Assembly: GCF_900129225.1 (NCBI RefSeq)
Contig: NZ_FQUG01000007.1
Span: 1 to 64,000 of the forward strand
From: Schwartzia succinivorans DSM 10502
GTDB taxonomy: Bacteria; Bacillota; Negativicutes; Selenomonadales; Selenomonadaceae
DNA length: 64,000 nucleotides
Direction of reading: 5' to 3'
The notes under the pieces were generated by a model that saw only the letters and a list, made by a program, of their open reading frames with translations, made no database searches and had not been told where the DNA came from. The position numbers and the translations under genes were made by a program. Positions 1-64,000 of the stretch are shown piece by piece; positions within the stretch are counted from its first letter, which is position 1; each line of letters starts with the position of its first letter.

Positions 1-1
1 T

Positions 2-172
2 TGTGATAACAACGGTAGTTACATGTATGTCATTACCGCTTGCGGTATTGAAACAGGAATGTGCGGCCGGAGACACGCTCCGAGCCCGGGAAGTTACATG
101 TATGTCATTACCGCTTGCGGTATTATGCTCATTAAAAAAGAAAAAAGCTCGTTAAAGGCACACAACCTTTAA
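2..172 (+). CDS. Partial ORF, Cys-containing repeat peptide
   Basis: This frame is open from the left edge of the window to a TAA at 170-172; the other two + frames have stops in the first few codons. The visible 56 residues contain GSYMYVITACGI twice, 25 codons apart, separated by a segment with GMCG and RRHAPSP, followed by a basic tail. I do not recognise the family. The repeated Cys-bearing block could be a multi-core peptide precursor or a recent tandem duplication of a gene's 3' end. The stop codon lies inside the terminator stem, which fits a gene ending at its terminator. The 5' end is not in the window. Confidence 0.4.
   Translation, partial: CDNNGSYMYVITACGIETGMCGRRHAPSPGSYMYVITACGIMLIKKEKSSLKAHNL
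18..124 (+). repeat. Two identical 32-bp direct repeats, 75 bp apart
   Basis: Positions 18-49 and 93-124 are identical. The period of 75 bp keeps the reading frame of the overlapping ORF. Each copy holds a small palindrome, TACCGC-TT-GCGGTA. Two copies with a coding spacer do not make a CRISPR. Confidence 0.85.
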
Positions 173-182
173 CGAGCTTTTT
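144..182. terminator. Rho-independent terminator
   Basis: A 14-bp stem (AAGCTCGTTAAAGG with its complement) and a 7-nt loop, followed by TTTTT on the + strand and by an A/T-rich run on the other, end the left-edge + strand ORF. It could also stop minus-strand transcription arriving from 241 onward. Confidence 0.85.
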
Positions 183-240
183 ATTTGGATATAAAATTTT
201 TAATGTGACGCATACGAAGACCGACCATCTCCGTAGATTT

Positions 241-465
241 TTATCGGATTACCTGCCCATCAGACGGTTCATCAAATTCATGAAAATCCGGCTGAGAAGC
301 AATAAACTCTACAACATCTGATGACGTTAAATTATTCGATGAATTCAAATACTCCATGACCTTCTTTAGCCTGTCGGGCTTTTGCTTTACGTAAATCATC
401 ACACCCATAACAAATCCGAAATAAGTATCCGGAAACGCGGTCAATCTATTGTATAAGTCTTCCAT
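241..465 (-). CDS. Small protein downstream of Rpn-family nuclease remnant
   Basis: This 74-residue protein has no motif I can name. It is acidic at the C-terminus (FHEFDEPSDGQ) and has a short hydrophobic stretch, FGFVMGVMIYV. Its start lies 25 bp inside the 3' end of the Rpn-family remnant in another frame, so translation was probably coupled. From memory, small proteins with a similar FGFV-GVM-YAKKKP-RL pattern accompany Rpn/PD-(D/E)XK transposase-family genes in gut bacteria, which supports a real gene rather than a shadow. Function is unknown. Confidence 0.5.
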   Translation of the reverse strand: MEDLYNRLTAFPDTYFGFVMGVMIYVKQKPDRLKKVMEYLNSSNNLTSSDVVEFIASQPDFHEFDEPSDGQVIR

Positions 466-932
466 AAAGTCGTTTCCTCAAACATAAAATCTTTTGCAAC
501 AAAGGTCATATAACTCACCCTTTCCTGCTCAATCTTTTTTACTTCCTTTATTTCAGCATCAATTTCCTTTACAAATTCATCATTGCTGATGATACCGTCA
601 ACGTAGTCAAGGAATGCCTTGACATCATCTGTTACATCGTCAACTGTTCCCTTTGTATTAAGAAACATCTTCGTGGCTGCATCCCCCAGCTCTAAATCCT
701 TATCCTGTTCGCAATAGTTCCGGAATGTATACACATGCCGATTTTTGCCAAAGGCATCAAACGGACAGATAAAGATAATAATGCACGGATTAAGTTCATC
801 ATAATCTGTACCTACAGCAAGTAAGTCTCCATCTATTATAGACTGATAATATCTTGTCCGTCTATACAGCTTATCTCCATCAGGCTTATTGACCTGCATT
901 TCCACAGAATATACAGTACCTTTTTCGTCTCC
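441..932 (-). pseudogene. Rpn-family PD-(D/E)XK nuclease/transposase, 5'-truncated
   Basis: The frame reads GDEKGTVYSVEMQVNK, then RRTRYYQSIIDGDLLAVG, then FICPFDAFGKNRHVYTF. These match the core and C-terminal half of the Rpn recombination-promoting nuclease/putative transposase family (TIGR01784-like). The strand carrying VEMQ is part of the PD-(D/E)XK core, but the N-terminal part with the first acidic residue is missing. A stop at 933-935 closes the frame just upstream. A GTG at 903-905 could in principle start a 154-residue product, but there is no ribosome site. It is most likely a decayed mobile-type nuclease. Confidence 0.7.
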
Positions 933-991
933 TCAACACTAACAACTTGAACATAATAGCAGCAATCATAATTGACACTACCAAAAGCCAT
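836..991 (-). other. Possible 51-aa chimeric ORF over the Rpn remnant
   Basis: An AGGAG at 1004-1008 precedes two ATGs (993-995 and 989-991). The first gives only five codons; the second opens MAFGSVNYDCCYYVQVV, then runs out of frame through the Rpn remnant to a TAA at 836-838. The Shine-Dalgarno sits 17 bp after the DUF1848 stop, so a third gene of that operon may have existed here. It could be the 5' end of a gene fused by deletion to the Rpn tail, or chance. Confidence 0.2.
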
Positions 992-1021
992 CCATGTCTA
1001 TCTCTCCTAATAGCATATTGC

Positions 1022-1975
1022 TTAGAACAGCGCTGTTTCCTCGCACTGCATATAGCTTACAGGGATATGCTCCACCTTGCGCTCAGTTATCTTTTCATCA
1101 CCGTGAAGCCTTCCGCAGAGAATCGGCGAAGCCGGGTCGTACATAGTTTCCCGTACAGCCCGCGCCATCTTCTCGTTGAAATTCGCATAGCAGTAGCGGC
1201 AGAGGTGCTGACATGTGTTGTAGCTTCCCACGTCTACGCTTTTCATGCAGCCGCATACCGCACGCTGTGTCGGGTCCTTCTTTATATCAATCGTTCCACC
1301 GAGAACCCTTTCGATACGTGCCTTATCAATACAGGAACCATGCTCAATACCATACTTATCAAGGTCGATTTCCTCCGAGCAGGACTGCAGCTTTACCCCG
1401 CTGCCCCTGGCGATACGCGAGAAGCCCTCAGCTATGGCCTCCATATCCTCCTTTGTAATCTCCTTCATTCCCAGCGGTGCTGTGTTTCTCTTTGTCTTTT
1501 CATAGAGGTCTATGAAGCTTATGACACAGCATTCCGTATAAGGAGCCAGCCTTTCAAAGAAGCTTTCAAAAATCTCCATGTGGCGCTTCACCGTGTACTT
1601 CTCATTCAAAAGAATCGGGTCATAGCGCCAGACCATACGCTCCTTACCCAGTTTCTTTGACATCTCGATGAATGTCTCCTGAATATCCTCCTTGTCACGA
1701 AGGCCCGGCTCAACATCCTTGTCATACCCGTCAATAGTAAACTGGAAATAAAACTTATACCTCTCCTCCAGCTCATCAAGGTATGACATTATAGGAAAGG
1801 CATCCTTCGTCCAGAAAACTATGCACTCTACGTCTTCAGGCTTGAGGGAGATACTGCTGACCTGCTTGCGATTGAAAGGATTCACCGCATAGACGTACCC
1901 CTCCCGTATGCGATTCATGAACCACTCACTATAGAAAGCCGGTATATCTGTCCGGCGGCTGACACTTAATATCAT
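1022..1975 (-). CDS. DUF1848 family protein
   Basis: The 317-residue protein opens ILSVSRRTDIPAFYSEWF and carries the family's Cys cluster CGCMKSVDVGSYNTC, then QHLCRYCYAN (C241, C243, C255, C259, C262). DUF1848 proteins resemble the spore photoproduct lyase/radical SAM fold, and the Cys set probably binds an iron-sulfur cluster or zinc; the reaction is not known. Its start follows the upstream methyltransferase-like gene by only 3 bp, so the two are co-transcribed from the promoter at 2922-2970. Family assignment is firm; function is open. Confidence 0.9.
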   Translation of the reverse strand: MILSVSRRTDIPAFYSEWFMNRIREGYVYAVNPFNRKQVSSISLKPEDVECIVFWTKDAFPIMSYLDELEERYKFYFQFTIDGYDKDVEPGLRDKEDIQETFIEMSKKLGKERMVWRYDPILLNEKYTVKRHMEIFESFFERLAPYTECCVISFIDLYEKTKRNTAPLGMKEITKEDMEAIAEGFSRIARGSGVKLQSCSEEIDLDKYGIEHGSCIDKARIERVLGGTIDIKKDPTQRAVCGCMKSVDVGSYNTCQHLCRYCYANFNEKMARAVRETMYDPASPILCGRLHGDEKITERKVEHIPVSYMQCEETALF

Positions 1976-1978
1976 AAA

Positions 1979-2875
1979 TCAGTACCCCCTCTTCTGCAGA
2001 ACCGCGTAATAGTACCTCGTACTGCGCTTTGGTATGAGCCGCTGTCCGTTTAAGTTCCCCACAAAGATACGCTGCTCAAGTCCATCGGGAAGGGAAAACG
2101 GATAAGGGCAGCTCTCAGGGAACGCGTTCCATATATTCGTTCCACGCACTTCCATATCCGGCGGCAGCTCGGAGCATATACTCTGCAATACAGCGCGTAC
2201 ATTCGCATAGTTAAGGTCTACTATGGCAAACATCGCTCCGCGCTTCATACGGTCAAAGCGGTCACGAAGCTGTACCAGATAAGCATCTACATCTTCAACA
2301 TGGCTCAGATAGTTCTGCATGAAATACACATCCGTGTCCCGATACATATCGCGCTGACACAGCTGCAGCGCTCTGCAGGTATCACACGGCCTCATATTAT
2401 CACACTCACCCACCTGAAACAAATTATCCATTTCCGAGCGAAGTCCATCTATCTCACATAAATCCCACGCCCACCGCTGCTTTTCCATCCAACCGCGTTC
2501 CAAATCATGAACATGTACATATAAATGGTCGTAAAGGTTCTTGCCCTGCAGAGCCTCCAAAACACCCCGCAGCTCAGGACAGGGTCCTGCCGAGAAAAAT
2601 GCAAGCTTCAGTTGACGATAATGCCTCCGCAGACCCGGTATCACCCAGTCCTCCATAACCCTGCGCATTGGCTCAACATAATAAGGATAATATGTTACCA
2701 TATACGCGTCACGCGCCCGCTCTTCCCCGTATCGGTTCGGACATACCGAATGACAGAAATTCCTTCTGAGCCTGTCTACACACTCGCGTATGTTTTCTGC
2801 CTGCTCCTCCGAAAAATCCATAACGTTCATGCCATATGTTCCCAAGATAACATTTTCATAAAGATGTTCGTCCAT
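1979..2875 (-). CDS. Putative class I SAM methyltransferase-like protein with Cys insertion
   Basis: The 298-residue protein has a Rossmann-like pattern. LKLAFFSAGPCPEL (about residues 89-102) sits where SAM-binding motif I would be. An acidic residue ends the next strand in VHVHDLE (about 124). VYFMQNYLSHVED (183-195) resembles the post-core motif. Between them is a Cys-rich insertion (C158, C164, C167, C173) that could bind zinc. I infer a methyltransferase or a degenerate relative; the substrate is unknown. It is first in an operon with DUF1848 and uses the same promoter architecture as the defence-like locus downstream. It starts at ATG 2875 behind an AAAGGGG ribosome site. Confidence 0.55.
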   Translation of the reverse strand: MDEHLYENVILGTYGMNVMDFSEEQAENIRECVDRLRRNFCHSVCPNRYGEERARDAYMVTYYPYYVEPMRRVMEDWVIPGLRRHYRQLKLAFFSAGPCPELRGVLEALQGKNLYDHLYVHVHDLERGWMEKQRWAWDLCEIDGLRSEMDNLFQVGECDNMRPCDTCRALQLCQRDMYRDTDVYFMQNYLSHVEDVDAYLVQLRDRFDRMKRGAMFAIVDLNYANVRAVLQSICSELPPDMEVRGTNIWNAFPESCPYPFSLPDGLEQRIFVGNLNGQRLIPKRSTRYYYAVLQKRGY

Positions 2876-2921
2876 TTGAAATAACCCCTTTCGTTAACAA
2901 CCTGTTGTTTACTGTACTGAC

Positions 2922-2970
2922 AGTATAGGTTGAAGGCCCTGTCAGAAAGGTCAACAAAACATAGGAGGTT
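2922..2970 (-). promoter_or_regulatory. Island-type promoter 1 (TAYG-N32-TATRCT)
   Basis: On the minus strand, AACCTCCTATG (2960-2970) lies 32 bp upstream of a TATACT -10 box (2922-2927). The -35 position reads CCTTTC, a poor sigma-70 match, so an activator is likely. It drives the methyltransferase-like/DUF1848 operon 40 bp downstream. The same spacing recurs at 6176-6225, 13723-13771 and 18666-18711. The site lies between divergent genes, next to the first WYL regulator. Confidence 0.7.
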
Positions 2971-3052
2971 ATTTTTGTGTGAAAACGAATCAATATTTTT
3001 TGTTTTTCAGTCAAAAATGTAATAAACTATCCACAAAGAGAGGAGCGCTGCC

Positions 3053-4294
3053 ATGTTTACATCACGATACAACCGACACTACAATCAGCTGAGGGAGTTT
3101 CTGCGGCTTTTATCCTACGGCTGCTATCATAAAACATATATAACAAAAGCACTGTCCATCTCTCCTGCCGCATACGACAAATATCTCAGTGAGATAAAAC
3201 AGATTCTTCCTATGGAACGGCTGCAGGAGGAAGGCTACGGGCATAGAATAATCCATGCCCTGAAGGGTGATACATATTACGGCTTCGACAACTATCTGCA
3301 TCAGCTGTTTGAGTCCAGCAGTATTCAGCCGCAGAAGCTTTCCATCATGCTCTGCATATTTCAGCTCCTCGGAAAAGCTTCATCACCTCTTTCTGCTCCT
3401 GACATTTACAAAAAAATCGTAAATGCTTCAGCCCCTCTGCGAGAAAAAGAGTCTATCTATGCCCCTTACGCCGAAGAAAAAACACTTCGCCGCATTATTG
3501 GTGAACTTGTGAAAGAAGGCGTCCTTACTGAAGGTAAAAAGGATAACCGCACAAAGCTATACAGTCTCGCGGATAATCCTCTGCAGGATCTAACCGATGA
3601 TGAAGCTCATACTCTTTTATACGCACTCACATGGTACTGCACAACAGCTAATTTCAGCGTTCCCGGTTTTTTCCTTACAGAAGTGCTTCGCCTAACATAC
3701 GGATTTAACGAAGAACGCTCTGCGGCTCAGTTCAAAAATATAGACCTTGCAAGAATCCTTGAGGATGAAAGCGTACTGACGATACTCTCCGCAATACAAA
3801 AGAAGGAATATATTTCCTGCCGGCTCAACGGCAGAAATACTACTATGCTGCCGCTCAAAATCATTACTGATTACCACAGACGACGCCGTTATCTCAGTGG
3901 TCTGGAAAAACGTGCCGGCAACACTTCCACGAAGTACAAGGAGCTGCGTACATCACGGCTGGACAAGCTGGAAAATATCCTTCCGGGCAAAGTATGCAGA
4001 AGCAAAAAAATTCCTTCTGTAACTGATAAAACAGTGCCTGTTACATTGGAAATCAAGGGTGATACGCCAACGCAGCTTTTATTTCTGCTAAGCAGTGTAT
4101 CGAGCCGGTTTCACAAGCTCGCCGTATCAGTAGACAACGAAATCTCCTGCCACTGTACTGTAAATGTTTCTGACCCGTTAAGTATAGCTCCGTGGGCACT
4201 TTCCTTCGTCGGCAATATCAAGGTTCTTCACCCAACCGTTCAGGGACGAATCAAAGAACAAATCAAGGAGGCTCTTACCCGTTATGAGCAATAA
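3053..4294 (+). CDS. WYL-domain transcriptional regulator, first of a pair
   Basis: The 413-residue protein has an N-terminal helix-turn-helix region, a second winged-helix region at about 120-175 (EKTLRRIIGELVKEGVL), a WYL-like core around 240-310 with YHRRRRYLSGLEKR, and a C-terminal WCX-like region ending IKEALTRYEQ. WYL proteins bind nucleic-acid or nucleotide ligands and commonly control phage-defence loci. The start follows GAGAGGAGCG. It overlaps the next WYL gene by 11 bp, so both are made together. It sits divergent from promoter 1 and opposite the Zorya-like operons, which suggests it controls them. Confidence 0.75.
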   Translation: MFTSRYNRHYNQLREFLRLLSYGCYHKTYITKALSISPAAYDKYLSEIKQILPMERLQEEGYGHRIIHALKGDTYYGFDNYLHQLFESSSIQPQKLSIMLCIFQLLGKASSPLSAPDIYKKIVNASAPLREKESIYAPYAEEKTLRRIIGELVKEGVLTEGKKDNRTKLYSLADNPLQDLTDDEAHTLLYALTWYCTTANFSVPGFFLTEVLRLTYGFNEERSAAQFKNIDLARILEDESVLTILSAIQKKEYISCRLNGRNTTMLPLKIITDYHRRRRYLSGLEKRAGNTSTKYKELRTSRLDKLENILPGKVCRSKKIPSVTDKTVPVTLEIKGDTPTQLLFLLSSVSSRFHKLAVSVDNEISCHCTVNVSDPLSIAPWALSFVGNIKVLHPTVQGRIKEQIKEALTRYEQ

Positions 4295-5285
4295 ACCGGA
4301 AAAAAATAATGTTAAAGCTCCTGAGCTTCTCTTTCCCGAAATACGAAGCCAGCAGTTTTTTATCTCCGCCGGCATCATAAACAGCATCTTGCGCGGTGAA
4401 ACAGTCACATTAGAGGAAGCGTCAGCAAAAATGTATCCTTCCCCTGAACGGGATACAGATAAAAGAGAAGAGCGTATTTCATACATAAAGCAGATACTCC
4501 CATTCACTTCGGGAAAGCAACCGGCTCCATATATCGAGGCCCCTGTCCCCGCAGCAGTATCAAATCTTGAAAAAAGCTGGCTGAAGTCCATGCTCAAGGA
4601 TAAACGGGGACAATTTCTTATCCCTGATCCTCTGCGCAAAAAGCTTCTTTCAAAGCTCAAAGATACGGAACCTCTTCCTCTTGATGCCTTTGAATCCATC
4701 CGTGAGACGGGGGACCCTACGAACGACGATAAATTCCAAAGCGTCCTTGCCACAGTTTGGAAAGCACTGGTAAAAAAACGCAAGATTTCCTATGAAAGTC
4801 TGGACGTAAAAGGTCAGTCCCACAGTGGAACAGTTTCCCCCTGCCGTCTTGAATACGACGCAACGGGCAACCGTTACCGCCTTATAGTTTGGCTTGAAGA
4901 CGAAAAGCGCTCCGTGAAAATAAACGTATCTCGGATAAAAAGCGTTAAATGCACAAAGGAACCAATACCTGACAATACAGAGAAGCAGTTCCAGAAATTC
5001 CTTGACTCTCACAGGAAAAGCTTCACTATGCGCCTGTTCAACGAGAGCAACGCCATAGACCGTGCATTCACTTTATTTGCGTCATACGATAAAACCGCAG
5101 ACTATGACGATACATCAGATACCTACGAAATGACGCTGTATTACTATGATTTTGATGAGCACGAAATCCTGCAGGCAATTCTCTCACTTGGCTCAGCTGC
5201 CATAGTCCTCGAACCTGAGGACCTCAGGAGCAAAGCCATTGAGTATTGGAAAAAGGCTGACGCTATTTACAACGCGGAGGAGTGA
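4284..5285 (+). CDS. WYL-domain protein, second of a pair
   Basis: The 333-residue protein has an N-terminal part of about 150 residues without a clear motif, then a WYL-type core from about 150 (ALVKKRKISYESL, then SPCRLEYDATGNRYRLIVW) and a WCX-like tail (FTLFASYDKTADYDD, ILSLGSAAIVLEPEDLRSK). It overlaps the previous gene by 11 bp with the ribosome site CAAGGAGG inside that gene. The pair probably acts as one regulator with split DNA-binding and ligand-sensing roles; that is inference. Its 3' end overlaps the convergent HNH gene by 19 bp. Confidence 0.75.
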   Translation: MSNKPEKNNVKAPELLFPEIRSQQFFISAGIINSILRGETVTLEEASAKMYPSPERDTDKREERISYIKQILPFTSGKQPAPYIEAPVPAAVSNLEKSWLKSMLKDKRGQFLIPDPLRKKLLSKLKDTEPLPLDAFESIRETGDPTNDDKFQSVLATVWKALVKKRKISYESLDVKGQSHSGTVSPCRLEYDATGNRYRLIVWLEDEKRSVKINVSRIKSVKCTKEPIPDNTEKQFQKFLDSHRKSFTMRLFNESNAIDRAFTLFASYDKTADYDDTSDTYEMTLYYYDFDEHEILQAILSLGSAAIVLEPEDLRSKAIEYWKKADAIYNAEE

Positions 5286-6151
5286 TGCCAGTACTCAGGT
5301 CCGGGCCATCCATAGAAAATGCGGTGCTGTGTCGTAATCCAGTCGTGGTCATGCTCACGAAGCAGAATCATGTTCGACGGTTCGTCCGCGCCGCCCTCGG
5401 ATAGCGGAACTATATGATGAACCTCCCAGCCATCGGGAACCTCGCTGAACCCATGCTCGGCAAGAAATGCATCCCTTGCTCCTGCATCGCGCACAACCTC
5501 AGTCAGATGCTCTGTGTCAGGCAGCTCCCCCTGCTCTGCAAGAACAGCCAGATTTTCAGGTGACGCATTCACCAGCATACCGTTCTGAACTCCCGGCAAA
5601 TCATCTACATCTACCTCAGGGAAGAGTCCTTCGGCAAAAATGTTGTCCCCATCAACGAAATCAACAAGCTCCGCTCCCGCAAGCACTACCCCTCCTGCCA
5701 GCGCGCACTGCTTCAAACGGTGCTTGAATCTGTTTTTTCGATCATGATCAGGTTCTTTATCTTTTCCTTTCTGATAGGCAATTACTGCTCCGTCTACTGC
5801 CGCTCCGCCTGCAGTTTTAATAAGCTGCCCTGCGCCGCGGACCTTGCGCATTTCCATATCTATAATTGTTTTTCCTGCTCCTTTGTAATCTCCGTCTATT
5901 ACCTGTGAGCCTGCTTTGAAACAGTCACGGGCCTTTCTATATAGACTTCCTATAACAGCGCCGCCAACAGCAGCACCAAATCTGGCTGTCTCATATGCAA
6001 AATGCCCCACAGCTTCCGCTGCTTCTCCGGCTTCACGCCGTCCCTGTTCAGTTCCCGCGTAGTAATCCACGCGTTTTTTTATACCGTCTGCTAACCACTG
6101 CACGGCCGCCCCCAGCTTCTTGAGTTCCTGCGGATTTTTTGTTTTTTCCAT
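5267..6151 (-). CDS. HNH nuclease with glycine-rich N-terminal region
   Basis: The 294-residue protein ends in an HNH domain: WEVHHIVPLSEGGADEPSN (H245, H246, N260) and LREHDHDWITTQH (H267, H269, H276). The first 180 residues are helical with two Gly/Ala-rich stretches, ARFGAAVGGAVIGSLYRKA and CALAGGVVLAGAELV, which could touch a membrane or pack helices. This architecture resembles effector or polymorphic-toxin nucleases; no immunity gene is obvious. It has its own island-type promoter and a strong AAGGAGG site. The HEPN protein upstream has a similar Gly/Ala-rich design. DNA cleavage is inferred from the HNH motif. Confidence 0.75.
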   Translation of the reverse strand: MEKTKNPQELKKLGAAVQWLADGIKKRVDYYAGTEQGRREAGEAAEAVGHFAYETARFGAAVGGAVIGSLYRKARDCFKAGSQVIDGDYKGAGKTIIDMEMRKVRGAGQLIKTAGGAAVDGAVIAYQKGKDKEPDHDRKNRFKHRLKQCALAGGVVLAGAELVDFVDGDNIFAEGLFPEVDVDDLPGVQNGMLVNASPENLAVLAEQGELPDTEHLTEVVRDAGARDAFLAEHGFSEVPDGWEVHHIVPLSEGGADEPSNMILLREHDHDWITTQHRIFYGWPGPEYWHHSSAL

Positions 6152-6175
6152 GAAAAAACCTCCTTCGTTTCCCTT

Positions 6176-6225
6176 AGCATATTACAAGCTGAAAACGGTA
6201 ATATGCCAAAAAACGTAGGAGGTTA
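6176..6225 (-). promoter_or_regulatory. Island-type promoter 2 (TAYG-N32-TATRCT)
   Basis: TAACCTCCTACG (6214-6225, minus strand) stands 32 bp upstream of TATGCT (6176-6181). Eleven of the twelve upstream bases match promoter 1. The -35 position, ATATTA, is poor. It serves the HNH gene starting at 6151. Confidence 0.7.
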
Positions 6226-6253
6226 GTCATCATAAAAGAGGATTAACGTATGG

Positions 6254-8293
6254 TTATGCAAACACCGCCATCATTTTCTGCATCACACGTTCAACATCAA
6301 TGAGCATGTCAAAGCATTCACGGGCTTCTTTTTCCTTCAGAGCATTTGTATGCGCCGCAGGGTTTCTGTATTTTTCCGTGACTATAGCGGCCTGCTCGGC
6401 AATTTCCTGAAGCATCTGCACTCTTTTATCTGCCGCAGCTTCAGGTTTAAGCAGCTTCTCTTCCGCGTATTCCATCATTATTTTGCAATCCTGTTCATGC
6501 ATTTTATCTGTTACATGACCGGGCATCTTTATGCCGCATATATACGGCATACTTCCTAGCGTAAATTTTTTCCTGCTGCGTTTGTACTCACCATTTCTTA
6601 CATCTCTGTCAGCAAAGCAGGACGGCCATTTTTCCGGGTACATTGCAAATGGAAAACGCTCTTCCACGTACCTCGAGTACTCGTCAAAAAACCGTTTTTT
6701 AAGTTCTATCTCCAATGCCTTTGCTGCCAAAAGGCATACTCCCGAATAATCCATATCTTCAGTAATAGCTTCCATCTGGGAATACATCACCTTTGCCGTA
6801 ATCAGATATTTTTTTGACAAAGGCATGAGTTTCTCCCAATCCGCGCCAAACTTCGCGGACAATTTTTTCTTCTGGGCCTCGCGCAGCACATTCCCCGAAA
6901 GCGCCGCCGATTCCATCAAACGCCCGATTACTTTATCAGCGAATTCGGATAAAGCCTCCTCAAAAGCCGCAGAATCCGACGTCTGCAAAGGCAGCTTTCC
7001 ACTCAATTCCCTTTGGAGCGCAGTAATTTCACGGCCATAACTCAGAATATCCGCCTTAATACTTCCGAGGGTTTCATCTATAGAATCCAAATGCCTCTCA
7101 ACACCCCTGATATGCTCATGGATTCCTTTCCCCATGGAACGTGCCACTTCATCAATATGTGATTTGATATCGTCCGCATAAACACTAATATCATATTGGG
7201 CCGCCACGGCCATACTTTTCTGTTCGCGTGAATTCAACGAAATAAAATATTCATACAGCCTTGTATGACACTTCACTGCTTTTTCACACATATCTGAAAA
7301 AGCAGGCTCAAATGCAGGAGATAGCTTCCTGTCCTTTTCGATAGGAATCTCCATAAAACCTATCAAGGTCATGGCAGCCTCCTCCAAGATAACGCGATAA
7401 GCGGAGCTGTCGCCCACAGCCTCTGCGACCGCAGCCATATTCAACATTTCATGGAAGAACCCGCAAAAGGAATACATCTCCGCTCCGAGGGCACGAAAAG
7501 CTCTTCTGATGCTGTCCAGACGCAGACGCTCAGCATCTACACGCTCCCCATACTCAATGACTTCTTTAACAAATGTTTGCGCTTTTTCATAATCCTTATC
7601 GACCTTCCAAGCAGCCGCCCATGCGGTGGCGGCAGCCGCCGGAACAGCAACGATCGAGCCAAGCACGACCGCTCCTCCGGCCATTCCAAGCCCACCTGCC
7701 GCCAGTGAACCGCCGCCAAACGCCGCAAGGAGTGCATGTCCATACGCGGCTCCCGACAGCGATGCAAGAGCCGTTCCTGTACTTGCAGAACCAAGTGCCG
7801 TCATTGCGCCCACTGCCAGTGCCCCGGCGGTAGCTCCTGCAGCTGCTCCTGTTCCCGCACATGAAACAACCGGCCCGGCTGCGCGTTCCACCTCAGGTTT
7901 ATAAAGCGCCTCTTCGTCACCATGCCGTCCTGCCGAGGCAATCGGTGTAGTATCCGCATACTTGCAGAATTTCGCATATAAAAGGAGTGGCCCTTTATCC
8001 ATGCGTTCAATCAAATCACGAAAATTTTCAAGCTCCTGAGTCAATCCGCTGCGTGCTGCAGCCTCTTTTGCCTGAAACTTATTCAGTGTTTCATTTCCTT
8101 CCTCAATGATTCTTTCGGTTTCCTTGTAAAGCGCATGTTTTTCCTGAGCAAAGGTTTTCAAATCTCCTGCTTTTCTAGCCACAAAATCTGTACCGGCTTC
8201 CGCCGCTGTACCTATTACCTTTGCCCCTTCTTTTGTTCCCTTGGCTATCTGTCCAACGGCTTTATCAAAATTTTCCTTTGTAAAAAAACTCAT
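6254..8293 (-). CDS. Membrane-associated HEPN RNase-like effector
   Basis: In order, the 679-residue protein has helical/coiled-coil N-terminal 130 residues, a Gly/Ala-rich hydrophobic block at 141-229 (AAAGATAGALAVGAM, AAGGLGMAGGAVVLGS) of glycine-zipper type, a long helical middle, and a C-terminal domain with LAAKALEIELKKRF and YRNPAAHTNALKEKEA. RNPAAH (R643, N644, H648) is the R-x4-H motif of HEPN RNases. HEPN proteins are typical abortive-infection effectors that cut RNA. A membrane-attached HEPN beside a ZorAB-like pair suggests a signal-triggered effector; that is inference. It is transcribed from its own promoter (8333-8361), after the terminator of the helicase unit. Confidence 0.7.
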   Translation of the reverse strand: MSFFTKENFDKAVGQIAKGTKEGAKVIGTAAEAGTDFVARKAGDLKTFAQEKHALYKETERIIEEGNETLNKFQAKEAAARSGLTQELENFRDLIERMDKGPLLLYAKFCKYADTTPIASAGRHGDEEALYKPEVERAAGPVVSCAGTGAAAGATAGALAVGAMTALGSASTGTALASLSGAAYGHALLAAFGGGSLAAGGLGMAGGAVVLGSIVAVPAAAATAWAAAWKVDKDYEKAQTFVKEVIEYGERVDAERLRLDSIRRAFRALGAEMYSFCGFFHEMLNMAAVAEAVGDSSAYRVILEEAAMTLIGFMEIPIEKDRKLSPAFEPAFSDMCEKAVKCHTRLYEYFISLNSREQKSMAVAAQYDISVYADDIKSHIDEVARSMGKGIHEHIRGVERHLDSIDETLGSIKADILSYGREITALQRELSGKLPLQTSDSAAFEEALSEFADKVIGRLMESAALSGNVLREAQKKKLSAKFGADWEKLMPLSKKYLITAKVMYSQMEAITEDMDYSGVCLLAAKALEIELKKRFFDEYSRYVEERFPFAMYPEKWPSCFADRDVRNGEYKRSRKKFTLGSMPYICGIKMPGHVTDKMHEQDCKIMMEYAEEKLLKPEAAADKRVQMLQEIAEQAAIVTEKYRNPAAHTNALKEKEARECFDMLIDVERVMQKMMAVFA

Positions 8294-8332
8294 ATCATTT
8301 TCACCTTAATCCGTATCTTTTCTCTTGTTATA

Positions 8333-8361
8333 AAGATACAGTAACTGCTGCATCCCCGCAA
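8333..8361 (-). promoter_or_regulatory. Sigma-70 type promoter for the HEPN gene
   Basis: TTGCGG (8356-8361) and TATCTT (8333-8338) are 17 bp apart on the minus strand, 40 bp before the start codon. No CCTAYG element is seen 32 bp upstream of the -10, unlike the other units of the island. Confidence 0.45.
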
Positions 8362-8397
8362 TACATAAACCCCAAAATAACAGCACTTTTAATCATA

Positions 8398-8430
8398 TCA
8401 AAAGACCGCCCACAATAAAGTGAGCGGTCT
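8398..8430 (-). terminator. Terminator of the helicase/coiled-coil unit
   Basis: The minus strand reads AGACCGCTCAC, TTTATT loop, GTGGGCGGTCT, then TTTTGATA. It sits 40 bp after the coiled-coil gene's stop. Confidence 0.85.
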
Positions 8431-8471
8431 GCAATACGTATGTTAGTTTGGCAGAAGGCCGACCAAATATT

Positions 8472-9152
8472 TCAATGGGATTTCTTTTCCTGAACCTCGC
8501 TCAAAAAGCGTTTCAATGATTTGCTGTCGCTGTGCACCATTTTTTCAATCAGACGCTGCAGTGATTCATGCTCACCGCGTTTAAGCTGTGTCTCGCAGAG
8601 AGCCTTCTGCACTCCCGACAGAAGCTGATTAACTGCATTCTTCTGCTTACATCCTTTTAGAGCTATATTATATTCATGCATCAGAATATCGTAATCATGC
8701 TCCGTGATGTGGCGGTACTCATAGGTAGCAGACTGCTTGGTTTCCTCAGCAATGGCATTCATGGCTTTTACGGCATTCGCAAAATCCTTGTTATAGAGCT
8801 TCTGCGTCAGGCTGTCTACACGATGGTTGAATTCCTTCATTCTGTCCTCGAAGTTTCTTACGGCATATCTGAATCGTCCCAAAACCTTCGTACGCTCTGC
8901 AAGACCGTCCTCTCCGTCCTGAACTGCACGGAAAAGCTCAACCAGCCGCGACGTCTGTTCCATCATTTCTTCAATCTGATCACCATACTCTCGAAATACA
9001 TCTGCGGCTTTTTCCTGCGCGACGTTTTCTTTTAGCTCTACCATATAACGGTTCAGCCGCCCGATGTATTTTTCTATCTCCTCCAATCCTTTTTGGTAGC
9101 CTATTATTGATTCGCAGACCTTCTGCAGGTCTTCCTTCGTATCAAATGACAT
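8472..9152 (-). CDS. Coiled-coil protein of the Zorya-like island
   Basis: The 226-residue protein is almost entirely charged alpha-helix with heptad-like patterns (LEEIEKYIGRLNRYMVEL, FRYAVRNFEDRMKEFNHRV) and has no signal peptide or membrane segment. It starts 3 bp after the helicase stop, so it is translationally linked to it and is probably its partner or an adaptor to the helical ZorA-like tail. I recognise no family. The terminator at 8398-8430 follows. Confidence 0.6.
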   Translation of the reverse strand: MSFDTKEDLQKVCESIIGYQKGLEEIEKYIGRLNRYMVELKENVAQEKAADVFREYGDQIEEMMEQTSRLVELFRAVQDGEDGLAERTKVLGRFRYAVRNFEDRMKEFNHRVDSLTQKLYNKDFANAVKAMNAIAEETKQSATYEYRHITEHDYDILMHEYNIALKGCKQKNAVNQLLSGVQKALCETQLKRGEHESLQRLIEKMVHSDSKSLKRFLSEVQEKKSH

Positions 9153-9155
9153 GGT

Positions 9156-12100
9156 TTATTCCTCCCATTCGGCAGCGGTCTGCCTGATTTTATTTATTTC
9201 ATTCTCCGTCTGTTCAAGCATTTTCTCAGTCCATCTGTGGAATGGCTCAGCGGCAAAGGGATAAAGCTCCAGCGCCTCATAAAACGCCTCGTAAAAGCCG
9301 GCCTTGCTTCCATACTTGTATGTCCATTCTCTTTTTGCCATAGTCAGCAAATCTTTTTCGCCCCGTCGCGACAGCAGATAAGCCCCGAGAAATTCCGCGC
9401 CCTCGATATCCGGATGTCCGAGAATGCCGTCAACGCTGTTTTCTCTGGTGCGTCCACGGTCATTCCAGTCTGCGTCGAGATTTGCATAGCTTTCAACGGC
9501 CTGATGGAAATCTCCGCGCTTTTCCATAACCTTTCCTCTGCAGTAGGCAATCATGTTTTTATCTTTACCTTCCTGTGTAAAAATGCTTAGTGCCAGCTCG
9601 TACTGTCCGAAGTTAAGCGCGTTCTCTGCTGTTTCCATACGGTTCTCGTCGGCATTTTCACTAACGCACTGGTAAATATATCCCAGCCATGTCAGACCGT
9701 CCTCCTTCGCAGGGGCAAAAAGGTTGTCGCATCGGTCGATAAGTCCCGCTTCTGCCGCATTGGACAGGAAATCATATGTGCCCGTCCCAGGCACGGCATC
9801 CTTTTCATAAATCAGCAGGCAGCGGTTTCCCCTGGTCGCACCGACATAGAAATACTTCCATGCCATGCCCGAATCAAATCTCGTTTCGGTGAGAACGTTA
9901 TACAGGAGCACAGATGGATACTCCATTCCCTTGCAGCTTACAACGTCTGTAACCGCGTCTGAGTCGTCAAGCGGAAAGTCTTTCTTTGCAGCTGATGCCG
10001 GGAAAGCGAAGATTGTCTGCAGCTCGCTGGCATCCAGCTTTTTCCATAAATCTTCAATCAGAGTCCTTTGATTTTCATCACTTGGTGTAATCCATATCGG
10101 CCTCACGCCAAGCGGAGTAAGCGGCGGAGCGATGATTTTCTCAGTCTCCATCTGCTTCAGAGTAAGGATGTCGTTGTCCCTCAGGTATCTGACCGCATAA
10201 TTCTGAAAGTCAATAATGCTGCGGCTTGAGCGGTAGTTGTAGTGCAGATAGCGTGGTTTTAGCTCAGCATTTTCCATTTTTTTGCCAAGCCTGCGGTCAT
10301 ATTCATTGGCTGTTGTACGCATCCAGCCTTCATCGAAATACGTCGGCTGTACCATCTGACAGCGGTCAGAGGACATACGCTTTACCTTCACGCCTCCCAG
10401 CAGATGAAAGATTGCCAAAAGCTCCATCTGCGTCAGGTCCTGACACTCATCCACGAATACGGCTGCGTATGTCTTACTCTTACCAGGCTTTATCTGCAGC
10501 AGCATCCTCGCGACATCGTTGTCATCGAGAAGCTGGCGTCTGCGAAGATAGTCACGGTATTTTTCGTAGGTTTTATACAGCGTATCCACCCATCGTATAT
10601 TGCGTACGCTGTCCTTCTTTTCCTGACGAAGCCGTTCCTTATATGCTTTCTCCGACAAAACCTCAGGAATTTTCCCCATGCTTCCGTAGTCTACGTCTTT
10701 GGGAACCGCGCCCTTTAGAATTCCGTGAATTTCACGCCACGCGGCCAACAGCACCGCTTCTTCGCTTTGCATGGCAGACTGCTCGTCCATGTAATTCCTG
10801 AACTGCTTCCAGTCTACTTCCTCAGCCCAAAAGCGTCTGAACAGAGCAAAGCTTTGCGCCGCATTCAAAAGACGGTTCTCCGCTATTTTCGGATATTTGC
10901 TTTTAAAGCTGCTTCTGAGGAAATCAAAGGTCGTTCGAATATCCGCACGGGATGCGTCCTTATCTGCCAGCCGGCCTTTATTAAACTCAAATTCCAGTGT
11001 GTACACCAGATTTTCGGACATAGTCAGATAAAGGCAGTCATGCTTGGGCTTTTTAAGCTGGTCGTTCAGCCATTTAAGACCTACCACGGATTTACCTGCC
11101 CCTGCGTTTCCGATGACGGACAGATTTTCTGCCTTTTCCCCGCTCTCGATGATTGCTTCCTGATCCTTGTCAAAAATAAAATGACGCGGCGTGCTCATGT
11201 AATCCCCGAAGCTCATACTCCTGTCCTTTTCGGGCCAGGTTTCCATCTGCCGCAGAAAATCCTCCATATCGTAATATACGTAACCGATGGCCTTCCCATG
11301 GATATTCCGGATATCAGCCATCTGTCTGTCATGGTTGCTGAATTTCAAAAGCGTCAGAATGCCATCCCTGAATACCATGCTCAGGCGGTTTTTCCCGATT
11401 CGCCGCTTAAAGACACGGCGCCCCAAAGGTGATACAAGTCGAAAATCATTTCCCGCCGCCCTGCTGTTTCCACGGAAAATCTGCTCCATCTTGATGAGCC
11501 GTTCGGAAAATGTACTGCAAAAACGCTTCTGTGCCTCAGGGGGCATTCCCCTGAAAACATGCTTGTCGAACTGCACTCCTCTGAATATTGGGCTCCCTAC
11601 AGTATGCGTATCTTCTTTGACAATCGGAAGCACAGGGGCTTCATCCCTTATTTCTTCAGCATATACGGCTGGCACCTTCTGCTCTGATATAGCCTTGGCT
11701 TTTTTTCGTGCTGCTCTGGCTTTCGCCTTTTTTATTTTCTTGCTTTCCTTTGTTATGTTCTCCTTCATGCAGTCGTCATTCTCACTTTCATCAGCTTCCT
11801 CAGCCTCCTGCTGCGGAAGCTCTAAATGTAGTGCTTCTGCTAAAATATCTCCAAGATTTGTCTGTAATTTTGCAGTTTTATATATTTGGGGCGAAGGCTC
11901 TTCCTTTTGGAATCTGTTCCTCATCCATTCCAGTACTTTATCCAAATCCCCGGAGGAATAGACAACAGGCATATCCTTCTTTTCAGTACTGAGAAACCAC
12001 TGTTTCTTCTTTTTATAAACGGAATATTTGACGTTGTTTCCTTTCTTCCATGTATTTCTTTCTATCCACTGCTCCGCAGCAAACTTACTGTAAAACTTCT

Positions 12101-13673
12101 CTCCGCACGCACAGGGAAAACCTTTACGCGCTTTGTCAAATTCCGCCTTATCCGTGAAGATACCAATACTCCAGCCCTTAGCAACCGCGTAGTAAATTTT
12201 TGCTTCCGGTGACTGCATATCCGTATCATTAAGCTCTGCATTCGGATTATATGCCTTCTCATAAATCCAACGCCCCCAGCAGAATAAGCAAAAATCCCGA
12301 ACAGCAGATATGAAAGCAGCATTGATTTCGTAATGCTTTATGTAATTCGAAGAAAACTCCACAGGATTAGTTTTACACATCCCATGACTTATACAATCAC
12401 GGATTTCCTCGTAAAGTGTCATATCAGGGAATTTGAAACCGTGATGCATCAGAATATTCTCGTCAAATTCTTTGCAGAACGCTTTCAGTTCATTGTTACG
12501 TTTCAAATCAATTTCCTCTACAACATGGCTTCTATGATTCCCCCTGCGAAGCTCCCATGCCAGAATCTGTCCTGTTTCTTCATCAAATACACAGGCAAGA
12601 AGGAAATGCATTCCATCCGACACGTCATAAACTCCAAACTGAGGGTAATCGGTAAACTGCTCCTCGTGCCATGGAATAATCTGTATCGCATAACCGTAAG
12701 TTCCATCCCTTTCCAGTATTTCACGCATTTTTTCCGCGTGTTCCAGGCAGCGGAACTCAGCAATATTCTCAATTTCTCCTTCCCCCTTTACAAGACGGAA
12801 CTGCATGGCACTGCGCGCTTCAAGACGCTCTGTATTGGTTTTTATCCACGTCAGCTGTGCTTTCCTTACATGTTGAATTTCTTCTTTTACAGTTTCTTCT
12901 TTTTCGACTTTCTCTTTTATTGTTTCCTCTTGTATTTCTTCATGTTCACACTCTGCAACAGATTCTTCATTTTCATTCGTTGTCTGACGCACTAACTTTT
13001 GATGGCATACAGAAATCAGGTTCTTCATCAAGAGCTTGTAGCCTGACGGTATGGATGCCGCCTTCATCCATTCGGATGTAATCTGCCCGGGCTGCTTAAA
13101 ACGGTAATCATACCACCGTTCTGCAATACGGGCTTCGCAGGCGGCAGCATAGTCGTATCCGCGGCTTTGTCCAAAAGCGATAAGGTCAAGTGTCTCCCGG
13201 GTAAAGCCTGCCCATTTGTAATCTGTTCTGCCGGATTTTACTTTCTCCTGAATTGATATATCCAGAAATCTCTCAAGACGTTCGGCAAGCAGCTGCCTTG
13301 GGTTGCTTGTGTGTTTTATTTCTTTTATGGTTTTTGTAAAATTTATTATTTCGTGATTTGCCGCTAAAATTTCCGTGTTTTCCCTGTCCCAGCGTTCCTT
13401 GCGTGATTCCTCACGGGCTGCGCTTTTACCGAAACGTCTGTCGCGCATCTGTTCAAGCCATAACTTTGCCTCATCGTAACTATCAAAGACACGTCCACGC
13501 GCACATGCGCATCCGGATGCATCAGGAGATACATTGAGCGCTCTGCTGTACATCGCCTCGTCATCAAAAATACCTGTCATAGCCCCTTCTGCAACAGCGT
13601 AATACCTCTTGGAAATATTTGCATCAGGACCGTCATCCACCATTGTGTCCACAGCAGTCTGTGTATTCTGCAC
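9156..13673 (-). CDS. SF1 helicase with two RNase HI-N (viroplasmin)-like domains
   Basis: This is a 1505-residue protein. Residues 22-76 (KRYYAVAEGAMTGIF, then FDSYDEAKLWLEQ) and 492-540 (KIYYAVAKGWSIGIFTD, then FAAEQWIERN) both match the hybrid-binding fold at the N-terminus of RNase HI. A weaker third copy may lie at 548-590. A Lys/Ala-rich linker (645-665) leads to a UvrD/Rep-like SF1 motor: Walker A GNAGAGKS (855-862), Walker B VFVDECQD (1072-1079), SSDRCQ (motif III, 1101-1106), YNYRSS (1145-1150), VVSCKGMEYPS (motif V, 1244-1254), YVGATRG (motif VI, 1276-1282). The C-terminal part is helical and TPR-like. It probably unwinds nucleic acid, perhaps RNA:DNA hybrids. It uses island promoter 3. 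Confidence 0.8.
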   Translation of the reverse strand: MQNTQTAVDTMVDDGPDANISKRYYAVAEGAMTGIFDDEAMYSRALNVSPDASGCACARGRVFDSYDEAKLWLEQMRDRRFGKSAAREESRKERWDRENTEILAANHEIINFTKTIKEIKHTSNPRQLLAERLERFLDISIQEKVKSGRTDYKWAGFTRETLDLIAFGQSRGYDYAAACEARIAERWYDYRFKQPGQITSEWMKAASIPSGYKLLMKNLISVCHQKLVRQTTNENEESVAECEHEEIQEETIKEKVEKEETVKEEIQHVRKAQLTWIKTNTERLEARSAMQFRLVKGEGEIENIAEFRCLEHAEKMREILERDGTYGYAIQIIPWHEEQFTDYPQFGVYDVSDGMHFLLACVFDEETGQILAWELRRGNHRSHVVEEIDLKRNNELKAFCKEFDENILMHHGFKFPDMTLYEEIRDCISHGMCKTNPVEFSSNYIKHYEINAAFISAVRDFCLFCWGRWIYEKAYNPNAELNDTDMQSPEAKIYYAVAKGWSIGIFTDKAEFDKARKGFPCACGEKFYSKFAAEQWIERNTWKKGNNVKYSVYKKKKQWFLSTEKKDMPVVYSSGDLDKVLEWMRNRFQKEEPSPQIYKTAKLQTNLGDILAEALHLELPQQEAEEADESENDDCMKENITKESKKIKKAKARAARKKAKAISEQKVPAVYAEEIRDEAPVLPIVKEDTHTVGSPIFRGVQFDKHVFRGMPPEAQKRFCSTFSERLIKMEQIFRGNSRAAGNDFRLVSPLGRRVFKRRIGKNRLSMVFRDGILTLLKFSNHDRQMADIRNIHGKAIGYVYYDMEDFLRQMETWPEKDRSMSFGDYMSTPRHFIFDKDQEAIIESGEKAENLSVIGNAGAGKSVVGLKWLNDQLKKPKHDCLYLTMSENLVYTLEFEFNKGRLADKDASRADIRTTFDFLRSSFKSKYPKIAENRLLNAAQSFALFRRFWAEEVDWKQFRNYMDEQSAMQSEEAVLLAAWREIHGILKGAVPKDVDYGSMGKIPEVLSEKAYKERLRQEKKDSVRNIRWVDTLYKTYEKYRDYLRRRQLLDDNDVARMLLQIKPGKSKTYAAVFVDECQDLTQMELLAIFHLLGGVKVKRMSSDRCQMVQPTYFDEGWMRTTANEYDRRLGKKMENAELKPRYLHYNYRSSRSIIDFQNYAVRYLRDNDILTLKQMETEKIIAPPLTPLGVRPIWITPSDENQRTLIEDLWKKLDASELQTIFAFPASAAKKDFPLDDSDAVTDVVSCKGMEYPSVLLYNVLTETRFDSGMAWKYFYVGATRGNRCLLIYEKDAVPGTGTYDFLSNAAEAGLIDRCDNLFAPAKEDGLTWLGYIYQCVSENADENRMETAENALNFGQYELALSIFTQEGKDKNMIAYCRGKVMEKRGDFHQAVESYANLDADWNDRGRTRENSVDGILGHPDIEGAEFLGAYLLSRRGEKDLLTMAKREWTYKYGSKAGFYEAFYEALELYPFAAEPFHRWTEKMLEQTENEINKIRQTAAEWEE

Positions 13674-13722
13674 AAAAATCCCCCTTTCATATTTCGTCTG
13701 TTTCTATTCTTTCCCGTTTTGA

Positions 13723-13771
13723 AGTATAACGTTTTTCAATTTGGAAAAAGGGACACTTTTCGTATGAAGTC
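13723..13771 (-). promoter_or_regulatory. Island-type promoter 3 (TAYG-N32-TATRCT)
   Basis: On the minus strand TACG (13761-13764) lies 32 bp upstream of TATACT (13723-13728). The -35 position is CCTTTT. With promoter 4 it also shares ACGAAAANTGTCNCTTT and TATACTTCAANACG. It drives the helicase gene starting at 13673. Confidence 0.75.
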
Positions 13772-13839
13772 ATATTAGTAAAAAAACAGGCATTTTTTTG
13801 AGCGCCGCCTGTCATAGCGCAATACAATAAACCTTTGAA

Positions 13840-14748
13840 TCAATGGAGCTGCTTAAATCCACCTTCTATTTCATGAATATGGTCATGGCAGTCCTCGCAT
13901 ATGACTGCTAAATTCTTGGGAGAATTATTTCCCTTATTGTGATCTTTATGGTGAATCTGCAGAGCGTCCGGGCGCTTCCTCTGTCCGCAATATTCACATT
14001 TGAAGCCGCGTGATTCCTTTAATTCGAATTTTTCCTTACCGGTTAATCTATATGCATCATCCAAGGACGCGGCTGCCGAATACAAATTCAGCTTACCGGC
14101 AAAATATTCATCCTCTACCTTTGCAAAGAATTCTTTGATGCTGAACCGTCTTACTATATTAAACCGTCCCGCAGGATCACCTCCGTTATACCATACCCCA
14201 ATTCCTGTGTTGTTACAGTACCGATTAAAGTTTTTCCAGTTTAACATTCTCAGACAGCTTTGACATACATGAAGGCGCTCTGTTCTCCCTTCTTCCTCAA
14301 AAAATATTTCTCCATCGTAACCTTTTACCTTCAGGTTGACTATAAACTCCCCGCTAAGATTATTTGTGACGACATATCTTTGAAGTTTATTTTTGCGTAT
14401 ATTCTCCTGCAGCTGTTCGCAGTAGCATATATGAAAAGGATTGAATTTTCCTTTTTCATGCTGTTCCATGGAGTGGTATTGGTCTTTAATATAAACCATC
14501 ATGGGGCGGCGTTTGTAAAAAATGAAGCTGTTAGGGCTGCAAAACTCTATATTTTCGTTTCGCAGTCCATTCTCAACCTCAAGGCCCGTTGTTTTCAGCT
14601 TAAGCTCTAGAGCATGATCTATCTTCGGCAGCTGAAGCTTTCTCCTGGCCAGTTCCACATCTTCCCCGGAGATATTCAATTTTTTCAGAACCGCAGCAAA
14701 GGCATTCATAATTCCACGATGCTGCTCAATACCTGATTTCTTCGCCAT
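13840..14748 (-). CDS. HNH endonuclease, ZorE-like position
   Basis: The 302-residue protein has a C-terminal HNH domain with zinc Cys pairs: CEYCGQ (C251, C254), LQIHHKDHNKGNNSPKNL (H266, H267, N279), VICEDCHDHIH (C284, C287). An additional HVCQSC pair sits mid-protein. The N-terminal 150 residues show no named domain. The gene overlaps the ZorB-like gene by 23 bp, so it belongs to the same transcript. Zorya type II is defined by ZorA, ZorB and the HNH protein ZorE; this gene occupies the same place, but I cannot confirm homology to ZorE beyond the HNH motif. Confidence 0.8.
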   Translation of the reverse strand: MAKKSGIEQHRGIMNAFAAVLKKLNISGEDVELARRKLQLPKIDHALELKLKTTGLEVENGLRNENIEFCSPNSFIFYKRRPMMVYIKDQYHSMEQHEKGKFNPFHICYCEQLQENIRKNKLQRYVVTNNLSGEFIVNLKVKGYDGEIFFEEEGRTERLHVCQSCLRMLNWKNFNRYCNNTGIGVWYNGGDPAGRFNIVRRFSIKEFFAKVEDEYFAGKLNLYSAAASLDDAYRLTGKEKFELKESRGFKCEYCGQRKRPDALQIHHKDHNKGNNSPKNLAVICEDCHDHIHEIEGGFKQLH

Positions 14749-15388
14749 ATAATTTTCTCAACTCCTGTTCTGCGTCAGTCAGGACACGGAATTCGACACG
14801 GCGGTCATTTTCTGCGTTGTCAGACGCATGACCGTAGGAAAGTCCGTTTGCCGTAATATAAGGCTTCAGCCATTCCTTATCATCCTTCTGTCCCGCCCTG
14901 GGAAATACGTATTGAAGAACATTCCTTGCTCTGTCCTGGGACAGCTTCATATTGTAAAGATATGCCGCATCCGATGCAGCATCGCCATTCCATTCCTTGG
15001 ATGCATGCCCTTCTATACGTATCTCAGAGATTTTACCTTTATACTTGTCGCTTTTCAAAACTGCGACATATCTCGGGAAAAATGAATTCAAAATCTCCTG
15101 AAATCTTGGCTTCAGGGCAGAGGCCCCGACATCGAAAAGTACATCCGGTTCCTTAAATTCAACAGCCATTGTTTGGGGATTTATTATTGCCCCCCATCCC
15201 TTTAATTCCTCTTGTGAAAATTCCTTTGAGAGATCCGCATATATTTCTCTTTTGGTCTCTAAATATGTGTTTTTATTTTGCTCAATCTGATACAAAAACG
15301 AAAGTGCAATAAAAAGAAATACCATCATCAGCCCTGTCATAAGGTCAGAAACTGACTCCCAAAAATTTCCTCCTTCTCTGGAAAACAT
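14726..15388 (-). CDS. ZorB-like MotB/OmpA-family protein
   Basis: The 220-residue protein has one N-terminal membrane helix (about 15-34, SDLMTGLMMVFLFIALSFLY) with Asp15 where MotB/ZorB carry the ion-channel aspartate. A periplasmic OmpA-like peptidoglycan-binding domain covers about 75-205 (EIRIEGHAS, LSQDRARNVLQYVF, ENDRRVEFRVL). MotB-type subunits bind the cell wall and form an ion-driven motor with the MotA-type partner. It starts in a TAATG overlap with the ZorA-like stop, so the two are translationally coupled. Relation to Zorya is inferred from domain order and the helical-tailed partner. Confidence 0.8.
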   Translation of the reverse strand: MFSREGGNFWESVSDLMTGLMMVFLFIALSFLYQIEQNKNTYLETKREIYADLSKEFSQEELKGWGAIINPQTMAVEFKEPDVLFDVGASALKPRFQEILNSFFPRYVAVLKSDKYKGKISEIRIEGHASKEWNGDAASDAAYLYNMKLSQDRARNVLQYVFPRAGQKDDKEWLKPYITANGLSYGHASDNAENDRRVEFRVLTDAEQELRKLYGEEIRY

Positions 15389-17250
15389 TATTTTTCACCT
15401 CGTGATACAAGAAGTCTGTCGACTTCTGCGATTTTTTCTGTCAATGTCTCATAGTTTTCAACCATCTGCTCTGAAATCTTAGCCAGCGTACCTGCAAGAG
15501 TTTCTACTGCCTGTTCTCCCTGTTTCCCCGTATTTTCAGTGATTGTCGCGAACTGCGCATTAAGCTCGGCTATAGCTTCAGTAATTGCCTTATTGAAATC
15601 AACATCAAAGCCTTCCAGCGTACTGCTGATACGCTGCAGTGATTTTTCCATCATAGTGTCATATTTATCGAGCTTGTCGCTAATGCTGAGATAGAAATCT
15701 TCACTGACTTTATTGACCATTCCAAGACTTTCCTCAAGCGCCTTCTGTTCCTTGCTCCAGCGTATTTCCTGTGCAGTGCCAAGGTCGTCGATTTTCTCAT
15801 TGATTGTCCGACTATACTTTTCAATCATCTTTTCGGAGCTGTTCATCATGCGCTCGTTCATTTCCTTTGCTTCCGCCGCAATGCTTTCCATCGCAGAAGA
15901 TGCCTGGCGTGCAAATTCATCCATATTATCCTTGTTCTGACGGATATAAGCATCGCTTTGTCTGCTGAACTCTGTGACCGCATTTTTCATGTTCTCGCTG
16001 TTTTTGATTATTTCCTCTCGCGTCTGCAGCAGCTCCTGCGCAAATCTTTCATTAAGGGATGCATAGTCTTTATATCCAGTCAGACACTTGTTGATGTTCT
16101 CAAGAGAATCCTTTGTTTCAGGTACCACCTTCTGAGAAAACTCGAAGAACATCGAGTTAGCCGCTTTCATTTCCTCGGTAGCGTCTACAATCGTCTGCTT
16201 GTAATCTTTCTGCCATTCATTAAGCTCTTTGACCGACTCATCGAGATGACGGAAATTATCTCCCAGCTGTTCTGTCAGCTGCTGATTAAGTTCCTGAATA
16301 GATTTATTAAGCGCTTCGATAAATGCTTCATTGTTTCTCTTGGCCATGTCATCCAGGAATTTATCAAAGGATTCCTTCATTCCGGCTATCTGGGCAGTAT
16401 TTCCTTCAAGCTGCTCCAAGGATGCCTGCTGAGATGCAATGCTCTTTTCGTGAAAAGCATTCGTTATATTAATCAGACTGAGGGAGTTTTCATATGACTC
16501 TTTTGTAGTTTCTGCCATAGAGCTGATATTGCTGCCCATGCTTTCCAGCAAGGCGGCCTGTTTTGCATTCGATTCATTTAACTGCATGCTCAAACCGCTT
16601 ATTTGAGTCCTCATAACATCTGCCAGGTTATTCATATTCTGCTGAGCAGCTGCAGTTCCCTGGGTAAATGCTCTGAGCGCCTGTCCAAGCTCTGATAACT
16701 GTGACCCAAGCTCTGCGGAATTTGTACGTCCTATGCTTATGTTAACATTATCAATCCCTTCTTTAATCTGCGTCAGGCCTTGTGTCAGGCAGTAATATAC
16801 CTGATTAAGAACATCATTATTTCTCTGTCCTACGCTTCTATCACCACTATCAATTCCCTCTTTGACTTGCGTCAGACAGTCATACAACCGGTTAAGAACA
16901 TCATTATTTTTCTGTGTGATTTGTTCTTTGCCTTCAATAACATCTGACTGCTTCGATTTTATGTATATGCCAAAACCCATACCCAGCAATGAGGTTACAA
17001 AGGCTGTCTTCATTCCGCTTAGGAATGCTCCGATGCTTTCTGCGATATTTGTGCTGTTAAAATTGAATAAAGCGATTGTGATACCGATAAAGGTAAAGAA
17101 AACACCTACCGTCAGAGCATTTTGCGCTCCGTTATCGACTCTTCCCTCTTTTACCGCATTTAATGAGCGCTTTCTAATAAACAAAAGTCCGAAAACACAT
17201 AATATACAGCATACTACTGTTGTTGAATCCCAATTAAAAATATTCTCCAT
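15388..17250 (-). CDS. ZorA-like MotA/TolQ/ExbB protein with long helical tail
   Basis: The 620-residue protein has three N-terminal membrane segments (about 10-26, 45-63, 78-97). The last two carry the MotA/TolQ/ExbB pattern VGVFFTFIGITIALFNF and LSGMKTAFVTSLLGMGFGI. The remaining 500 residues are predicted coiled coil, as in ZorA, whose cytoplasmic tail is held to carry the signal to DNA-degrading effectors. An internal duplication is visible: NNDVLNRLYDCLTQ (115-128) and NNDVLNQVYYCLTQ (144-157). It starts at ATG 17250 behind AGGAGGATATAACAAGG and is first in an operon with ZorB-like and HNH genes. Confidence 0.8.
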   Translation of the reverse strand: MENIFNWDSTTVVCCILCVFGLLFIRKRSLNAVKEGRVDNGAQNALTVGVFFTFIGITIALFNFNSTNIAESIGAFLSGMKTAFVTSLLGMGFGIYIKSKQSDVIEGKEQITQKNNDVLNRLYDCLTQVKEGIDSGDRSVGQRNNDVLNQVYYCLTQGLTQIKEGIDNVNISIGRTNSAELGSQLSELGQALRAFTQGTAAAQQNMNNLADVMRTQISGLSMQLNESNAKQAALLESMGSNISSMAETTKESYENSLSLINITNAFHEKSIASQQASLEQLEGNTAQIAGMKESFDKFLDDMAKRNNEAFIEALNKSIQELNQQLTEQLGDNFRHLDESVKELNEWQKDYKQTIVDATEEMKAANSMFFEFSQKVVPETKDSLENINKCLTGYKDYASLNERFAQELLQTREEIIKNSENMKNAVTEFSRQSDAYIRQNKDNMDEFARQASSAMESIAAEAKEMNERMMNSSEKMIEKYSRTINEKIDDLGTAQEIRWSKEQKALEESLGMVNKVSEDFYLSISDKLDKYDTMMEKSLQRISSTLEGFDVDFNKAITEAIAELNAQFATITENTGKQGEQAVETLAGTLAKISEQMVENYETLTEKIAEVDRLLVSRGEK

Positions 17251-17485
17251 CCTTGTTATATCCTCCTAAGATAATTGACCATTCCCCATACTTGGAACAT
17301 GGTATTCTAAAATAAGTACAATGGGCTTGAACGGTGCTCTTTAAGGCTGACTGTTGTTCATTAAACAGTTCTGTAAATTTGCACCTCACAAGAACAATCT
17401 CAGCATTAATACGCCTGCCCTGCCCTTCACCACCTTTCAAAAAGCTCCATACCAAGCAAACAGACAAGTTCATTCTTTTATTCAA
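17234..17485 (-). CDS. Doubtful 83-aa ORF before the ZorA-like gene
   Basis: The frame runs from 17485 and overlaps the ZorA-like start by 17 bp. It reads NKRMNLSVCLVWSFLKGGEG early and ends YGEWSIILGGYNKDGEYF. No Shine-Dalgarno precedes its ATG and I recognise no domain. It could be a remnant or an untranslated leader; the ZorA-like ribosome site lies within it. I list it because it fills an otherwise gene-free stretch of 430 bp between the ZorA-like gene and the 52-aa peptide gene. Confidence 0.2.
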   Translation of the reverse strand: MNKRMNLSVCLVWSFLKGGEGQGRRINAEIVLVRCKFTELFNEQQSALKSTVQAHCTYFRIPCSKYGEWSIILGGYNKDGEYF

Positions 17486-17583
17486 TCATGATATGAATCA
17501 ATTTGTTTAAATTTTAATGCTGATTATGACTATTTAGTACTTAATGCACATTGGCATAGTCTAAATGTACTTCACAAGTGACC

Positions 17584-17633
17584 ATTATACCCTCCCTTTT
17601 ATAGGCATTTCAAGATAAATAGTGTAGGAACTT
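17584..17633 (-). promoter_or_regulatory. Promoter of the ZorA-like operon, degenerate island element
   Basis: TTGAAA (17608-17613) and TATAAT (17584-17589) are 18 bp apart on the minus strand, a good sigma-70 promoter. AAGTTCCTACA (17623-17633) resembles the island element and lies 33 rather than 32 bp upstream of the -10. The start codon is about 335 bp downstream, leaving a long leader. Confidence 0.5.
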
Positions 17634-17682
17634 AATAAAAATTCTAGAATTCTTCATTATTGAGGTAAAATATCATCTCCTC

Positions 17683-17841
17683 TCAGAATAATAGAACCGC
17701 GTGCTTGGCAAATGTACAACCGACTCCGTGTGCGGTAACAATCTCCGCTTCAATGGTAATCTGCTCTGAAATACTCTTCCACTCTGCGAAATTAAACGGC
17801 CAGGCTGCAAGCAAAAAGAACACAATCAACCATTTCTTCAT
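17683..17841 (-). CDS. Small exported peptide, 52 aa
   Basis: ATG at 17839-17841 follows AAAAGGAGAAATAAAATT, a strong ribosome site. The peptide opens MKKWLIVFFLLAAWPFNFA, a clear signal peptide or membrane anchor, then ISEQITIEAEIVTAHGVGC and ends HAVLLF. It may be a lipoprotein-like or periplasmic micro-protein; family unknown. It lies just upstream of the ZorA-like operon in the same direction and could be part of it. Confidence 0.55.
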   Translation of the reverse strand: MKKWLIVFFLLAAWPFNFAEWKSISEQITIEAEIVTAHGVGCTFAKHAVLLF

Positions 17842-17928
17842 AATTTTATTTCTCCTTTTCTATGGCAAAATTTTCAGTATTGCTATAAAATTAAGCTCAG
17901 AGAATCCATCAAATGAAGGAGTGGTAAA

Positions 17929-18381
17929 ATGTTTAATTTGAAAGCTACTATAGTTCCTTTTGAGGGAGTCGGAGATTTGAAGCTGTATGCTACCTATGAA
18001 GAAACCGTAAAGGTTCTTCAGGCCTCCGAAACATATTTTCAGGAAGAAGACTGGGAAGACTACACCGGCGAATCAGGCGAACCGCTGAAAATCATTGTTG
18101 TACCGGACTATATGATGCTCTATTTCACAAAGGGAAAGCTGTATAAAATCTCTGCGCTGCATGACTATCAGGGCAAGCTTCCCAATGATGTATGCGTAGG
18201 AATGGATTTAGAGAAGGCCCAGGGCCTTGATGACGGTCTGAAATTTGACGAAAAGGATCAGATGTACACCTCCACTCTCGGTTATATAGTTGAGGACAAC
18301 CTTGACCGTCATTGCATTGAAAGCATTATTATTTTTATCAAAGAGCTGAATACGCCAGATTTCAAGGCAGGAAACTGGTAA
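17929..18381 (+). CDS. Hypothetical acidic protein, 150 aa
   Basis: The protein starts MFNLKATIVPFEGVGDLKLY behind ATGAAGGAGTGGTAAA and has no signal peptide or membrane segment. It is acidic, with alternating beta-like stretches (KIIVVPDYMMLYFTKGKLY), reminiscent of small immunity or SMI1-like folds, but I cannot assign it. It is divergent from the 52-aa exported peptide and convergent with the 55-aa membrane peptide, so it may be a lone cargo gene. Terminator 18397-18430 follows its stop. Confidence 0.65.
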   Translation: MFNLKATIVPFEGVGDLKLYATYEETVKVLQASETYFQEEDWEDYTGESGEPLKIIVVPDYMMLYFTKGKLYKISALHDYQGKLPNDVCVGMDLEKAQGLDDGLKFDEKDQMYTSTLGYIVEDNLDRHCIESIIIFIKELNTPDFKAGNW

Positions 18382-18396
18382 TTATTTTGAAGTTAC

Positions 18397-18430
18397 GGAG
18401 CTGTGAAAAGAACTGTTTCACGGCTCCTTT
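18397..18430 (+). terminator. Rho-independent terminator
   Basis: GGAGCTGTGAAA pairs with TTTCACGGCTCC across a 7-nt loop, followed by TTTTGTTTT. It ends the 150-aa gene. Confidence 0.85.
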
Positions 18431-18451
18431 TGTTTTCTCCTAAAATCTTTG

Positions 18452-18619
18452 TTAATCCAATCCAAAAAAATTACAGATTCCATAAAGCCCTAATATTGCC
18501 ATACCATGAACGGCTCCCATAGGAAAAATAGTGTAAAGAAACGGCACTACAAAGATAAAAAAGAGACATAAGCAAGCACATCCACACCCCCATTTACCGG
18601 AGTTTTTATCATCATTCAT
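18452..18619 (-). CDS. Cys-rich small membrane protein, 55 aa
   Basis: The chosen ATG (18617-18619) is 8 nt from GGAG; an ATG two codons earlier is too close to it. The peptide has a hydrophilic start, then GCGCACLCLFFIFVVPFLY and a second hydrophobic stretch ending ICNFFGLD, so it should span the membrane. Four Cys fall in seven residues at the first membrane entry. Function unknown. It is driven by island-type promoter 4, which ties it to the Zorya-like regulon. Confidence 0.6.
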   Translation of the reverse strand: MNDDKNSGKWGCGCACLCLFFIFVVPFLYTIFPMGAVHGMAILGLYGICNFFGLD

Positions 18620-18665
18620 TTGCATCGCTCCCTTGCTGTCATTTGTGATGTATCTCACGTATTGA

Positions 18666-18711
18666 AGTATAGAGGTTTTATGCATAGGGAAAGAGACAGT
18701 TTTCGTAGGAG
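18666..18711 (-). promoter_or_regulatory. Island-type promoter 4 (TAYG-N32-TATRCT)
   Basis: TCTCCTACG (18704-18712, minus strand) stands 32 bp upstream of TATACT (18666-18671), with TCTTTC at the -35 position. It closely matches promoter 3 across the whole stretch, including ACGAAAA, TGTC and TATACTTCAA. It serves the 55-aa membrane peptide. Confidence 0.75.
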
Positions 18712-18716
18712 ATAAA

Positions 18717-18757
18717 AAAGAGCCATGACAAAACTTGCATTTTGTCATGGCTCTTAA
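18717..18757. terminator. Bidirectional terminator
   Basis: A 16-bp perfect stem AAGAGCCATGACAAAA with a 5-nt loop has A runs before it and a U-rich exit on the minus strand. It closes the ABC-F gene and marks the right border of the accessory island. Confidence 0.85.
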
Positions 18758-18773
18758 AATATGTAAGCTTCAG

Positions 18774-20330
18774 TTATACAATTTTCGTGGACCAGGATTC
18801 GATGTTCCACACAGAGTCTACCCAGCCCTCGTAGAACTCCGGCTCATGGGATACGAGAAGGATAGTCCCTTTATACTCCTGCAGAGCGCGCTGCAGTTCC
18901 TTCTTGGCTTCGACATCGAGATGGTTAGTCGGCTCGTCAAGGACGAGGAGATTTACGGGCTTCTGCATTATCTTGCAGAGGCGTACCTTTGCTGCCTCGC
19001 CGCCTGAAAGCGCCATCATTTTTGTCGTGATATGTTCATTGGTAAGTCCGCAGCTTGCCAGTGCCGCACGAACCTCGAAATTCGTCATTCCCGGATATTC
19101 CTGCCACAGCTCATCAAGTGCCGTGTTGTCATTTCCGGCCGCGCTTTCCTGCTCAAAATATCCTGCCGTAACGAACTCGCCCAGCTCGATTTTTCCCGAG
19201 ATTGCAGGAATCATACCAAGAAGTGTTTTTAAAAGTGTAGATTTACCGAGACCGTTCGTTCCGCGTATTGCGATTTTCTTTCCACGCTCCACCGTAACAT
19301 CAACGGGATTCGTAAGAGCGGAATCATAACCCAGCACCAGACGTTTTGCTTCGATGACAAATCGTGAGGGGGTGCGGTCGGATTTAAAGTTGAAATGCGG
19401 CTTCGGTTTTTCCTGTCTTTTCGTGAGGACTTCCATTTTATCCAGACGCTTCTGACGGCTGTTCGCCATGCCGCGTGTCGCGACGCGTGCCTTGTTGCGG
19501 GCGATGAAATCCTGCTCCTTCTTAATCTCTGCCTGCTGCCTTTCGTATGCAGCATCCTCCTGACGGCGTTTCAGAGCTACCATTTCCTCGAAACGCTCGT
19601 AGCTTCCCGTATAACGATCCAGATGGAAATTGTCCACATGATAAATGACGTTTGTGACTGCATTAAGGAACGGCACATCATGGGAAACGAGAATAAAAGC
19701 GTTCTCGTAGTTCGTCAGATACCCCTTGAGCCATTCAATGTGTTCAGCATCAAGGTAGTTTGTCGGCTCGTCCAGCAGGAGAATTTCAGGATTTTCCAGC
19801 AAAAGCTTTGTCAAAAGAACCTTCGTACGCTGACCGCCCGAAAGCTCGTCTACTTTTCGGTCGAGTCCTATATCGCGAAGCCCCAGGCCTCCTGCAACCT
19901 CTTCAATTCGCGAATCAATAGTGTAATAGCTTCCCGCTTCCAGCATATCCTGAATCTCGCCCACGTCCTTCATGAGCTTATCCATTTCCTCAGGGGACGC
20001 ACTCTCCATTTTGTCGTATGCCTCAAGCATTTCCTTCTCGGCCTTCACCATATCATCGAAGGCTGTGCGGAGCGTGTCACGGATTGTCATCCCGGGTTTC
20101 AGTACAGCGTGCTGGTCAAGATAGCCTACCTTTACACGGCGTGCCCACTCTACCTTGCCTGCATCCGGCGAAAGCTGCCCCGTGATAATTGCCAAAAAGG
20201 TAGATTTTCCCTCTCCGTTTGCACCAACAAGGGCAACATGCTCTCCGCGGTTCAGCTTAAAGCTCACATCCTCGAAGATTTCACGCCCTCCGTAGCTGTG
20301 TGAGAGATTGGATACGTTTAATACACTCAT
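18774..20330 (-). CDS. ABC-F family ATPase
   Basis: The 518-residue protein has two ABC modules and no membrane segment. Module 1 has Walker A GANGEGKS, signature LSGGQ and LLLDEPTNYLD. Module 2 has GTNGLGKS, LSGGEAAKV and LVLDEPTNHLD. A charged inter-domain linker with the ABC-F helical pattern (LKRRQEDAAYERQQAEIKK) separates them. ABC-F proteins act on the ribosome in translation rescue or antibiotic protection. The length and short C-terminus resemble the YbiT/Uup-type housekeeping members rather than a named resistance factor. It is last in the operon coming from the OGG-type glycosylase gene. Confidence 0.9.
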   Translation of the reverse strand: MSVLNVSNLSHSYGGREIFEDVSFKLNRGEHVALVGANGEGKSTFLAIITGQLSPDAGKVEWARRVKVGYLDQHAVLKPGMTIRDTLRTAFDDMVKAEKEMLEAYDKMESASPEEMDKLMKDVGEIQDMLEAGSYYTIDSRIEEVAGGLGLRDIGLDRKVDELSGGQRTKVLLTKLLLENPEILLLDEPTNYLDAEHIEWLKGYLTNYENAFILVSHDVPFLNAVTNVIYHVDNFHLDRYTGSYERFEEMVALKRRQEDAAYERQQAEIKKEQDFIARNKARVATRGMANSRQKRLDKMEVLTKRQEKPKPHFNFKSDRTPSRFVIEAKRLVLGYDSALTNPVDVTVERGKKIAIRGTNGLGKSTLLKTLLGMIPAISGKIELGEFVTAGYFEQESAAGNDNTALDELWQEYPGMTNFEVRAALASCGLTNEHITTKMMALSGGEAAKVRLCKIMQKPVNLLVLDEPTNHLDVEAKKELQRALQEYKGTILLVSHEPEFYEGWVDSVWNIESWSTKIV

Positions 20331-20348
20331 TCAAAAAAATTCCTTTCG

Positions 20349-20963
20349 TTATTTCTTTTCTTCCTTTAATTCCTCTGCATGCTTCTTTTCTTCTTCAATG
20401 GAATGCTTCACGATTTTCTTGTCCTGTTTCTTGCAAAACTCAGCTACTTTTTCAAGCTCAACTGCGCCAAGAGTTCCCGGCTCTGCCTTTGTCACATTCC
20501 CTCCGGAAATAGAAAGTCCGTCATGATTCGGCTGCCCCAGCTCATCATAGGTCACCGTCATAGAGCGCAGGATTGTTCTATCCTTCATATTTATTATGTG
20601 AAGCTCCACCATTTCCGCTATATCTGCACGGGCACGGTCTGCTTCATTTTCACTTTTCGCAAGACGTCTGCGTTCCGCCGTCTTAAAATCCCACTTAGTC
20701 CAAAGTGTTACAATATCTCGGTTAGGAATGAGTTTCGTCTTTTTATTTTCTTTCTTATCCTTCTTATCCTTTTTGTCTTTCTTCTTATCTTTATCTTTAT
20801 CTTTTTCTTCCGTCTGTTCCTCTATCTGATACGTCACTGAATCAGCGTCAAAAAACACCTGTACGGCGTCATTTTCATACATCAGCTGCCACTTTGCCGC
20901 AGAAGCATTCCCAATCGGAAAAAGAATAAACAGCGCAAAAATAAGCGCCACAATACGTTTCAT
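20349..20963 (-). CDS. Secreted protein, surface-adhesin E-like
   Basis: I start at ATG 20961-20963 because MKRIVALIFALFILFPIGNA is a clean signal peptide; an upstream frame extension has none. The mature part begins AAKWQLMYENDAVQVFFDAD with DSVTY, the pattern of the surface-adhesin-E family, repeated in DIVTLWTKWDFKTAERRRL. A Lys/Asp-rich low-complexity linker (KDKDKKKDKKDKKDK) splits the domain, which is unusual. The C-terminus is basic/acidic mixed. It probably acts in the envelope. It lies 18 bp before the ABC-F start and 37 bp after the C-GCAxxG-C-C stop. Confidence 0.65.
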   Translation of the reverse strand: MKRIVALIFALFILFPIGNASAAKWQLMYENDAVQVFFDADSVTYQIEEQTEEKDKDKDKKKDKKDKKDKKENKKTKLIPNRDIVTLWTKWDFKTAERRRLAKSENEADRARADIAEMVELHIINMKDRTILRSMTVTYDELGQPNHDGLSISGGNVTKAEPGTLGAVELEKVAEFCKKQDKKIVKHSIEEEKKHAEELKEEKK

Positions 20964-21000
20964 CAAAAATCCCTCCATATAAAGAAAGAACTTACCCTGT

Positions 21001-21384
21001 TCAGCCGAGCACTCCGTCTGCCGCATAAACCGCATTACGCACGCAGTCATCGCAGGAGCAGAGCATCTTCCCCGTTCCAAGCCCTTTGAGGTCACCGCAT
21101 ATGGTCGCGCCGGAACGTTGTTTAAAATTCTGAAGCACATCCTTCATCAACATTTTCGTCGGCTGACTGCTTTTATTCATAAGTCCCATAGCAATTCCTG
21201 CCCCACACAGCGCACCGCATGTCGCTTCAGCACATCCCATACCGCCGCCGAAGCCTGAACCGAGTGCCATGAGTTCTTCTCTGCCTTTCCCTGTTTCCGC
21301 CTCATATGCCATTAGCACCGCCTGGGCGCAGTTCATAGTTTTTTTATATTCCACAGCCTTTTCGGCTCGTTCCCTAGTATCCAT
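21001..21384 (-). CDS. C-GCAxxG-C-C family protein
   Basis: The 127-residue protein shows the family's Cys pattern: MNCAQAVL, GMGCAEATCGALCGAGIAMG, ATICGDLKG and CDDCVRNA. The family is redox-associated and often fused or adjacent to thiol enzymes; its exact reaction is unknown. Its ATG overlaps the ExoA stop by one base (TAATG), so it is translationally coupled in the operon. Confidence 0.9.
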   Translation of the reverse strand: MDTRERAEKAVEYKKTMNCAQAVLMAYEAETGKGREELMALGSGFGGGMGCAEATCGALCGAGIAMGLMNKSSQPTKMLMKDVLQNFKQRSGATICGDLKGLGTGKMLCSCDDCVRNAVYAADGVLG

Positions 21385-22148
21385 TACTTACCCTCCATAT
21401 CCAGCTCCAGCCCAACCGGGCAATGGTCACTTCCAAAAATTTCATTATGAATCGTAGCGTCTTTGATAGCTCCCCGCAGACGCTCTGACGCAAGGAAATA
21501 GTCAATACGCCAGCCTGCGTTTGTATCACGGGCCTTGCGAAGATATGACCACCAGGTGTAAATGCCTGTACGGTCAGGATACAGCGCACGGAAGGTATCT
21601 ATAAACCCATGCTGCAGAAGCTCAGTAAATTTCGCCCTCTCCTCATCTGAAAAGCCTGCGTTATGATGATTTGTTTTCGGATTTTTGAGGTCAATTTCCT
21701 GATGCGCAACATTAAGATCGCCGCACACCACTACCGGCTTTTTCGCATCAAGTCCGCAGAGATATTCGCGGAATGCATCCTCCCACTCCATGCGGTACGG
21801 CAGACGTGCCAGCTCATTTTGGGAATTCGGCGTATAGACCGTAACAAGATAAAGCTCAGGCAGCTCAAGTGTTATTACACGGCCCTCATGGTCGTGCTCA
21901 TCTACACCGATGCCATAGGAGACATCCAGCGGCTCAATGCGCGTAAATATTGCCGTTCCCGAGTATCCCTTTTTTTCTGCGCTGTTCCAGTACTGCTTGT
22001 ATCCTGTAAGGTCAAGAATCGCCTGATCAGGCTGCATCTTCGTTTCCTGAAGGCAAAACGCGTCCGCATTGAGCTTCAAAAAAGATTCCATGAAGCCTTT
22101 TTTGAGACAGGCACGAAGTCCGTTTACATTCCACGAAATGAATTTCAT
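21384..22148 (-). CDS. exoA: Exodeoxyribonuclease III / AP endonuclease
   Basis: The 254-residue protein has all ExoIII/APE motifs: [15 protein letters not shown] (catalytic Glu), [23 protein letters not shown] and GSDHCPV (catalytic His). It cleaves abasic sites and has 3'-phosphodiesterase activity in base-excision repair. Length and motif wording resemble the ExoA branch of Firmicutes. It overlaps the OGG-type glycosylase stop by 4 bp, so a glycosylase and the enzyme for the next repair step are made together. Confidence 0.95.
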
Positions 22149-22993
22149 ACAGATACCTCCCTTGCATTCTTGTTACGATAATATTCGAACAAATATTGTT
22201 GCATTACTCCGTTGTAGGGTGCATAAGCATCAAAACGGTAATTCTTTCCCCCGTCATACACCTCGTCCAGCACGCGTAAAATCCATACATCCCTCGGAAA
22301 AGCATCCAGATGGTGAAGCCCGAAAAGAGATACACACTGGGCAACCTTTATGCCGACACCATAAAGCTTTTGGAGCTCCACAAGGCAATCCTCATGAGAA
22401 AGCGCCGAAAGCTTCCGAAAGTCTATCTCACCGCGAAGTGCAGCCTCTGCCGCGGCGCGCACATACTTATCCCTATAACCCAAGCGGCACGACGCCAAAG
22501 CCTCATCAGATAACGAAGCAATCTCCTCTGCCGATGGGAACATATACCATTCTGTCCCGTCCTTCGCCGTTTTCTTCTTTCCTGCAGCACGGCATACCGC
22601 CTCAACAGCCTGACGTATTGCAGGAATATTTTTTCGTTGACTTATGATGAACGTAATGAGCATTTCCCACGGATCCTGCTTCAGGATTCTTATTCCCTGT
22701 CCAAGCTTTGCCGCCTCGAAAAGCACCGGGTCATCCTTTTTTTTAATTTTGCCGCGTATTGCACGGTAGCTGCGTACAAGGTCAAAATAAGGGCGCCATA
22801 TACTGTCGAACTCTTCCTCAGTGCAGTCGACTTCATAATCCTGCGGGCCAACCTTCCGAATAAAAAGCAGGGAATCCCTGAACGGAATACGGAAACCGTC
22901 CCCATCCCTCTGCCAACGGAAGCATTGTCCGCTGTCTGCAATTTTTTCCAGATCAAAATCATCCTCGATACGAATGACAAAAACCCCTCTCAT
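22145..22993 (-). CDS. 8-oxoguanine DNA glycosylase, OGG1-like
   Basis: The helix-hairpin-helix/GPD core is [19 protein letters not shown] with the catalytic Lys in GIKVAQ and the Asp in [23 protein letters not shown] near the start is typical of OGG N-terminal domains. It removes oxidised guanine. I choose ATG 22991-22993, preceded by AAAGG; upstream codons lie on the -10 box or have no ribosome site. It is first gene of a five-gene operon running to ABC-F. Confidence 0.85.
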
Positions 22994-23008
22994 ACCAACC
23001 TTTTTCAT

Positions 23009-23038
23009 ATTGTACAATATATTACCTCTTTTTGTAAA
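23009..23038 (-). promoter_or_regulatory. Promoter of the OGG/ExoA operon
   Basis: TTTACA (23033-23038) and TACAAT (23009-23014) with 18-bp spacing on the minus strand. The predicted transcript start would leave only about 9 nt before the chosen start codon. Confidence 0.45.
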
Positions 23039-23113
23039 AGTGATGACAAAGAACAAAGAGGAATACGTATCGCTGTTTGCCGGCGATATTTCCTTCCCTA
23101 TGCCAATATGCGC

Positions 23114-23128
23114 GCCGACATAGTCGGC
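23114..23128. other. Short palindrome in intergenic spacer
   Basis: GCCGAC-ATA-GTCGGC is a perfect 6-bp-arm dyad in the 230-bp gap between divergent genes. It could be an operator; nothing else but the two promoters is seen in this gap. Confidence 0.3.
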
Positions 23129-23224
23129 ATTAGTTTCGCAGCCGTTGCCGCTGTTGTCACGAAAAACATTTTTCTTGGACCTCTCTGCTATATATGTACA
23201 AAAGTCTTTTTGTATTCCACACTA

Positions 23225-23254
23225 TTGACACTCGTAAGTGTAAATTGATATAAT
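23225..23254 (+). promoter_or_regulatory. Strong sigma-70 promoter
   Basis: TTGACA (23225-23230), 18-bp spacer, TATAAT (23249-23254): consensus boxes just upstream of the periplasmic binding-protein gene and its AAGGAGG ribosome site. Confidence 0.8.
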
Positions 23255-23288
23255 TCCTTCGTATATTGATTTTAAGGAGGTCAATCCT

Positions 23289-24068
23289 ATGTCCATCAAA
23301 AAAGCTATTCTCTGCGCCGCTGCCGCGGCTGCCCTCATGCTCCCCGTCTCCGATGCCGATGCCGCACGTCTCGATGATATCGCGGAACGCGGCACAATCC
23401 GCGTCGGCACGACAGGCGATTACCGCCCCATGTCATATTACGATGCAGAAAAAGGAACCTACGAGGGCTTTGATATAGAGCTGGCGCAGAGGATTGCGGA
23501 CACGCTTCACGTCAAAGTTGAATTTGTAAAGACCAGCTGGCCAACGCTCTCAGCTGACACACAGGAGGATCTCTTCGATATCGCAGTCTCCGGTATTTCC
23601 CGTACCTTTGACCGCGAGCGGACAATGGAGCTTTCCGAGGCCTACTGCTTCGCAGGAAAAACAATCCTCTGCCGCGCCGATCAGGCTGCACGCTTTAAAT
23701 CCCTTGAGGACATCAACCGTCCTGATGTGCGTGTCATGGTAAACCCCGGCGGAACAAACGAAAAATTTGCCCGTGCGAAACTGGACAAAGCACAGATTAT
23801 CGTTCATCAGCAGAATGCTGAAATCCCCGGTCTGATTTCCGAGGGCAAAGCCGACATAATGATTACGGAAACCCCTGAGGTCGGTCCGTATATCCGCAAG
23901 CACGCAAACCTCGCAGCACCCCTCGTCGAAAAACCCTTTACAAAATCTTCCTTTGGAGTACTAATGAAAAAAGGCGATCAGGAATTCCTTAACTACATCA
24001 ATTTCGTTATTCAGGAATTCAAAGCAAACGGAACCATGGACGAACTCAAACAAAAATATATGGGCTGA
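23289..24068 (+). CDS. Periplasmic solute-binding or cyclohexadienyl dehydratase-like protein
   Basis: The 259-residue protein has a signal peptide (MSIKKAILCAAAAAALMLPV), then the type 3 solute-binding fold: RGTIRVGTTGDYRPMSYYD, YEGFDIELAQRIAD, FDIAVSGISRTFDR. The segment VMVNPGGTNEKFARAKL is the signature of periplasmic cyclohexadienyl dehydratase (PheC-type), which makes phenylpyruvate or phenylalanine from prephenate or arogenate. ADIMITETPEVGPYIRK also fits. No permease or ATPase gene is adjacent, which favours an enzyme over a transporter component. Both readings remain possible. Confidence 0.75.
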   Translation: MSIKKAILCAAAAAALMLPVSDADAARLDDIAERGTIRVGTTGDYRPMSYYDAEKGTYEGFDIELAQRIADTLHVKVEFVKTSWPTLSADTQEDLFDIAVSGISRTFDRERTMELSEAYCFAGKTILCRADQAARFKSLEDINRPDVRVMVNPGGTNEKFARAKLDKAQIIVHQQNAEIPGLISEGKADIMITETPEVGPYIRKHANLAAPLVEKPFTKSSFGVLMKKGDQEFLNYINFVIQEFKANGTMDELKQKYMG

Positions 24069-24074
24069 TGATAA

Positions 24075-24106
24075 AAAATCCTTCTCCGAGCGGGAAGGAT
24101 TTTTTC
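24075..24106 (+). terminator. Rho-independent terminator
   Basis: AAATCCTTCTCC pairs imperfectly with GGGAAGGATTT across CGAGC, followed by TTTT. It ends the binding-protein gene. Confidence 0.8.
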
Positions 24107-24191
24107 ATTTACTGCAGCCACTTCCACCATCTCTACACATCTGATAAAATTTGAACAAAAGCATAATTCAATCAAAATGGCGGTGTAACAA

Positions 24192-25289
24192 ATGGGAAAA
24201 ACAGCTGCAAAAAAATGTATAGATATTTTATTACTGCTCCTGTTCTTCATTGAGCTTGGCGGAATGTTTTTCCCGAGCCTTTTACATGAGCTGCTGGGCT
24301 TCTGCCTGCTTGCTTTGGTTTTGGTTCATAACGCAATAAACAATCAATTTTATAAAAATTTCTTTCGCGGCACCAACAACACTCACCGCACAGCAAACAA
24401 AATCAGCATAATTCTGTTCGGAGTCAGCCTTCTCATACTTGCTGTTTCAGGCATCGCCCTTTCCCCCGACCTCCTGGCAAATGCACATTTCGCCGAAAAT
24501 CTGAATTGGCGTTCCATTCACCTCGGTGCAGCAATCGCGGCACTGATACTGCTCTTCACCCATCTTTTACTGCATGCAGGGCGCTACATACACGGCCGAA
24601 GATTCGTCATCGCCGCAGGAGCCGTATTTGTCCTCGCCGCAGCAGGAATTTTCGGAATGCCCTATCTCGACCGCTGGTTCCATCAGGTTCATGTCGACAG
24701 AGAAAAAATAGTACAGGGAGAAAAAGTGCCATTCCGCGGACGTGTATTAACGGTATATTTCAGCCGGGTAGGAAACACGGATTTTCCACCGAATGTTGAT
24801 GCAGTATCAGGGGCCTCCGTCATGAAGGACAAGGAAACCATAATCGGCAATGCCGAAATGATTGCAGCCATGGCACATAATGCCGCAGGCGGCGAAATAT
24901 ATGCTATCAGAACCGAAAAAACATATCCTGCAGGCTATATTGATACGACAAAAGAAGGCAAAAAAGAAATAGCAGCAGGCGAACGGCCCGCTATTCGTGA
25001 GCCTTTTCCTGCTGCAGAAGAATATGACGTAATTATCCTTGTATATCCGCTTTGGTGGAACACAATGCCCATGGCTGTTGAAAGCTTTTTGGAGCGCTAT
25101 GATTTATCAGGAAAAACCATCCTTCCGATAGTAACCCATGGAAGCGGAGGAGCAGGAGACAGCCTTTCCGCACTGCGCCGGGCTACAAATGCCACAGTAG
25201 CATCCGACTGTCTGACCATCTACAGCAGCGATATACCTGCATCCAGACAGGCAATCGCGGATTACCTGAAAAAATATGCGGTGAAATAG
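24192..25289 (+). CDS. DUF4405 membrane domain fused to flavodoxin
   Basis: The 365-residue protein begins with a four- to five-helix membrane part carrying His residues typical of DUF4405/cytochrome b-like proteins (LLHELLGFCL, ALVLVHNAINN, WRSIHLGAAI, THLLLHAGRYIHGR). A further helix (GRRFVIAAGAVFVLAAAGIF) leads to a flavodoxin-like domain from about residue 180: LTVYFSRVGNTDF, YDVIILVYPLWWNTMP, THGSGGAGDS. The fusion should pass electrons between membrane haem and FMN. The single-gene unit has no obvious partner. Confidence 0.8.
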   Translation: MGKTAAKKCIDILLLLLFFIELGGMFFPSLLHELLGFCLLALVLVHNAINNQFYKNFFRGTNNTHRTANKISIILFGVSLLILAVSGIALSPDLLANAHFAENLNWRSIHLGAAIAALILLFTHLLLHAGRYIHGRRFVIAAGAVFVLAAAGIFGMPYLDRWFHQVHVDREKIVQGEKVPFRGRVLTVYFSRVGNTDFPPNVDAVSGASVMKDKETIIGNAEMIAAMAHNAAGGEIYAIRTEKTYPAGYIDTTKEGKKEIAAGERPAIREPFPAAEEYDVIILVYPLWWNTMPMAVESFLERYDLSGKTILPIVTHGSGGAGDSLSALRRATNATVASDCLTIYSSDIPASRQAIADYLKKYAVK

Positions 25290-25319
25290 AATTTACTGAT
25301 GCCCGAAAATACGGCACGC

Positions 25320-25817
25320 TCATTTCTGCTTACGCACAGCCGCGAGCTCCTTGGCCTCTTTCCCCGTCATATGCTCTATATCCATCACCAAAACATAAAG
25401 CGCATTCGAAAGACTGCTTATCTCCTTCTCCCTGCTCTCAGCCGACTCGCCGGGAGAATACTTATCTGCAAGCAAATCAAGTCCATGACGTTTTTCCGCA
25501 TCGTCATCAATAATACTGACGAAACCAAAAGCAATTACACTGCGAAAGTATGTCGTAAATTTTTCAGGCACAACCTTATCCTGTTCGATGATGCAAAAAG
25601 ATGCCTTAGGATTGCGCCGCAAAGCATCCAGCTTATGCCCGTTTTTTGCCACATGAAAATAAAGCCGTCCATCATCATACGCAAAAGAAAGCGGCACTGC
25701 GTAGGGATAATCATCATCCCCATCCACCGCCAGAACACCGGAAGTTGCAACCTGCAAAATGCGATCACATTCCTCCTGCGGCAGCTGCTGATTTTTCCTT
25801 CTCATTTCCCTGAACAT
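25320..25817 (-). CDS. NimA-like pyridoxamine 5'-phosphate oxidase family flavoprotein
   Basis: The 165-residue protein opens FREMRRKNQQLPQEECDRIL, a standard start for this family, then GVLAVDGDDDYPYAVPLSFAYDDGRLYFH and KNGHKLDALRRNPKASFCI. The split-barrel fold binds FMN; members reduce nitro compounds or bind haem. Substrate unknown. It is convergent with the DUF4405-flavodoxin gene, 30 bp apart. Confidence 0.85.
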   Translation of the reverse strand: MFREMRRKNQQLPQEECDRILQVATSGVLAVDGDDDYPYAVPLSFAYDDGRLYFHVAKNGHKLDALRRNPKASFCIIEQDKVVPEKFTTYFRSVIAFGFVSIIDDDAEKRHGLDLLADKYSPGESAESREKEISSLSNALYVLVMDIEHMTGKEAKELAAVRKQK

Positions 25818-25859
25818 AAAAATCGCCCCTTATCTATCAGCAAATTTTTGCTGTATTAC

Positions 25860-26280
25860 AAATTAAATTTTAAACTAAAAACCACGATAAAACCATTCAA
25901 TTTTTGCATGATTTTTATCGTGTTTTTTTTGAATTTTTGTATGAAAATTTTTCCATAAAAACATCAAAATTTTGAGTGATTTTTTGCGTTGAAAAAAGCA
26001 TCTTTTTTTGCTTAAATTTCGGCTCAAATTTTCAAGAAATTTTACACCCCAAAAAACAATCCCACAGCGTTAAAAACAATGCTGCATTTCCTTATAAAAT
26101 CAACGTTTTGCGCATTACATTCCGAAAATAATTTTTAGCATTTTTAATCAAAATTTCTGCCTAAAAAGCTGCGCATTTTTTGACGAAAATTACGTGCTAA
26201 AAAATCGCAAAATTTATCATCAAAAAACATAATTCAACGTTCCCGAATATATAAAATTTGGAGTAACGAAAACAAGGTTC
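25860..26280. other. Gene-free AT-rich block
   Basis: About 420 bp built of A and T tracts with scattered GC dinucleotides. No frame with a ribosome site is seen. The base composition is sharply lower in GC than both flanks, and many A/T tracts suggest curved DNA. It precedes the hairpins and the mobilisation-like gene. Confidence 0.6.
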
Positions 26281-26303
26281 TGAAAAAGACCACGCTCACT
26301 TAT

Positions 26304-26358
26304 GGGTTTCTATGTTAAGAAACCCCGTTCGGACCGCATCCATAAAGGATTTGCGGTC
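26304..26358. other. Two adjacent hairpins before the MobA-like gene
   Basis: GGGTTTCT (26304-26311) pairs with AGAAACCC (26318-26325). GACCGCATCC (26332-26341) pairs with GGATTTGCGGTC (26347-26358) with one bulge. They lie 110-165 bp upstream of a MobA/MobL-like gene, a place where an origin of transfer or a small structured RNA would be expected. Neither is proven. Confidence 0.45.
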
Positions 26359-26470
26359 ACTCAAAAAATAAAATTCATGCCACTCGCCTACGCTCCTTGA
26401 ACTACGTTGTTTGGGGTTCGTTTTATGGTTTGTATAAATGGCTTAATTGAATAAATAAGAGGGATGAAAT

Positions 26471-27226
26471 ATGGCAACATACCATTTCACAATGAAGAAT
26501 GACTCCCATAAGAACGGGAGCAGAATTGAAGGAAGAAAGAAAATTGATTACATAATGCGTGGGGGAAAATATAAAGATATTGATGAAGAAAGGATGCGTG
26601 AACACGATAAATTTCTGAATGGATTAATCTTAGATTCTAAAGAAAAAGAATACATAAATTTGAACCAGGAATACCTTTTATACGAAAGTCCATATGGCAA
26701 TATTAAGATGGATCAGCACGGGAAAATATGTGTTACAAGAGATGCATCTATCGAAACAATGGCAATGGCATTATCTCTTTCAAATAATATATTTCATGAT
26801 AAAATTGCTGTTTTTGGAAGCGAAAATGATATCGCAAAGCTTTTGGTTTCTGGTAAAGAAATGGACTTAGATATCCAATTTGCATATAAGCAAATTAATG
26901 ATTCATACTTGAAAATTTTGGAGGCAGACAGAAATGAACGAAGAAATGACAACGCAAGATTTGGACAAGGAAAAGCTGGAAAAAGCAATCGAAAAAACGG
27001 AAGAAAAGAGATTCCACCCCTCACCTTGCTTGAATCAAATCAAACAAGATTTACTACTGGAAAACGACTCGATTCGGTGCCTCTCCTGTCCGAATGCCCT
27101 ATGGTATTTAATAGCAGAACAGAAGCTGATTTACTATTGCATGGTAATGAAATAATGGGATGTCACGTAAAATATAGAAACTTTAAATCAATGACAAAAA
27201 TATTCCTCTCATCATTGCAAAAATAA
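26471..27226 (+). CDS. MobA/MobL-like protein, probably non-catalytic or truncated
   Basis: The 251-residue protein opens ATYHFTMKNDSHKNGSRIEG, then KIDYIMRGGKYKD. This resembles the beginning of MobA/MobL relaxase-type proteins of Negativicutes plasmids (ATYH-T-K with a DYI-REGKY motif). The HxH-type catalytic triad of a full relaxase is not visible. IFHDKIAVFGSENDIAK and MDLDIQFAYKQINDS follow. The last 95 residues are overlapped by another reading frame with a better ribosome site and look less natural, so the true product may end differently. AT-rich codon use points to transfer. Start follows GAGGGATGAAAT. Confidence 0.5.
   Translation: MATYHFTMKNDSHKNGSRIEGRKKIDYIMRGGKYKDIDEERMREHDKFLNGLILDSKEKEYINLNQEYLLYESPYGNIKMDQHGKICVTRDASIETMAMALSLSNNIFHDKIAVFGSENDIAKLLVSGKEMDLDIQFAYKQINDSYLKILEADRNERRNDNARFGQGKAGKSNRKNGRKEIPPLTLLESNQTRFTTGKRLDSVPLLSECPMVFNSRTEADLLLHGNEIMGCHVKYRNFKSMTKIFLSSLQK
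26934..27155 (+). CDS. Small Cys-containing protein in an overlapping frame
   Basis: ATG 26934 is 9 nt after GGAGG. The 73-residue product starts NEEMTTQDLDKEKLEKAIEK, then has FHPSPCLNQIKQD, then SIRCLSCPNALWYLIAEQKL and ends YYCMVMK. The C-x2-C-x3-LW and terminal C-MVMK pattern recalls small plasmid-borne zinc-binding proteins that sit next to mobilisation genes. It lies wholly inside the 3' part of the preceding frame. Its amphipathic, motif-bearing sequence and ribosome site make it likely real. Confidence 0.55.
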   Translation: MNEEMTTQDLDKEKLEKAIEKTEEKRFHPSPCLNQIKQDLLLENDSIRCLSCPNALWYLIAEQKLIYYCMVMK

Positions 27227-27264
27227 CCCCTGCAAAAGCATTAACTGCTCTGCAGGGGTTGGTG
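27225..27264 (+). terminator. Rho-independent terminator
   Basis: AACCCCTGCA pairs with TGCAGGGGTT, with an inner loop, followed by a T-rich stretch. It ends the MobA-like transcript and may also act on the convergent MFS gene. Confidence 0.75.
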
Positions 27265-27280
27265 TTTTCAGTTTAACGAA

Positions 27281-28486
27281 CTACGAATCAGATTTTTTCT
27301 TTTCCGATGGTGCGACAAAAATCTCGCAGCAGAGAAGAGCGCCGAGCGTACCGCATACCATCAGCACCGCCATAGGCCTCGCGTCCATTTCGCCCATGAT
27401 GCCCACAAGAGGTGCCATTATGCCTCCGGATATCATAGAGAAAAATCCGATAAGCGCGGCTGCGCTGCCTGCCTTTTTCCCTTGGGTGCGCATTGCCATA
27501 GAAAAGCTTGAAGCGCCCATGACAGATACTATAGGCACTGCCACAAGGAGAGCTCCCACGGCCGCTGCAAAGGGGCCGTGAAGCCATACAACAATCGCAA
27601 AAAGAATGCTGCCGACCAATCCTTGCGAAAGGGCGTAACGAAGAAGCGAAATGTCACGAACACGACCTGCAAGACGCGCAGGAACAACTCCGAAAATACC
27701 TACCGCTATACCAATCGTGCCAAAAAGAATGCTGTATTCCTGCGGCGAAATACCATAGATATTTTGAAACACAAAAGATGAGCCTGCTATGTACGAAAAG
27801 AATGCCGAAAAGAAAAAGCATTGTACCAAACACTGTCCGAAAAATGCACGGTCATGGAGAAGCTCTACAAAGCTTTTAAAGCTGCCGCCCATGCTTTTTA
27901 TCCGCCGTTCATCAGGAAGCGTTTCATCCATACGCAAAGAGCCAAGCATAAGTACAAGTCCCACAAAGCACAGGAAAACGAATACACCGCGCCAAGAAAC
28001 GAAATAGAGAATCTGTCCCCCAACCACAGGCCCGAGAACAGGCGTTATTCCGTTTACCAGCATCAGGAGCGAAAAGAACCTGGTTAGGTCAGCTCCTGTG
28101 TATAAATCCCTGGCAACTGCCCGCGCCGTTACGATACCAAAGGCACCTGACAAGCCCTGTATCAGACGCATTACGAGCAAAGATATGATATCCGGTGCCA
28201 TCGCGCAGCCCAGAGACGAAAGCATGAATACCGTCATTCCTGCCGCAGAGGGATATTTCCGTCCGAAATGGTCACTGACAGGCCCGGCCAAAAGCTGGCC
28301 GATTGCCATTCCTGCCATGGACATTGTAAGAGTAAGCTGAATGAGCGACGCTCCTACCCCCAGCTCAGTCGTCATCTGCGGAAGTCCCGGCAAATACATA
28401 TCCGTAGAAAGCGGCGCCATCGCCGCAAGAAAACCAAGGAAAGATATATCCTTAATCCTAATACCTGTTTTTACATTATCAGTCAA
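27281..28486 (-). CDS. Bcr/CflA-family MFS drug exporter
   Basis: About 400 residues with twelve membrane helices. The family signature PLSTDMYLPGLPQM is in the first helix region, followed by LTLTMSMAGMAIGQLLAGPVSD and GRKYPS (MFS motif A). The exporter removes drugs or sulfonamide- and bicyclomycin-like compounds by proton antiport; substrate unknown. I choose TTG 28484-28486 because AAAGGTGG sits 7-8 nt before it. A longer frame starts at 28531 without a ribosome site. The single gene is convergent with the MobA-like gene. Confidence 0.88.
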   Translation of the reverse strand: MTDNVKTGIRIKDISFLGFLAAMAPLSTDMYLPGLPQMTTELGVGASLIQLTLTMSMAGMAIGQLLAGPVSDHFGRKYPSAAGMTVFMLSSLGCAMAPDIISLLVMRLIQGLSGAFGIVTARAVARDLYTGADLTRFFSLLMLVNGITPVLGPVVGGQILYFVSWRGVFVFLCFVGLVLMLGSLRMDETLPDERRIKSMGGSFKSFVELLHDRAFFGQCLVQCFFFSAFFSYIAGSSFVFQNIYGISPQEYSILFGTIGIAVGIFGVVPARLAGRVRDISLLRYALSQGLVGSILFAIVVWLHGPFAAAVGALLVAVPIVSVMGASSFSMAMRTQGKKAGSAAALIGFFSMISGGIMAPLVGIMGEMDARPMAVLMVCGTLGALLCCEIFVAPSEKKKSDS

Positions 28487-28616
28487 ACAAAATCCACCTT
28501 TGCTGTCAGTTACTACGTATTTTATAACCAATAATTCTGTACGTTAAATAAAATGCAAAATAATAAGGATGCTGTAAACATCCTTGATAATTTCTGCTAA
28601 AATTTTTAACAACACC

Positions 28617-28895
28617 TTAGCAATAAAATGATATTTCATTATGAAAATCATACCACTGCTTAATAATTGCTTCTGACCTTGCTTCGATTACGAACATAAT
28701 ATCTCGCAGAACTCGTTCAGGAATCTTGGAATTATTATGCGCCAATAAGCATTTGCCGGTACGCGTAATCCATACCTTTGTTGCGGATGCCGATGGTGTA
28801 CCCTGCGTTATATGCACATGAATTGGCTCTAATGGCTCACTTTCATTCGACCAAAAAAATACCAAGTATCCCGCAATCTTAAAAATTTGCGGCAT
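28617..28895 (-). CDS. DUF4160 family protein
   Basis: The 92-residue product opens MPQIFKIAGYLVFFWSNE, then EPIHVHITQG and GKCLLAHNNSKIPERVLRDI, the full DUF4160 pattern including the conserved HVH. The ATG is 8 nt after AGGAGG. The start overlaps the upstream gene by 17 bp. DUF4160 genes are often paired with a second small gene in toxin-antitoxin-like arrangements; the biochemical role is unknown. Confidence 0.85.
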   Translation of the reverse strand: MPQIFKIAGYLVFFWSNESEPLEPIHVHITQGTPSASATKVWITRTGKCLLAHNNSKIPERVLRDIMFVIEARSEAIIKQWYDFHNEISFYC

Positions 28896-29160
28896 TACCC
28901 AGTCCTCCTTGCCGTGCAAATTGAATAATCAGATGTGCAGTTGACTGAACAATCTCCTTTAAGCTAGCCAATTCCTCTTCATCAAATCCGTCAATTTTAT
29001 CCCATTTATAGGCAGGTAAATAGCAATAAGCAGATTTGAAACCAAGGTGAATTGGTTTCTCCATGTAGACTTTTACATATTCCTTTCCCTGCTCATCGAA
29101 AAGGACATCTGAATGCACAATCTGAGTACCATCATTTAGTTCCATAAACTGATGCATCAT
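28879..29160 (-). CDS. Small partner protein of the DUF4160 gene
   Basis: About 93 residues, opening MMHQFMELNDGTQIVHSD, with EYVKVYMEKPIHLGFKSAYC and a helical end, EELASLKEIVQSTAHLIIQF. I choose ATG 29158-29160, 10 nt after AAGGGA; a GTG three codons upstream is too near that site. No family recognised. The 17-bp overlap with DUF4160 shows coupling, and the pair looks like a two-gene module of toxin-antitoxin size. Confidence 0.65.
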   Translation of the reverse strand: MMHQFMELNDGTQIVHSDVLFDEQGKEYVKVYMEKPIHLGFKSAYCYLPAYKWDKIDGFDEEELASLKEIVQSTAHLIIQFARQGGLGNAANF

Positions 29161-29276
29161 ATAATTCACATCCCTTCGAGCACTTTCTTTTTTAGTATAG
29201 CATAGGCAGCACTATTATTCCATTTCTCACAATATTGCAGTCAAAATGCTGCACCGTAAATTAATGTCTTAAAATT

Positions 29277-30560
29277 CTACACATATTCCCAACCATACCC
29301 ACCAGCCTGGGCCCTTTTATTTTTGCAAACTGACGAGATATTGCTATTGCTTATCCGCATTTGCCTAGAAGCCTCAGATATCGACGGAAATATTTTCATT
29401 ACATTCCCCGTTTTTGGATCAAGCATTTTTACTGCTTTTCGATTAACATCAATAACTTTTTTCACCCCACATTTCGGACATCCCGTTGGATGCTTGCCTG
29501 TTCTGTGCCCTACCACAGACCTATAAATATTTCCGCACTTTTTACATATCCATACAGCCTTGTAATCAGAACCAGGTTTTACCTTATCAGGAGTAACTGT
29601 TCCGTTAAGGTGCGGATGCCATTCGGCCGCAACATCAGGATATAACTCCTGCAAAGAACCACTGCGTAATTTAGTCATATATGCACGAATTTCTCGTTCA
29701 TCACGTTCTATATTTATATCCACATCTGAATAGACCTGCCTTATATCCTTTCTTGTCCATATATTACAGGAAGGATCAATTCTATCCAAAAGGACGCGAA
29801 TCCCCCGTGCCAAATATTTATGTTCATATAATGGTTCCGGCAACGAAAGGGTTTCATCCGCTATTAAAAAACTTTCCTCCGACGACTTTTCCATTACACG
29901 CAAAAGATAAATTCCATTTTCCTTGCATATTGCATACTTTTTCTGTTCCCGCTTTCTTTTATCCTTTTTGTGCCATGCCTCGCCATCATATTCAATTCCT
30001 AACTTGATTGAAGGAATATAAATATCTATCTCCATACCATTTGTAAAGATTTCGGTATAACGGCTAATCGCATCAGGGAACACTTTCTTTATGTAGTAAA
30101 AAAAGGCTTGTTCCGCAAATGAAGTCTGTCTGCCGGAATTGCATTTAGGACAGCATGTACCATTAACTCCGGAACGATGATTAATTGTTGCGGAATAGCT
30201 GTGCCCTTCAGGACACAGCCAATAAACACGCTTTGAAGTTCCATAGAGGACTTTATCCGGAGTCAAGTCCCCATTACGTTCATAATCCCATTCTTGAGCC
30301 AATTTCGGATGTGTGGTTGCAAGGTCATTGATTCCCGGGACTACTACCTTGCGAGCACAGCAAGGACAACCTCGCCCATTGTAACGATTGCTGATTTTTG
30401 CGCGCCATCTGTACCCGCACTTGTTACATTTCCAAAAAGCGTAAGTATTTGATTGTGAGCCTAGTTTGGTCGGGTCGATTCCAGCTTCTTTATTTTTTTC
30501 TTCGTCCCATTCATCAATAAGCCTCTGTACTTGGCTTACTGTTTCTTTTATCACACGCAT
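29277..30560 (-). CDS. Zinc-ribbon repeat, Vsr-like nuclease, NUMOD1 protein
   Basis: This 427-residue protein has two treble-clef zinc ribbons at the front (WKCNKCGYRWRAKI, GCPCC; WLCPEGHSYSAT, CCPKC), each preceded by the EWD-N--PDKV motif. A Vsr/DUF559-like PD-(D/E)XK domain follows at about 146-225 (TSFAEQAFFYYI, GMEIDIYIPSIKLGIEYDG, ENGIYLLRV). A third ribbon is at about 300-370 (WICKKCGN, GCPKCG). NUMOD1 is at 375-427 (MLDPKTGNVMKIFPSISEAS). The catalytic candidates are E150, D179 and E190. It is probably a sequence-targeted nuclease of a phage-defence or homing type. It is a lone gene. Confidence 0.75.
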   Translation of the reverse strand: MRVIKETVSQVQRLIDEWDEEKNKEAGIDPTKLGSQSNTYAFWKCNKCGYRWRAKISNRYNGRGCPCCARKVVVPGINDLATTHPKLAQEWDYERNGDLTPDKVLYGTSKRVYWLCPEGHSYSATINHRSGVNGTCCPKCNSGRQTSFAEQAFFYYIKKVFPDAISRYTEIFTNGMEIDIYIPSIKLGIEYDGEAWHKKDKRKREQKKYAICKENGIYLLRVMEKSSEESFLIADETLSLPEPLYEHKYLARGIRVLLDRIDPSCNIWTRKDIRQVYSDVDINIERDEREIRAYMTKLRSGSLQELYPDVAAEWHPHLNGTVTPDKVKPGSDYKAVWICKKCGNIYRSVVGHRTGKHPTGCPKCGVKKVIDVNRKAVKMLDPKTGNVMKIFPSISEASRQMRISNSNISSVCKNKRAQAGGYGWEYV

Positions 30561-30774
30561 AGAAAATCTCCGTTAACGATTTTATTGCTCTGCAAAATTC
30601 TTATCATTTCAACACACATTATATAATTTCGTTTCGCATTTAAAGTATACCTTTCTATATCAAAAAAAATCAACAAACCGCCCCATACATATCAATCGTG
30701 AATCCTATTGCGTGAGGTTCTTTGTTTCTGTATTATTAGATAAGAAAAATCAATTTTCAAACGGAGGTATCATC

Positions 30775-31326
30775 ATGCGTATTCTCGGCGTAATTCTCGG
30801 TGTGCTGCTTCTAGTCGCAGGCTGCTTTGTCGGTATTTACAATTCGCTTAAGACAGCCCGCATCGACGTAGATGCACAGTACGGTCAGGTAGAAAACCAG
30901 ATTCAGCGGCGCGCTGATTTGATTCCGAACCTTGTCAACACTGTCAAGGGCTACATGCAGTACGAGGAAAAAACCTTGAAGGAAGTCACGGAGGCCCGCA
31001 CGAGAGTCATGGGCGCAGGCTCGCCGGAGGAAATGGCTGCTGCAAACGACCAGCTTTCCGGAGCACTCGGCCGCCTGATTGCGGTGGCTGAGAATTATCC
31101 CCAGCTCAAGTCCGATGCGCATTTCACTGAGCTTATGCGCGAAATCGCGGGCTCAGAAAACCGCATTGCTGTAGCGCGGCGCGACTACAATGACGCCATC
31201 AAGCGATACAACGTAAAAATCGAAACCTTCCCGGGCAACATGTTCGCAGGAATGATGGGCTATACACCGATGAAACAGTTCGCAGCAGAGGAAGCTGCAC
31301 ACGCTGTACCGCAGGTGAAGTTCTAA
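30775..31326 (+). CDS. LemA family protein
   Basis: The 183-residue protein has an N-terminal membrane helix (MRILGVILGVLLLVAGCFVG) and the LemA core: YNSLKTARIDVDAQYGQVENQIQRR, DLIPNLVNTVKGY, AVAENYPQLKSD, ENRIAVARRDYNDAIKRYN. I start at ATG 30775 after ACGGAGGTATCATC. It probably faces the outside and works with the two TPM proteins that follow (13 and 12 bp gaps). The group's function in envelope upkeep is poorly defined. Confidence 0.92.
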   Translation: MRILGVILGVLLLVAGCFVGIYNSLKTARIDVDAQYGQVENQIQRRADLIPNLVNTVKGYMQYEEKTLKEVTEARTRVMGAGSPEEMAAANDQLSGALGRLIAVAENYPQLKSDAHFTELMREIAGSENRIAVARRDYNDAIKRYNVKIETFPGNMFAGMMGYTPMKQFAAEEAAHAVPQVKF

Positions 31327-31338
31327 GGAATCCGCAGG

Positions 31339-32136
31339 ATGAAAAAGATTGCCTTATTTCTTCTTTGTCTTGCCGCATGTCTGACGTTTTTCCTTCCTGC
31401 ATGCCACGCAGCGCAGGCTCTTCCCCCTGCACCGACACAGGACATTTATCTTGTGGACAACGCAGTTATGGTGTCGCCCGAGGACAGGCAGACACTTCTT
31501 GCAGTCGGCAAAGAGCTTGACGAAAAAACCGGAGCGCAGATTGTCGTTGTTACGATGAATACGCTTGGCGGAGAAAATCTGGAGGACTACGCGAACCGAC
31601 TGTTCCGCTCATGGGGAATCGGCAGAAGGGAGAAAAATAACGGTGTTCTGCTCCTGATTGCTAAGGAGGACAGAAAATTCCGTCTGGAGGTAGGCTACGG
31701 ACTTGAGGGGGTCATTACCGACGGCTTTGCCGGTGAGGTTCTCGACGATATGAAGGTCTATTTCCGTGACGGGGATTATTCTCCTGCCATCGTCAAGGCT
31801 TATGGGAAGCTCGCGCGGAAAGCCTACGAAGCAGAAAACATGGAGGTTCCCAAAAGTGTGGAGGACGCAGAGGATGAGTTTCCTTTCTGGCTTGGGATTC
31901 TGTTTCTCGTCGTGCTCAGCGCTATCGCCCTTCTCCTGATTTTCTTTTTCTATCGGGTCATAATGGGAATTCTTCTTTGGGGACTTTATCTTTTGAGCTC
32001 AGGCTTTATTGACTGGCGGTACGACTTTGATCTGAGTTTCAAAGACTTCCTTGGTTTCGGAGGAGGCTCATCGGGCGGACGCGGTGGCTTTGGCGGCGGA
32101 AGCTCGGGTGGCGGCGGTTCTTCCGGCGGATGGTAA
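31339..32136 (+). CDS. TPM-domain membrane protein, copy 1
   Basis: This 265-residue protein has a signal peptide (KKIALFLLCLAACLTFFLPA), a TPM domain (DIYLVDNAVMVSPEDRQ, GAQIVVVTMNTLGGENLEDYANRLFRSWGIG, NGVLLLIAKEDRKFRLEVGYGLEG, ITDGFAG), two membrane helices after residue 180, and a Gly/Ser-rich tail (FGGGSSGGRGGFGGGSSGGG). It belongs to the YgcG-like group that accompanies LemA. It is paralogous to the next gene. Confidence 0.9.
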   Translation: MKKIALFLLCLAACLTFFLPACHAAQALPPAPTQDIYLVDNAVMVSPEDRQTLLAVGKELDEKTGAQIVVVTMNTLGGENLEDYANRLFRSWGIGRREKNNGVLLLIAKEDRKFRLEVGYGLEGVITDGFAGEVLDDMKVYFRDGDYSPAIVKAYGKLARKAYEAENMEVPKSVEDAEDEFPFWLGILFLVVLSAIALLLIFFFYRVIMGILLWGLYLLSSGFIDWRYDFDLSFKDFLGFGGGSSGGRGGFGGGSSGGGGSSGGW

Positions 32137-32148
32137 AAGGAGCAAACT

Positions 32149-33027
32149 ATGAATATAAAAATAAAACGGCTTTTCTCTGTTTTTGTTTTTCTGTTCGCGT
32201 GGCTTACTGTGCTTCTGCCCTCGTGCAACGCGGCAGAGATTCCTCCCATGCCCACGCAGGATATTTATATCCAGGACAAAGCAAACATGGTCAGTGCGGA
32301 GGACAAGGCAAAAATTCTTGCCATGGGCAGAGCTCTCGACCAAGCGACACGGGCTCAGATAGCAGTGGTGACGATAGATTCACTGGACGGGGATAACCTT
32401 GAAGAATACGCTAATAAGCTCTTCCGCAACTGGGGCCTGGGCGACCAGAAGAAAAACAACGGTGTCCTGCTTCTCATTGCAAAGAATGACAGAAAGTTCC
32501 GCATCGAGGTTGGCTACGGCCTTGAGGGAACCATTACCGACGGCTATGCCGGTACGGTGCTTGATGGCATGAAAGCTCAGTTTCGGGCAGGAAACTACTC
32601 CCCCGCAATCCTCGCAGCCTACGGACAGCTTGTCCGAAAAGCATACTCAGCAGAGGGCCTGACCCCTCCTGCGGAAGTAGAAACGGCTGTGTCGGCGGCA
32701 AAAACAAAGCAAAACGTCGTAACCGAGGAAGATGTGGACGATATGTCATTTTGGGAATTAGCCGTGGGCGCCATAATCGGAATAGGCCTTATCGGGGTTC
32801 TCATCTGGTGCCTCTGGCAGATGTTCTATACGCTTCTCATGGGACTCAGCTACCTGCTCCTGCTTCTTTCCTCCGGCGCTATCGACTTTACGGATAAATT
32901 CCCCACCGGCGGCGGTGGCGGCAGTGGCGGATACTCCGGCGGCGGTCATTCCGGTGGCGGCCATCACTCCTCCGGCGGCGGTCACGGTGGCAGCTCCGGC
33001 GGTGGCGGTTCTTCCGGCGGCTGGTAA
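32149..33027 (+). CDS. TPM-domain membrane protein, copy 2
   Basis: The 292-residue paralogue of the preceding gene has the same order: signal peptide, TPM domain (DIYIQDKANMVSAEDKAK, EVGYGLEG, ITDGYAG), hydrophobic helices near 200-245, then a Gly/Ser/His-rich tail (GGYSGGGHSGGGHHSSGGGH). The His residues in its tail are absent from copy 1 and could bind metal. Ribosome site AAAAGGAG precedes it. The terminator at 33034 closes the operon. Confidence 0.9.
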   Translation: MNIKIKRLFSVFVFLFAWLTVLLPSCNAAEIPPMPTQDIYIQDKANMVSAEDKAKILAMGRALDQATRAQIAVVTIDSLDGDNLEEYANKLFRNWGLGDQKKNNGVLLLIAKNDRKFRIEVGYGLEGTITDGYAGTVLDGMKAQFRAGNYSPAILAAYGQLVRKAYSAEGLTPPAEVETAVSAAKTKQNVVTEEDVDDMSFWELAVGAIIGIGLIGVLIWCLWQMFYTLLMGLSYLLLLLSSGAIDFTDKFPTGGGGGSGGYSGGGHSGGGHHSSGGGHGGSSGGGGSSGGW

Positions 33028-33033
33028 CAAAAT

Positions 33034-33079
33034 AAAAGACCTGAATGAATGCGAAAACTGCATTTGTTCAGGTCTTTTT
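33034..33079 (+). terminator. Rho-independent terminator
   Basis: AAAGACCTGAA pairs with TTCAGGTCTTT, with an AT/GC-mixed loop, then TTTG. It ends the LemA-TPM-TPM operon. Confidence 0.85.
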
Positions 33080-33107
33080 GCGTTCATAATATAACTCGGC
33101 AAAAGAT

Positions 33108-33262
33108 GTCCCCCACTTCTGCCCTAAAGGACTAGCTGCGCGTCGTAAGTGGGGGCTGGGACTAATAACAGGCGGTGAGCATATCTCTCCCGCCTCGCGC
33201 GACGCGAAGCTAGTGCCATTGGCAAAATGCCGCAGAGGAAAGTTTGCCTATGGCAAACTTTA
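33108..33262. repeat. Structured intergenic element with interleaved inverted repeats
   Basis: CCCCCACTT (33110-33118) pairs with AAGTGGGGG (33147-33155). ACTAGCT-GCGCGTCG (33131-33145) pairs with CGACGCG-AAGCTAGT (33200-33214). GGCGG (33171-33175) pairs with CCGCC (33190-33194). AAAGTTTGCC pairs with GGCAAACTTT (33239-33262). The first two pairings cross, as in alternative folds or a pseudoknot. It could be a dispersed repeat, a small RNA, or the end of a lost element. Confidence 0.55.
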
Positions 33263-33317
33263 ATTGAAGGCATTATAATTAATCATTCGATGATTCAGGT
33301 TGATGGCAATTTTGAAA

Positions 33318-33418
33318 TCTGATAAAATGATTTTAGTAAATTTGATAAAGTCACTTTTACGAATTTGATAAAATAAATTTAGCATATTTGATAAAATCGA
33401 TACCATAAATTTGTGAAA
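33318..33418 (+). repeat. Five repeats of TTTGATAAA at an exact 23-bp period
   Basis: Copies begin at 33318 (TCTGATAAA), 33341, 33364, 33387 (TTTGATAAA) and 33410 (TTTGTGAAA). The units also share an A/T-rich second half. They end 14 bp before the start codon of the DUF4143 ATPase. The exact period looks like iteron-type or operator repeats bound by a protein; a binding factor is not known. Confidence 0.75.
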
Positions 33419-33432
33419 ACGAGGTGCGTAAA

Positions 33433-34710
33433 ATGCAAAACAATGACTACCGCTCCAGAATTATCGACAGCATAATAAAAGACCATCTTGAAGCGTTCGG
33501 CGCTGTCTGCATTGAAGGACCGAAATGGTGTGGAAAGACATGGACTGCCATGCACAATTGCAACAGTCAGTTTATGCTGGGTGATTCAAAAGATAATTTT
33601 CAAAACCGTAAGCTGGCACAGCTTGATCCCGCTATGATTTTGAAGGGAGAAGCCCCACGACTCATTGATGAATGGCAGGAGGTTCCGAGTATTTGGGATG
33701 CTGTACGCTATGAAGTGGATAGTCGTCAGGCACAGGGGCAGTTCATTCTGACCGGCTCATCTACCCCGAAAAGAAAAGGCATAATGCACAGCGGTGCAGG
33801 GCGCATCGTTCCTCTCCGAATGCGTACAATGTCCCTATGGGAATCCGGCGATTCTGACGGGAAAGTATCTCTTCACTCCTTATTTACCGGAGACGTCGAG
33901 ACACAGCTGACCGGAGACGTCGAGCTGAAAAAAATAGCGCAGCTCATTGTCCGCGGCGGCTGGCCCCAAAGTCTGACGGTTCCGAAGGAAAAATACCACC
34001 TTCTCCCCCAGGGTTATATTAACGCCATAATCGATGACGGCTCTAACCGCCTTGATGAAATAAAAAGAGACAGCTCAAAAATGATTCGCCTGCTGAAATC
34101 TTTGGCAAGAAACGAATCAACGACCGTATCAAACAAGACACTCAAAAAAGATATTATGGATGTTGATGGCATTGCTATAAGCGACCCCACCATTGCAGAA
34201 TATCTGGATGTCTTTCGCAGATTGTATCTAATCGAAGACCAGCCACCTTTCAGCCCCGGTGTTCGTTCATCGGTACGAGTCAAGCAAAGCAGCAAGCGTC
34301 ACCTGACCGACCCCTCCATTGCCTGCAGCCTGCTTGGGCTGAACGAAGAAGGCCTTATCAACGACCTTAATACAATGGGTTTCCTGTTTGAATCCATGTG
34401 CGAGCGCGACCTGTGGCTTTATGCTATGCCCCACGGTGGCAAGCTCTTCCATTATCAGGACTATCGTGAAAAAGAAATCGACGCGATTGTGGAAATGCCA
34501 AACGGCGACTGGGGCGCGTTCGAAATCAAACTGGGCGCCCATCAAATTGATTCCGCCGCAGAAAATCTTTTGAGCATCCGCGCCGATATTGCAAAAGAAG
34601 GCAAAGGAAAAGAACCAAAATTTCTCTGTGTCCTCTGTGGCTTAAGCAATGCCGCATATAAACGCGAAGATGGTGTATATGTTGTTCCCGTTACCTCGCT
34701 GAAACCGTAA
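33433..34710 (+). CDS. AAA ATPase with DUF4143 domain
   Basis: The protein of about 425 residues has Walker A GPKWCGKT, Walker B APRLIDEWQEVP, sensor LTGSS, then a DUF4143 C-terminal part with a PD-(D/E)XK-like motif (EKEIDAIVEMPNGDWGAFEIKLG). Such ATPases are common in gut anaerobes; the role is unknown and a defence or competence role has been guessed. I choose ATG 33433, 8 nt after ACGAGG, not the GTG at 33424. In-frame TGDVETQLTGDVELK shows a small duplication at residues around 155-168. Five 23-bp repeats sit directly upstream. Confidence 0.85.
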   Translation: MQNNDYRSRIIDSIIKDHLEAFGAVCIEGPKWCGKTWTAMHNCNSQFMLGDSKDNFQNRKLAQLDPAMILKGEAPRLIDEWQEVPSIWDAVRYEVDSRQAQGQFILTGSSTPKRKGIMHSGAGRIVPLRMRTMSLWESGDSDGKVSLHSLFTGDVETQLTGDVELKKIAQLIVRGGWPQSLTVPKEKYHLLPQGYINAIIDDGSNRLDEIKRDSSKMIRLLKSLARNESTTVSNKTLKKDIMDVDGIAISDPTIAEYLDVFRRLYLIEDQPPFSPGVRSSVRVKQSSKRHLTDPSIACSLLGLNEEGLINDLNTMGFLFESMCERDLWLYAMPHGGKLFHYQDYREKEIDAIVEMPNGDWGAFEIKLGAHQIDSAAENLLSIRADIAKEGKGKEPKFLCVLCGLSNAAYKREDGVYVVPVTSLKP

Positions 34711-34753
34711 AAAAAGATGTGACAAAGACTTTATTTTTGTCACATCTTTTTTA
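34710..34753. terminator. Bidirectional terminator
   Basis: AAAAAAGATGTGACAAA pairs with TTTGTCACATCTTTTTT around GACTTTATT. It separates the convergent DUF4143 and SGNH genes. Confidence 0.85.
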
Positions 34754-34790
34754 TTACCTACCAAGCAACGACAACTGCCAAAAATACTTC

Positions 34791-35747
34791 TTAGCGATTA
34801 AGTTTTTCCTTCAGCAACCGAATAAGATAATCTGTGTGTATTCGCTTGCCTTCTTCGTTAAGGTGGTAACAGCTATCATAAAACAGCTCTGCATCATAGA
34901 TGCAATCGTTGTAGTTTCCGAGAATTTCAACATCATTTTCACGATAAAAAGCTTCAATAGCATGTATTCTTCCCAAGTCCTTGTCCGAAAATTTCTTTTC
35001 GCCATGTAGCAAATTAGGCCATGCAGCATAAACAGTTATGTTACTTTGATGACAATAACTGATAAAATCTTCCAGTTCCTTTTGGGCATCACTCGATATT
35101 GAATCGTTAGGAAACATTTCTCCCATATATGTTGTCAAGTCTTTTTTCTTTGCTACAGGATTATAGGTCATATCCCCATTTTTATTGAGATATTTGCGGT
35201 CATAATGCTCATCATCTTCATTCTCTGCTAATATAATCCGCTTCCACGTTATCTTAATTAAAGTTTGTATATTCATCGATTTTATAAAAATAATCTTATC
35301 GACAAATGACATGTCGTAAAAAAAAGCAGGATCATAACCTGCTATATATGCAACATATCCCAAGGACGGGTTCATTTTATCATCGTCGTAAAAATCATAT
35401 TCAAGCGGGAGAATAACGGTATCACCGCTGTGAATATATTTCTTTGCCCTATGAAAAATATAAAAATGAAGCGGCGCTGCTACACCATAGTTAACTGTAG
35501 GAATTCGAAATTCTTTTTCAATTTTTTCAGTGTCAACGCCAAAAAGAGTATTTGAACCGGAAATGAACATTATTTTAGGTGCGTTTATGGAATTTGCATA
35601 CGAATCTTTGACCTGAAAAAAGCCATCACAATTGTATGTCGCCATATTAGGGTATCCTAAATTAGCAAAGAACAATAATGGTTTTGGTGCCAAACCTGCA
35701 ATCATTGCTAAAGCAAAAATGATGATGTATCTCCGGTAAAAACTCAC
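34791..35747 (-). CDS. SGNH/DltD-like acyltransferase partner of the MBOAT protein
   Basis: The 318-residue protein has one N-terminal membrane helix (YIIIFALAMIAGLAPKPLLF), then an extracytoplasmic SGNH-like domain: FISGSNTLFGVD (Ser block), YGVAAPLHFY, DTVILPLEYDFY and DSCYHLNEEGKRIHTD (catalytic Asp/His block). It probably transfers the acyl group that the MBOAT protein exports onto a polysaccharide or wall polymer. It starts 14 bp after the MBOAT stop. Acceptor unknown. Confidence 0.7.
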   Translation of the reverse strand: MSFYRRYIIIFALAMIAGLAPKPLLFFANLGYPNMATYNCDGFFQVKDSYANSINAPKIMFISGSNTLFGVDTEKIEKEFRIPTVNYGVAAPLHFYIFHRAKKYIHSGDTVILPLEYDFYDDDKMNPSLGYVAYIAGYDPAFFYDMSFVDKIIFIKSMNIQTLIKITWKRIILAENEDDEHYDRKYLNKNGDMTYNPVAKKKDLTTYMGEMFPNDSISSDAQKELEDFISYCHQSNITVYAAWPNLLHGEKKFSDKDLGRIHAIEAFYRENDVEILGNYNDCIYDAELFYDSCYHLNEEGKRIHTDYLIRLLKEKLNR

Positions 35748-35761
35748 GTTTTATACGCCCC

Positions 35762-37225
35762 TTAAAATTGAAAATATAAAAATTCTGATTCGACATAACC
35801 CATAGAATGAAGTATTATTGCAAAAAGCATTCCCAACACCCCTGCCAACACCGTCATACGCCGCGGGTGTGATTGCATACGACTGATGAAAAGCTGTGGG
35901 TTAGGAAAGCACGCAAGAACCACGGTTAATACCACTAACAACGCCCCTGTATTCAACAGGCTGGAAGTAACTGTCCATTTGATAAACTGCACTCCATACT
36001 GACTAAGGAACGACAGATATTTCGCATAAAATCCACCATCTGGCAAGGCAATGTTATGCACATTCACCATTGCAGACAACACTGCCACAGCATCACCTAC
36101 ACTGTTCGCCCTAAAAAATACCCAGCACACGACAACACACATGAAAGTAAGTCCCCAATTAACCACACCAGGAAGATTTATTTTCAGTCTTCGCCAGCAG
36201 TGATTCACCATCAGGAAAACACCGTGAAGTCCACCCCATAAAATGAAAGTCCAGCCTGCCCCATGCCACAATCCAATAAGCAGCATACTGACAAAAAGAT
36301 TCCGCATCTTCATGAACTCTCCGTCACGGTTGCCACCCATGGGAACATAAAGGTAATCCTTCACCCACTGCCCCAGAGTCATGTGCCATCGCCGCCAAAA
36401 ATCAATCATGCTTTGCGCCTGATATGGTGAATTAAAGTTCACCGGAAATTTCAGATTAAACATCAGCCCCAATCCAATTGCCATTTCACTATAACCGGAG
36501 AAATCAAAATAGAGCTGAAAAGTATATGAGAGCGCCCCTATCCACGCCTCGAAAAATGTCAGGTTGTCAGCCATTGAAAATACTTTATTAACGATAGGCG
36601 CAAGATTGTCAGCAATCAAAACTTTTTTCGCCAATCCCATTACAAAAAGAGTCAGTCCCAACGCTACATTTTCAATATTGACGTGAAAAGTCTTTTCTGA
36701 CGTGAACTGTGGAAGCATTTCCTTATGGCTGATGATTGGACCCGCAATAAGATGGGGAAAGATTGTCACAAATTCGCAATAGGTGAGAAAATCATGCTTT
36801 GCTGCTTCGTTCCGATACACGTCTACAAGATACGCTGACTGCGTGAAAGTAAAAAAAGAAATGCCAAGGGGCAGAATTATGTTTGGCAAATCAAATGCGT
36901 TCCCGCTAAGGTCATTGATTGTAGCGATGAAAAAATCCGTGTACTTAAAATATCCCAACAATGCAATATTGCCTGTTAATCCTATAATGAGCCATAATTT
37001 CTTTCGGCTTGTTTCTCCTATATTCTTCCCCATGAAATAGTTGAATAATATGGATGTAAAGAGCAACGGAACATAGCGAATATCCCAGTATCCGTAAAAG
37101 GTAAAAGATGCCGCTACCAGCAGCAAAGTCGCAGCTCGATGGCCCACATATCTTGCTGTGAGGAAAAACCCTGCAAATACAATAGGTAAGTAAACACAAA
37201 TAAACGCATACGAGTTAAATAGCAC
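35762..37225 (-). CDS. MBOAT family O-acyltransferase (AlgI/DltB-like)
   Basis: About 487 residues with many membrane helices. MBOAT motifs include FTFTQSAYLVDVYRNEAAKH, AGPIISHKEMLPQF, YFDFSGYSEMAIGLGLMF, DFWRRWHMTLGQWVKDYLY and LWHGAGWTFILWGGLHG with the catalytic His. I choose GTG 37223-37225 (LFNSYAFICVYLPIVF), 8 nt after GGAG; a longer frame begins in the operator. It moves an acyl group across the membrane for the SGNH partner. Divergent Xre gene and palindrome suggest regulation. Confidence 0.88.
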   Translation of the reverse strand: MLFNSYAFICVYLPIVFAGFFLTARYVGHRAATLLLVAASFTFYGYWDIRYVPLLFTSILFNYFMGKNIGETSRKKLWLIIGLTGNIALLGYFKYTDFFIATINDLSGNAFDLPNIILPLGISFFTFTQSAYLVDVYRNEAAKHDFLTYCEFVTIFPHLIAGPIISHKEMLPQFTSEKTFHVNIENVALGLTLFVMGLAKKVLIADNLAPIVNKVFSMADNLTFFEAWIGALSYTFQLYFDFSGYSEMAIGLGLMFNLKFPVNFNSPYQAQSMIDFWRRWHMTLGQWVKDYLYVPMGGNRDGEFMKMRNLFVSMLLIGLWHGAGWTFILWGGLHGVFLMVNHCWRRLKINLPGVVNWGLTFMCVVVCWVFFRANSVGDAVAVLSAMVNVHNIALPDGGFYAKYLSFLSQYGVQFIKWTVTSSLLNTGALLVVLTVVLACFPNPQLFISRMQSHPRRMTVLAGVLGMLFAIILHSMGYVESEFLYFQF

Positions 37226-37269
37226 AAACCCCACTCCCTGCAAATCAAATCCAGATTTAATTTTACAAT

Positions 37270-37306
37270 CCATTTAGGATAATTTCAATATTATTATCCT
37301 AAATGG
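37270..37306. promoter_or_regulatory. Perfect 14-bp-arm palindrome, likely Xre operator
   Basis: CCATTTAGGATAAT (37270-37283), 9-bp spacer, ATTATCCTAAATGG (37293-37306). It lies between the divergent MBOAT and Xre genes, where an autoregulating repressor would bind. There is no T-tract beyond the arms, so it is unlikely to be a terminator. Confidence 0.75.
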
Positions 37307-37355
37307 ACAATTTATGACAACACTATCGTACTCTGATTACAGGGGGGAATGGTGC

Positions 37356-37688
37356 ATGTTTGGTGAACGATTAAGAAACCTACGGGAACATCAGGAAATG
37401 TCTCAGGGCGAAGCCGCACAAAAGCTAGGCATTACACAAAATACTTATAGCCGTTATGAACGTGGCATTCGAGAACCTGATTATGAGACGCTGAAAAAGA
37501 TTGCAAATTTCTATGACGTTTCCATAGATTATCTGCTTGGCAACGATGACCCGTCAATAGAAGAAGATTTAACAGATTTGGAAAACATACTGATGAACGG
37601 CAGATATACGATTTACGCACATTTCCCTACCGATGATGAACGGGAAACTCTCAGAGATTTTCTCCGCGTTCTGTATCGACGAAAATAA
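37356..37688 (+). CDS. Xre-family transcriptional regulator
   Basis: The 110-residue protein has an N-terminal HTH_XRE (LRNLREHQEMSQGEAAQKLG, then ITQNTYSRYERGIREPD) and the YDVSIDYLLGNDDP end typical of this class, plus a C-terminal segment (TDDERETLRDFLRVLYRRK). I choose ATG 37356 after GGGGGG; the frame is open upstream but without a ribosome site. It probably binds the palindrome at 37270-37306 and controls itself and the MBOAT operon. Confidence 0.85.
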   Translation: MFGERLRNLREHQEMSQGEAAQKLGITQNTYSRYERGIREPDYETLKKIANFYDVSIDYLLGNDDPSIEEDLTDLENILMNGRYTIYAHFPTDDERETLRDFLRVLYRRK

Positions 37689-37703
37689 CGTCATTTAAGC
37701 CCG

Positions 37704-37757
37704 AAAAAAGAGCCCGTTGCATTAGGCAAATTGCTTAATGCAACGGGCTCTTTTTTC
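37704..37757. terminator. Bidirectional terminator
   Basis: AAAAAAGAGCCCGTTGCATT pairs with its complement, with an inner GGCAA/TTGC extension. It separates the convergent Xre gene and ABC importer. Confidence 0.9.
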
Positions 37758-37768
37758 AAATATTCACA

Positions 37769-39424
37769 TCACACACTTATATCCTCGTTTTTCGTGAGCT
37801 TGAAGAACAGCAGCAGCGAAAGAATAGAGGTCAGTGTCAGAATCGTGGAGTACGCGGCAGCGTTGCCGAAGTTGCTGCGGATAACCTCCGCGTAAATCGC
37901 AACGGTCAGTGTACTTGTGGACTGTGTATAGAGGATAATCGAGGAGCTGAGCTCGCTGATAAGCGTTATCCAGCTCATGATTGCGCCTGCGAGAACACCC
38001 GGCAGCATCATGGGAACCATGACCTTGCGGAAGGAGGTGAACTCACTTGCGCCTAGGCTCACAGCAGCCTCCTCCACGCTTGGAGAAATCTGTCCTATGA
38101 TGGCTGTACTGGAGCGTATGGTGTACGGCATACGGCGTATCGTCAGCGAAATTATGATGATAAGCGCCGTTCCCGAAAGGACGATAAGCCCTGAGTTGAA
38201 GCTGGAAAGGAGCGCGATACCAAGAACAGAACCCGGAATGATGTACGGGAACATGGTCAGAGTATCCAGAAGACTTGTAAGCATAGACGGCTTACGCACC
38301 GTGAGATAGGAAATCAAAATACCCAGTACGACAACGAATACGATGGCTGCCAAGCCGAAGGCATACGTGTTGAATATAGACGAATTATCCTTCGCGAAAA
38401 GAGTATTCTCATAATTCATCAGCGAGAAGCTGCCTGTATAGACCGCGCCTCCCACCGTTTCAAGGAACGATGTGAAGATAACCGTGAGCTGCGGAAGCAT
38501 TGCGATAAAGCAGACGCCGTAAACGAAAAGATACGACGCAATTTTTTCCATTCCCTTTGCTTTTACAGGCTGCATAGGTTTAAGAGCTGTCATTGCATAG
38601 GAATAGTGCTTTGCCATCATGCGCTGCAGGAAGAACAGGAAAAGCGTAATCGCCACGACAATAACGCAGAGCGAAGCCGCGAAATGGTCGTCCGTGGATA
38701 CCTCACCCATGAACTGGGTGTAAATGAGTACCGGGAAGGTCTTATAGCCCTCACCAATGAGCATTGGCGTACCGAAATCCGAGAACACGCGCATGAACAC
38801 GAGAAGCGAGCCTGCAAGAAGTGACGGCATGACCAAGGGCAGTATAATCTGACGCACGCGGTCAAAAGCACCGCAGCCAAGGCTTTCAGCCGCTTCGTTA
38901 AGTGAGCTGTCCATATTTTTCAGCGCGCCCGACACGTACATATAAATCAGCGGGAAGGACTGCAGAGAGAATACCAAAACGATACCGGCAAAGCCGTAAA
39001 TTCCGCCGAAGTGAATTCCGGGCAGCTGGTTAATAAGCTGCGTGATGAAGCCGTTTCGTCCCAAAAGCTGAATCCATGCGTACGCTCCGATAAACGGTGG
39101 CGAAAGGTACGAAATAACGATAAGAATATTTACGTATTTGCTGGCAGGAATCTTATAGCTGCGCAAAAGATATGCCATAGGAAGTCCGATAAGTGCTGCC
39201 AAAAGCGTTGAGCAGATTGTTACGCTGAAGCTGTTTACCAGAGTGCTCCAGTAGAATTTCCGCCCGAAGAACTTCGTAAAATAATCAAGCGTAAGCTGAT
39301 GATTTACAGGGTCAACTACGCTCTGATACATGATAAGAAACAGCGGATATACGACGAACAGTACAAAGAAGCACAGAATGACGAGTGTAAACGCCATCCA
39401 GATGCTTGGCTTTTTCAGGCTCAT
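37769..39424 (-). CDS. Fe3+-type ABC importer, fused permease
   Basis: The 551-residue protein has two homologous permease halves, each with an EAA loop (NEAAESLGCGAFDRVRQIILP and EEAAVSLGASEFTSFRKVM). This tandem form is typical of FbpB/AfuB-type ferric or phosphonate importers. It overlaps the ATPase stop by 4 bp and is last in the binding protein-ATPase-permease operon. Substrate is inferred from family; ferric ion is likelier than aminoethylphosphonate but not certain. Confidence 0.88.
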   Translation of the reverse strand: MSLKKPSIWMAFTLVILCFFVLFVVYPLFLIMYQSVVDPVNHQLTLDYFTKFFGRKFYWSTLVNSFSVTICSTLLAALIGLPMAYLLRSYKIPASKYVNILIVISYLSPPFIGAYAWIQLLGRNGFITQLINQLPGIHFGGIYGFAGIVLVFSLQSFPLIYMYVSGALKNMDSSLNEAAESLGCGAFDRVRQIILPLVMPSLLAGSLLVFMRVFSDFGTPMLIGEGYKTFPVLIYTQFMGEVSTDDHFAASLCVIVVAITLFLFFLQRMMAKHYSYAMTALKPMQPVKAKGMEKIASYLFVYGVCFIAMLPQLTVIFTSFLETVGGAVYTGSFSLMNYENTLFAKDNSSIFNTYAFGLAAIVFVVVLGILISYLTVRKPSMLTSLLDTLTMFPYIIPGSVLGIALLSSFNSGLIVLSGTALIIIISLTIRRMPYTIRSSTAIIGQISPSVEEAAVSLGASEFTSFRKVMVPMMLPGVLAGAIMSWITLISELSSSIILYTQSTSTLTVAIYAEVIRSNFGNAAAYSTILTLTSILSLLLFFKLTKNEDISV

Positions 39425-40539
39425 GCCGGCTCACCATCCTCGTCATCCGCGATAAGTGTGCGGCTTCCGTCAGCGGTGAACACATTGATACGCTGCGGCA
39501 GAACACGGAGCTTTACCTTCGCTCCGTCAGGAAGGATTGCGTTTGCGTCCGACGGCGTAATGACCTCAACGTCCTTCCCGTCAGCGAGACGCATGAAGTA
39601 GTGCGTGGATATACCAAGGAATACCGAGCTGAGGACTGTAGCTTCGAGACCCTCTCCATCCTTTGCAACGGCAAACTCCTCAGGACGTACCGCAACCATA
39701 ACAGGAGCGTTCTCCCATTCATCTCCGAGTATGGTGGTATCAATATTCGTCATTGCTTCGACATAGCCGCCAAAGTCTACGGCAGGCATTCCGTTTACCT
39801 TGGTCAGCTTTGCGTCAAAGAAGTTGGAAAGGCCGATAAAGTGGGATACAAAACGGTTATATGGGCGCTGATAAATATGCTTTGGCGTACCTACCTGCTG
39901 AATAACTCCGTCATTCATTACCGCAATACGGTCGGAAACGGCAAGGGCCTCCTCCTGGTCATGAGTAACATAGACCGTGGTAATTCCTACCTTCTGCTGA
40001 ATAGATTTGATTGCGTTGCGCATTTCAACACGCAGCTTCGCGTCAAGATTGGACAGCGGCTCGTCCATCAGAAGCACCTGCGGATGGATGACTATTGCAC
40101 GGGCCAAAGCCACACGCTGCTGCTGACCGCCTGAAAGCTGTGTCGGCATGCGGTCCTTCAGATGTCCTATTTTAACGACATCAAGGATTTCTTCAACCAG
40201 CTTTTTCTGCTCGTCCTTTGGAATATTTCTCTGCTTCAGGCCAAAAGCAACGTTGTCCGCAACGGAAAGATGGGGGAAAATCGCATAGTTTTGGAAAACC
40301 ATACCCATGTTGCGCTTGTTGACAGGAATATCATTGATAACATTGCCGTCAACCGCGATAGTACCGCCCTCAATGGAGTTAAATCCGATAATCATGCGCA
40401 GAAGCGTTGTTTTGCCGCAGCCCGACGGGCCGAGCAGGGTGAAAAATTCTCCCGGTTTTATTGACAGGGACAGCCCTTTAATAACCGTATTATCCTGATA
40501 TTTTTTTATTACATCAGAAATTTCGATGGAAACACTCAT
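39421..40539 (-). CDS. Fe3+-type ABC importer, ATPase
   Basis: The 372-residue protein has Walker A GPSGCGKT, Q-loop NMGMVFQNYAIFPHL, signature LSGGQQQRVALARA, LLMDEPLSNLDAKL, H-loop YVTHDQEEA, and a C-terminal TOBE-like domain from about 240 (PVMVAVRPEEFAVA, KLRVLPQRI). It energises the fused permease it overlaps. A terminator-like hairpin stands between it and the binding-protein gene. Confidence 0.92.
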   Translation of the reverse strand: MSVSIEISDVIKKYQDNTVIKGLSLSIKPGEFFTLLGPSGCGKTTLLRMIIGFNSIEGGTIAVDGNVINDIPVNKRNMGMVFQNYAIFPHLSVADNVAFGLKQRNIPKDEQKKLVEEILDVVKIGHLKDRMPTQLSGGQQQRVALARAIVIHPQVLLMDEPLSNLDAKLRVEMRNAIKSIQQKVGITTVYVTHDQEEALAVSDRIAVMNDGVIQQVGTPKHIYQRPYNRFVSHFIGLSNFFDAKLTKVNGMPAVDFGGYVEAMTNIDTTILGDEWENAPVMVAVRPEEFAVAKDGEGLEATVLSSVFLGISTHYFMRLADGKDVEVITPSDANAILPDGAKVKLRVLPQRINVFTADGSRTLIADDEDGEPA

Positions 40540-40564
40540 TTCTTTTTCCTTAACTCCTTCTCAA

Positions 40565-40605
40565 TAAAAAACGCCGACACATAAAGTATCTCCCATGTGC
40601 CGGCG
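40565..40605 (-). terminator. Intra-operon attenuating hairpin
   Basis: On the minus strand CGCCGGCACAT pairs with ATGTGTCGGCG (one mismatch/GU) followed by TTTTTTATT. It sits between the binding-protein gene and the ATPase gene, as often seen where the binding protein is made in excess. Confidence 0.75.
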
Positions 40606-40620
40606 CTCTCGTTTTCTATC

Positions 40621-41664
40621 TTACATGGATTTTTCAAGGTGCTCCGTGAACATCTTGGTAAACTTGTCTTTGTTCTCCGATACCCATTTCTCATCGAATT
40701 TCGGAGCAATCTTGATTTTGTCAGCAGGTGTCATGTAATCTGCGAGCTTAGCACCCTGACGAAGCGGGCGCACCGTCAGCGTTGTGCCTACGAGGTTCTG
40801 AATCTTTTCAGACAGCATGTAGTCGATAAATTTCTTTGCGTTCTCAGGATGTTTGCAGTTCTTGATAATCTGAACGCTCTGCGGAGCATAAAGAGCGCCT
40901 TCCTTCGGGAAAACAACCTTTACGTGTGCGCCGCTCTTCACGAGAGAAGCCGCAGGATCCTCCCATGTAAGACCTACAGCATACTCACCGCCTGCTACGC
41001 CTTTATAAACCTGACTGGAGCTGTTGGACATCTTGCCCTGAAGCTGAGCGAGGAATTTATCCACATAGTTCCATGCGCCTTCGCTGAACGGCTCACCGTT
41101 GCCCATGTCATAGAGCATAACGACGAGGGACTGGAATGCCGAGGAAGAATTGACCGGGTCGCCGAAAGCAATCTTGCCCTTAAGAGCAGGATTCAAAAGA
41201 TCGGCAAAGCCCTCAATCTTCATGTCCTTAGTCATATCCGTATTAACAATCATGACCGTCGGGTCAGAGAATGCCGGCGTGAAGAATTTCGTCGTGTTGC
41301 GGAATTCCGGCATCATGTTTTTGTCCTCAGGAGATACATATTCCTGGAAAAGATCCTTCTTGGATGCGAGCATAGCTTCGCTTCCTGCCCAGAGAATATC
41401 TCCAAGCGGGTTAGCCTTCTCCGACGCGACGCGCTTAACGACCTCGCCCGTGCCGGCTACGACTACATTTACCTTGATTCCCGTGTCTTTCTCAAAGTTC
41501 TGGATAACTGCATTGTTCAGGCTCTCACTGCGTGCTGTGTAAACTGTGAGCTCCTTGTCTCCGCCCTTTGGTGCATCTGCTTTTTTGTCTCCGCCGCCGC
41601 AGCCGCCCAAGAGCATTGCCAGAGCACAAAGGAGTGTCCCCAGCAAGAGGAATGATTTTTTCAT
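40621..41664 (-). CDS. Fe3+-type ABC importer, binding lipoprotein
   Basis: The 347-residue protein has a lipoprotein signal (LLCALAMLLGGC, lipobox Cys about 22), then the extracellular type II binding fold of the FbpA/AfuA group: ELTVYTARSESLNNAVIQNF, DILWAGSEAMLASKK, FGDPVNSSSAFQ, GLTWEDPAA, and a C-terminal helical part. The Tyr pair used for iron by FbpA is not clear, so substrate stays open. It is first gene of the importer operon, behind promoter 41716-41744. Confidence 0.88.
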   Translation of the reverse strand: MKKSFLLLGTLLCALAMLLGGCGGGDKKADAPKGGDKELTVYTARSESLNNAVIQNFEKDTGIKVNVVVAGTGEVVKRVASEKANPLGDILWAGSEAMLASKKDLFQEYVSPEDKNMMPEFRNTTKFFTPAFSDPTVMIVNTDMTKDMKIEGFADLLNPALKGKIAFGDPVNSSSAFQSLVVMLYDMGNGEPFSEGAWNYVDKFLAQLQGKMSNSSSQVYKGVAGGEYAVGLTWEDPAASLVKSGAHVKVVFPKEGALYAPQSVQIIKNCKHPENAKKFIDYMLSEKIQNLVGTTLTVRPLRQGAKLADYMTPADKIKIAPKFDEKWVSENKDKFTKMFTEHLEKSM

Positions 41665-41685
41665 TTTCCGTCGCCTCCGTTGTTT

Positions 41686-41744
41686 ATTGATTATTCAATC
41701 AATCTCAATAATGAAATTATATCATTTCGTTTCGCTATCTTCAA
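41686..41744 (-). promoter_or_regulatory. Importer promoter and downstream palindrome
   Basis: TTGAAG (41739-41744), 17 bp, TATAAT (41716-41721) on the minus strand. ATTGATT-GAAT-AATCAAT (41686-41703) just after the expected transcript start is a perfect 7-bp-arm dyad, so a repressor could block here. It is not a good Fur box. Confidence 0.6.
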
Positions 41745-41766
41745 CCGCCATTTAGGGAAACCCCTA

Positions 41767-44700
41767 TCAGCTTATGATCCATCGTGTATGGCTTCCTTCT
41801 TCGTCCTTTGTGACAATAAGCTGGTCTTCAATACTCTGCTTAAGCTCCGAAACATGAGAGATTACTCCTATCAATCTGTCTCCCCCCGCCATCCGCTGAA
41901 GAATCCTCACAGCCTGTCCGCATTTTGCCCCATCAAGAGAACCAAAGCCCTCATCAATGAACATGACATCAAGGCGGATTGCCGCTGTTTCTGCCTGAAT
42001 CTGGTCTGCCATGCCAAGAGCAAGGGAAAGAGCAGCCATGAAGGACTCGCCGCCGGAGAGAGAATCTACCCTGCGCTCATTGTTATTCACGAAGGAATAC
42101 ACCATGAGGTCAAGTCCCTGATTTTTCCCAGTTGCCGCATTTTCGTTGTCCATGAGCTGAAGCTCGAACTGTCCTCCGGACATTATGGAAAATCTTCTGT
42201 TAGCAGCAATAAGAATATTTTTTAAGTAATGCCTTTGTACAAATGTTTCAATATCCATTCGTCCGCCTGTAACATTTCCAGAAAGTCTGCTGTACAGGGA
42301 GTCGATAACCCCATATCTGTGCATACGTTCCTTTCTTTTATCCAGACCGTTCAAAAGATTTTCATAGGCAGCTTTATTCGTCTTTACACGTCCTGAAAGC
42401 TCCTCATACTCCAGCTGTACCTTCTTCGCGGCAGCATCCGATGCTTCAGCCTCTGCCCGCAGTGCTTCTATATCCGGCTTTGACTTTCCGTTAACCACCT
42501 CTGCCGCAGACTTTGCTATTGCCTTCGCTCTGTTCATGACATCACTGAACTTCTGAACCTCTTTTCGCAGTCGTTCCACATCTTCTTTTTTATGACTGCC
42601 TGTAAGCTCCTGCCATTCAAGCTCAGAAAGATCTTTTTCCTTGCACATCATCTTGTATTCTTCAAGCCGTTTTTGTAATTCCTCTCTCTTTTTTGGTATC
42701 TCCTTTTCGCAGCTCTCAATCAGTGCTTTTGCTTCGGTCATTGCTTTGGCTGCTTTTTCAGCCTCATCATGCGCTGCCGAAAGCATTTTATCCTTATCTG
42801 ATTTTTCTTTTTGAGCCTTTTGAAGTGCTTCCTTCGCTTCAGCCTCCGTTGTATATTCGTTCTTTCTTTTCTTCAGCGTTTCAAAGGCCGCTGCCGCAGT
42901 ATCGCTTCCGGTCCTTGCTTCACTTTCTTTTTGTGAGGCCAGCTCCTCTGCGTTTTTCAACGCTTCACGATTTTCGTCCGTTTTCTGCAGTTCTTTTTGC
43001 AGCTCGTTGTACCTGTCGGTTTTCTTTTTAAGCGTTTTTTCCTTCTCATCAAGTTCCCCGTGTGCTTCCGCAATCATTTTCTCAGCAATGGGAAGCCGAA
43101 GCTCCTCAGGAACCTCAATCACCTTTTGCATTGCATTTCTAAGTGAGCCAAGCAGCCCCTTTAGCTCTTCTTTCTTTGCTTCAAGTGCCGCATTTTTGTC
43201 TCCGGCATCCTTTGATGCCTTATCCTGTGCTTTTGAACAGCATTCCGCTTCCGCTTTTGCATGTTCCACCATTTCACGGGTCAGGTTTTCCTGCCCTTCA
43301 GGAAGTCTGCAGGGCGCAGGGTGCTCCAAAGAGCCGCACACAGGACAAGGCTCGCCATCATGCAGCTTTTCTCTTGCAAGGAACCCTGCCTGCGCATCGA
43401 GGAAAGATTTTTGTATGGAAACAAATTCACTGTTTGCTGTATCATATTTCTTTCTTTCCGCCTCATATTTCTCAACCGCAGCCTTGTATTCAGCACTGCA
43501 TTTACGATACTCATCATGCGCTGTTTTTGCAGCGATAAGATGTGACTCCGCCTCCCTTATGGAAGCAATTTTATTTTCCACATCCTTGAGTTCTGCCCCT
43601 GTATTCTGCAAGGAATCCGCTTCTTTACGCTTTTCACTGATATCCCTGTCAAAATTTTCCAGTGCCTGCTTCGCCTTTTCCCTTTCGGCAGCCGCCTTTT
43701 CCCACATGCCTCTCGCGGTGCTGGCCGCTTTTTCGGCACTTGAGAGTTCCTCAAAAAGCTTCATAGCGGCATCAGTCTTTACCTTTACCGCTGCCAGCAA
43801 GCGCTCGGCTTCCTGCTGCGTGGTCTTGGCCTCATCCTCTGCTTTTGCCGCATTCCCGGACTTTTCCGTAAGCTTCGGCAAAAGCTCTTTCTGTGCAGCA
43901 AGCTTTTCCCCGGAATTGCGAAGGTCTTTATCTGCGTCTTCAAAACGATTATAAACCGCAAGAATATCGTATGCTGTGTCTATCTGCGTCGAAAGCTTTT
44001 CCTTTTCCTTCATAGACGACTCAAGTACTTCATTTTCCTTTATGGTCTTCCTTGCCTGTTCAAGCTGATCAAAGGAGATCAAAAGAGTTTCCGCCTGTGT
44101 AAGCAGCTCCTTCTTTTTATCTCTGATTTGCGCAGCTTCCCCTCGCTCAGCATCAAGCTTCGAAAGCCTGTCTGCTTCCTTTTCACAGAAAGGAGCAAGC
44201 CCTTCCAAAAGGGCCTCAAGCTCCGCGACAGCAGGCTTTTTCGACGTTTTTATTGTATCGCGGAGCGCGGAAAGCTCCTCTTCCTCCGGGAACTGCAGGA
44301 TTCCTGTCTGTGCCTTTACCTCTGCCCAGAGCTTCTCTATTTCCGCCTGTTCGGTTCCCTTACGCTGCTTCAGCTCTTCTACAATCTTTTGATAAACTCC
44401 TGTATCAAAAAGGCGGCGGAATATTTCTTTCTTTTCGTCCGATTTTGCAACCAGCAGACGACGGAATTCGCCCTGTGCAATCATGCCGACCTGCATGAAC
44501 TGCTGCTTTGTAAGTCCGATGAGCTCGATTATCTTCTCATCTGTGGTCTTGGCATCGTAAACAGCACCGTCAGGCATCAGAAGCGTAACCGATCCCGATT
44601 CCTCTTTTGTCCCCTTGCCTCGCTTCAACGGTCTGACATGGCGTGGCACACGCGTTACCGTATAGGTTTTTCGTTCACCGCCATCCTCCTCGGTAAAGGT

Positions 44701-44946
44701 AAGCTCAACAAAGGGCTCAACATCTATTCCGACAAACTGACTCTGCAGCGCTTCTCCTTCTTTTCTTGTATCCCCGGCACTTACTGCGCCGTAAAGGGCA
44801 AAAACCATCGCGTCAAATATTGTGGTCTTTCCTGCCCCAGTATCACCAGTAATAAGGAAAAGATTCTGGTTAGGTATAGTAAAATCAATAACGGTCTTCT
44901 TTCCATAGGAGCCGAAGGCCTGCATCACAAGCTTTTCAGGGCGCAT
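41767..44946 (-). CDS. sbcC: Exonuclease SbcC, Rad50-like ATPase
   Basis: The 1059-residue protein has N-terminal Walker A (GDTGAGKTTIFDAMVFALYG, from about 34), long coiled coils, a zinc hook CPVCGSLEHPAPC in the middle, and the C-terminal LSGGESFMAALSLALG signature with Walker B MFIDEGFGSLD. With SbcD it opens hairpins and cuts palindromes and DNA ends. Its start lies next to the SbcD stop. Length is normal for the family. Confidence 0.95.
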   Translation of the reverse strand: MRPEKLVMQAFGSYGKKTVIDFTIPNQNLFLITGDTGAGKTTIFDAMVFALYGAVSAGDTRKEGEALQSQFVGIDVEPFVELTFTEEDGGERKTYTVTRVPRHVRPLKRGKGTKEESGSVTLLMPDGAVYDAKTTDEKIIELIGLTKQQFMQVGMIAQGEFRRLLVAKSDEKKEIFRRLFDTGVYQKIVEELKQRKGTEQAEIEKLWAEVKAQTGILQFPEEEELSALRDTIKTSKKPAVAELEALLEGLAPFCEKEADRLSKLDAERGEAAQIRDKKKELLTQAETLLISFDQLEQARKTIKENEVLESSMKEKEKLSTQIDTAYDILAVYNRFEDADKDLRNSGEKLAAQKELLPKLTEKSGNAAKAEDEAKTTQQEAERLLAAVKVKTDAAMKLFEELSSAEKAASTARGMWEKAAAEREKAKQALENFDRDISEKRKEADSLQNTGAELKDVENKIASIREAESHLIAAKTAHDEYRKCSAEYKAAVEKYEAERKKYDTANSEFVSIQKSFLDAQAGFLAREKLHDGEPCPVCGSLEHPAPCRLPEGQENLTREMVEHAKAEAECCSKAQDKASKDAGDKNAALEAKKEELKGLLGSLRNAMQKVIEVPEELRLPIAEKMIAEAHGELDEKEKTLKKKTDRYNELQKELQKTDENREALKNAEELASQKESEARTGSDTAAAAFETLKKRKNEYTTEAEAKEALQKAQKEKSDKDKMLSAAHDEAEKAAKAMTEAKALIESCEKEIPKKREELQKRLEEYKMMCKEKDLSELEWQELTGSHKKEDVERLRKEVQKFSDVMNRAKAIAKSAAEVVNGKSKPDIEALRAEAEASDAAAKKVQLEYEELSGRVKTNKAAYENLLNGLDKRKERMHRYGVIDSLYSRLSGNVTGGRMDIETFVQRHYLKNILIAANRRFSIMSGGQFELQLMDNENAATGKNQGLDLMVYSFVNNNERRVDSLSGGESFMAALSLALGMADQIQAETAAIRLDVMFIDEGFGSLDGAKCGQAVRILQRMAGGDRLIGVISHVSELKQSIEDQLIVTKDEEGSHTRWIIS

Positions 44947-44947
44947 G

Positions 44948-46093
44948 TCAGTTCACCTCCCTGGCGGTATTTATGACCTCACGTAAAATACCCTTTTCTT
45001 CATCATTCAAATCCTTCAAAAATTCAGTACAAAGCTCGTAGGCATCCAAATGCTTAAGCCCTGTAAGTTCCACCTGATAATCTGCCGCGCGGTTTTCCTC
45101 CCTGCGGATTTCCAGGAGATGAGTAAAAGCAAAATGAAGACGGTCCTGCATATCAAAGGAATCATTTCCATTCACGTCTGTCAGAATCACTGTCACATAG
45201 TCATCCGACGGCTGAGCCAAAATTTCCTCCAGATTTCCTTTGAGTACGCGCACCTCACGCAGTGGCTTCAAAGGAAGCACCTCTGTTTTTATTTCGCCTT
45301 TCGCTTCAAGCGTTACCTCAATAACACCTTTCTCCTGCCCTGCCTCGCTGACAGAACACGCAAGCGGCGTACCGCAGTAACGGATAAGCTCCGAGCCGAC
45401 CTTCATTGGCTTATGTATATGGCCAAGGGCAGCATAATCAAAGGACTTTAGAAGCTCTGCGCTTACGGCATCTACGTTCCCGACAGTGCAGATTTCCGAT
45501 TCCATGCGCTCTATGTTTTGGGCATCCTCGCCCGACGGCAGGAAAAACTGGTGGCTCACCAGCACATTGCGTTCATCAGTGTTTATATTCTCCCGTGCAA
45601 AAAGACGGCGCAAGGATTCCTCATAGGAAAGCCCTGCCTCTCCTTCCTTTGCAACTATGCCCCTCACCATAGACGGCTTAACAAATGGCAGAAGATAAAA
45701 ATTCACAGGACCGTTTTCATCCTTAAGCGTAACCTTTTCGATACGTTCATCATCTGAACGCGGTGGAAGTCCAATCATATGAATATGATGGCGGCTTAAA
45801 ATTCCACGGAACACATTCACCCGCGAGCCGCTGTCATGATTTCCGCTTATCATCATAAGCTCTGCCTTTGGAGCAGCCTCCGTAAGCATCATGACAAATT
45901 CGTCAAAAAGCTCCACAGCCTCTGCCGACGGAACCGCTTTATCATATATATCTCCGGCTATGACAATGGCATCCGGCTGCCTTTCCCCCGCATATTCAGC
46001 GATTTCCTTAAAAACATGCCTCTGATCCTCGCTGAGGTCATGATTCATAAGCTTCAGTCCGATATGCAAATCCGACAAATGAAAAAAACGCAT
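44948..46093 (-). CDS. sbcD: Exonuclease SbcD, Mre11-like nuclease
   Basis: The 381-residue protein has the phosphoesterase motifs FHLSDLHIG, IAGDIYDKAVPS, MISGNHDSGSR, NVLVSHQFF and AALGHIHKPM. It is the nuclease subunit of SbcCD. The sbcC start follows by one base, so both are translationally coupled. Start at ATG 46093 after GGAGGCGGG. Confidence 0.95.
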   Translation of the reverse strand: MRFFHLSDLHIGLKLMNHDLSEDQRHVFKEIAEYAGERQPDAIVIAGDIYDKAVPSAEAVELFDEFVMMLTEAAPKAELMMISGNHDSGSRVNVFRGILSRHHIHMIGLPPRSDDERIEKVTLKDENGPVNFYLLPFVKPSMVRGIVAKEGEAGLSYEESLRRLFARENINTDERNVLVSHQFFLPSGEDAQNIERMESEICTVGNVDAVSAELLKSFDYAALGHIHKPMKVGSELIRYCGTPLACSVSEAGQEKGVIEVTLEAKGEIKTEVLPLKPLREVRVLKGNLEEILAQPSDDYVTVILTDVNGNDSFDMQDRLHFAFTHLLEIRREENRAADYQVELTGLKHLDAYELCTEFLKDLNDEEKGILREVINTAREVN

Positions 46094-46189
46094 ATACCCG
46101 CCTCCGAATAGTGTTTAATTAAAAATATTATGCCTTAAATCAGAGTTTGCCACAAGCAAACATTTTATCCTTATCATTTAATGTAGTTT

Positions 46190-46218
46190 TTGACTAAACA
46201 AACAATTTTTGTTATTAT
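46190..46218 (+). promoter_or_regulatory. Promoter of cstA
   Basis: TTGACT (46190-46195), 17-bp spacer, TATTAT (46213-46218), 45 bp before the GTG start. Confidence 0.65.
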
Positions 46219-46263
46219 CTAATTATTCAGATAAAATTTTTATAAGTCTGGAGATGAGGTATT

Positions 46264-47694
46264 GTGGTTACTTTTTTGTGTGCTTTGGGTGCTTTAATTT
46301 TGGGGTACATTATTTACGGCACATTCGTTGAGAAACTGTTTCGACCGACGGATAAGCCAACTCCTGCCATGATTCATAATGACGGGGTTGATTATATCCT
46401 GCTTCCAACCTGGAAAGCGTTTCTGATACAGCTTCTGAACATTGCCGGTCTCGGTCCTATATTTGGCGCGCTGGGGGGCGCACTTTGGGGGCCTTCGGTT
46501 TATTTTTGGATTGTCCTCGGAACGATTTTTGCCGGCGGCGTCCATGATTATCTCTCGGGAATGATTTCTGAGCGTGAGGACGGACAGAGCATATCCGAGG
46601 TAGTAGCAAACCACATGGGAGACACCATGGGCTTCGCAATAAGGGTTTTCTCTGTAGTACTACTTATCCTTGTTGGAACAGTTTTCATGACAGGCCCTGC
46701 AGGTCTTCTTTCAAAGCTTACAGGTGTATCAGTATCCATAGTACTGCCCTGCGTTTTGCTGTACTATTTCCTCGCGACATTACTTCCGATTGATACGTTG
46801 ATTGCCCGTTTTTACCCGCTGTTCGGCGCCTGCCTGATTATAATGGCAATCGGGATTATGGGAGGCATGCTGCTTGGTGTCGGCGGACATACCATGCCGG
46901 AAATGCAGCTGGCAAATCTCCATCCAAAGGGAGATGCAATGCCAATCTGGCCGCTCATGTTTATCACTGTCGCATGCGGTGCTATCTCGGGTTTTCACTC
47001 CACTCAGTCGCCGATTATATCCCGCTGCCTGAAAAATGAGCATCTGGGACGTCCTATCTTCTACGGCTCGATGGTTGCAGAGGGCATCATTGCTCTTATC
47101 TGGGCTGCTGCGGGAATAACCTTCTACGACGGCACAAACGGACTGGCAGCTGCCATGGCAAAGGGCGGCGCAGGAAGCGTTGTTTACGAAATCTGTACCG
47201 GCTTTATGGGCGGTGACGGAAGTATGACAGGATATATAGGTGCAACTCTGGCAATGCTTGGAGCTATCGCATGCCCGATTACATCAGGCGACACGGCCTT
47301 CAGAAGTGCCCGTCTTACTTTATCAGACTGGTTCAAGGTAAAGCAAAAGAATATGGTCAACCGACTGATGTTTGCCGTTCCACTGCTTGCGATAGGCGGT
47401 ATACTCTCGCAGATGAATTTCGATATCATCTGGCGTTATTTCTCATGGACCAATCAGACTTTGGCTATGATTGTTCTTTGGACGGGTGCGGTTTATCTGC
47501 ACAAAACAATCAAAGACAGCAAGGCCTGGCTCATGGCAGCAATCCCTGCGGCTTTCATGTCAGCCGTTACCTTCACCTACATAATACAGGCAAAGGAAGG
47601 CCTGCAGTTAGGAACCAATATCAGCTATCCTGCGGGTTTAGCCTTCGCAGTCGTTTGCATAGTCTTGTTTGCAAGAAAAATATCACAGGATTAA
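46264..47694 (+). CDS. cstA: CstA-family carbon starvation / pyruvate transporter
   Basis: The 476-residue protein has about twelve membrane helices. CstA marks are PAMIHNDGVDYILLPTWKAFLIQLLNIAGLGPIFGALGG in outline (conserved HNDG and AGLGPI), GGVHDYLSGMIS, GAISGFHSTQSPIISR and ITSGDTAFRSARL. The family imports peptides or pyruvate during starvation. The GTG start follows GGAGATGAGG. It is shorter than E. coli CstA (about 700), matching the compact Firmicutes form. Confidence 0.92.
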   Translation: MVTFLCALGALILGYIIYGTFVEKLFRPTDKPTPAMIHNDGVDYILLPTWKAFLIQLLNIAGLGPIFGALGGALWGPSVYFWIVLGTIFAGGVHDYLSGMISEREDGQSISEVVANHMGDTMGFAIRVFSVVLLILVGTVFMTGPAGLLSKLTGVSVSIVLPCVLLYYFLATLLPIDTLIARFYPLFGACLIIMAIGIMGGMLLGVGGHTMPEMQLANLHPKGDAMPIWPLMFITVACGAISGFHSTQSPIISRCLKNEHLGRPIFYGSMVAEGIIALIWAAAGITFYDGTNGLAAAMAKGGAGSVVYEICTGFMGGDGSMTGYIGATLAMLGAIACPITSGDTAFRSARLTLSDWFKVKQKNMVNRLMFAVPLLAIGGILSQMNFDIIWRYFSWTNQTLAMIVLWTGAVYLHKTIKDSKAWLMAAIPAAFMSAVTFTYIIQAKEGLQLGTNISYPAGLAFAVVCIVLFARKISQD

Positions 47695-47699
47695 AAGAC

Positions 47700-47735
47700 A
47701 GCCGCCGGCGTTCTCAGACGCCCGGCGGCTTTTCT
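47700..47735. terminator. Rho-independent terminator
   Basis: GCCGCCGGGCG and its complement form a GC-rich stem at 47700-47730 followed by TTTTC. It ends cstA and may also stop the convergent MocR transcript. Confidence 0.85.
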
Positions 47736-47754
47736 TATGGTTTATTCACTTTGC

Positions 47755-49143
47755 TTACAAAATTCCCTTGAACAATTCCTTATCAAGTTTTTCCACGGCA
47801 AGGTTCGAGTAATTCAGAACAAAAATATGCGCGGCCTCCGGCTTTGGATTTTCATAATATGCAGCAAGCGGACGCATACGAATACCCTTCTCCTCAAGCC
47901 GGCGTACTATTTCCTCATCATTGCGTTTTGTATTGAATTTCAATAGGAAATGCAGCCCTGAGCCGCGTTCAATGATGGAAAGACGTTTGCTGTTTTCCTT
48001 TGAACGCAGAAGCGTCAGCAGCTCCTCCCTGCGGCGGCGGTAAACATTTCGCATACGGTTTATATGCTTTTCAAAATAACCTTCATGTATAAACCTGGCA
48101 AGCGTATACTGCTCGAAATTCGACACGGTACAATTGTAAAAGCCGACCTTTTCATTAAAAGGGCGAACCATATTCACAGGAAGAACCATATAGCTTATAC
48201 GTATCGTCGGAGTCAAGCTTTTGCTGAAGGTATTCATATAAATGACATGCCCTTCAGCGTCAATGCTCATAAGTGTGGGAATCGGCCGTCCGGTCATTCT
48301 GAACTCGCTGTCATAATCATCCTCGATAATGCAGCGGCCCTGCTTCTGACCTGCCCAGGAAAGCAGCTCGTACCGACGGCTGACGGGCATAATTATTCCC
48401 GTAGGGAAATGATGCGACGGACTGATATGAAGAATATCGGTCCCAAGACGCTCCACATCCTCAAGCTTTATTCCCTGCTCATCCATATCCGCAGTCCCGC
48501 AGAAGGCTCCGCTGCCGGCGTAGACCTTCTTTATGCGGTCATAGCCGGGATTTTCCACGCAGAATCTTTTGTCCCTGCCAAAAAATTTCACCAGAAGGCT
48601 GTATAAATACTCCGTTCCTGCCCCGACTACAATCTGTTCCGGCGCCACATTAAGCCCACGAAAATTTCTCAGGTGCTCCGCAATTGCCTGACGCAGTGCA
48701 AATACCCCGTTGCTCGGAGAACGAACAAGCAGTTCCTCGGAGGCCTCGCTGACAATCTGTCTTAAAAGCCTGGTCCATACCGCAAAGGGAAAATCCTCAG
48801 GCCGCATCGTATTAGCAGTGAAATCTATACGCCACTTTACTGGCTCGGGCTCCGCAGTAATCTCCGTCACAGGGCGCATCGTCTGCACAGGTGGCTTTTC
48901 TATTGTTTCCGTCACAAAAAAGCCGCTTTTTGGCACTGAATAGCAGTAGCCCTCTGCCATTAACTGTCCATACGCATTCTCCACGGTTATAGTGCTTATC
49001 CCCAAGTTACGCGCCAGTGCCCTTTTTGAGGGCAGCTTTTCCCCCGGAGCCAGCCGTCCCTCAAGAATATCCTCCCGAACACATCTGTAAAGATGCTCGT
49101 AAAGCGGTGTTTTCCCTATATGCTCAAAAGAATATGTCAGCAT
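47755..49143 (-). CDS. MocR/PdxR-type GntR-aminotransferase regulator
   Basis: The 462-residue protein has an N-terminal GntR winged helix (YEHLYRCVREDILEGRLAPG, EKLPSKRALARNLGIS, TVENAYGQLMAEGY) and a fold-type I aminotransferase domain with the PLP Lys in TFSKSLTPTIRISYMV and the Asp block CIIEDDYDSEFR. MocR proteins sense PLP or amino acids; a role in vitamin B6 control is possible, but no pdx gene is near. It starts 3 bp after the upstream GGDEF/EAL gene's stop. Confidence 0.92.
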   Translation of the reverse strand: MLTYSFEHIGKTPLYEHLYRCVREDILEGRLAPGEKLPSKRALARNLGISTITVENAYGQLMAEGYCYSVPKSGFFVTETIEKPPVQTMRPVTEITAEPEPVKWRIDFTANTMRPEDFPFAVWTRLLRQIVSEASEELLVRSPSNGVFALRQAIAEHLRNFRGLNVAPEQIVVGAGTEYLYSLLVKFFGRDKRFCVENPGYDRIKKVYAGSGAFCGTADMDEQGIKLEDVERLGTDILHISPSHHFPTGIIMPVSRRYELLSWAGQKQGRCIIEDDYDSEFRMTGRPIPTLMSIDAEGHVIYMNTFSKSLTPTIRISYMVLPVNMVRPFNEKVGFYNCTVSNFEQYTLARFIHEGYFEKHINRMRNVYRRRREELLTLLRSKENSKRLSIIERGSGLHFLLKFNTKRNDEEIVRRLEEKGIRMRPLAAYYENPKPEAAHIFVLNYSNLAVEKLDKELFKGIL

Positions 49144-49146
49144 AGC

Positions 49147-51969
49147 CTACTCCCTGCAGCCGCAGTGAAAGGCATGCGGTGCGCGGCGAACCATCTGCAT
49201 TACAAGATTTTCGGAATTAGGCATAAGGAACACCGTATATTGATGCCATATATACGGTTCTTCAGTGCTGCGGCGACGGCGGAATTCCTCGGAAAGATAA
49301 CCTGCTTCCGCGTCTTCTATCCGCTTAATCAGTGTATCAGGCTCAGCAAAAGCCAGGTACGCATCCCGATCCTCCGGATGAACAAAAATCTCCGCGTAAA
49401 GTCTGCAGCTCTCCTTTAGCTTATAATGCCGCGCATCATCACCATCATAAAATGCTCCTAAGCTTATTATAGTTTCCGCATAATCCTCATCAAAGTGTAT
49501 TAGCGCAACGTCATCATAGCTCATAGCCATCGCCATAAGATATCTGTTGAACCGAGCTATCTTTTTCGTGTCTGCGTGCACCGTCATTGTCTCCAGAGAA
49601 TTTACGAAGATATATTTACCGTCCATCTCTGAAATGGCCTCTAAGGTAAGCCTCATATACTTGCCCCCGGCAGAATAGGTAAACTCCTCCTGTTTTCCGC
49701 TGGCAGCAGTACGCTCCACAAAGCTGCGGTACATACGGCCTGTGGGAAGATGTCTTTCATTCATTTCATCCTCCGCATCCTTCAGTGAAGTCATCCCCAC
49801 ATCAGCAAGTGCCTGTTTGAACTTATCATTCGCAAAAAGGAAATGCTGGTTCTGTCCATCATAAAAAGTAACAGCCATGGATCTGTCCGTCGTAAAATCC
49901 AGCTTTGATGCATTACCGAAAAATACTCGTTCCTTCGGATTGACCAACGAGAAATTTTTTGATTCAAGCAGCTTTATGCCATCACGTATAGGAAGAGGCG
50001 CGCTGATAAGATATCCCTGAACAAACTCACAACCTATCTGCCTGAGGAATGCAAGCTGCTCCTCTGTTTCAACACCCTCTGCAAGTGTACGGATACCTAT
50101 CTTCTTCGCCATTACGACAATGGCACGGATAATATCCTTAGACCGCTGGTCAAACTTTGAAAGGAACACCATGTCAATTTTCAGCGCATCAAAATCATAA
50201 TCCTTCAGCACATTCAAAGAAGAATATCCGCTGCCGAAATCGTCCATCCATACCTCGTAGCCCGCTTTATGGAAACGTACAACCTGTTCCTTGATATACG
50301 TGTTTGCCGCAAAAAGGCTCTCGGTAATTTCTATATGGAGCATAGAACGGTCTATATTTTCAGCAGCTACGGCATCCTCAATTATTTGGAATATATCGCA
50401 GGATACAAAATCAAGGCGCGAAAGATTGAAGGATATCGGCACAACCGTCTCACCGTCGTCCATTCTCTTACGCATATCCCTGCACACCAGATGAATCATA
50501 TATGCATCAAGCTTATGAATCTGATGGGATTTTTCAAGTGCACCGACAAAAACCCCCGGCTCCAGAAGGCCCCGTTCGGGGTCTCTCCACCGTGCCAGCG
50601 CCTCGAAACTGCATATACGGCCAAAAAGAGTACAGGAAATCGGCTGATAATAGACCTCAATCCATCCTTCATCAATTGCCTCGTCAATATGTGAAGCAAC
50701 ATACTGCTGCAAAACATCTATTTCCTGCATATAAGGCTCATAGAAGCAGCAGAATTTTGACGAATCAAACTGAATCCACTTGCGCGCAATCTGCGCCTTT
50801 TCACACGCGGAAATAATTCCCTCGTCCCTGTTCTTCATTTCGTACACGCCGACCTTGAGCTGTATGGTTGTGCCAAAGCCGGAACCGATAATATCACGGC
50901 ATACCGATGCGATTTCTTCTGCCAGATTATCCTTTGTACTCAGAACAACAAAATGGTCATCATAAAAACGGCAGACAAATTCCCCTTTGAAATGTTCGCG
51001 TATAACATCAGCGCACTGTTTCAAAAGCCTGTCTCCCGCATCATAGCCAAAGAGATAATTGTATTCCTTGAAATCACAAATATCAAAAAATATAACGCTG
51101 AAATTTCTTGGTCCCGGGATTGAGGTCTTCATTTCCTTTTCCCCGTGGACACGAAGGTAATTAAGCGACGGAAGTGCTGTCAGCTCATCCACCAGCTGTC
51201 CGTCCTCGTGAGTTGCCAGCAGGAGCACACACGCCTCACGGCCGTGCCATTCAGTTCTTGAAGCACGGAAAATCATAACCTTCTCCTTCTCAGGAACCAT
51301 CATGGTGAATTTCCCGCGTTCAATCATTTCATTCGCCGAAAATGGAAGTACGCTGATTCCAAGATATTCTTCAATAGAAATCCCATTTGCATATCCCGGA
51401 GGCGGAGGTACAAACTTCCTCATTCGTTCATTTACATAAAAAAGCTCATGTGTTTCCGTATCAAAAATAGCAATCGCTTCATCGTACTGAGCAAGACTCT
51501 CGAAGAAAGTGCGGTTCACAAGCTCTTCCTGAGCCCTGTTCAGCTCCCTCGCCGTCGTGATATCATCATAATACACTATTGCATATCTGGTTCCGTCGCT
51601 CATGTTATGATGGTATCCGTGAGCATGAATAACCGACCATCCTGTCCGCACCGGCAGCTGTTCCTTATAGACCACATCGTATACACCGCTGCGCCCCGTA
51701 GCAAAATCCCGCGCAGCAGTAATAATGCGGTCGCGGTCGTCAGGATGCACATACCTGTACATATCCTCATTATAAAACTCAATCATTGTTTCGCGGTCTG
51801 TAATGCCATGCCCCATATACTCCATCAGGGCGTCCGAAACAAAAATCGTTACAATTTTATTATTCACATACTGATATATCGCAAGAGGTATATCAATCTG
51901 TGTAAGCACCGTTAGATAATCTTCCTGCTTTTCTCCAAAGAGACGCTCAGTTTTCTTTATCTCTTCCAT
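49147..51969 (-). CDS. PAS - degenerate GGDEF - EAL - PAS signalling protein
   Basis: About 940 residues. Two PAS-like regions open the protein (LAIYQYVNNKIVTIF, YVHPDDRDRI; IFDTETHELFYVNERM). A GGDEF domain follows in which the active-site loop reads RFYDDHFVV instead of GGDEF, so cyclase activity is doubtful. The EAL domain is intact: SFEALARWRDPERGLLEPGVF, ISFNLSR, HIEITES, MDDFGSGYSSLN, LKIDMVF, AEGVETEEQ. A C-terminal PAS-like region resembles MKY-type modules. It should degrade cyclic di-GMP. I choose ATG 51967-51969 (MEEIKKTERLF) after GAGAGGAAA. Confidence 0.88.
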   Translation of the reverse strand: MEEIKKTERLFGEKQEDYLTVLTQIDIPLAIYQYVNNKIVTIFVSDALMEYMGHGITDRETMIEFYNEDMYRYVHPDDRDRIITAARDFATGRSGVYDVVYKEQLPVRTGWSVIHAHGYHHNMSDGTRYAIVYYDDITTARELNRAQEELVNRTFFESLAQYDEAIAIFDTETHELFYVNERMRKFVPPPPGYANGISIEEYLGISVLPFSANEMIERGKFTMMVPEKEKVMIFRASRTEWHGREACVLLLATHEDGQLVDELTALPSLNYLRVHGEKEMKTSIPGPRNFSVIFFDICDFKEYNYLFGYDAGDRLLKQCADVIREHFKGEFVCRFYDDHFVVLSTKDNLAEEIASVCRDIIGSGFGTTIQLKVGVYEMKNRDEGIISACEKAQIARKWIQFDSSKFCCFYEPYMQEIDVLQQYVASHIDEAIDEGWIEVYYQPISCTLFGRICSFEALARWRDPERGLLEPGVFVGALEKSHQIHKLDAYMIHLVCRDMRKRMDDGETVVPISFNLSRLDFVSCDIFQIIEDAVAAENIDRSMLHIEITESLFAANTYIKEQVVRFHKAGYEVWMDDFGSGYSSLNVLKDYDFDALKIDMVFLSKFDQRSKDIIRAIVVMAKKIGIRTLAEGVETEEQLAFLRQIGCEFVQGYLISAPLPIRDGIKLLESKNFSLVNPKERVFFGNASKLDFTTDRSMAVTFYDGQNQHFLFANDKFKQALADVGMTSLKDAEDEMNERHLPTGRMYRSFVERTAASGKQEEFTYSAGGKYMRLTLEAISEMDGKYIFVNSLETMTVHADTKKIARFNRYLMAMAMSYDDVALIHFDEDYAETIISLGAFYDGDDARHYKLKESCRLYAEIFVHPEDRDAYLAFAEPDTLIKRIEDAEAGYLSEEFRRRRSTEEPYIWHQYTVFLMPNSENLVMQMVRRAPHAFHCGCRE

Positions 51970-52148
51970 GATTTTTCCTCTCGTAGAACGCGTCCCCAAA
52001 AAGAAGCATTCATAATTTACACTCAATATCTTTCAAATAATAAAACACATTTATCCATGTTTATTTTCCTCTCCGATTCTCAGCTTGTCAAGTTAAGCAT
52101 TGTCAAAACTGGAACGAAGGCGTTATAAGGGGCTGTGAAAAAATGGGA

Positions 52149-52200
52149 AAAATGGGGATGTGCATGATTGAAGAATCACTTATGCACATTCCCATTTTTT
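52149..52200. terminator. Bidirectional terminator-like hairpin
   Basis: AAATGGGGATGTGCAT pairs with ATGCACATTCCCATTT around a 16-nt loop, with T-runs on both exits. It follows the amidohydrolase remnant on the minus strand. Confidence 0.75.
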
Positions 52201-52215
52201 AACTGATATTCTCAC

Positions 52216-52437
52216 CTACTGGAAGCTTGCAAGATTCCAGCCCTGGCCAAAGACAGTCGTTGAACCGTTTTCCCTTGCCCGCTTGACGGCGGCAGGGAGG
52301 ATTTCCGTCATAAACTTGTGCGAATCCGTATTCATATCCACCATGGTGCCGACGGTTTGGAGAGCATAGCCCAACATATAATGGGAATGACCGTTGCCGC
52401 AACCCGGCATAACCAGACATGATCCGACGTAATACAA
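52216..52437 (-). pseudogene. Amidohydrolase (YtcJ-like) N-terminal remnant
   Basis: The frame reads GSCLVMPGCGNGHSHYMLG, then FMTEILPAAVKRARENGSTT and VFGQGWNLASFQ before a stop. The VMPG-x-x-x-xH-H block and GQGWN match the start of amidohydrolases of the YtcJ type, normally over 500 residues. Only about 65 residues remain and a TAA lies upstream in frame. It is a decayed fragment. The rest of 51970-52763 holds only the hairpin at 52149-52200 and AT-rich spacer. Confidence 0.55.
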
Positions 52438-52763
52438 TAACGGCTGGCAATATTATTCCTATTGAACCTTATTCTACATTTCTTTATCGATCTCCTCTTT
52501 TGGGGATTTTTCTTTTTGGCTGCAAAATCGAAGCAGGCTGCAGAGAATTTGCCGTCCTGAAACTTTTTCCCGAGTACCCAAGCTACATTCTCCGAAATGT
52601 CCAACGCTTACTGAATGATCTCAATAAAATTTTGAATCATTAAATGAAAATAAATTTTCTGTATTCTATTGATATTTATAATATAAAGCATATATAATTT
52701 AAACAAGAAAAGTATTTTTAAAAACAACAGGTCGTGTACTCTTTCAGCAGGAAAGGAGCGCTT

Positions 52764-53708
52764 ATGACAAAAAAACGCGAGCATAAGAACATCGTGATTA
52801 TAGGTGCAGGAATGGCGGGACTTACTGCCGCCCTCTATGCCGGGCGCATGAATTTTTCAGTTTTGGTTCTGGAAAACGGTATTATCGGCGGACAGATTGC
52901 AAATGCCACAGGCATTGAAAACTATCCGGGCTTTGAAAAGGTCGCAGGAAGCGAACTCATCGCAACTCTCCAGAAGCAGGCGGAAAACTTCGGCGCTGTT
53001 ATCGACGAGTTTGATTCGATTCAAAAGGTAACGCTTGATGCAACACCTAAAATTATCGAAACCGATGAGCATATATACGAAGCCGACGTTGTCATCATCG
53101 CCTCAGGCATGACACGCCGCAAGCTTCCGCTGCCTGAAGAACCGCGCTATGCCAACAAGGGTGTACACTACTGCGAGCTCTGCGACGGACACATGTATCA
53201 GGGCAAAATCATCGCTGTTATGGGCGGTGGAAACGCTGCCGTAGATGCTGCCAACTTCCTTACAAAATACGCACAGAAGCTTTACCTAATAAACCGTTCA
53301 CCCCTTCGTGCAGATGAAGTTTCGCAGCAGCGGCTCAGGGAAAACGAAAAGGTTGAAGTCATGCTGAACATGGAAATCAAAGGGCTTAGCGGACAAGACC
53401 GCCTCGAAAGCATAGAGCTTTGGGACAAAAACAACGGGCAAAAATACAGTCTTGCCGTTGACGGACTCTTCGTCAACATCGGCGTAGACCCGAATACAGA
53501 GCTTTTCGAGACTGAGCTTAGACTGAACGGGGGGCGCATTCCTGCAGGCGAGGACTGCCGCACAAAGATTCCCGGAGTGTTTGCGGCAGGAGATATCCGC
53601 GAAAAAGAAATACGCCAGCTGACTACCGCCGCCGCAGACGGAACGACAGCCGCTCTTCTGGCTGAAAAATATATCAATGGCCTTAAAGGAGGAAAAACAG
53701 AATGGTAA
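52764..53708 (+). CDS. trxB: Thioredoxin reductase
   Basis: The 314-residue protein has the FAD motif VIIGAGMAGLTAALYAGR, redox pair HYCELCDGHMYQGK, NADPH motif MGGGNAAVDAANFL and the FAD-binding FAAGDIREKEIRQLTTAAADG. CELC replaces the more usual CATC or CAVC. I start at ATG 52764 after AAAGGAG. It supplies electrons to the glutaredoxin-like and peroxidase products encoded next in the same operon. Confidence 0.93.
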   Translation: MTKKREHKNIVIIGAGMAGLTAALYAGRMNFSVLVLENGIIGGQIANATGIENYPGFEKVAGSELIATLQKQAENFGAVIDEFDSIQKVTLDATPKIIETDEHIYEADVVIIASGMTRRKLPLPEEPRYANKGVHYCELCDGHMYQGKIIAVMGGGNAAVDAANFLTKYAQKLYLINRSPLRADEVSQQRLRENEKVEVMLNMEIKGLSGQDRLESIELWDKNNGQKYSLAVDGLFVNIGVDPNTELFETELRLNGGRIPAGEDCRTKIPGVFAAGDIREKEIRQLTTAAADGTTAALLAEKYINGLKGGKTEW

Positions 53709-53932
53709 AAGTATATTCCATCACACAATGTCCATGGTGTGATAAAGTAAAAAAATATCTTAAAAGCAAAAACGTAGAATTTGAGGAGCATAACATCGAG
53801 GAAAACGATGCAGACCGTGAAGCCTGCTACAAGCTGACAGGCGACCTCGTCGTTCCTATAACAACAGTTAACGACAAGGATTATGTATTAAGCTTTGACA
53901 AAGAAAAACTCGACGCAATGCTCGGGCTCTGA
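53702..53932 (+). CDS. Glutaredoxin-like / NrdH-type thiol protein
   Basis: The 76-residue protein has CPWC at residues 10-13 ([15 protein letters not shown]) and [10 protein letters not shown], the cis-Pro loop of the thioredoxin fold. It overlaps trxB by 7 bp with its ribosome site AAAGGAGG inside trxB, so reductase and small carrier are made together. It probably accepts electrons from TrxB rather than from glutathione. Confidence 0.9.
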
Positions 53933-53948
53933 TGAAAGGAGAACTCAC

Positions 53949-54494
53949 ATGGGAATTTATGATTTTGTTGTAAAGACAAGCAAAGGCGAGGAAAAATCCC
54001 TCGCGGATTATAAAGGAAAGGTACTGCTCATTGTAAACACTGCCAGCAAATGCGGCTTCACTCCGCAGTTCAAGGAGCTTCAGGACCTCTACATGAAATA
54101 CAAAGACAAGGGACTTGAAATCTTAGGCTTCCCCTGCAATCAGTTCGCGGAGCAGGATCCCGGTACAAACGAAGAAGTACAGCAGTTCTGCCGTCTCAAT
54201 TACGGCGTAACCTTCCAGATTTTTGAAAAAGGCGATGTCCGTGATGAAACAGCACAGCCGCTCTTTAAATATCTCGTCAGTCAGAAGGGCTTTGAGGGCT
54301 TCGATGCAAACCATCCCATCACGGAAAAGCTCGTAGCCGCACTTAAAGAAAACTTCCCTCATTTCCTCGAGGGAGACGATATCAAATGGAACTTCACCAA
54401 ATTCCTTGTAGACCGCGAAGGAAATGTAGTTGCCCGCTTTGAGCCAACAACAGTCCCCTCCGCTATCGCAGCAGATATCGAAAAACTGCTGTAA
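53949..54494 (+). CDS. Glutathione peroxidase family thiol peroxidase
   Basis: The 181-residue protein has the catalytic Cys in [13 protein letters not shown], then [18 protein letters not shown] with the resolving Cys and Gln, and [13 protein letters not shown] with the conserved Trp and Asn. The site is Cys, not Sec. In organisms without glutathione such enzymes use thioredoxin, which fits the trxB and glutaredoxin genes upstream. I start at ATG 53949 after AAAGGAG. Confidence 0.93.
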
Positions 54495-54510
54495 AATACT
54501 CGCAAAAACA

Positions 54511-54554
54511 AATCCCCGACTATGACATCAACACAATGTCGTAGTCGGGGATTT
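54511..54554. terminator. Bidirectional terminator
   Basis: AATCCCCGACTATGACAT pairs with its near-perfect complement around CAACAC, then TTTTC. It separates the peroxidase gene from hsdR, which is convergent. Confidence 0.9.
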
Positions 54555-54568
54555 TCTGTCATACCACT

Positions 54569-57500
54569 TCACGCAATATCCTTATAACGCATATACACGT
54601 ACTCATAGACCTTCTGACGATACTTCGAAATACTTACCTCATCGTAGCACTCCGGAAGCTCCGCCCATAAAGTATCACGAATAAGATTATCTACTGCCGA
54701 CTTCGTTGCCTGCTTATCTGTCCAGTGATCAAACTGAGAAATCAGCATCTTTATCTTCTGAAGCAGACTAGCTGCCACTTCCTTAAGCTTCTTGATATCC
54801 TGTTTGCTTAAATCATCACGAAGCAGTAAATCAAACAAAGTCAGCTCCTCATCATCAGTAAAACCTTCACGGACATACCTCTGTTCTTCATCACTGAGGT
54901 CTTTGACCACAGCCATCAGGTCCATGAACGTTTTTTCGATGGTAGCTCTGTCCTGCTCCTTATTGTAGTCATCAATAATCTTTTGATACCTCTCATAATA
55001 ATCAATTCGGTTCGGATTAGAAAAAATCAGCCCGTCCAGCTTTTGAAGAATTATTTCCTCCAAATCCTTCATCATGAGATTTTTATGCTGTACCCTTGAA
55101 AACTCCCGACGAAGCAAATCAAAATCAATGGCACTGATATCAAACCGCTTGGCAGGTGCATCATGAACTTCCGTTTTCATATCCTCAATCTGCACATACT
55201 CGCCAATAATACAGCTAACCCTTACCATCAGATCAGTGATATTCGTAGACTTTCTCTTTTTCTTCAGCTGAGCGAAGATAGCTGCTATCGCCTCATACTC
55301 CTTGCGGTCAGTCCCTGTAATATCATCACGGTCTGCATACTTCATCAGCCTGTTCAGCTCCGAAGCGTATGTTGAAAAAGTCTTTTTATCCTCCATACTT
55401 CCGCAGACAAGGTTTGCCGCCTCCTGCAGATACCACATCTTTTCAAAATCTACCGCCTCGACCAACGTATCAAGCTCAAAGCCCTTTCCTGACAAAAATT
55501 CCTTCGTCTTGGCAATGACTTCCAGTATGCGGTTTATCAGTTCGTCCTTATCCACCGTCGGATCAACGCCTTCGCCCCTGCCCACATTCGCCGTATAATC
55601 AGCCAACGCCTTGCGAAGCGCCTTCACTATACCTATATAATCCACAATAAGCCCGTTGCTCTTGCCTTCGCTGACACGGTTGGCGCGTGCAATGGTCTGC
55701 ATGAGCGTATGCGCCTTGAGGGGCTTGTCGAGATACAAGCACGAAAGACACTTCACATCAAATCCCGTAAGCCACATTGCGCAGACGAATACTACGCGGA
55801 GCGGATTATTCCTATCCTTGAACTCCTTATCCAGCTCGCGCTTTTCCATCTTCTGGCGGTGATACTTTATATCCAGCTTCCACTTGCTGAAGGTCTGAAT
55901 TTCATTCTGCTCCTGGCTGATTACCACAGCCATCTCCGTAGACTCCATCCACTTCAGCTTTCGCTCAAGCTCCTGCGCTTCCTGTTGTGCGGCACCCTTT
56001 ATCTGTCGTTTTAACGCCTTGATTTCTTCCTGCCAATACTCCTGAACATAATTATACATGCGTACGCAGGTGACCTTGTTCAGACATACGAACATAGCCT
56101 TTCCGCTTGTCCACAAATCCGAATAATGACGCACGAAATCCTTGGCAATCGACCTTAGTCGCGGAGCCGCCGTCATCAGATGAATCTCCTTGGCAAACTC
56201 TGCCTCCACCTTCTCCTGCCTGTCTACATCCAAATCAGCCTGCTCTATCGCTTCCAGTATCTTATCCGTTATTTCAGGATTATGTAGGTCAAGAATCTTT
56301 TCTCCCCGATTCTCATAGTAAAGCGGTACAGTCGCTCCGTCCTCTACCGCCCGTTTGAAATCATAAATCGATACATACCCGCCGAAAGTGCGGGCAGTAA
56401 TATTGTCGTTGGATAAAAGCGGTGTCCCCGTGAATCCGATTCTCGCTGCTGTCGGAAGGAGCTTCATCATATTATCAGCGAATATTCCGTACTGGCTGCG
56501 ATGCGCCTCATCAGACATGATGATAATATCGTGGTCGGGATAGATGGGCTCCGCCTCCGGATTATTAAACTTTTGTATCAGCGTAAAGATAAAGCCCGGA
56601 TTTCCCCTGAGCTTATTTATCAGATCATCTCCGCTGGTTGCAAGATAACGGGTTCCCTTTCCTGCACCCAAAATACCGCAGTTCTCAAAAGTATCGCATA
56701 TCTGGCTGTTCAGCTCTTCGCGGTCTGTCAAAATAACAAAGGTCGGCGAGCCTGCGAACTTTCGAAGAATCTTCTGCGCAAGGAACACCATGGAGTAGCT
56801 TTTTCCTGACCCTTGCGTATGCCAAAATACACCCAGCTTGCCATCGTTGAACTCCCGATTTCCGTAAGCCTTTACTGCTTCATTGACCCCAAGGAACTGA
56901 TGATTTCGGGCTAAAATCTTCGCCGTACTGCCGCCGCTGTGGTCGAAGAGAATAAAATTCTCCAACAGGTCTAAAAAAGTTTCCTTCTTGCAGATACCCA
57001 TGAGCATCGTTGCCAGTGCAACGCTGCCCTCATCGTCCTCCGACAGACGCTTCCATTCATGGAAAAACTCATATTTGCTGCCGAGAGTACCTACCCTTGC
57101 CTCCACACCGTTTGACAGTATCAAGAACGCGTTATAGTAAAATAGATGCGGTATCGTATCAAGATAATCTGTGTAGTTATCCTCGTAGGCGTTCTTTACC
57201 TCTACATTCGTTGCTTTCAGCTCGACGAAAAGCAGAGGGATGCCGTTCACAAACCCTACAATATCCGTCCGACGGCGGTACAGGTCGCCGTGAATCTTCA
57301 TTTCCTTTACCGCGAGGAAATCATTGTTATCAGGAGCTTGAAAATCTATGAGCTTTGCCCGCTTCGTCTCCGTCTTGCCATCGGGCTTTTTTACAGTGAC
57401 AGGGATACCGTCACGGATAAGAGAGTATTTCTCCTCATTGATTTGCAAAAGAGAAGCCGTAGAAAGATGGCTCTCAAATGCCCTTTGAGCTTCGATTATT

Positions 57501-57709
57501 TGGCTGTCAGTCATCCACGGATTCAGCTTTTTCAATGCCTTTTGAAAATATCGGGACAGCAAAATTTCCTTGTAGCTTTTACGCCCCAAGGTTCCATCGT
57601 CTCCGAGTATTTCTTTATTGTAGGCAAATACGACATCCCAGCCTAATTTCTCCAATAAATTACCGGAGCTTTCCTGTACCAAAATATTCTCCGAATAATC
57701 GTAGCTCAT
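54569..57709 (-). CDS. hsdR: Type I restriction enzyme R subunit
   Basis: The 1046-residue protein has an N-terminal nuclease domain (RTDIVGFVNGIPLLFVELKA, the D-ExK pattern), then an SF2 translocase: Walker A WHTQGSGKSYSM, IIMSDEAHRSQYG, FTGTPL, FVCAMWLTGFDVKCLS, QTIARANRV. It cuts unmodified foreign DNA after translocation, in complex with HsdM and HsdS. It is last in the operon, 14 bp after hsdS. No break is seen. Confidence 0.95.
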   Translation of the reverse strand: MSYDYSENILVQESSGNLLEKLGWDVVFAYNKEILGDDGTLGRKSYKEILLSRYFQKALKKLNPWMTDSQIIEAQRAFESHLSTASLLQINEEKYSLIRDGIPVTVKKPDGKTETKRAKLIDFQAPDNNDFLAVKEMKIHGDLYRRRTDIVGFVNGIPLLFVELKATNVEVKNAYEDNYTDYLDTIPHLFYYNAFLILSNGVEARVGTLGSKYEFFHEWKRLSEDDEGSVALATMLMGICKKETFLDLLENFILFDHSGGSTAKILARNHQFLGVNEAVKAYGNREFNDGKLGVFWHTQGSGKSYSMVFLAQKILRKFAGSPTFVILTDREELNSQICDTFENCGILGAGKGTRYLATSGDDLINKLRGNPGFIFTLIQKFNNPEAEPIYPDHDIIIMSDEAHRSQYGIFADNMMKLLPTAARIGFTGTPLLSNDNITARTFGGYVSIYDFKRAVEDGATVPLYYENRGEKILDLHNPEITDKILEAIEQADLDVDRQEKVEAEFAKEIHLMTAAPRLRSIAKDFVRHYSDLWTSGKAMFVCLNKVTCVRMYNYVQEYWQEEIKALKRQIKGAAQQEAQELERKLKWMESTEMAVVISQEQNEIQTFSKWKLDIKYHRQKMEKRELDKEFKDRNNPLRVVFVCAMWLTGFDVKCLSCLYLDKPLKAHTLMQTIARANRVSEGKSNGLIVDYIGIVKALRKALADYTANVGRGEGVDPTVDKDELINRILEVIAKTKEFLSGKGFELDTLVEAVDFEKMWYLQEAANLVCGSMEDKKTFSTYASELNRLMKYADRDDITGTDRKEYEAIAAIFAQLKKKRKSTNITDLMVRVSCIIGEYVQIEDMKTEVHDAPAKRFDISAIDFDLLRREFSRVQHKNLMMKDLEEIILQKLDGLIFSNPNRIDYYERYQKIIDDYNKEQDRATIEKTFMDLMAVVKDLSDEEQRYVREGFTDDEELTLFDLLLRDDLSKQDIKKLKEVAASLLQKIKMLISQFDHWTDKQATKSAVDNLIRDTLWAELPECYDEVSISKYRQKVYEYVYMRYKDIA

Positions 57710-57723
57710 AGGATTACCCCCAT

Positions 57724-58983
57724 TTACACTTGGATCTCTCCGCTGATTAGCTTAGGTAATAAACGGTCGCGAGCTTGCTTTAATAACTCTATTTGTAATG
57801 AATGAGTCATTATCTTTGAATGTATTTTGCTCGACATGTCATTGTAACGTTCAAGAATATCATTTGGAATAAATAATATTTTTTCTTGCGTTAAAAAATC
57901 CTTCCAACGGTAATTCACAATACTGCTCGCACTTCGTTTATCGTATTCTGACGTTCTCCCAGAGGCACGTAAATACTTAAGGCAATCATGTAAATAATTT
58001 GAATGATTTCTGATTGGGCGAATCAGCTTACAAAAGCTAGCGCACATAACAGGCTTATGCAAATAATTCAACAGTTGTGACGTTATTAATGTACACTTAG
58101 CCACACCCTCATTTTTACTTCCACCCGAAACTTCAAAAATTATATCTCCAGCTTGAAGTTCTCTCTTCATTAAATTAGTTTCACCATGATATCGAAGCGG
58201 CAATGAATTTATTTCTCCATGTGTTATACCTAGCATATCTGTTCCTCGAATTACATACGCTTGGTTTGGGTTTTCTCTGTTCGGAATGTCATCCCCCCAG
58301 CCGCCTCCAATTTCATACTCGATAAAATTGGACAAACAAACTCTTTCCCATCCTTCTGGCACACCGTCAATAATCTTCACATCTTCATGTCCCGGAAAGC
58401 GCAAGTCAACGAACCACTCTTTATATAACCTCTGCACTGCTTCCTCCAACAGCTTAATTTGCTTTTGATTGTTTTCAATCAGTTTGTCATAAGCGGAAAG
58501 AATATCTGCGATTTTCTTTTGAGTTTCCATCGAAGGAACATTCACAGTCATATCCCTTAAAGCTGTCAAGCTGACAGTTCGTTGTGCAGCACCTACAGCA
58601 ACAGCATCAGCTTGCAAATAAAACTCGCGTCCGAGCATGACATAATACAAAAATTTAGATACTATTTTTTTTGAATCAGGTCTTAAAATAGCAATATGAC
58701 GTTGAAAAACAAATTTTTCATCACAATCAATATAAACAGGTATACCAAATGAACCAACTACAGAGTAAAGAATATCCTCTTTTTGAGGCTTTCTTTTGCT
58801 ATCAAGATGGTCATAATATTCCTGCGGTACATACATTACCTCAGACAAATCAAATTTATTTGTGCTATTTATATTTGAAATGGTAACAAACGGAATACCA
58901 TTATCTACCTTTGGTGGTGCTTGATGATCTCCATCAGAAATTGACAGGCACACATCCTCCAGCTTTACTTTCTCCCAGCTCAT
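57724..58983 (-). CDS. hsdS: Type I restriction specificity subunit S
   Basis: The 419-residue protein has two target-recognition domains, each followed by the conserved helix: ETQKKIADILSAYDKLIENNQKQIKLLEEAVQRLYKEWFVDLRFPG in outline (about 155-198) and a C-terminal LLKQARDRLLPKLISGEIQV. It sets DNA sequence specificity for both methylation and cleavage. AT-rich codon use in the recognition domains compared with hsdM and hsdR fits domain exchange between strains. Confidence 0.93.
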   Translation of the reverse strand: MSWEKVKLEDVCLSISDGDHQAPPKVDNGIPFVTISNINSTNKFDLSEVMYVPQEYYDHLDSKRKPQKEDILYSVVGSFGIPVYIDCDEKFVFQRHIAILRPDSKKIVSKFLYYVMLGREFYLQADAVAVGAAQRTVSLTALRDMTVNVPSMETQKKIADILSAYDKLIENNQKQIKLLEEAVQRLYKEWFVDLRFPGHEDVKIIDGVPEGWERVCLSNFIEYEIGGGWGDDIPNRENPNQAYVIRGTDMLGITHGEINSLPLRYHGETNLMKRELQAGDIIFEVSGGSKNEGVAKCTLITSQLLNYLHKPVMCASFCKLIRPIRNHSNYLHDCLKYLRASGRTSEYDKRSASSIVNYRWKDFLTQEKILFIPNDILERYNDMSSKIHSKIMTHSLQIELLKQARDRLLPKLISGEIQV

Positions 58984-59028
58984 TCCCCTGCTCCTTCTTC
59001 GAGAGCTACATTATTCCATGAAATCATG

Positions 59029-60042
59029 TTACCGCTCTCTGGATTTCTTTTTTGCGAGCTTTTCCACATTCTTTATATTCTCAACATATTCCTTCTCCAC
59101 AGGAGAGAGATTTTGAACCTGAAATTTTCTATATTCCTGCTTTGCTTTATCCATTGCCATATCATGACTCACTTTGCCGGCACTGGTCAAAATACCTCTG
59201 CCACCAGAGGTCAAAACAGCATCCAACTGAGTGATGTAATCCTCCATGTACATAGGTCTATGCTCCATGGCTGCGATTTCGGCAATATCGAAATAACCGG
59301 ATACCAGGTTGTTCAGTATTTTTAGTTCCTTTTCATCAAGATAGTTCTTGGCTATTTTCACATCCTTCAAGACAGGAAAATCCCCCGAAAAACTTTTTAA
59401 TCCCATGAAAGGTGCCTCCGCATTGGCACGGTCATAGATAACCTCCGCAGCCGTATGTCCGTGAGCCGCATAGTGGAGCTTGTTTTGAACAATCTGAAAA
59501 AAACGCTTCGATTCATCACTTTTAGGATTGTAGTCGAGACTTGTGGCATACAAATCCAAAACCTGCCTATAAAGCATTTTTTCCGATGAACGAATATCCC
59601 GAATGCGGTCAAGGAGTTCCTTCCAATAGTTACCGCCACCGACATTTTTAAGTCGTTCATCATCCATAGTAAAGCCTTTGATAATGTATTCCTTCAACCG
59701 CTCAGTAGCCCAGCGACGGAACTGAGTGGCAATCATAGTCTTTACTCTATATCCAAGAGAGATTATCATATCGAGATTATAATGAGTAACCTCTCTTGCC
59801 ACTTCCCTGTTACCCTCTACCCGAACTATTCGGAATTTCCGAACAGTTGACTTTTCATCCAATTCTCCTTCTTCAAAAATATGCTTTATGTGTTCACTTA
59901 TGTTTGCCTTGCTGGATTGATACAAATCCACCAACTGTGCTTGTGTAAGCCAGACAGTTTCATTTTCAAAACGTACATCTATCTTCGTATTGCCATCCTC
60001 GGTTTGATAAATGACTATTTCACCGTTCTGATTATCATTCAT
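59029..60042 (-). CDS. RhuM family protein inside the restriction operon
   Basis: The 337-residue protein opens IVIYQTEDGNTKIDVRFENE, then TVWLTQAQLVDLYQSSKANI and EVTHYNLDMIISLGYRV, the RhuM/virulence-protein pattern, with a C-terminal domain carrying LHYAAHGHTAAEVIYDRANA. RhuM proteins often sit between hsdM and hsdS genes; function is unknown and they have been suggested as regulators or toxin-like modules. Its start overlaps the hsdM stop by 4 bp. Confidence 0.9.
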   Translation of the reverse strand: MNDNQNGEIVIYQTEDGNTKIDVRFENETVWLTQAQLVDLYQSSKANISEHIKHIFEEGELDEKSTVRKFRIVRVEGNREVAREVTHYNLDMIISLGYRVKTMIATQFRRWATERLKEYIIKGFTMDDERLKNVGGGNYWKELLDRIRDIRSSEKMLYRQVLDLYATSLDYNPKSDESKRFFQIVQNKLHYAAHGHTAAEVIYDRANAEAPFMGLKSFSGDFPVLKDVKIAKNYLDEKELKILNNLVSGYFDIAEIAAMEHRPMYMEDYITQLDAVLTSGGRGILTSAGKVSHDMAMDKAKQEYRKFQVQNLSPVEKEYVENIKNVEKLAKKKSRER

Positions 60043-61901
60043 ACGCCTAACTCCTTCATGTTCTTGGAGATAGTATCCATCAGTTTATTACTCTCAGCCT
60101 GAAGCTGCAAAAGCTCCTGACGAATTTCCTTCATGCGCTCGCCGAAGTCCACGCCGTCATCTTCTACGGGAGCTACGCCCACATAAGCGCCGGGAGTAAG
60201 CGACCAGCCCTTTGTCTCGATTTCGTCTATTGTTGCCGCTTTGCAAAGTCCAAGCACATCAGCATATTCACCCTCACCGAATTTTTCATAGAGCCAGACT
60301 GCTTCCTTGGCTGTAGTGATGCGCTCTGCCAGCTCGGCAAGCTTTTCATCATATTCCGCCTGTACTGCCTTTGCTTTTTTGCCTGTATATTTTTCCTTCT
60401 TTGCTTTGGCGGCTTTTTCGGCTTTCTTTGCATCGTCCACGGCGTTTTTCGCTTCTGCGCGAAGGCTTGTTTCCTCGTCCTGCAGTATCACTAAAATATC
60501 TGCGAAAGCCTTATCGCTGTTCAATTCCTCATGATACTCTGCCAAGAGCCTGGAGTATTTATCCTTTTCGCCACGATGAAGCCAGACGATAGCATTGAGA
60601 TTTTTCAGCTGCCACTCCGACCATTCATTGAGGGTACGGTCCACCACAGTAAAATAATTCCGTGCATCGATAAAAAGAACCTTATCCTTTAGCTCCTGTG
60701 GTTTTGTTTTGTCAAAGAACCACAAAGAGCAGGGCAGCGATTTCGTGTAGAAGAAGTTGTTCCCTACACTTATCATTACGTCCACATGCCCTGTCTGTAC
60801 CAGTTTTTGTCTTATATCTTTGTCTTTTCCCTGGCTGTCCGTAGCAGAAGAAGCCATGACAAATCCGGCTCTGCCTTTATCGTTCAGATAGCTGTAGAAA
60901 TACGATATCCAAAGATAATTGGCATTGCCAAATTCGTTATTCTTATTGATTGACGGATTCCCAAAAGAGAGTCGTTTATCATCCGCGCAGTCTGCCGCCT
61001 TTACCTTGTCCACGTTAAAGGGCGGATTCGCCATGACATAATCACATTTCCCCATGAGATTATGGGCATCATGGTAAAAGGTATTGGCTTCGTCGCCGGA
61101 CTTAATTTTGCCCGTGAGTCCGTGTACCGCCATATTCATCAGACAGAGCTGAGCATTATAGCCCACCTTTTCCTGCCCATAAAAGGTCATAGCGCTGTTG
61201 GCATTCATTCCCGACTGGTTCACAAAGTCACCTGACTGTATGAACATGCCTCCCGATCCGCAGGCGGGATCAAGGAGCACACCGCTTTTCGGCTCTAAAA
61301 TATTTACAATCATTTTTACCAAGGATTTCGGCGTAAAGAACACGCCGTCATCGGAAGCAATATTCTTTGCAAACTTATTGAGGAAATACTCATAGATACG
61401 TCCGACAATGTCCCCGCCTACTTCATCAAGAGCACTGTTGCTGAAAATACGGAGAAGGTCGTTCAAGAGATCATCAGAAAAATCTGTGTAGGTTTTAGGC
61501 AATACACCCGTGAGCTGCTCGCTCTGTTCCTCGATAAGTTCCATGGCGTTGTTGACGACTTCGCCCAATGTGTTCATGGAGTGTCCTGCTTTATTGACCA
61601 TCCCTGCCGACGCTATGTCCTTTGGCAGGTTCAAAAGGTAATCATACTGTGCTTCTTTCGGCAGAAACAGCGCACTTTTCGCCGCGAAGTCACTTGCTTC
61701 TACAGGCATTACACGACCGCCGCGTTTTGGTCTATCCTTTAGGATTTCCGCTTCTACCATTTTGAAGCGGCTAAACGCGTAGCGTAAAAATATAAGTCCC
61801 AGCACGGGCATACAGTATTGATTTGATGTGAGCTTTGAGCCTGCTCGAAGCAAGTCTGCCGACTCCCACAATTCACTTTCCAGTTTTCGTATGTTTATCA
61901 T
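60039..61901 (-). CDS. hsdM: Type I restriction methyltransferase M subunit
   Basis: The 620-residue protein has an HsdM N-terminal helical domain (LESELWESADLLRAGSKLTS), SAM motif I LLDPACGSGGMFIQSG, and the N6-adenine motif NPPFNVD. A Lys/Ala-rich helical insertion (AKNAVDDAKKAEKAAKAKK) lies near 480-520. It protects host DNA and is required for specificity with HsdS. It is first gene of the hsdM-rhuM-hsdS-hsdR operon; start after GCAGGAGTAACA. Confidence 0.95.
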   Translation of the reverse strand: MINIRKLESELWESADLLRAGSKLTSNQYCMPVLGLIFLRYAFSRFKMVEAEILKDRPKRGGRVMPVEASDFAAKSALFLPKEAQYDYLLNLPKDIASAGMVNKAGHSMNTLGEVVNNAMELIEEQSEQLTGVLPKTYTDFSDDLLNDLLRIFSNSALDEVGGDIVGRIYEYFLNKFAKNIASDDGVFFTPKSLVKMIVNILEPKSGVLLDPACGSGGMFIQSGDFVNQSGMNANSAMTFYGQEKVGYNAQLCLMNMAVHGLTGKIKSGDEANTFYHDAHNLMGKCDYVMANPPFNVDKVKAADCADDKRLSFGNPSINKNNEFGNANYLWISYFYSYLNDKGRAGFVMASSATDSQGKDKDIRQKLVQTGHVDVMISVGNNFFYTKSLPCSLWFFDKTKPQELKDKVLFIDARNYFTVVDRTLNEWSEWQLKNLNAIVWLHRGEKDKYSRLLAEYHEELNSDKAFADILVILQDEETSLRAEAKNAVDDAKKAEKAAKAKKEKYTGKKAKAVQAEYDEKLAELAERITTAKEAVWLYEKFGEGEYADVLGLCKAATIDEIETKGWSLTPGAYVGVAPVEDDGVDFGERMKEIRQELLQLQAESNKLMDTISKNMKELGV

Positions 61902-61999
61902 TGTTACTCCTGCTCTTTGTTATTTGGTATTTTTGTTTTCATGCTATCACATATAACAGTGTCATTCAACATTATCTGACTGTATTCTGTATGGTACAC

Positions 62000-62032
62000 A
62001 AAAGCCACACAGCAATCACACTGTGTGGCTTT
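62000..62032 (-). terminator. Terminator of the ABC exporter operon
   Basis: AAAGCCACACAG pairs with CTGTGTGGCTTT around CAATCACA; the minus-strand exit is TTTTGTGT. It follows the ABC-2 permease gene. Confidence 0.8.
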
Positions 62033-62046
62033 ATTTATATGAAATT

Positions 62047-62787
62047 TTATTCTCTCAGCTTCAAAAATGCCTTACTTCCGACAACAAACACAATTACGAG
62101 ATAAAGAAGAAGCACTCCTACAGATAGCAGTGAAACCTCCTGATTCATGGCAATGCCCCGCAGAAGATAGCTGGTATGTGTAAGCGGAAGAAGCTCGATA
62201 AACCAGCGAAGCGCGTCAGGCAAAGTATGTGTGGAGAAAAATGTTCCGCACAAAAATGACATTGGCAAAAGAGCATAGGTATTTACCTGTCCCATATGCT
62301 CATAGGTTTTTATATACATTGCCGCGGCAAAGCCGATTTCGGCAAAGACCGCGCAGTTCAGTACAAGCACAAGTAAAAACAGCGGCGTAATTGTGAAATT
62401 CGCACCGAAGGCATAGGCGAGGCATATTATGATCGCCGATGAAATCAGTCCTCTCAGCACCGCTGCAAGGGTTTTGCCTATTACGAAGGCATGGGGCCAA
62501 ATCGGTGAGGTGAGATATTCCTCGATGCTTTTATGGTAAACCTTTTCAGCATGTACCTGTATAACGCTGTTAAAGCTGATGTTCATGGAGTTCAGCGCCA
62601 TAATACCCGGCACAAGGAAATCAAGATACGAACCTCCGGCCGCAGTCTGAATGCTGCGTCCCAGTCCCCATCCAAAAGCGACAAGGTAAAGAATCGGGGC
62701 GACCATGCGGCTCAGGATAAATGCCGTCATGCGATGCTTCAAAACAACCCAATCCCGCCAGAATACCGTCCAGATATCTCCCAGCAT
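62047..62787 (-). CDS. ABC-2 type export permease
   Basis: The 246-residue protein has six membrane helices and the ABC-2 signature region (FLVPGIMALNSMNISFNS, PLSFLCGTFFSTHTLPDALR). It begins in a TGATG overlap with the ATPase stop. The pair exports drugs, lipids or polysaccharide; substrate unknown. It resembles DrrB/NodJ-type permeases. Confidence 0.9.
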   Translation of the reverse strand: MLGDIWTVFWRDWVVLKHRMTAFILSRMVAPILYLVAFGWGLGRSIQTAAGGSYLDFLVPGIMALNSMNISFNSVIQVHAEKVYHKSIEEYLTSPIWPHAFVIGKTLAAVLRGLISSAIIICLAYAFGANFTITPLFLLVLVLNCAVFAEIGFAAAMYIKTYEHMGQVNTYALLPMSFLCGTFFSTHTLPDALRWFIELLPLTHTSYLLRGIAMNQEVSLLSVGVLLLYLVIVFVVGSKAFLKLRE

Positions 62788-63662
62788 CAGAGCCCCTCCT
62801 TTCGTCCGGTCATTTCGATAAAGACATCCTCAAGATTTGATTTTCGTATTCCACCCGGAGCGTCGAGCTGTGTCAGATACTGACCTGCTTCCTCACGGCA
62901 ATTGAAAAGCTTGAACTCCTTATGGGTGCCCTCCGTCCATTCCACGACATAGCGTCCAAGTCTGGAAATAAAGCCCTGCGGAGTGTCGATATCGAGAAGC
63001 TTTCCGTGATTTACTATTGCAACACGGTCGCAAAGCTCCTCAGCTTCCTCAATGTAATGAGTTGTAATAAGCACCGTCGTACCCTTATTGGCAAGCTGAC
63101 GTATAAGCTCCCATATACGCCGGCGTACCTGCGGGTCAAGGGCAACCGTGGGCTCGTCCATAAAGAGAATCCGCGGATTATGCATAAGCGCACGTGCAAT
63201 CAGAACGCGGCGCTTCATACCGCCTGACAGATTGCGTACCTTGTCGTTTATGACCTCCTCAACCCCTACATATTTCAAAAGCTCTGAAATGCGTTCTTCG
63301 CGGTCCTTGCGGTTCATATGGTAGAGCCGCCCGTGCAGCTCCATGTTTTCCCTGACAGTAAGGTCCATGTCAAAGTTAAGATTCTGCGGCACAATGCCAA
63401 ACATCTGCTTAACCTCGCGTACATCCTTATCATCAATGTCCACATGCCTTCCATCATAAAAAATCTCTCCTGTGGTAGGCTTTAACAGCATAGTGAGCAT
63501 TCGAATTGTCGTGGTTTTGCCGGAGCCGTTCGGACCCAAAAGGCCAAAGATTTCCCCCGCTTTAATATCAAGCGACAGGTTATCCACCGCGGTCTTTTCC
63601 GCCATCTGATTCTTTTTATCTTTATACTTAAAAACCTTTGAGAGATTTTTAACCTCTATCAT
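62787..63662 (-). CDS. ABC-2 exporter ATPase (DrrA/NodI-like)
   Basis: About 291 residues: Walker A GPNGSGKT, QMFGIVPQNLNFDMDLT, signature LSGGMKRRVLIARAL, ILFMDEPTVALDPQ, H-loop LITTHYIEEAE. I choose ATG 63660-63662, which overlaps the VWA gene's stop in TGATG and has GGAGG upstream; an upstream TTG in the same frame has no site. It energises the permease at 62047. Confidence 0.92.
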   Translation of the reverse strand: MIEVKNLSKVFKYKDKKNQMAEKTAVDNLSLDIKAGEIFGLLGPNGSGKTTTIRMLTMLLKPTTGEIFYDGRHVDIDDKDVREVKQMFGIVPQNLNFDMDLTVRENMELHGRLYHMNRKDREERISELLKYVGVEEVINDKVRNLSGGMKRRVLIARALMHNPRILFMDEPTVALDPQVRRRIWELIRQLANKGTTVLITTHYIEEAEELCDRVAIVNHGKLLDIDTPQGFISRLGRYVVEWTEGTHKEFKLFNCREEAGQYLTQLDAPGGIRKSNLEDVFIEMTGRKEGL

Positions 63663-64000
63663 CAGCTCATTTTCCTCCAAATATGCAGCAGGCTGTCCTC
63701 TGAAAGCTTATCCATGTGGAAATAAGATGCTTCAAGCTTTTTTGCAAGCTTCTTGGCCAGCCCAAGCTTTATGAAGCCGTTCTCCGTATCAATAACGGCA
63801 ATCGGGAGATTATGCTTCGCGACACGGGATGCCTCATGCATTGCTTCCTCTACCGGATCTCCGCCTTCATTCAACGATGCCGTAGCACGCCCGTCCGTAA
63901 TGAATATTACAACAGGGTCTTGGGCAGGGTCCTGTCGGTACATCATGTCCAGCAGGTCGGCCGTCTTTTCGATTCCCTTTGCCAGTGGTGTCTTGCCTCC
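63662..64000 (-). CDS. VWA-domain protein, ChlD/BchD-like, C-terminal part
   Basis: The frame is open to the window's right edge, so only about 112 C-terminal residues are visible. GGKTPLAKGIEKTADLLDMM, then PVVIFITDGRATASLN and IAVIDTENGFIKLGLAKKLA match the VWA domain of magnesium- or cobalt-chelatase D subunits (MIDAS Asp in ITDGR). The protein probably belongs to a cobaltochelatase-like or MoxR-VWA pair whose other parts lie beyond the window. It is coupled to the ABC exporter genes. Confidence 0.85.
   Translation of the reverse strand, partial: GGKTPLAKGIEKTADLLDMMYRQDPAQDPVVIFITDGRATASLNEGGDPVEEAMHEASRVAKHNLPIAVIDTENGFIKLGLAKKLAKKLEASYFHMDKLSEDSLLHIWRKMS

Follow-up and report, generated by a model that had tools for sequence, protein, structure and literature searches.

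A gene in the 64,000-nucleotide stretch of Schwartzia succinivorans DSM 10502 analyzed here (hereafter the window) encodes a multi-domain superfamily 1 (SF1) helicase, HEL, that carries two domains with the RNase HI N-terminal fold (hybrid-binding domains, HBDs) in which the residues of the canonical hybrid-binding surface have been replaced, and the gene is paired with one for a 226-residue helical/coiled-coil protein, p226. We infer for HEL and p226 a role in defense, probably against phage, and give about even chances to the reading in which the two form a stand-alone module whose variable N-terminus would serve as an exchangeable sensor of a putative ligand.

Domain architecture of the helicase

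HEL (positions 9156-13673, minus strand) is UvrD/Rep-like and 1505 amino acids long, and a strong Shine-Dalgarno-like sequence, GAAAGGGGG, lies ~6 nt 5' of its GTG start. The SF1A helicase core (residues 833-1314; 9732-11177, minus strand) has motifs Q and I-VI all intact, with Walker A at residue 855, DECQD at 1075, SDRCQM at 1102, YNYRSS at 1145, CKGMEYP at 1247 and YVGATR at 1276. It also has the UvrD/Rep fold: the core model superposes on Rep (1uaa) with a Z score of 20.8 over 410 residues and on UvrD as well, and helicases take up the match lists of structure searches with this model (VIA, Foldseek). The Pfam UvrD score lies under the cut-off (19.5 versus 23 bits), and when PDB sequences were searched with the core, UvrD alone matched (E-value 0.0026) and no closely related structure turned up. 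Motifs and superposition thus bear out the UvrD-like motor that an earlier note on this DNA had proposed. C-terminal to the core is a TPR-like helical-repeat region (residues 1328-1505; 9159-9692, minus strand) with a weak TPR_Slam match and an all-helical model of high pLDDT.

The core is preceded by a conserved domain (residues 697-805; 11259-11585, minus strand) that is predicted to consist of a strand, two helices, four strands and a helix. RelE/ParE toxins show the same order of strand, two helices and four strands. When compared with a profile built from ParE-type toxins of the same bacterial family, this domain can be aligned over its whole length, with an arginine-rich strand pair in register, in a weak hhalign match (probability 15-24%; P 1.6e-4 to 4e-4 as a single comparison), and neither Pfam nor PDB sequences gave a RelE/ParE match to it. 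We tentatively regard the domain as possibly RelE/ParE-like, as a lead only.

The two HBDs lie in the N-terminal half, HBD1 at residues 22-75 (13449-13610, minus strand) and HBD2 at residues 492-539 (12057-12200, minus strand), around the motifs YYAVAEG (residue 24) and YYAVAKG (residue 494), where the earlier note had placed RNase HI N-terminal folds. PF01693 matches HEL in two separate stretches (E-value 3.2e-9 and 37.3 bits for the whole protein, cut-off 21). Circularity was avoided by building an HMM solely from 17 Selenomonadaceae RNase HI N-domains, with which the two stretches score 12.4 and 15.4 bits, compared to a maximum of 4.3 among 1000 shuffles of HEL. In AlphaFold2 models both domains show a strand-strand-helix-strand-helix topology at a pLDDT that is mostly ~70-87 but weak in the HBD1 loop formed by residues 49-56. 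The HBD2 model matches the human RNase H1 HBD (3BSU) with a Foldseek TM score of 0.86 by target length, and residues 491-539 superpose on it in VIA with a Z score of 8.6 and an rmsd of 1.3 A over 49 residues. Two domains of this fold are therefore present as claimed, HBD2 being assigned by profile and structural superposition, and HBD1 by Pfam/HMM profile and predicted topology. The mismatch of predicted folds that would have refuted the note was not seen, as judged for HBD2 by superposition and for HBD1 by topology and profile. The note was also right that HEL lacks an RNase H catalytic domain: Pfam gave no PF00075 match and there is no YTDG motif, and the controls L036 and L106 do give PF00075.

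With three sequences, the AlphaFold2 model of the HEL N-terminus averages a pLDDT of only 50, and its generally poor quality yields no domain reading for residues 240-490 and 545-690. A helical region at residues 158-235 (12969-13202, minus strand) is modeled at a pLDDT of ~80 and is also recognizable in relatives that lack HBDs. We also noted a small strand-helix-strand unit at residues ~285-340 (window 12650-12820), for example FRCLEHAEKMREIL and VAVFHDKHDVQLAGRIL, which recurs in L042, L043 and L044, in N-termini with and without HBDs.

Distribution, divergence and the p226 gene

Strong homologues of HEL occur sporadically, in 11 of 189 Selenomonadaceae genomes and 7 of 30 genera, and none of comparable strength was found elsewhere in the class. 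The stretch conserved between genomes spans residues ~695-1500. In every pair compared the core is more similar than the N-terminus, with 80 versus 37% identity for the nearest relative, a Schwartzia metagenome-assembled genome (MAG), and 59/24, 60/24, 67/36 and 92/82% for the other pairs. The helicase has four HBDs in the Schwartzia MAG, two in the window, one in SUG1706 and none in Anaerovibrio, Selenomonas and others, most family members being HBD-less. Since the HBDs are optional and vary from 0 to 4 copies across the family, the mechanism cannot be centered on them. Three of the four HBDs in the Schwartzia MAG are near-copies of one another, which points to recent duplication.

We found no phage match for HEL and no relatives in viral contigs, and enterobacterial plasmids, many of them resembling Shigella virulence plasmids, gave matches to the helicase core only, at 23% identity; on these grounds a phage or plasmid origin was rejected.

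The gene for p226 (8472-9152, minus strand) begins 3 nt past the HEL stop codon, and a terminator-like 11-bp stem with a T run (8403-8430, minus strand) just after it closes the HEL-p226 unit. HEL is accompanied by a small p226-type gene at 8 of the 12 loci examined, the window included. The homologues are 82% (L025), 55% (L026), 45% (L044) and 44% (L042) identical to p226, the matches in L028 and L029 are weak but in the right position, and the gene in L030 is matched by size and motif. At L027, HEL is followed by a coiled-coil gene unrelated to p226.

The altered hybrid-binding surface

In the human RNase H1 HBD, W43 and F58 form the DNA-strand groove, Y29, R57 and K60 contact DNA phosphates, and the RNA 2'-OH groups are contacted by the backbone amides at positions 52 and 55 (PMC9603397). 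In a sensor with tandem human HBDs, the substitutions W43A or KK59/60AA abolish focal R-loop binding and are reported to impair RNA:DNA binding (PMC10639055). Upon alignment to the human HBD, W43, F/Y58 and K59 are kept in 17 of 17 HBDs of Selenomonadaceae RNase HI used as controls, compared to W43 in 0 of 7 and an aromatic residue 58 in 0 of 7 HBDs of the HEL family, where position 43 is E, K, V, V, A, V and E and position 58 is G, G, A, A, M, A and S. K59/K60 are changed in most of them. In the window, HBD1 carries W43E and F58G together with a 6-residue insertion within the RNA-contact loop, and HBD2 carries W43K, F58G and K59E. The core fold residues A30, G34, F40, F61 and A67 are retained, as is Tyr29 in 6 of 7 HEL HBDs, and several have a GFP-type RNA-contact loop. 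With the fold core kept and the surface residues replaced, the HEL HBDs are folded but altered domains. To judge by sequence, they lack the canonical hybrid-binding surface (W43, F/Y58, K59/K60) and in this respect are unlike HBDs of the canonical type.

The inference drawn in the earlier note, that the fold implies binding of RNA:DNA hybrids, is therefore unsupported, as W43, F58 and K59/K60 are replaced in both window HBDs. We consider it rather unlikely that the HBDs recognize RNA:DNA hybrids or dsRNA in the manner of RNase H1 and deliver the motor to R-loops or to intermediates of phage transcription, which it would unwind. Such activity would fit the fold, as seen in the superposition on 3BSU. 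Tyr29 persists in most HEL HBDs and the GFP-type loop in several, and some of the RNA 2'-OH contacts, being made by main-chain amides (PMC9603397), could survive. The engineered sensor RHINO senses R-loops with tandem HBDs (PMC10639055), and the UvrD-family helicase PcrA is able to unwind DNA-RNA hybrids and keeps R-loops in check (PMC8318588), a precedent that makes an R-loop role feasible for the HEL motor. Weighing against it, however, are the loss of both W43 and F58 from all HEL HBDs and of K59/K60 from most, given the failure of the corresponding human mutants, the insertion in the RNA-contact loop of HBD1 and the lack of any HBD in most family members. A bacterial HBD without W43/F58 might nevertheless still bind hybrids.

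HBDs of the same altered kind exist outside HEL. When the 189 family genomes were searched with a profile of the HEL HBDs, the seven HEL domains alone scored 89-103 bits; the matches that came next had at most 47 bits and belonged to ORFs of much smaller size, the majority about as long as an RNase H. One of these proteins, of 366-438 amino acids, combines an RNase H domain with two HBDs and occurs in at least 13 relatives as well as in the genome of the window itself; its HBD1 has D42, Y46 and non-aromatic residues 43 and 58 in common with the HEL HBDs; a branch of HBDs without the canonical grip is thus present beyond HEL. On the basis of sequence, a common origin of the HEL HBDs and those of the two-HBD RNase H is likely, a 50-residue tree being no proof. 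The loci of this RNase H, L106:1268-2470 (G000:C10:101267-102469), L114 and L149-L162, cover at least 14 Selenomonadaceae genomes; neither HBD has W43 or an aromatic residue 58, and conservation is strong, with E57 invariant and a basic residue at 60. A separate fusion, of an HBD to a DEDDh exonuclease domain (289 amino acids; L035:7288-8157, G130), was seen in another Negativicutes family.

A second HBD-helicase, with the order HBD-UvrD-HBD-methyltransferase-like, is encoded ~12 kb upstream of an HBD-less HEL in two Anaerovibrio genomes (L107:8337-11915 in G154, 1192 amino acids; L108:8213-11785 in G151, 1190 amino acids). Its HBD1 retains W43 and Y58, and a wider search at a strict threshold returned these two Anaerovibrio genomes only. 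The occurrence of HBDs with a UvrD motor in a second protein indicates that the pairing arose more than once, which lends some independent support to the coupling idea of the earlier note, in which this fold, joined twice to a UvrD-like motor, suggested sensing or unwinding of R-loops or phage transcription intermediates.

The loss of the DNA-strand contacts alongside retention of A30, G34, F40, F61 and A67 would also be expected if the HEL HBDs had given up nucleic-acid binding and become protein-protein modules, whose partner might be RNA polymerase, a protein of the phage or something else. The human HBD is known to bind a protein, P32 (PMC3750045), and the rapid divergence of the HEL N-terminus would fit a protein arms race. 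We nonetheless hold this reading to be not very probable: p226 is retained where HEL has no HBD (L042, L044, L028, L029) and is thus an unlikely HBD ligand, and the conservation of the similarly modified two-HBD RNase H in many relatives suggests a persisting nucleic-acid role. The loss of the grip throughout an HBD branch, comprising HEL and the conserved two-HBD RNase H, raises the question of which ligand is bound by HBDs that lack W43/F58.

In the module that we favor, HEL would consist of a UvrD/Rep-type SF1A motor driven by ATP, a conserved and possibly RelE/ParE-like domain just ahead of it, helical repeats at the C-terminus, and a fast-changing N-terminus that would serve as the exchangeable sensor and set the docking target. 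In the branch of the window, this sensor would have acquired RNase HI N-domains that are kin to the variant HBD of the two-HBD RNase H of the same bacteria. Because the canonical DNA-strand grip is lost, the ligand is most likely other than a standard RNA:DNA hybrid, and the HBDs would most likely recognize either a protein or a duplex that contains RNA or is distorted; sensing of RNA-containing phage intermediates by HEL is possible. The HBDs would dock the motor on intermediates formed as the phage replicates or is transcribed, and the motor would then act on these or on phage DNA, with a presumed contribution from p226. A more elaborate version strikes us as very doubtful, namely an anti-phage system of two genes whose UvrD-type motor, by means of a variable array of re-engineered HBDs, senses a non-canonical, RNA-containing structure of phage replication and thereby licenses an associated RelE-like effector domain.

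Defense setting and relation to known systems

Upstream of HEL, on the same strand, lies a Zorya II system (13840-17250, minus strand) with ZorA (15388-17250), ZorB (14726-15388) and ZorE (13840-14748) all present and a gap of 166 nt between ZorE and HEL. Zorya II, the p226 gene and the domain ahead of the motor all went unmentioned in the earlier note. Other HEL loci neighbor IetAS (L032), a TmtA-like gene (L033), a pAgo-like gene (L025) or Cas6 and a truncated Cas1 (L026), and the Anaerovibrio copies L042 and L044 have metabolic genes on one side; the argument from these neighborhoods is one of guilt by association. At L026:3-1826, beside the one-HBD helicase, Cas6 is followed by a Cas1 that ends after ~175 residues and is fused in frame to a stretch resembling the window protein p679 (27% identity), which looks like recombination within a CRISPR locus. 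In the window, p679 (6254-8293, 679 amino acids) has a hydrophobic Ala/Gly-rich segment and weak similarity to PADLOC PDC-M09A (45 bits) and may be a further defense gene; directly downstream on the same strand lies a gene for a 294-residue HNH endonuclease (5267-6151). A regulator-like pair, p413 (413 amino acids) and a WYL-domain protein, occupies 3053-5285, and in two Anaerovibrio genomes (L042, L044) HEL-p226 adjoins a divergent regulator pair homologous to it, making p413 and the WYL gene a possible shared defense-island regulator.

The core of HEL is nearest to UvrD/Rep/PcrA structures, and the known roles of these helicases are repair and conflict resolution. It is very improbable, however, that HEL is a niche genome-maintenance helicase that resolves R-loops or replication conflicts and has no part in defense, in view of its presence in 11 of 189 genomes, its fast-changing N-terminus, the variable HBD number and the repeated defense-gene neighbors. 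We regard as extremely unlikely, and rejected on co-occurrence, the idea that the neighboring Zorya II employs HEL and p226 as accessory subunits: they are immediate neighbors on the same strand, ZorE is a nickase (PMC11890865) whose nicks a neighboring motor could use, and a Druantia III helicase is reported to synergize with Zorya II via shared DNA intermediates (PMC13192584), but the 11 HEL genomes and the 8 genomes with a close ZorE (E-value <1e-25) overlap only in that of the window, four other Zorya II loci of the family consist of ZorABE without HEL or p226, ZorABE is at no other HEL locus, and the 166-nt gap separates ZorE from HEL.

Compared to known systems, HEL shares with UvrD/Rep/PcrA all motor motifs and the fold, but its identity to them is only 13-15%, and it carries in addition the N-terminal region taken to be the sensor and helical repeats at the C-terminus. 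Gabija GajB, the best PADLOC match of HEL at 22.7 bits, is likewise a UvrD-like motor in a defense setting, but HEL is far longer (the GajB profile has 594 positions) and its partner is the 226-residue p226, not the nuclease GajA. In Gabija, GajA is an OLD-family nuclease adjacent to GajB; it was absent from the scanned neighbors of HEL (ZorABE, p226, p679), and with a GajB match of just 22.7 bits HEL was not assigned to Gabija. The Anaerovibrio HBD-UvrD-HBD protein resembles HEL in joining a UvrD helicase to two HBDs, but is much nearer to classical UvrD, has a C-terminal methyltransferase-like domain and lacks p226.

The HEL HBDs have the fold, the YYAV-x2-G-x3-GIF motif and the length of those of RNase HI/RNase H1 (PF01693; 3BSU, 1QHK), but sit on an SF1 motor without an RNase H domain, lack W43 and F58 with K59/K60 mostly changed, and have the D42/Y46 variant common to the Selenomonad two-HBD RNase H. 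RNase LS/RnlA-type HEPN toxins fused to viroplasmin domains show that an HBD can occur in a protein of the anti-phage type, and differ from HEL in having a HEPN RNase and no helicase (PMC3710099); this was the only precedent found in the literature searched, which yielded no HBD-helicase fusions. Each part of HEL-p226 belongs to a known type. In the portion of the literature that was covered, we found no account of their combination, of HBDs modified in this way or of the varying copy number, so that any novelty is provisional. If HEL-p226 is a defense module, it would represent a natural transfer of RNase H1-type HBDs onto an SF1 motor, multiplied to between 0 and 4 copies, and the conserved core and variable HBDs would make the sensor open to domain swaps between close relatives.

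What the first reader, a model, noticed from the sequence alone, without database searches (positions are those of the whole stretch)
33318..33418. Five TTTGATAAA repeats with exact 23-bp period
Starts at 33318, 33341, 33364, 33387, 33410 are equally spaced and end just before the DUF4143 ATPase start. Regular repeats like this bind oligomeric proteins. They could be an autoregulatory operator or a plasmid-type iteron left by a mobile gene.
Basis: seen in the sequence. Interest (0 to 1): 0.62.

Follow-up and report, generated by a model that had tools for sequence, protein, structure and literature searches.

The report
ATPase that reads its own repeats
A very common bacterial ATPase-nuclease of unknown purpose, listed only as a possible anti-phage gene, carries in front of it a row of short DNA repeats at a fixed 23-base spacing that its own DNA-reading helix appears to recognise, which gives a concrete handle on how this family is controlled.

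Summary
The array is real. Five copies start at the stated positions with exact 23-bp spacing, but only three read TTTGATAAA; the unit is about AAAT[CT]TGATAAAAT. None of 2000 shuffles scored as high. It precedes a solitary AAA_14/DUF4143 ATPase (PADLOC PDC-S01).

It is not a local curiosity. Of 150 distinct relatives with enough upstream sequence, 149 have a 23-bp array, down to about 32% identity, although the repeat sequence differs widely. A second DUF4143 subfamily uses 33 bp in 24 of 29.

The ATPase itself very probably reads the array. Residue 252 covaries most with the repeat and exceeds all 600 tree simulations over 424 columns. It lies at the start of a predicted recognition helix. 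In a separate clade it again ranks first of 417, with a partly shared code: Asp/Glu with C-S-G, Pro/Gln with T-A-A.

In 86 of 127 promoter-bearing arrays the -10 box sits in one register of the repeat. I conclude autoregulatory operator, most likely autorepression. Binding, repression and defence are untested. Eight literature searches in the held library found no description.

The parts
33315..33328 (+). repeat core 1, AAATCTGATAAAAT; its TAAAAT (33323-33328) is also the -10 of a promoter-like match
   Evidence: sequence; promoter scan (TTGATG at 33300, 17-bp spacer, TAAAAT)
33338..33351 (+). repeat core 2, AAATTTGATAAAGT
33361..33374 (+). repeat core 3, GAATTTGATAAAAT
33384..33397 (+). repeat core 4, ATATTTGATAAAAT
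33407..33420 (+). repeat core 5 (degenerate), AAATTTGTGAAAAC
33300..33328 (+). promoter-like match TTGATG-17-TAAAAT, -10 inside repeat 1 (weak: 4 matches in the scanned region, 2.8 expected)
33433..34710 (+). AAA_14 + DUF4143 ATPase gene (PDC-S01); alternative start GTG at 33424
33517..33540 (+). Walker A codons, GPKWCGKT (residues 29-36)
34183..34221 (+). codons of the predicted recognition helix, residues 251-263
   Evidence: helix 251-263
34186..34188 (+). codon of residue 252 (Pro here), the position that covaries with the repeat
34249..34275 (+). codons of the presumed wing loop, residues 273-281 (274 and 276 covary more weakly)
34474..34530 (+). E348-x-D350 ... E364-x-K366, PD-(D/E)xK-type nuclease motif
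   Evidence: conservation; family statement in PMC12988326

Best explanation
The array is the private operator of the downstream ATPase gene. The ATPase is a STAND/AAA+-like NTPase with a winged helix and a PD-(D/E)xK-type nuclease domain. It binds its own array head to tail, one protomer per unit, through the winged helix; the start of the recognition helix (residue 252) reads a base triplet of each unit (T-A-A here). Because the units are locked in register with the gene's own promoter in most members, binding most likely represses transcription until the protein changes state or is consumed. Shown here: array, period, conservation, promoter register in relatives, covariation, predicted helix. 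Inferred: physical binding, one protomer per unit, and the sign (repression rather than activation).
For: Conservation: 78 of 78 relatives with at least 150 bp upstream have best period 23 or 46, against 2 of 195 control ORF upstreams and about 4% of shuffles; of 75 downstream stretches 3 were above threshold, none at 23/46. Wider set: 149 of 150. Plasmid- and phage-collection relatives: 11 of 12 fetched. The ruler differs by subfamily: 33 bp in 24 of 29 of a second subfamily, homologous over the full length. Covariation: unit base 18 x residue 252, z 13.2 in 84 sequences; 0 of 600 tree simulations reach it in any of 424 columns. Separate clade of 61 sequences: residue 252 ranks 1 of 417, 0 of 500 simulations at that residue. 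Code shared between clades: D/E with C at the first position (37/40; 19/22) and G at the third (37/40; 22/22); P/Q with T first (8/9; 11/12) and A third (9/9; 11/12). Residue 252 lies in helix 251-263 of a model with mean pLDDT 91; residues 251 and 252 rank 5 and 22 of 425 in variability beside conserved T253 and Y257. Promoter: -10 start in phase 18 or 19 of the unit in 86 of 127, with the -35 overlapping a core.
Against: No binding or expression data. In the window itself the promoter is not in the usual register: the matches put the -10 in repeat 1, or upstream of the array at 33250-33279, and the number found (4) is near the shuffle expectation (2.8). In the independent-pairs test other residue-base pairs reach similar or smaller p-values (u8 x 424, u18 x 383, u20 x 274, u18 x 185). 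In clade B, 18 of 500 simulations reach the residue-252 value somewhere in the protein. Asn at 252 goes with C-T-G in clade A but not in clade B. The arrays usually have three to five units, up to seven, more than simple repression needs. Some DUF4143 subfamilies lack direct-repeat arrays.
Confidence: 0.75

Rival explanations
1. The array is mainly an assembly platform: the ATPase polymerises on it to be activated, parked or licensed, and effects on its own promoter are secondary or positive.
For: Usually three to five units per array, up to seven, and about 10 in L086, more than an operator needs. The nearest solved folds include STAND-type NTPases that form wheels. By hand calculation at 10.5 bp per turn, 23 and 33 bp are two or three turns plus about 69 and 51 degrees, both near the 60 degrees of a six-fold AAA+ spiral (inference only).
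Against: A unit is locked to the -35/-10 elements in most members, which points at transcription. Palindromes, not arrays, precede many members of other subfamilies.
Confidence: 0.15
2. Plasmid- or element-type iterons: the ATPase initiates replication or transposition at the repeats.
For: Iteron-like look; DNA similarity between relatives often covers only array plus gene (134 of 148 pairs); some relatives are on plasmids (12 records).
Against: No replication or transposase family matched; the array is tied to the gene's own promoter region; no conserved neighbour (at most 4 of 53 loci share a flank family); no conserved DNA beyond the stop codon in most pairs.
Confidence: 0.04
3. A host regulator, not the ATPase, binds the array.
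For: Not excluded by the array alone.
Against: The unit differs between paralogues in one genome, and its bases covary with the ATPase's own predicted recognition helix in two clades.
Confidence: 0.04

Closest known systems
PADLOC PDC-S01 (phage defence candidate, single gene; AAA_14 + DUF4143)
   Same: The window protein matches the PDC-S01 models (best E 2.6e-60) and both Pfam domains; PMC12988326 describes PDC-S01 as encoding an ATPase domain fused to the PD-(D/E)-X-K superfamily (passage).
   Different: No upstream operator, period or recognition code was described in the passages read; that paper calls PDCs unvalidated.
Archaeal STAND-like ATPases SSO1545 (2fna) and PABY2304 (2qen)
   Same: Closest solved folds over residues 1 to about 302: Z 15.0, rmsd 4.7 A, 261 aligned (2qen) and Z 13.4, rmsd 4.8 A, 260 aligned (2fna).
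   Different: About 16% identity; I recall no operator array for them (recall, not searched).
Iteron arrays of plasmid replication initiators (RK2 TrfA type, recalled)
   Same: Head-to-tail direct repeats of about two helical turns read by winged helices, often with autoregulation (recalled).
   Different: Here the protein is a AAA+-like NTPase with a nuclease-type domain, the array is at its own promoter, and the repeat sequence diverges between members while the period stays.
Autorepressor operators with fast-changing specificity (phage repressor immunity groups, recalled)
   Same: Private operators with covarying recognition helices (recalled).
   Different: Long tandem arrays with a subfamily-specific ruler, and an ATPase-nuclease instead of a small repressor.

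Membership tests
PDC-S01 / AAA_14-DUF4143 | Match to the family models | tested here: met
   PADLOC PDLC04790 E 2.6e-60; PF13635 102.3 bits and PF13173 51 bits, over cut-offs
PDC-S01 / AAA_14-DUF4143 | Intact Walker and PD-(D/E)xK motifs | tested here: met
   C33 G34 K35, D79 E80, E320, E348, D350, K366 invariant and E364 nearly so in 50 sequences
PDC-S01 / AAA_14-DUF4143 | Anti-phage activity | not testable with these tools
   PDCs described as unvalidated in PMC12988326 (passages)
Autoregulatory operator | Sites overlap the gene's own promoter | tested here: met
   -10 in phase 18/19 of the unit in 86 of 127 members with a promoter match; weaker in the window itself
Autoregulatory operator | The gene product recognises the sites | tested here: inconclusive
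   Strong covariation in two clades; no binding assay
Autoregulatory operator | Expression changes with the product | not testable with these tools
   no expression data
Plasmid iteron system | Repeat-binding protein belongs to a replication-initiator family | tested here: not met
   Pfam gives only AAA_14 and DUF4143
Plasmid iteron system | Repeats act as an origin | not testable with these tools
   no experiment
STAND / NB-ARC NTPases | NBD - helical - winged-helix fold | tested here: inconclusive
   Matches to 2qen, 2fna and NLR/CED-4 chains at Z about 10-15 over residues 1 to about 302; fold similarity only

The most novel reading that the evidence does not exclude
PDC-S01/DUF4143 genes are minimal solitary cassettes (array plus gene, about 1.4 kb) that form private recognition groups, like phage immunity or plasmid incompatibility groups: each copy assembles only on its own array with a subfamily-specific ruler (23 or 33 bp) and thereby keeps itself silent or its nuclease restrained, and the repeats diversify because co-resident copies must not cross-react.
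Probability: 0.2. Interest if true: 0.9.

Novelty: new variant of a known kind. Interest (0 to 1): 0.76.

Why it matters
PMC12988326 calls PDC-S01 the fourth most common defence across all prokaryotes and PDCs unvalidated (passages), and PMC13356809 reports it as the most frequent individual locus in its rumen genomes, 10,358 occurrences (passages). A family-wide operator with a readable protein-DNA code gives a testable entry into its control and function: it says which DNA the protein should bind, which residue decides it, and predicts sites for many uncharacterised genes. It also shows a case in which the spacing of a DNA array is conserved across phyla while its sequence is not.

Tried and rejected
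Array restricted to this locus or to chance: rejected. Phage origin: no relative in the viral collection for this query; 7 unannotated 'Bacteriophage sp.' fecal scaffolds match in the phage collection, of which I fetched 4 of 7 (H13-H16); of 12 plasmid records I fetched 8. RNA-level element: in most members of the large clade the predicted -10 follows the last unit, so most of the array would lie upstream of the transcript; in the window this is not settled. Other targets in the genome: a two-unit pattern with up to 3 mismatches is found only here. A conserved partner gene: none. Covariation at other positions: u16 x 373, u15 x 87 and u19 x 323 also exceed most simulations (reached in 3, 8 and 7 of 600) and lie outside the presumed DNA-binding part; left unexplained. 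Palindromes before the GARQ/GPRQ subfamily: 10 of 14 loci L028-L041 have one that none of 50 shuffles reached, but some may be terminators of the gene before; not pursued. Fold of the C-terminal domain: not searched on its own; the nuclease label rests on conserved motif residues and on PMC12988326.

Literature: DUF4143 gives 1 paper (listing only); DUF4143 with tandem repeat and upstream 0; the query AAA_14 was read as aaa14 and the 20 listed of 570 were unrelated; PDC-S01 3 papers, two read as passages; PF13635 0; a search for PDC terms, one paper of it read as passages; two searches combining ATPase and repeat terms 0. The library holds open-licence papers only and no preprints, so absence there is weak evidence.

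Rows dropped: 2 of 80 loci for short upstream, of 178 hits over 200 bits 153 were kept as full length and distinct, and 3 of these had short upstream; searches use 84 sequences of at least 50% identity whose array passed a score and a 2.2-copy filter; one search uses 61 that passed the same kind of filter (the number before the filter was not printed) and includes relatives, 3 of 32 loci lacked the subfamily's Walker motif, 136 arrays that passed the filter, 127 with a promoter score above a cut-off that I set by hand.

Full report
OBSERVATION. Five copies start at 33318, 33341, 33364, 33387 and 33410 with exact 23-bp spacing; three are exact TTTGATAAA, the first is TCTGATAAA and the last TTTGTGAAA. 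The shared unit is about AAAT[CT]TGATAAAAT. The upstream self-match score is 27.0 at lag 23, and the best of 2000 dinucleotide shuffles is 17.4. Within the genome a two-unit pattern with up to 3 mismatches is found only here.

THE GENE. The array ends at the start of a 425-residue protein (ATG 33433; a GTG at 33424 is possible) with AAA_14 and DUF4143 domains and a strong match to PADLOC PDC-S01. No NCBIfam or PHROGs family and no PDB sequence was found at the thresholds used. Walker motifs and E320, E348, D350, E364, K366 of a PD-(D/E)xK-type site are invariant or nearly so in 50 relatives. The AlphaFold model (mean pLDDT 91.2) has a helix at 234-245 and one at 251-263, then short strands around a loop of lower confidence, the layout of a winged helix (the label is my reading). 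The nearest solved folds are PABY2304 and SSO1545 and, behind them, NLR and CED-4 chains.

PARALOGUES IN THE SAME GENOME. The genome has 9 DUF4143 genes. Besides the window gene, L003 has a different 23-bp array (GCCAAATGGATAAG), and L006 and L007 have 33-bp arrays with other sequences; L009 has palindromes; L004, L008 and L010 show no direct array, and L011 none either but a palindrome.

CONSERVATION OF THE RULER. Of 80 relatives from the genome collection, in several phyla by record title, 78 had at least 150 bp upstream, and all 78 have 23 or 46 as best period, 69 above the 99% shuffle score. Controls: none of 75 downstream regions was above threshold at 23/46, and 2 of 195 upstream regions of other ORFs had best period 23/46. 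In a wider set of 150 distinct relatives it is 149, including 9 of 9 below 38% identity; the exception is L023. Relatives in plasmid and phage collections show it in 11 of 12 fetched, among them Bacteroides, Collinsella, Prosthecochloris, Lentilactobacillus and Actinomyces records; the exception, L275, has the Walker motif of another subfamily. The repeat sequence meanwhile changes almost completely, from TTTGATAAA to CACGGAATG to GCCAATCGTCGGAA.

A SECOND RULER. A second DUF4143 subfamily (Walker A G[PA]RR[VI]GK[ST]) has best period 33 in 24 of 29 loci, 34 in two, 32 in one, and other values in two. It is homologous to the first over its length, and its model has the same order of parts by my reading. 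Members of the GARQ/GPRQ type lack direct arrays but often have palindromes. So the spacing goes with the protein subfamily. By hand, 23 and 33 bp at 10.5 bp per turn are whole turns plus about 69 and 51 degrees, near 60; whether this reflects a six-fold spiral is speculation.

WHO READS THE ARRAY. I put the units of 84 relatives (at least 50% identity) in one register and computed mutual information with the protein columns. The top pair is unit base 18 with residue 252 (z 13.2); residues 250 and 251 and the presumed wing residues 276 and 274 follow among others. A null in which the base evolves on the protein tree without coupling reaches this value in 0 of 600 runs over all 424 columns. In 42 independent pairs, residue 252 changes in 12 of 16 pairs in which the base changes and in 2 of 26 in which it does not (p about 1e-5); four other pairs have p-values between 1.1e-6 and 1.3e-5 in this weaker test. 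In a separate clade of 61 more distant relatives residue 252 again ranks first of 417 columns; 0 of 500 simulations reach it at that residue and 18 of 500 anywhere. The code is partly shared: Asp/Glu go with C at the first position of the triplet (37 of 40; 19 of 22) and G at the third (37 of 40; 22 of 22); Pro/Gln go with T (8 of 9; 11 of 12) and A (9 of 9; 11 of 12). Asn goes with C-T-G in the first clade (24, 27 and 26 of 27) but not in the second (4 sequences). The window has Pro252 and T-A-A. Residues 251 and 252 are among the most variable of the protein (ranks 5 and 22 of 425) next to conserved T253 and Y257. This is what a specificity position of a recognition helix looks like, and it makes the ATPase itself the likely reader of the array.

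PROMOTER REGISTER. Of 136 arrays, 127 carry a promoter-like match above my cut-off, and in 86 the -10 starts in phase 18 or 19 after the core start, most often at +18 from the last scored core (47); the -35 (TTGCAA, TTGTAA, TTGACA) overlaps the start of that core, which fills the spacer. The distance between the hexamer starts is then 23, the array period. In the 33-bp subfamily many promoter-like matches also overlap the array. In the window the picture is less clean: a match with its -10 in repeat 1, and one just upstream at 33250-33279, with the number found near expectation.

SPREAD. In 134 of 148 pairs of relatives with at least 72% DNA identity over the gene, similarity ends at the stop codon (median -3) and begins near the gene start or within the array (median 0, 5th percentile -113); 14 pairs also share flanks. 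No flank ORF family occurs in more than 4 of 53 loci. The unit that is shared between backgrounds is gene, or array plus gene.

MECHANISM. The best-supported reading is an autoregulatory operator read by the ATPase's winged helix, probably repressing its own promoter. Binding, stoichiometry and sign are inferred. An assembly platform is the main rival. The repeats' divergence under a fixed period suggests private recognition groups; in the 13 genomes listed with 2 to 4 arrays each, no two units in one genome look alike, but those paralogues are also distant from each other, so this is not a test.

NOVELTY. Searches of the held open-licence library gave nothing on repeats before DUF4143 or PDC-S01 genes (with the limits told under Tried and rejected). 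Operators, iterons and recognition codes are known kinds; a family-wide, subfamily-specific ruler with a drifting code on this ATPase-nuclease family is a new variant.

Noticed in passing
L006 and L007 (window genome), L236-L265: A second DUF4143 subfamily with 33-bp upstream arrays of diverse sequence (24 of 29).
   Followed up: partly
L009, L028-L041, L145 upstream regions: Other DUF4143 subfamilies are preceded by long palindromes instead of direct arrays; some may be terminators.
   Followed up: partly
L086 (Succinivibrio dextrinosolvens), -305 to -60 of the match: An array of about 10.7 similar 23-bp units, the longest seen.
   Followed up: no
L253, -180 to -134 of the gene: An exactly duplicated 23-mer in front of a 33-bp-subfamily gene, with a similar string upstream in L244; origin unclear.
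   Followed up: no
window 30712-33027: A LemA family gene followed by two TPM-domain genes in a row, both ending in Gly/Ser-rich tails.
   Followed up: no
window 33100-33160: An inverted repeat (CCCCCACTT ... AAGTGGGGG) between the TPM gene and the array, possibly a dispersed repeat.
   Followed up: no
L055, L089, L093 flanks: A second DUF4143-like ATPase (GARQTGKT type in L055) lies near the 23-bp type gene in 3 of 53 loci.
   Followed up: no
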